Of a stretch of 8,129 bases of DNA, positions 1 through 8,129 are shown one piece after another. Below the pieces are notes generated by a model, which had not been told where the DNA came from, ran no database searches, and worked only from the letters and a program-made list of their open reading frames with translations. This DNA comes from Elusimicrobiota bacterium (GTDB taxonomy: Bacteria; CG03; SLGR01; PWQF01), in the NCBI GenBank assembly GCA_003557485.1, contig PWOI01000114.1, forward strand, positions 1 to 8,129, written 5' to 3'. Numbering within the stretch: position 1 is the stretch's first letter; the number at the start of each line of letters is the position of its first letter. Position numbers and translations under genes: made by a program.

Positions 1-82
1 GGCGGAGTGCCAGGGCCTGGTGAGAAGCGACAGGAGGTGCTGCTCTCTTCGCAGTTCCAGCTTTGACTGCGCTAACTGCGGG

Positions 83-535
83 TCAGTAACTATAAACACC
101 GCGATTGAGCGCATCACGTATGGCTGATATGAGCTTATTGCTCCGCAATGTTGCTGCGGTGTACCCGTCCACTTCTGTCTCAACAACCGCTTCGGGGGTA
201 TAAAGGTCACTCAAGTGTTTCTCAAGGTTTTTCCCTTCGAGATGATTTAATGCCTCCTGGTACTGCTGGATAACGGAGCGGTACGGCTCCTCTTCTGCTT
301 CTAAGTTGTAGTTCTCATCTCTGCGCAGATGCCTGAAAGAAGCTTCCTTTACAACCCCGTCTTTTAGCCTAAACTGTACATTAACCTGTATGCTGTCGCC
401 ATCGATAAAAACACCCCTGTATACCCCACCCTCATATCTTATAGCATCATCCACGAAGCTTTTTTTTTGGCATCCGTGGAACATAAGAGAGAATATTACC
501 AAGACCAAAATTGCCGGTACTCGTTTTATTTTCAT
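83..535 (-). CDS. FMN-binding domain lipoprotein (predicted flavinylated, exported)
   Basis: A 150-residue exported lipoprotein. From the ATG at 535 the protein starts with a basic stretch (MKIKR), a hydrophobic segment and a Cys at residue 22, a lipoprotein signal peptide with a loose lipobox (F-H-G-C). The mature part has the start of a small FMN-binding domain (YEGGVYRGVF around residues 34-43, then a strand with KDGVV). Near the C-terminus comes D-G-Y-T-A-A-T, residues 123-129, followed by LRSN. In RnfG/NqrC-type and other FMN_bind proteins this motif is where ApbE-type flavin transferases attach FMN covalently to the last Thr; I infer the same for T129. It would act outside the cytoplasmic membrane in electron transfer; the partner is not visible here. 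An in-frame TTG at 559 would add eight residues. I prefer the ATG because it gives a normal signal peptide and AAGGAG lies just upstream, although only two bases away. It follows the lipoprotein gene at 647-1099 on the same strand by about 110 bases. Confidence 0.8.
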   Translation of the reverse strand: MKIKRVPAILVLVIFSLMFHGCQKKSFVDDAIRYEGGVYRGVFIDGDSIQVNVQFRLKDGVVKEASFRHLRRDENYNLEAEEEPYRSVIQQYQEALNHLEGKNLEKHLSDLYTPEAVVETEVDGYTAATLRSNKLISAIRDALNRGVYSY

Positions 536-646
536 ATCTCCTTTCTTACTGGGTTTCAACTGCCCAGCTTATCACTCCCGAGAAATCCGCAGCACATAAT
601 ACAGAACTTTAAACTGTTTAATAATTTATCTGCCGATTTCTCTTTC

Positions 647-1099
647 TTACGGGCATAATTCTTTTGAAAACTCTTCCGGAAATCCCATCCTTCCGCATAA
701 GTACGCCTGCCGGATCTCGTTAATCTTCCAGGGGGCCTCTGAACTTTCACACTCCAAATAAAATTTAAGCCACTGCCCTCTGACGGAATCATCAAGGTAC
801 CCTTCTTCAACCACCGTAACTCTTGAATTTAACGGAGCCTCCCCTCTATCGTGCTTCATCACAATACTGGCGAACCTTGTATCTGTAATACTGCGATACT
901 CCTGAACAACCATAATCGGATGATACACCCATTCTTCTCCATTCTCCGCTGCAGCAGATATTTTTATATTGAATTTCTCAGTTTCTAAATTATTGTATGA
1001 AATTACAGGAAATTCATCCGGTCTTTTATACTCGGCAGCCGTACGGCAGGATATAATTGCCGGAAGCATTATAAGTATAGAAATAATTAATTTGTCCAT
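647..1099 (-). CDS. Small lipoprotein of unknown function
   Basis: I do not recognise the family of this 150-residue protein. The N-terminus is a clear lipoprotein signal peptide: MDKL, a hydrophobic run rich in Ile/Leu, then I-I-S-C with the lipidated Cys at 18. The mature region looks like a small soluble beta-rich domain (for example EEWVYHPIMVV and RVTVVEEGYL). It ends in a conserved-looking segment APWKINEIRQAYLCGR around residues 122-137. Cys117, Cys135 and Cys149 could form disulphides outside the membrane. The start is supported by GGGGAG three bases before the ATG and by a good promoter about 65 bases upstream. It is probably cotranscribed with the downstream FMN-binding lipoprotein, which suggests a shared envelope role, but that is inference. 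A second frame on the same strand (556-810) overlaps it and has no support. Confidence 0.75.
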   Translation of the reverse strand: MDKLIISILIMLPAIISCRTAAEYKRPDEFPVISYNNLETEKFNIKISAAAENGEEWVYHPIMVVQEYRSITDTRFASIVMKHDRGEAPLNSRVTVVEEGYLDDSVRGQWLKFYLECESSEAPWKINEIRQAYLCGRMGFPEEFSKELCP

Positions 1100-1164
1100 T
1101 TTCTCCCCAATTTCAATTAACCGGATAGTGACACAATTTATTACAGAAATCTTCTATATTTTTT

Positions 1165-1193
1165 ATTGTAGGTTTCGTCTGAAATTATGTCAA
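1165..1193 (-). promoter_or_regulatory. Sigma70-like promoter for the lipoprotein pair
   Basis: On the minus strand TTGACA (1193-1188) is followed by exactly 17 bases and TACAAT (1170-1165). This is a perfect -35 and a five-of-six -10 at optimal spacing. The expected transcript starts near 1158 and gives a leader of about 60 bases before the ATG at 1099. Confidence 0.65.
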
Positions 1194-1222
1194 CTATCGG
1201 CCTATTTCATTTTTCCTGAAAA

Positions 1223-1251
1223 TTGACAGAATTACTTAATTCTAATGCAAT
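1223..1251 (+). promoter_or_regulatory. Possible sigma70-like promoter reading right
   Basis: TTGACA at 1223-1228, a 17-base spacer and TGCAAT at 1246-1251 (four of six matches to TATAAT). It is placed to drive the small gene at 1325 and the broken gene at 1516, back to back with the lipoprotein promoter about 30 bases away. The weak -10 box keeps confidence modest. The predicted leader (about 1258-1324) contains a small stem, GGCTTT (1281-1286) with AAAGCC (1298-1303), of unknown role. Confidence 0.4.
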
Positions 1252-1324
1252 TTCAGCAGTGCCGTGAGGGGCTGTCGTAAGGCTTTAGGGGTTTTGCAAA
1301 GCCCCCTGTAATACAGGAGAAGGC

Positions 1325-1495
1325 ATGGAAGTTCCTTCAAAAAACCATTATGTCTGGAAGGCTCTGTTCAAAGGCGATAAATCTGTGGAATTATCGTTTT
1401 TAGACGCCCAAATATTATTACTGCGACTTCTTACGAATGCGAACAAATCAAACGACCAGGCAGTTCAAAAAGATATTGCCGCAATAATATCCTAA
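1325..1495 (+). CDS. Small protein of 56 residues, unknown function
   Basis: A short frame beginning MEVPSKNHYVWKALF and ending with an Ala/Ile-rich tail before TAA. It is supported by AGGAGA eight bases or fewer before the ATG, by the promoter-like sequence upstream, and by its place just ahead of the next gene: the following ATG at 1516 is 20 bases downstream with its own AGGAG. The middle part (ELSFLDAQILLLRLLTNAN) is likely an amphipathic helix. There is no signal peptide and no Cys, so a small cytoplasmic protein or a helical adaptor is plausible. I do not recognise the family. Because the next gene is decayed, this frame may itself be the shortened N-terminal part of a longer protein. 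Confidence 0.5.
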   Translation: MEVPSKNHYVWKALFKGDKSVELSFLDAQILLLRLLTNANKSNDQAVQKDIAAIIS

Positions 1496-1515
1496 CACTA
1501 CTTAAGGAGTAAAGA

Positions 1516-2505
1516 ATGAGCAAATATATTTTTTCAATAGCAGGGGCCTCGGCTAAAATAGCATCAGAACAAAACCTTGTTATTGCAGGTGATGAAAAAG
1601 CGTTGAGCAAATTGCCTCAAGGCTCATGGACCGGAGGCACTATCCCGTTTTTTGTGGTGATGAGGCGGCGAATTTTCACAGGAAAAGGTATTTATTACGG
1701 AATGGCCCGGTTGAGTTGAAGACGCATCCGTTACGGTATATAAAGCTGAGACACTGCCCCGGTTATACAACGACGTCCCGGAGCAGGGGTTTGCATTTGC
1801 AATGATTCCGGGTACGAGCAAAACACTTTTGTCGTTTGCGGTGGAAGCGCCGAACTATGACAAATTCGGTATCGCCCCCTGCTGTGATTAATCACGGGAA
1901 TAAATCTTGAGAAAATGGGCAAGACCACCCCTAAAGTCTATCTCGGTGAAACCGGAGAAACAGTAGAGGATGGGTGTGTGGCTATGCATGTGAGATTAAA
2001 ATCGGGGAAGGTAGCCGATCTGGGAATCGTTAATGTTTTCAAGCAAGGCGAAGAGGATTCCAAAAAATTTAACACAACAGGATTCACAGTCACGGAAGCT
2101 ATCATAAACGGCGAACGCGAGAATTTCGCGGATTATCTCAAGCGAATCCAGGCTGACACCAAATTGCCGCTGGTGGCGGCTTATATGGGGGCAATGGTAA
2201 ACATCAGCTTCCAGAGTGTTGATATGAACAAAAAAGAAGTAACCTTTTATGCGCCGAACTTCACTGGAATTGAGTATAAATCGGCAGCGCCGATAGAGGA
2301 TTATGTACAGGAATTTACCGGGCATATCCCGGATGCAATAGAAGAAGTGGCTTTTTCCTGTAATTGCATTCTTAATTACTTGTATTCAGAACTTGAAGGC
2401 AAAAAAACCGGGGCGTTTATGGGACCAGTCACCTTCGGTGAAGTAGCCTATCAATTACTTAATCAAACTCTGGGTTACCTGAAAATTCAAGACGCAGTCT
2501 TATAA
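1516..2505 (+). pseudogene. Broken gene of a conserved uncharacterised ~330-residue family
   Basis: Reading through three frames rebuilds a protein of about 330 residues. Part 1 starts at the ATG at 1516 (AGGAGT upstream) and runs to LPQGSWTGGTIPFFV. Near 1655 the frame slips to read GDE. Near 1665 it slips again and reads GEFSQEKVFITEWPG. An in-frame TGA stands at 1712-1714, and the same frame continues VEDASVTVYKAETL onward to NYDKFGIAPCC. Near 1886 it slips a third time and reads LITGINLEKMGKTTPKV on to the TAA at 2503-2505. Each slip is repaired by adding one base, and G fits in all three. From memory this resembles a bacterial family with an N-terminal LPxGxWIGGTIPYF signature, perhaps the one called DUF6976; I could not check the name and no function is known to me. 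The intact 3' frame (1915-2505, 196 residues) is the part most likely to be annotated as a gene, but its ATG falls inside the conserved protein and has no ribosome binding site. Confidence 0.75.
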
Positions 2506-2509
2506 GATT

Positions 2510-3226
2510 TTAAATCCTCTCAAAAATTCCGGAGGGGATAATCTTCAGGATCCAGGCTATTAATCTCCAGCGACGAGTGATATATGCATGTCTCTTTTTC
2601 TTCTTTATCGCATTGTAGATTTGCCGGGCTGCTTTTTCTGCCGGCGCAGCCCAATATATCCCATCTCCCTTGACCATATCCGTTTCCACAAAACCGGGTT
2701 TTATATCGGAAACTGCAATCGGTAAGCGCAGGCCTTTAATCTTTTTTCTGAGCCCTTCCATATAATTGGCTTCAAATGCCTTTGAAGCATTGTAAGCTGG
2801 TGACTCTTTCCCCCCGCGCAGCGCTGATATGGAGGATATACCGACAAGATGTCCGGATCCCTTTTCAATAAAGTGCTCAATTGCAACATTAGCAATTGCG
2901 GCAAATCCCGTAACATTCGTTTTGATTGTTTTATGTTCAATATTCCAGCTAAGACTATCATTGGCAACACCTATACCTGCACTTATTACGATAAGATCCG
3001 CCCCATTCATTTTTTCAATTAAGCCTGCAAGAATTTCCATTCCTCTCTTTGTATCCGTTACATCGATATACTGAACAAATAGATTTCCATTTATTTCACT
3101 CCTTATTGAATGAAGTAAATTGACTCTTCGCGCCATGACTCCAACTGCATATCCTTTCGCGGCCAAAATTTTGGCTAATTCGCGCCCGATCCCTGAACTG
3201 GCTCCAACTACAATTGCTTTTTTCAT
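2510..3226 (-). CDS. Short-chain dehydrogenase/reductase (SDR), NAD(P)-dependent
   Basis: A 238-residue classical SDR with a Rossmann fold that should catalyse NAD(P)(H)-dependent oxidation or reduction of an alcohol/carbonyl substrate. The cofactor loop G-A-S-S-G-I-G is at residues 8-14, and an Arg pair after the second strand (M-A-R-R, 31-34) hints at NADP(H). D55 is followed by the SAGIG loop (82-86) in place of NNAG. The catalytic set is visible as N104, Ser131/132 in SSISA, Y145 and K149 (Y-N-A-S-K), followed by the usual K-P-G-F-V-E-T turn at 176-182. The C-terminus (RWRLIAWILKIIPSGIF, 219-235) is a hydrophobic/amphipathic tail that may touch the membrane, as in some lipid- or wall-related SDRs. 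The substrate cannot be told. The gene is intact and single; its stop is four bases from the stop of the convergent broken gene. The upstream ribosome binding site is weak (AAGAAAG). Confidence 0.9.
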   Translation of the reverse strand: MKKAIVVGASSGIGRELAKILAAKGYAVGVMARRVNLLHSIRSEINGNLFVQYIDVTDTKRGMEILAGLIEKMNGADLIVISAGIGVANDSLSWNIEHKTIKTNVTGFAAIANVAIEHFIEKGSGHLVGISSISALRGGKESPAYNASKAFEANYMEGLRKKIKGLRLPIAVSDIKPGFVETDMVKGDGIYWAAPAEKAARQIYNAIKKKKRHAYITRRWRLIAWILKIIPSGIFERI

Positions 3227-3422
3227 AAACTTTCTTATAACTCTTACATCCTGAAAACTTGCTCTGTTTTTTCTTTTCTCTTTAAACTAAATTTAAGCTT
3301 GTAAGAAAATTATGTTTTATTTACAAACTGGCAAAACTGTAAAAAAAACTTAATCCGAACTTGCGCTTCTATTTCATGTTTAACTTTTGATGAATTACCT
3401 GAGCCGGTATTATTCACACCTC

Positions 3423-3536
3423 TCAGGACTGGCCAAATTCAATATCGGAAACAGCAACAGGTTCTCCAGCAGAATCCAAATCTTTTTTTCCGGTAATAAG
3501 TGACACCGTAATTAGAATTATAAAACTTTCGCTACG
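3423..3536 (-). pseudogene. Short coding-like remnant, unknown
   Basis: A minus-strand frame of 37 codons ends at the TGA at 3425-3423 and reads TVSLITGKKDLDSAGEPVA then VSDIEFGQS at its end. The composition looks like real protein, but there is no ATG. The only GTG (3506-3504) has no ribosome binding site, and a stop lies just upstream at about 3539. It is best read as the tail of a lost gene, or as chance; the family is not recognised. Confidence 0.25.
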
Positions 3537-3543
3537 CTAAACG
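3531..3543. repeat. Direct repeat, copy 1, bracketing the RhuM block
   Basis: GCTACGCTAAACG here and GCTTCGCTAAACG at 4870-4882 match at 12 of 13 bases in the same orientation, with the RhuM gene and its upstream partner between them. It could be a duplicated target or attachment core, or only part of the low-complexity string in which copy 1 sits. Confidence 0.35.
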
Positions 3544-3611
3544 TTCCGCTCTTCGCTGTCGCTCATCACTCCTCGATTTATACCCACCCGCCACCGTTAA
3601 GAACCAACCCC

Positions 3612-3656
3612 TTTTCCTCAAGTCTGCCCGGGCGGGGGCGGGCAGGCCGAGGAAAA
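3612..3656. repeat. Large two-arm palindrome at the end of the RhuM gene
   Basis: Outer arms TTTTCCTC (3612-3619) and GAGGAAAA (3649-3656) and inner arms CTGCCCG (3624-3630) and CGGGCAG (3639-3645) would fold into one long GC-rich hairpin. It begins one base after the RhuM stop codon, so it is well placed to end that transcript or protect its 3' end. No run of U follows on the RhuM strand, so it is not a classic intrinsic terminator. It may instead be a REP-like palindrome present elsewhere in the genome. Confidence 0.6.
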
Positions 3657-3657
3657 C

Positions 3658-4683
3658 TCAACAGTTTTTACGGTCTTTTTTATTTGAGGAAGGTGTTTCT
3701 TCTTTTTCAATCTTGGTTACTACACGGTCAAAATCAGAGATGTATTTTTTATCCTGTTCCTTCCTGTATTTTTCAAATTCCTTTTCAGCCTTAAGCGCAG
3801 ATTTTTCCGCGCTTACCTTTCCAAGGTGGGTAATAAGATCTCTTTCACTCAGTTGCAGGAAATGATCCAGTTTTTCAATCCAGTCAGCCATCTTCATCAG
3901 GCGGCCCGTTGAAGCCTGCAACTCCGCAAAATCCAGAAACAATGAAACTATCAGGTTTAGCCGTTTTATCTCATCTTCAGCAAGATAGTTTTTAGCCACC
4001 TTGATATCTTGAGTAGTGATGTATTTTCCATTGAAACTCGTAAGCCCCATTAATGGTTTGGTGCTGTCAGCTCTCTTTTCGATAATTTCCGCTGCTGTAT
4101 GTCCGTGAACTGCATAATGCATCTTATTCTGGACTGTCGCGAAAAACTGCTCTGTAAGCTTGGCGTCTTTCCTGTAATCTATGCTCGTAGCGTAAATATC
4201 CGTAACCTTCTGATAAAAATTTCTCTCGCTGCTTCTAATGTCCCGAATCCGCTGAAGCAGTTCTTCAAAATAACGGGAGCGCGCTCCCTCCTGTTTCAAC
4301 CGTTCATCATCTAAAGCAAAACCTTTGATAATGTATTCCTTCAACCGCTGAGTGGCCCATATCCTAAACTGTGTCCCTCTAATTGATCTAACTCGGTAGC
4401 CCACGGAAATAATTACGACTAGATTATAGTGTTTTACCGAGTATTCCTTCCCGTCAGATCCAGTTCGTCGGAATTCCCGACATACTGATTTCTCATCAAG
4501 CTCCTTCTCCTTGAAGACATTTTGTATATGCTCGGTAATGGTTGAACGTCCCTTGTCGAACAGTTCAGCCATCTGATCCTGAGTTAGCCAGACTGTCTCA
4601 TCTTCCAGCTTGACTTGTATTCTTACCTGACCGTCTTCGGTTTTATATAGCATTACCTTAGACTGATCATATTTCTTTTTCAT
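3658..4683 (-). CDS. rhuM: RhuM family protein
   Basis: A full-length 341-residue member of the RhuM family (Virulence_RhuM), first noted in a Salmonella pathogenicity island; the biochemical function is not established. The N-terminal third carries the family signature: TVWLTQDQMAELFDKGRST (residues 30-48), which looks like a helix-turn-helix, then the CREFRRTGSDGKEYSVKHYNL segment (68-88) and RGTQFRIWAT (102-111). A middle helical region follows. The second signature is AVHGHTAAEII then KRAD and KPLMGLTSFNGK, residues 191-220. The C-terminus (290-330) is charged and likely coiled-coil. The ATG is preceded by AAAAAGGAAC, a reasonable ribosome binding site. It overlaps the end of the frame at 4667-4912 by 17 bases, which suggests translational coupling to a former partner. 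Such genes are typically accessory and often lie near restriction or mobile DNA. Confidence 0.88.
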   Translation of the reverse strand: MKKKYDQSKVMLYKTEDGQVRIQVKLEDETVWLTQDQMAELFDKGRSTITEHIQNVFKEKELDEKSVCREFRRTGSDGKEYSVKHYNLVVIISVGYRVRSIRGTQFRIWATQRLKEYIIKGFALDDERLKQEGARSRYFEELLQRIRDIRSSERNFYQKVTDIYATSIDYRKDAKLTEQFFATVQNKMHYAVHGHTAAEIIEKRADSTKPLMGLTSFNGKYITTQDIKVAKNYLAEDEIKRLNLIVSLFLDFAELQASTGRLMKMADWIEKLDHFLQLSERDLITHLGKVSAEKSALKAEKEFEKYRKEQDKKYISDFDRVVTKIEKEETPSSNKKDRKNC

Positions 4684-4912
4684 CTGAAAGTTCCTTTTTC
4701 AATTTCTGAAGAAGCTCATCGCTTCTGCGGAAATATTCTTGAAGCATTTCAACGAATTGAGCTTTTGAATCACAGGTGTCCGGTAAAAAATAGCGAAAAC
4801 TTCCTGTAACTGGCACACAACATTTGACAATATACCACTTTTTTTCACGGCTGGAAATTTTCAGCGCAGGCTTCGCTAAACGAGCATGCCTTGGTGAAAT
4901 TAAATCTTGATA
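4667..4912 (-). pseudogene. Probable 5'-truncated gene upstream of rhuM
   Basis: An open frame of 81 codons without ATG, GTG or TTG before its middle (the first GTG is at about codon 39). It reads SSREKKWYIVKCCVPVTG, then SFRYFLPDTC and a charged helix QEYFRRSDELLQKLKKEL before the TGA at 4669-4667. Composition and the helical, Lys/Glu-rich end look like genuine protein. Its 17-base overlap with rhuM is the sort of coupling seen in real operons. The frame opens right after the stop codon of the SGNH hydrolase and is in the same register, which I take as chance because that hydrolase is complete. The likely story is the C-terminal remnant of a gene once cotranscribed with rhuM, cut off near the repeat at 4870-4882. 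The family is not recognised; a non-standard start such as CTG at 4864 cannot be excluded. Confidence 0.45.
4870..4882. repeat. Direct repeat, copy 2, bracketing the RhuM block
   Basis: Partner of the copy at 3531-3543 (one mismatch in 13). It lies where the truncated frame upstream of rhuM begins to look like protein, which is where one would expect the edge of an inserted block. Confidence 0.35.
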
Positions 4913-5959
4913 TCAATTTTGTTTTTGGACGCTGGTCAAGTCAACATGCTCCAGTAAGTACTCAAAAATACTTTCCGATATTATTTTGTGCCCCTTTTCA
5001 GAAGGATGGATCCAGTCGTCCTCATTTAATCTCCATGCCGGGTTGTCAATATTTTCAAATCTTCCGTGGAGATCGAGGCAATTAATTTTCACCTCATTAA
5101 GGAGCTCTCTGATACGCAAATAATGTTGGGTTGTAGTGTCGCTGTAGCGGCTCTTGAAATATGGAATAATAACAGCAAAAGAATCGACCTTTGAATTATC
5201 CAGCAGTTTCGCTGTATTAATAAACGCTGAGCGGTTAACTTCTTCTTCTGATTTACTAAAACTTTGTTCTTTGTCCATAATATTCTGAATCAGCGTGACT
5301 ATAAACCGGTATGCATACGACCTGATGAATAAGGAGGTGTTTACCGGTATTGTAAATATACCGTATGAGTTTCGGTAACATAGATAGTCTCCTTTATCAT
5401 TCTGAAAAATTATAACAGGATTTTCAAGGTCATTGAGACAGAAGGCAATAATTATCAGATCAGGGTCAAATCCCAGTATTTTATTACGTAGCACTGCGTA
5501 ATACTGAACAATCCCGTAACCGCCGACGCCACAATTCCATACTTCATAATTATATTTACTGCTTATCGCGTTTAATCTGGTCTCAATGTTTCTTACAAAT
5601 CCGTTTTCCCCGAAAAAATTACTCTGTTGCGTTATGGAATCTCCTACAATACATATCCTTATGGTATCTGTCGATTTTTCGACTGTTCTCTCCATGTCCT
5701 GAAACCCAAGTTTATTACTATTTTCGGAATTAAATTCCCAGCCAAGTAAAATATCATCCGCTGGTTGGAACTGGGCATAATTCCCCGGTGTGTTCAAACC
5801 CATGTCGTTCTTATCAGGTTCGAATCCGAAGAGACTGAAATATCTCAGGCCGATTTCCAATATCAGGAAGAATAAACATATCCCGAATGTCGCCCCTGAT
5901 AAGGCCAAGACTGATTTAATTAATATTTTTTTAATTTTATATTTTTTTTTATTAAGCAT
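4913..5959 (-). CDS. Membrane-anchored SGNH/GDSL-type hydrolase
   Basis: A 348-residue protein with a strongly basic N-terminus (MLNKKKYKIKK) and one hydrophobic segment at about residues 15-37, so it is anchored in the inner membrane with its catalytic domain outside. All four SGNH blocks are present. Block I is I-V-G-D-S-I-T with the nucleophile S108. Block II is the GVGGYG oxyanion Gly (144-149). Block III is C-L-N-D with N176. Block V is D-W-I-H with D315 and H318, followed by PSEKGH. Families of this build act as esterases or O-acyl hydrolases/transferases on cell-surface glycans or lipids; the substrate here is unknown. The gene is intact, but its start is odd. The ATG sits at or within a few bases of the 3' end of the group II intron, with no ribosome binding site just upstream. 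The first codons are extremely A-rich. It may originally have been expressed from upstream sequence now displaced by the intron. Confidence 0.88.
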   Translation of the reverse strand: MLNKKKYKIKKILIKSVLALSGATFGICLFFLILEIGLRYFSLFGFEPDKNDMGLNTPGNYAQFQPADDILLGWEFNSENSNKLGFQDMERTVEKSTDTIRICIVGDSITQQSNFFGENGFVRNIETRLNAISSKYNYEVWNCGVGGYGIVQYYAVLRNKILGFDPDLIIIAFCLNDLENPVIIFQNDKGDYLCYRNSYGIFTIPVNTSLFIRSYAYRFIVTLIQNIMDKEQSFSKSEEEVNRSAFINTAKLLDNSKVDSFAVIIPYFKSRYSDTTTQHYLRIRELLNEVKINCLDLHGRFENIDNPAWRLNEDDWIHPSEKGHKIISESIFEYLLEHVDLTSVQKQN

Positions 5960-5965
5960 AGATCT

Positions 5966-5998
5966 GGTAGGGAGTAGCCATTAGGCTACCCCCTCCCA
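5966..5998 (-). ncRNA. Group II intron domain VI with candidate branch-point A
   Basis: GGGGGUAGCC (minus strand, 5993-5984) pairs with GGCUACUCCC (5979-5970) as ten continuous pairs, one of them G-U, around a UAAU loop. Below the stem an A (position 5968 on the minus strand) is left unpaired between A-U and G-C pairs, six to ten bases before the possible 3' splice sites, as expected for the lariat branch point. Confidence 0.65.
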
Positions 5999-6002
5999 AC
6001 AT

Positions 6003-6031
6003 AACGGCTCGTACCGGCCAGGTAAGCCGCT
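6003..6031 (-). ncRNA. Group II intron domain V (catalytic hairpin), shortened
   Basis: On the minus strand AGCGGCU (6031-6025) pairs with AGCCGUU (6009-6003), including the hallmark AGC triad facing GUU with its G-U wobble. A two-base CG bulge follows on the 3' side and then the distal stem UACC/GGUA. The hairpin is 29 bases against about 34 in a standard domain V. The tip reads UACCUGG directly followed by CCGGUA, as if the terminal loop had been lost. Confidence 0.7.
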
Positions 6032-6044
6032 CCTCGATTGACAG

Positions 6045-7317
6045 CTAAGCTCTCGCTTTAAGAGTCGCATAATCATACAATAACACTAATCCCTGTTTTC
6101 TGAACCATTCAAGGTTCATCACACAGCGTACTTCTTTCCTTTCAACCGATTGCTACTTATTCATTTTAACCCATGTTCTATATGCCCGTTTCTTCCCAAA
6201 CCCCGCCTGTATCATCTTTCGCTGGAATTTTCCGGGCTTCTTCCATTTCTTCAACTGCATTGACCTCAATCTGCTCCGCACCCAACCATCTAAGTCTCTG
6301 AACAAGTATTTGAATTGATGTACCCTAAAGTATCCAACCCAACCGACCAGATACTCGTTGAGTTCGCTGATTATCTGATACATAGATAACGGATTTTCCC
6401 GGCGAGTAAGCTCTCTTACCCTTTGCTTGAACAGCTTCCGGGCTTTTCCGCTTACTCTCAGTTTCCCGCCCATTATTCCGAAACTCAAGAACGTCATTTG
6501 ATTTATCTTGCATACCCGGCTCTTTTTCTTTTTTCACTTTAAGTCCGAGTCTTTCCAGATACCTTATGACACTCTCCATTACCCTGCCGGCTGCTCTTTC
6601 GGATTTAACAAGTATCACGAAATCATCGGCCCAGCGACTGTATCTCAGCCCCCTCCTGTCAAGTTCCTGGTCTAATTCGTTCAGGACTATGTTTCCCAGC
6701 ATGGGTGAAAGCGGTGACCCTTGATGACATCCTTTTTCCGTCTTCTCGTATTCCCCGTCTATAATCACTCCAGATTTCAGTATGCGAGCTATCATCGTCA
6801 CCAGTCTCTCGTCGGATATCCTCCTTCTTATCAGTTGGAATATGAGATTATGCGGTATCTCCCCGAAGAAATTCTCCAGGTCTATCAATACACACCAATC
6901 ATACCCTTCTTTTACCGCTTTCTGAACATGTCTTATCGCCTGATGCTGGTTCTTCCCTTTGCGAAACCCAAAGTTCGATTCAGTAAATCCCGGGTCGAAT
7001 ATCTCACCAAACACCGAGTTTATGCTCTGGCTCATTATTCTGTCCATAAGACACGGAATCGACAGGGGTCTCATCTTGTTTGAACCTGCTTTTGGAATCA
7101 GCACCCTTTCTGCTGGTTTAATCCGGTATGTTCCTGCTCTTAACTTCTCGTGCAGTATCGGCAGAAGTTCCTCTTTCCTTTCCTCGAACTCCTCTACCGT
7201 CATACCGTCTACTCCCGCTGCTCCGGCGTTCTTCTTTACCTGTTGCCACGCCTCATACAGCCGCCCCGGTTCACTTATTTCTTCCAGCACTCGTTCTTGT
7301 TTTACCTGCTTCTCCAT
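6045..7317 (-). pseudogene. ltrA: Group II intron reverse transcriptase/maturase, disrupted
   Basis: This would be a 423-residue intron-encoded protein that splices its own intron RNA and reverse-transcribes it into new sites. Reverse-transcriptase blocks run in order: IPKAGSNKMRPLSIP (residues 74-88), FGFRKGKNQHQAI (116-128), V-L-I-D-L-E-N-F with D146, K-G-C-H-Q-G-S-P-L-S-P (195-205) and the active site W-A-D-D (229-232), with Trp where Tyr is usual. The maturase (X) domain follows (RVRELTRR, LVGWVGYFRV, RSRLRSMQLKKW). There is no HNH endonuclease domain. Two lesions are present. An extra base near 6522 breaks the frame between VKKEK and SRVCKINQMTFL. A TAG at 6155-6153 stands where Trp fits, after VKMNK; the same frame then continues QSVERKEV and VMNLEWFRKQGL to a TAG at 6047-6045. 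The ATG at 7317 follows AGAGAGG; an upstream TTG at 7335 is less likely. Annotators may call two pieces, ending near 6325 and starting near 6497. Confidence 0.85.
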
Positions 7318-8004
7318 AACCTCTCTTTCAAGCAATGATTATCGGACTGTGTTGGCCTTTAGGCTAAGTTCGGATACCTATTAACCTTGCAGCCTTTGGC
7401 TGTTCGGTATCATTTCACTGATTCAGTACCCCCGTTTAGTTTTCTGAACACTTTTCCACAGCTCTTAATCGACTCATTACCCCGGTTACTTCTGTCTTTC
7501 GTTCACGACTTCCCCTATCGTCAATGGCGTTTTGACGTAGCCAGACATCAGGATTTTATCCCAATGTCTAATCGTCAGAGTTTTCTCCTCCGTTCTGTTA
7601 CCAGACTTCATCGGCTCTGAGTCCTCAGTACTACTCGTGAATCTGCCACCCTCTCCTCCCGTATCGCTTCGGGGTTTCCTTATCAATACCGGTTTTATAA
7701 CACCTACAGCAACTTTCAGTGTCAGAGTAGTAGGGCTTCCCTGAGTAAGATGTATTGCCTCTCCATATACCGTCCGGCTTCACATCGGTTCGCTTACTAT
7801 CGGATACCGGGTCTGGCCTAGTCACGACAACTTGACCCGCTCCCCAACGCCATTTAGCCGGTTCGCTGTTCGCTACGTACACGGATTCTGTCTCATGCTT
7901 CCTCCAGGCCTGTCATCTCTGACAGTGCCCTTGCCTTGTTGATTTACCTTCCGTCCGATTTCGGCGGTTTACTTCTTTCAGCATATACATCATGTCAGGC
8001 GCAC
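7318..8004 (-). ncRNA. Group II intron 5' ribozyme region (domains I-IV)
   Basis: No credible gene lies in these 690 bases; open frames on either strand lack start signals and look like structured-RNA shadows. The stretch begins with GTGCGCCTGACATGATG, a typical group II 5' end, and is rich in short GC helices interrupted by GAAA/GUAA-type loops, as expected of domain I. Exon-binding sites were not assigned. Confidence 0.7.
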
Positions 8005-8012
8005 GTACACAA

Positions 8013-8032
8013 CTACGGGCTCACGCCCGTAG
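8013..8032. repeat. Perfect hairpin: likely IS200-type right-end palindrome and intron target
   Basis: CTACGGGC (8013-8020) and GCCCGTAG (8025-8032) form eight perfect pairs around a four-base loop (TCAC on the plus strand). It starts five bases after the transposase stop codon (8040-8038), where IS200/IS605 elements keep the subterminal hairpin that their Y1 transposase binds. Read on the plus strand it is followed by CATTTTTA and could also act as a terminator for anything arriving from the left. Confidence 0.65.
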
Positions 8033-8037
8033 CATTT

Positions 8038-8129
8038 TTACAGTTCAAGCTCCGCTTGTCCTCTGTCTTCTTTGCCCTGCATCTCAATATATTTTCTTAT
8101 CACGCTTTCGTTAATTCCAACCGTTGAAA
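8038..8129 (-). CDS. tnpA: IS200/IS605-type Y1 transposase (TnpA), C-terminal end only
   Basis: The last 29 residues of a protein entering from the right edge: STVGINESVIRKYIEMQG then KEDRGQAELEL and a TAA at 8040-8038. TVG followed by an acidic helix with I-R-K-Y-I-x-x-Q is how small HUH (Y1) transposases of the IS200/IS605 group end; the Tyr in KYIEMQ is the expected nucleophile that attaches to cut single-stranded DNA. The hairpin just after the stop codon supports this. The HUH motif itself lies outside the window, so the call rests on the tail and the hairpin. Confidence 0.68.
   Translation of the reverse strand, partial: STVGINESVIRKYIEMQGKEDRGQAELEL

Follow-up and report, generated by a model that had tools for sequence, protein, structure and literature searches.

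We consider it likely that a degenerate group IIC intron stands here, in sense orientation, immediately after the hairpin at the right end of an IS200-type element, and that the two elements compete for, and stack at, a site of the terminator type. The window, by which we mean the whole stretch of DNA analysed, is a complete contig of 8129 bases from a draft genome, and because of this only the tail of the IS element is present and its left end lies off the contig. Starting at the contig end and reading the minus strand, one meets the C-terminus of tnpA, a hairpin, eight bases and the group II intron.

The intron and its interrupted maturase

The intron occupies positions 5962-8004 of the minus strand (about 2043 nt), starts with GTGCG and ends with AGAT, the 3' end being approximate. 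At 8004 the 5' end reads GTGCGCC (GTGCGCCTGACATG). The domain I region (7750-7925, minus strand) was matched by the Rfam family RF02001, group-II-D1D4-3, from 7925 to 7750 with 60.5 bits against a cut-off of 32. Domain V (6003-6031, minus strand), which scores below the Rfam cut-off, was recognized by eye and by folding from its AGC triad and CG bulge, and domain VI falls at 5970-5997 on the same strand. The core of a group II ribozyme is thus represented by the GUGYG 5' end, the AY 3' end, domain I and the AGC triad of domain V, and the hairpin insertion typical of group IIC is seen in the beginning of the intron 8 nt behind a DNA hairpin. From its RNA, its start sequence and its reverse transcriptase, the intron belongs to group IIC (bacterial class C). 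No second copy was found in the genome assembly, where it is the sole intron of its kind.

The reverse transcriptase is encoded in a first frame at 6325-7317 (minus strand; the ORF may start at 7335), which ends in a shifted frame, and the maturase X domain follows in another frame at 6153-6497 (minus strand). The frameshift falls somewhere from about 6533 to 6497. The second frame ends early at a TAG (6155-6153) that interrupts the D region, and protein-like sequence runs on to 6045. Since it carries both a frameshift and a premature stop, the maturase is not functional as assembled; an assembly error alone is less likely, as there are two lesions. Pfam matches in the maturase were RVT_1 and GIIM. 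The closest PDB match of the reverse transcriptase was the GsI-IIC RT, followed by the maturases of E. rectale, and LtrA came far behind both. Reverse transcriptase, X and D regions are present with no endonuclease, and on these domains and the PDB ranking the predicted protein is class C-like. The preliminary description was right in pointing to an endonuclease-less, hairpin-guided group II intron. The reverse transcriptase is about 40% identical to the best matches found, and peptide-pattern scans of genome_contigs and viral_contigs gave no close relatives. At conserved motifs the protein (7317-6325) has QGS instead of QGG and WADD instead of YADD.

On the 3' exon side an ORF for a GDSL-type lipase/acylhydrolase (4913-5959, minus strand) begins with an ATG 2 nt past the intron end. 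With its start codon (5959) this close to the intron 3' end (5962), the original leader of the gene must be gone or displaced. A gene of the RhuM family (3658-4683; PF13310, E 6e-110) also lies close to the IS and the intron.

The probable transposase tail, its hairpin and the candidate exon-binding site

The frame upstream of the intron, STVGINESVIRKYIEMQGKEDRGQAELEL followed by a stop codon (8038-8127, minus strand), is cut by the contig end and is too short for a Pfam match. By homology it probably represents the last 29 codons and the stop codon of an IS200/IS605-type (Y1, HUH) transposase gene, with 83% identity to the Y1 transposase C-terminus in G189 and 69% to that in G058. The full-length G058 protein has 145 aa, scores 90.9 bits against PF01797 (Y1_Tnp) and carries the HVHVH motif; the match of the window tail covers the C-terminal 29 aa, and the position of the HUH motif is beyond the contig end. 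These identities agree with the transposase tail that had been read from the sequence. Neither the rest of the transposase nor a second copy of the IS tail was found in the assembly, whose one further Y1 match belongs to another gene, a 315-aa open frame on contig C155. In viral_contigs no near relatives of the IS were found by protein, and hairpin patterns gave mostly unrelated matches and one ends-only element (L116).

Between tail and intron lies a hairpin with a perfect stem of 8 bp and the loop GTGA (8013-8032, minus strand), CTACGGGC-GTGA-GCCCGTAG when read from 8032 to 8013. It is the only inverted repeat of that size within 7900-8129. Its DNA fold has a free energy of -9.8 kcal/mol (z -5.5), equalled by none of 200 shuffles, and the pattern of hairpin plus intron start occurred once in the window and not at all in 200 shuffles; the hairpin and the intron start eight bases behind it were thus confirmed as first described. 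As in IS200/IS605 elements, the hairpin is subterminal at the right end: in the IS relatives it likewise directly follows tnpA, and for this reason the window hairpin is most likely the right-end hairpin of the IS, as had been suggested, and probably also the hairpin part of the IIC target. A search of the same genome for the hairpin with and without the intron had been proposed. The hairpin was found there once, the window site was not met in an empty form lacking the intron, and the rest of the 16 phylum genomes searched do not contain the hairpin.

After the hairpin, three IS relatives and one ends-only element continue with GTATCTA and then C or T, beyond which the sequences diverge. By comparison with these relatives, the tip of the window IS is expected about 8 nt behind the hairpin, where the intron begins, i.e. 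about the 5' exon spacer TTGTGTAC (8005-8012, minus strand), whose last bases are the candidate IBS1. Without gaps, TTGTGTAC takes the place of GTATCTAC of the relatives with 5 of 8 bases identical, and the intron would stand at the tip. With a shift of 4 nt, the joined flanks read GTAC followed by CTAT, close to GTATCTAT, and the intron would stand inside the IS. The candidate EBS1 (GUGA; 7822-7825, minus strand), placed by covariance alignments, would make three pairs with the exon (GUG with UAC, one of them G-U) and then a mismatch. There is no T-tract at the window junction.

One history that may be read from this junction, to which we give somewhat less than an even chance, is that the IS200 element came first and that its right-end hairpin later served the intron as a homing target. 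The hairpin, the spacing and the EBS1 fit agree with it, as does the junction having no T-tract of an ordinary terminator, and joining the flanks over the intron position could re-form a conserved right-end motif. However, the alignment that restores the motif is 4 nt off in spacing, and an IS inserting between a terminator and an existing intron gives the same structure; at the bcs site of E. coli, described below, this second course of events is the more likely one. The tips of related IS elements end in CTAC, and GUG of the candidate EBS1 can pair with UAC at the window exon. The GUGA of EBS1, in place of an A-rich loop fitting the T-tracts of terminators, could mean that the intron has adapted to IS ends, or that a decayed element has drifted. 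That the intron lineage adapted its EBS1 to the TAC tip of this IS200 group, and so specialized on transposon right ends, appears very improbable; if true, a retroelement would have the end of another transposon as its niche.

Recurrence of the pairing and order of arrival

The same arrangement was found in unrelated bacteria. The Limosilactobacillus reuteri plasmid NZ_CP065542.1 carries a full-length IS200/IS605 tnpA, behind which stand, in turn, the right-end hairpin of the element, ATGATTA and a IIC intron whose reverse transcriptase is intact. Three intron-free copies of a related IS in L. plantarum share the sequence through TATGATT and then diverge, and therefore the L. reuteri intron is at the IS tip or one base outside it. 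On the E. coli plasmid NZ_AP025210.2, IS200C is followed by its hairpin, ATATTTATTGT and a IIC intron; in E. coli chromosomal copies the intron start is preceded by ATATTTATTTAT. Other introns have loops that suit the exon ends they adjoin: the EBS1 of the E. coli intron, ACAA, pairs with TTGT at its own exon end. Its class C reverse transcriptase (L069, 2825-4171) was seen to have no conserved stretch matching NKGAAGVDDMT of the relatives. An IS200-type right end and the intron were joined at at least two distinct junctions in about 16 E. coli genomes, and some of the paired introns are fragments. This count derives from 22 genomes in which one place matched 80% or more of the junction query, against 1191 carrying the intron, and leaves out six of the 22 (mouse strains M6-M19) which cover only 82% of the query and, from inspection of M19, appear to have a similar terminator without IS.

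In the resolved pairs the intron is 0-3 nt outside the IS200-type right end, and those of the Bacillota and the Enterobacteria agree in order and strand as well as in this spacing. The proposals that the IS would carry the intron to new sites, and that the intron splits the IS end and stops its departure, find no support in these pairs, since the tip is intact and the intron lies beyond it; the IS would leave without the intron. The pairing does recur, in L. reuteri and E. coli, but the proposed nested partnership of a dedicated kind is not supported, nor is the intron confined to IS hairpins. Other copies of the L. reuteri intron (97% protein identity) lie behind plain terminators with no IS beside them, and the relatives of the window intron drawn by the reverse transcriptase search, which are of the same RNA family and begin GTRYGYC...CATG, are mostly found behind terminator hairpins.

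Searches for further pairs were mostly negative. No tnpA was found upstream or nearby in any of 37 introns drawn by the reverse transcriptase search, not all of which are class C and some of which are cut by contig ends, and no intron start was found behind the IS in 30 IS200-type loci. A scan of genome_contigs for a hairpin plus intron start gave five matches, of which L055 is a real intron that follows a plain terminator and the others are not introns; the same pattern had no match in viral_contigs, and window-type TnpA and the window reverse transcriptase gave no joint match in plasmids. The Microscilla plasmid pSD15 (L072), with an IS200/IS605 tnpA about 480 bp behind a IIC intron RT gene on the same strand, was rejected, the order being the reverse of that in the window. 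The absence of pairs from the 37 and 30 loci, and the single real intron of the genome_contigs scan, would suit plain coincidence, in which a IIC intron stands behind an ordinary hairpin that happens to be part of an IS remnant. This is unlikely, however, given the independent pairs of the Bacillota and the Enterobacteria with their common order, strand and spacing.

The order of arrival could be followed at one E. coli site. In the plasmids NZ_AP023428.1 and NZ_CP099352.1 the intron of NZ_AP025210.2 occupies the same place between bcsB and bcsC, behind a terminator and TTTATTGT, with no IS200C upstream. In NZ_AP025210.2, IS200C is found exactly between the tail of that bcsB-bcsC terminator and the intron. 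The allele with the intron and no upstream IS is common, and the allele with both elements was found in two records. The 3' flank of the bcs intron is a decayed IS200 left end (STnc490 RNA; L070, 2966-3540, and L069, 4176-4750). At this site the intron probably came first and the IS second, although an older IS may have been lost precisely.

For the window, a corresponding history, in which the IS later entered between a terminator hairpin and the intron and the contig stops short of the original terminator, is given about one chance in three. It draws on the occurrence in E. coli of both kinds of allele, one having the IS and one lacking it, and on the position of every resolved IS copy after a terminator T-tract. 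Set against it are the missing left flank of the window element and its IS group, which is outside those shown to target terminators.

A probable shared insertion site behind terminators

Recurrence of the pairing in unrelated bacteria is most likely explained by both elements inserting behind terminator-like hairpins, with neither steering nor carrying the other. The left ends of 19 IS200-type copies were placed by comparison of copies, and as two share one flank, these gave 18 distinct sites (loci L060-L062, L068, L069, L073, L075, L082-L084, L090, L101-L103 and L108-L112). All 18 lie behind a terminator-like hairpin, after the T-tract, and involve several IS groups; most come from a few multi-copy genomes, and all belong to IS200 groups other than that of the window. 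In 16 of the 19 copies a perfect stem, 6 bp long or longer, ends no more than 14 nt from the IS, and the stems of the other three, judged by eye, are imperfect. Among random positions in the same loci 5.8% were behind a hairpin and 0.6% behind one with a T-rich tail, but this control mixes genic and intergenic positions, so that a comparison with intergenic DNA would show less enrichment than these figures suggest.

The ribonucleoproteins of IIC introns recognize a DNA hairpin, normally an intrinsic terminator, together with a few exon bases paired to EBS1. By what we infer from knowledge of these families, the intron would be reverse-spliced about 8 nt behind the recognized hairpin. IS200-type TnpA elements likewise insert behind terminator hairpins, 3' of the T-tract, and have a similar hairpin and a short tail at their own end. 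The stacked layout would then be a terminator, the IS200 element with its right-end hairpin and tail, and the IIC intron. Because IS200-type elements themselves insert behind terminators, the adjacency can arise in either order, and pairing follows from the use of one kind of site on the same strand. This shared-site reading is built on the anatomy and class of the intron, the recurrence in unrelated lineages and the terminator habit of both elements, all observed, and on a recognition chemistry and an order of events that are inferred.

The insertion of class C introns behind terminators is well documented (PMC8919778; Robart et al. 2007, as cited there). The window intron is like the class C/group IIC introns of O. 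iheyensis, GsI-IIC and E. rectale in its 5' sequence, RF02001 domain I, endonuclease-less class C-like reverse transcriptase and hairpin about 8 nt upstream. It differs from them in that its hairpin belongs to a transposon end, its reverse transcriptase is about 40% identical to the best matches, its maturase is broken and its EBS1 is GUGA where theirs is A-rich. The group IIC-attC introns of integrons likewise use the hairpin of a mobile element as target, which is an attC site in their case and an IS200-type right end in the window. With IS200C and the Lactobacillaceae copies of the IS200/IS605 family the window shares the Y1 TnpA C-terminus directly followed by the right-end hairpin, whereas only the tail is present and a 2-kb intron begins close to the place expected for the tip. 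IStrons also bring an intron and an IS200/IS605-type transposon side by side; they hold a group I intron and an IS605-type transposon moving as one chimeric unit (PMC4227781). In contrast, the window has a group II retroelement beside the IS, nothing suggests that the two move together, and identity as an IStron was rejected, since the intron matches RF02001 and gave no group I match. No reports of IS200-IIC pairs or of a terminator preference of IS200 were found in the literature searched, to which most subscription papers do not belong, and either may already be known to specialists.

If the shared-terminator model is true, one structural landmark attracts two mobile elements that are among the simplest in bacteria, a retroelement and a transposon of single-strand DNA, and they stack there in a fixed order and on a fixed strand. 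This would give a testable reason for where both elements spread without breaking genes, and nests of this kind would not always have to be read as cooperation.
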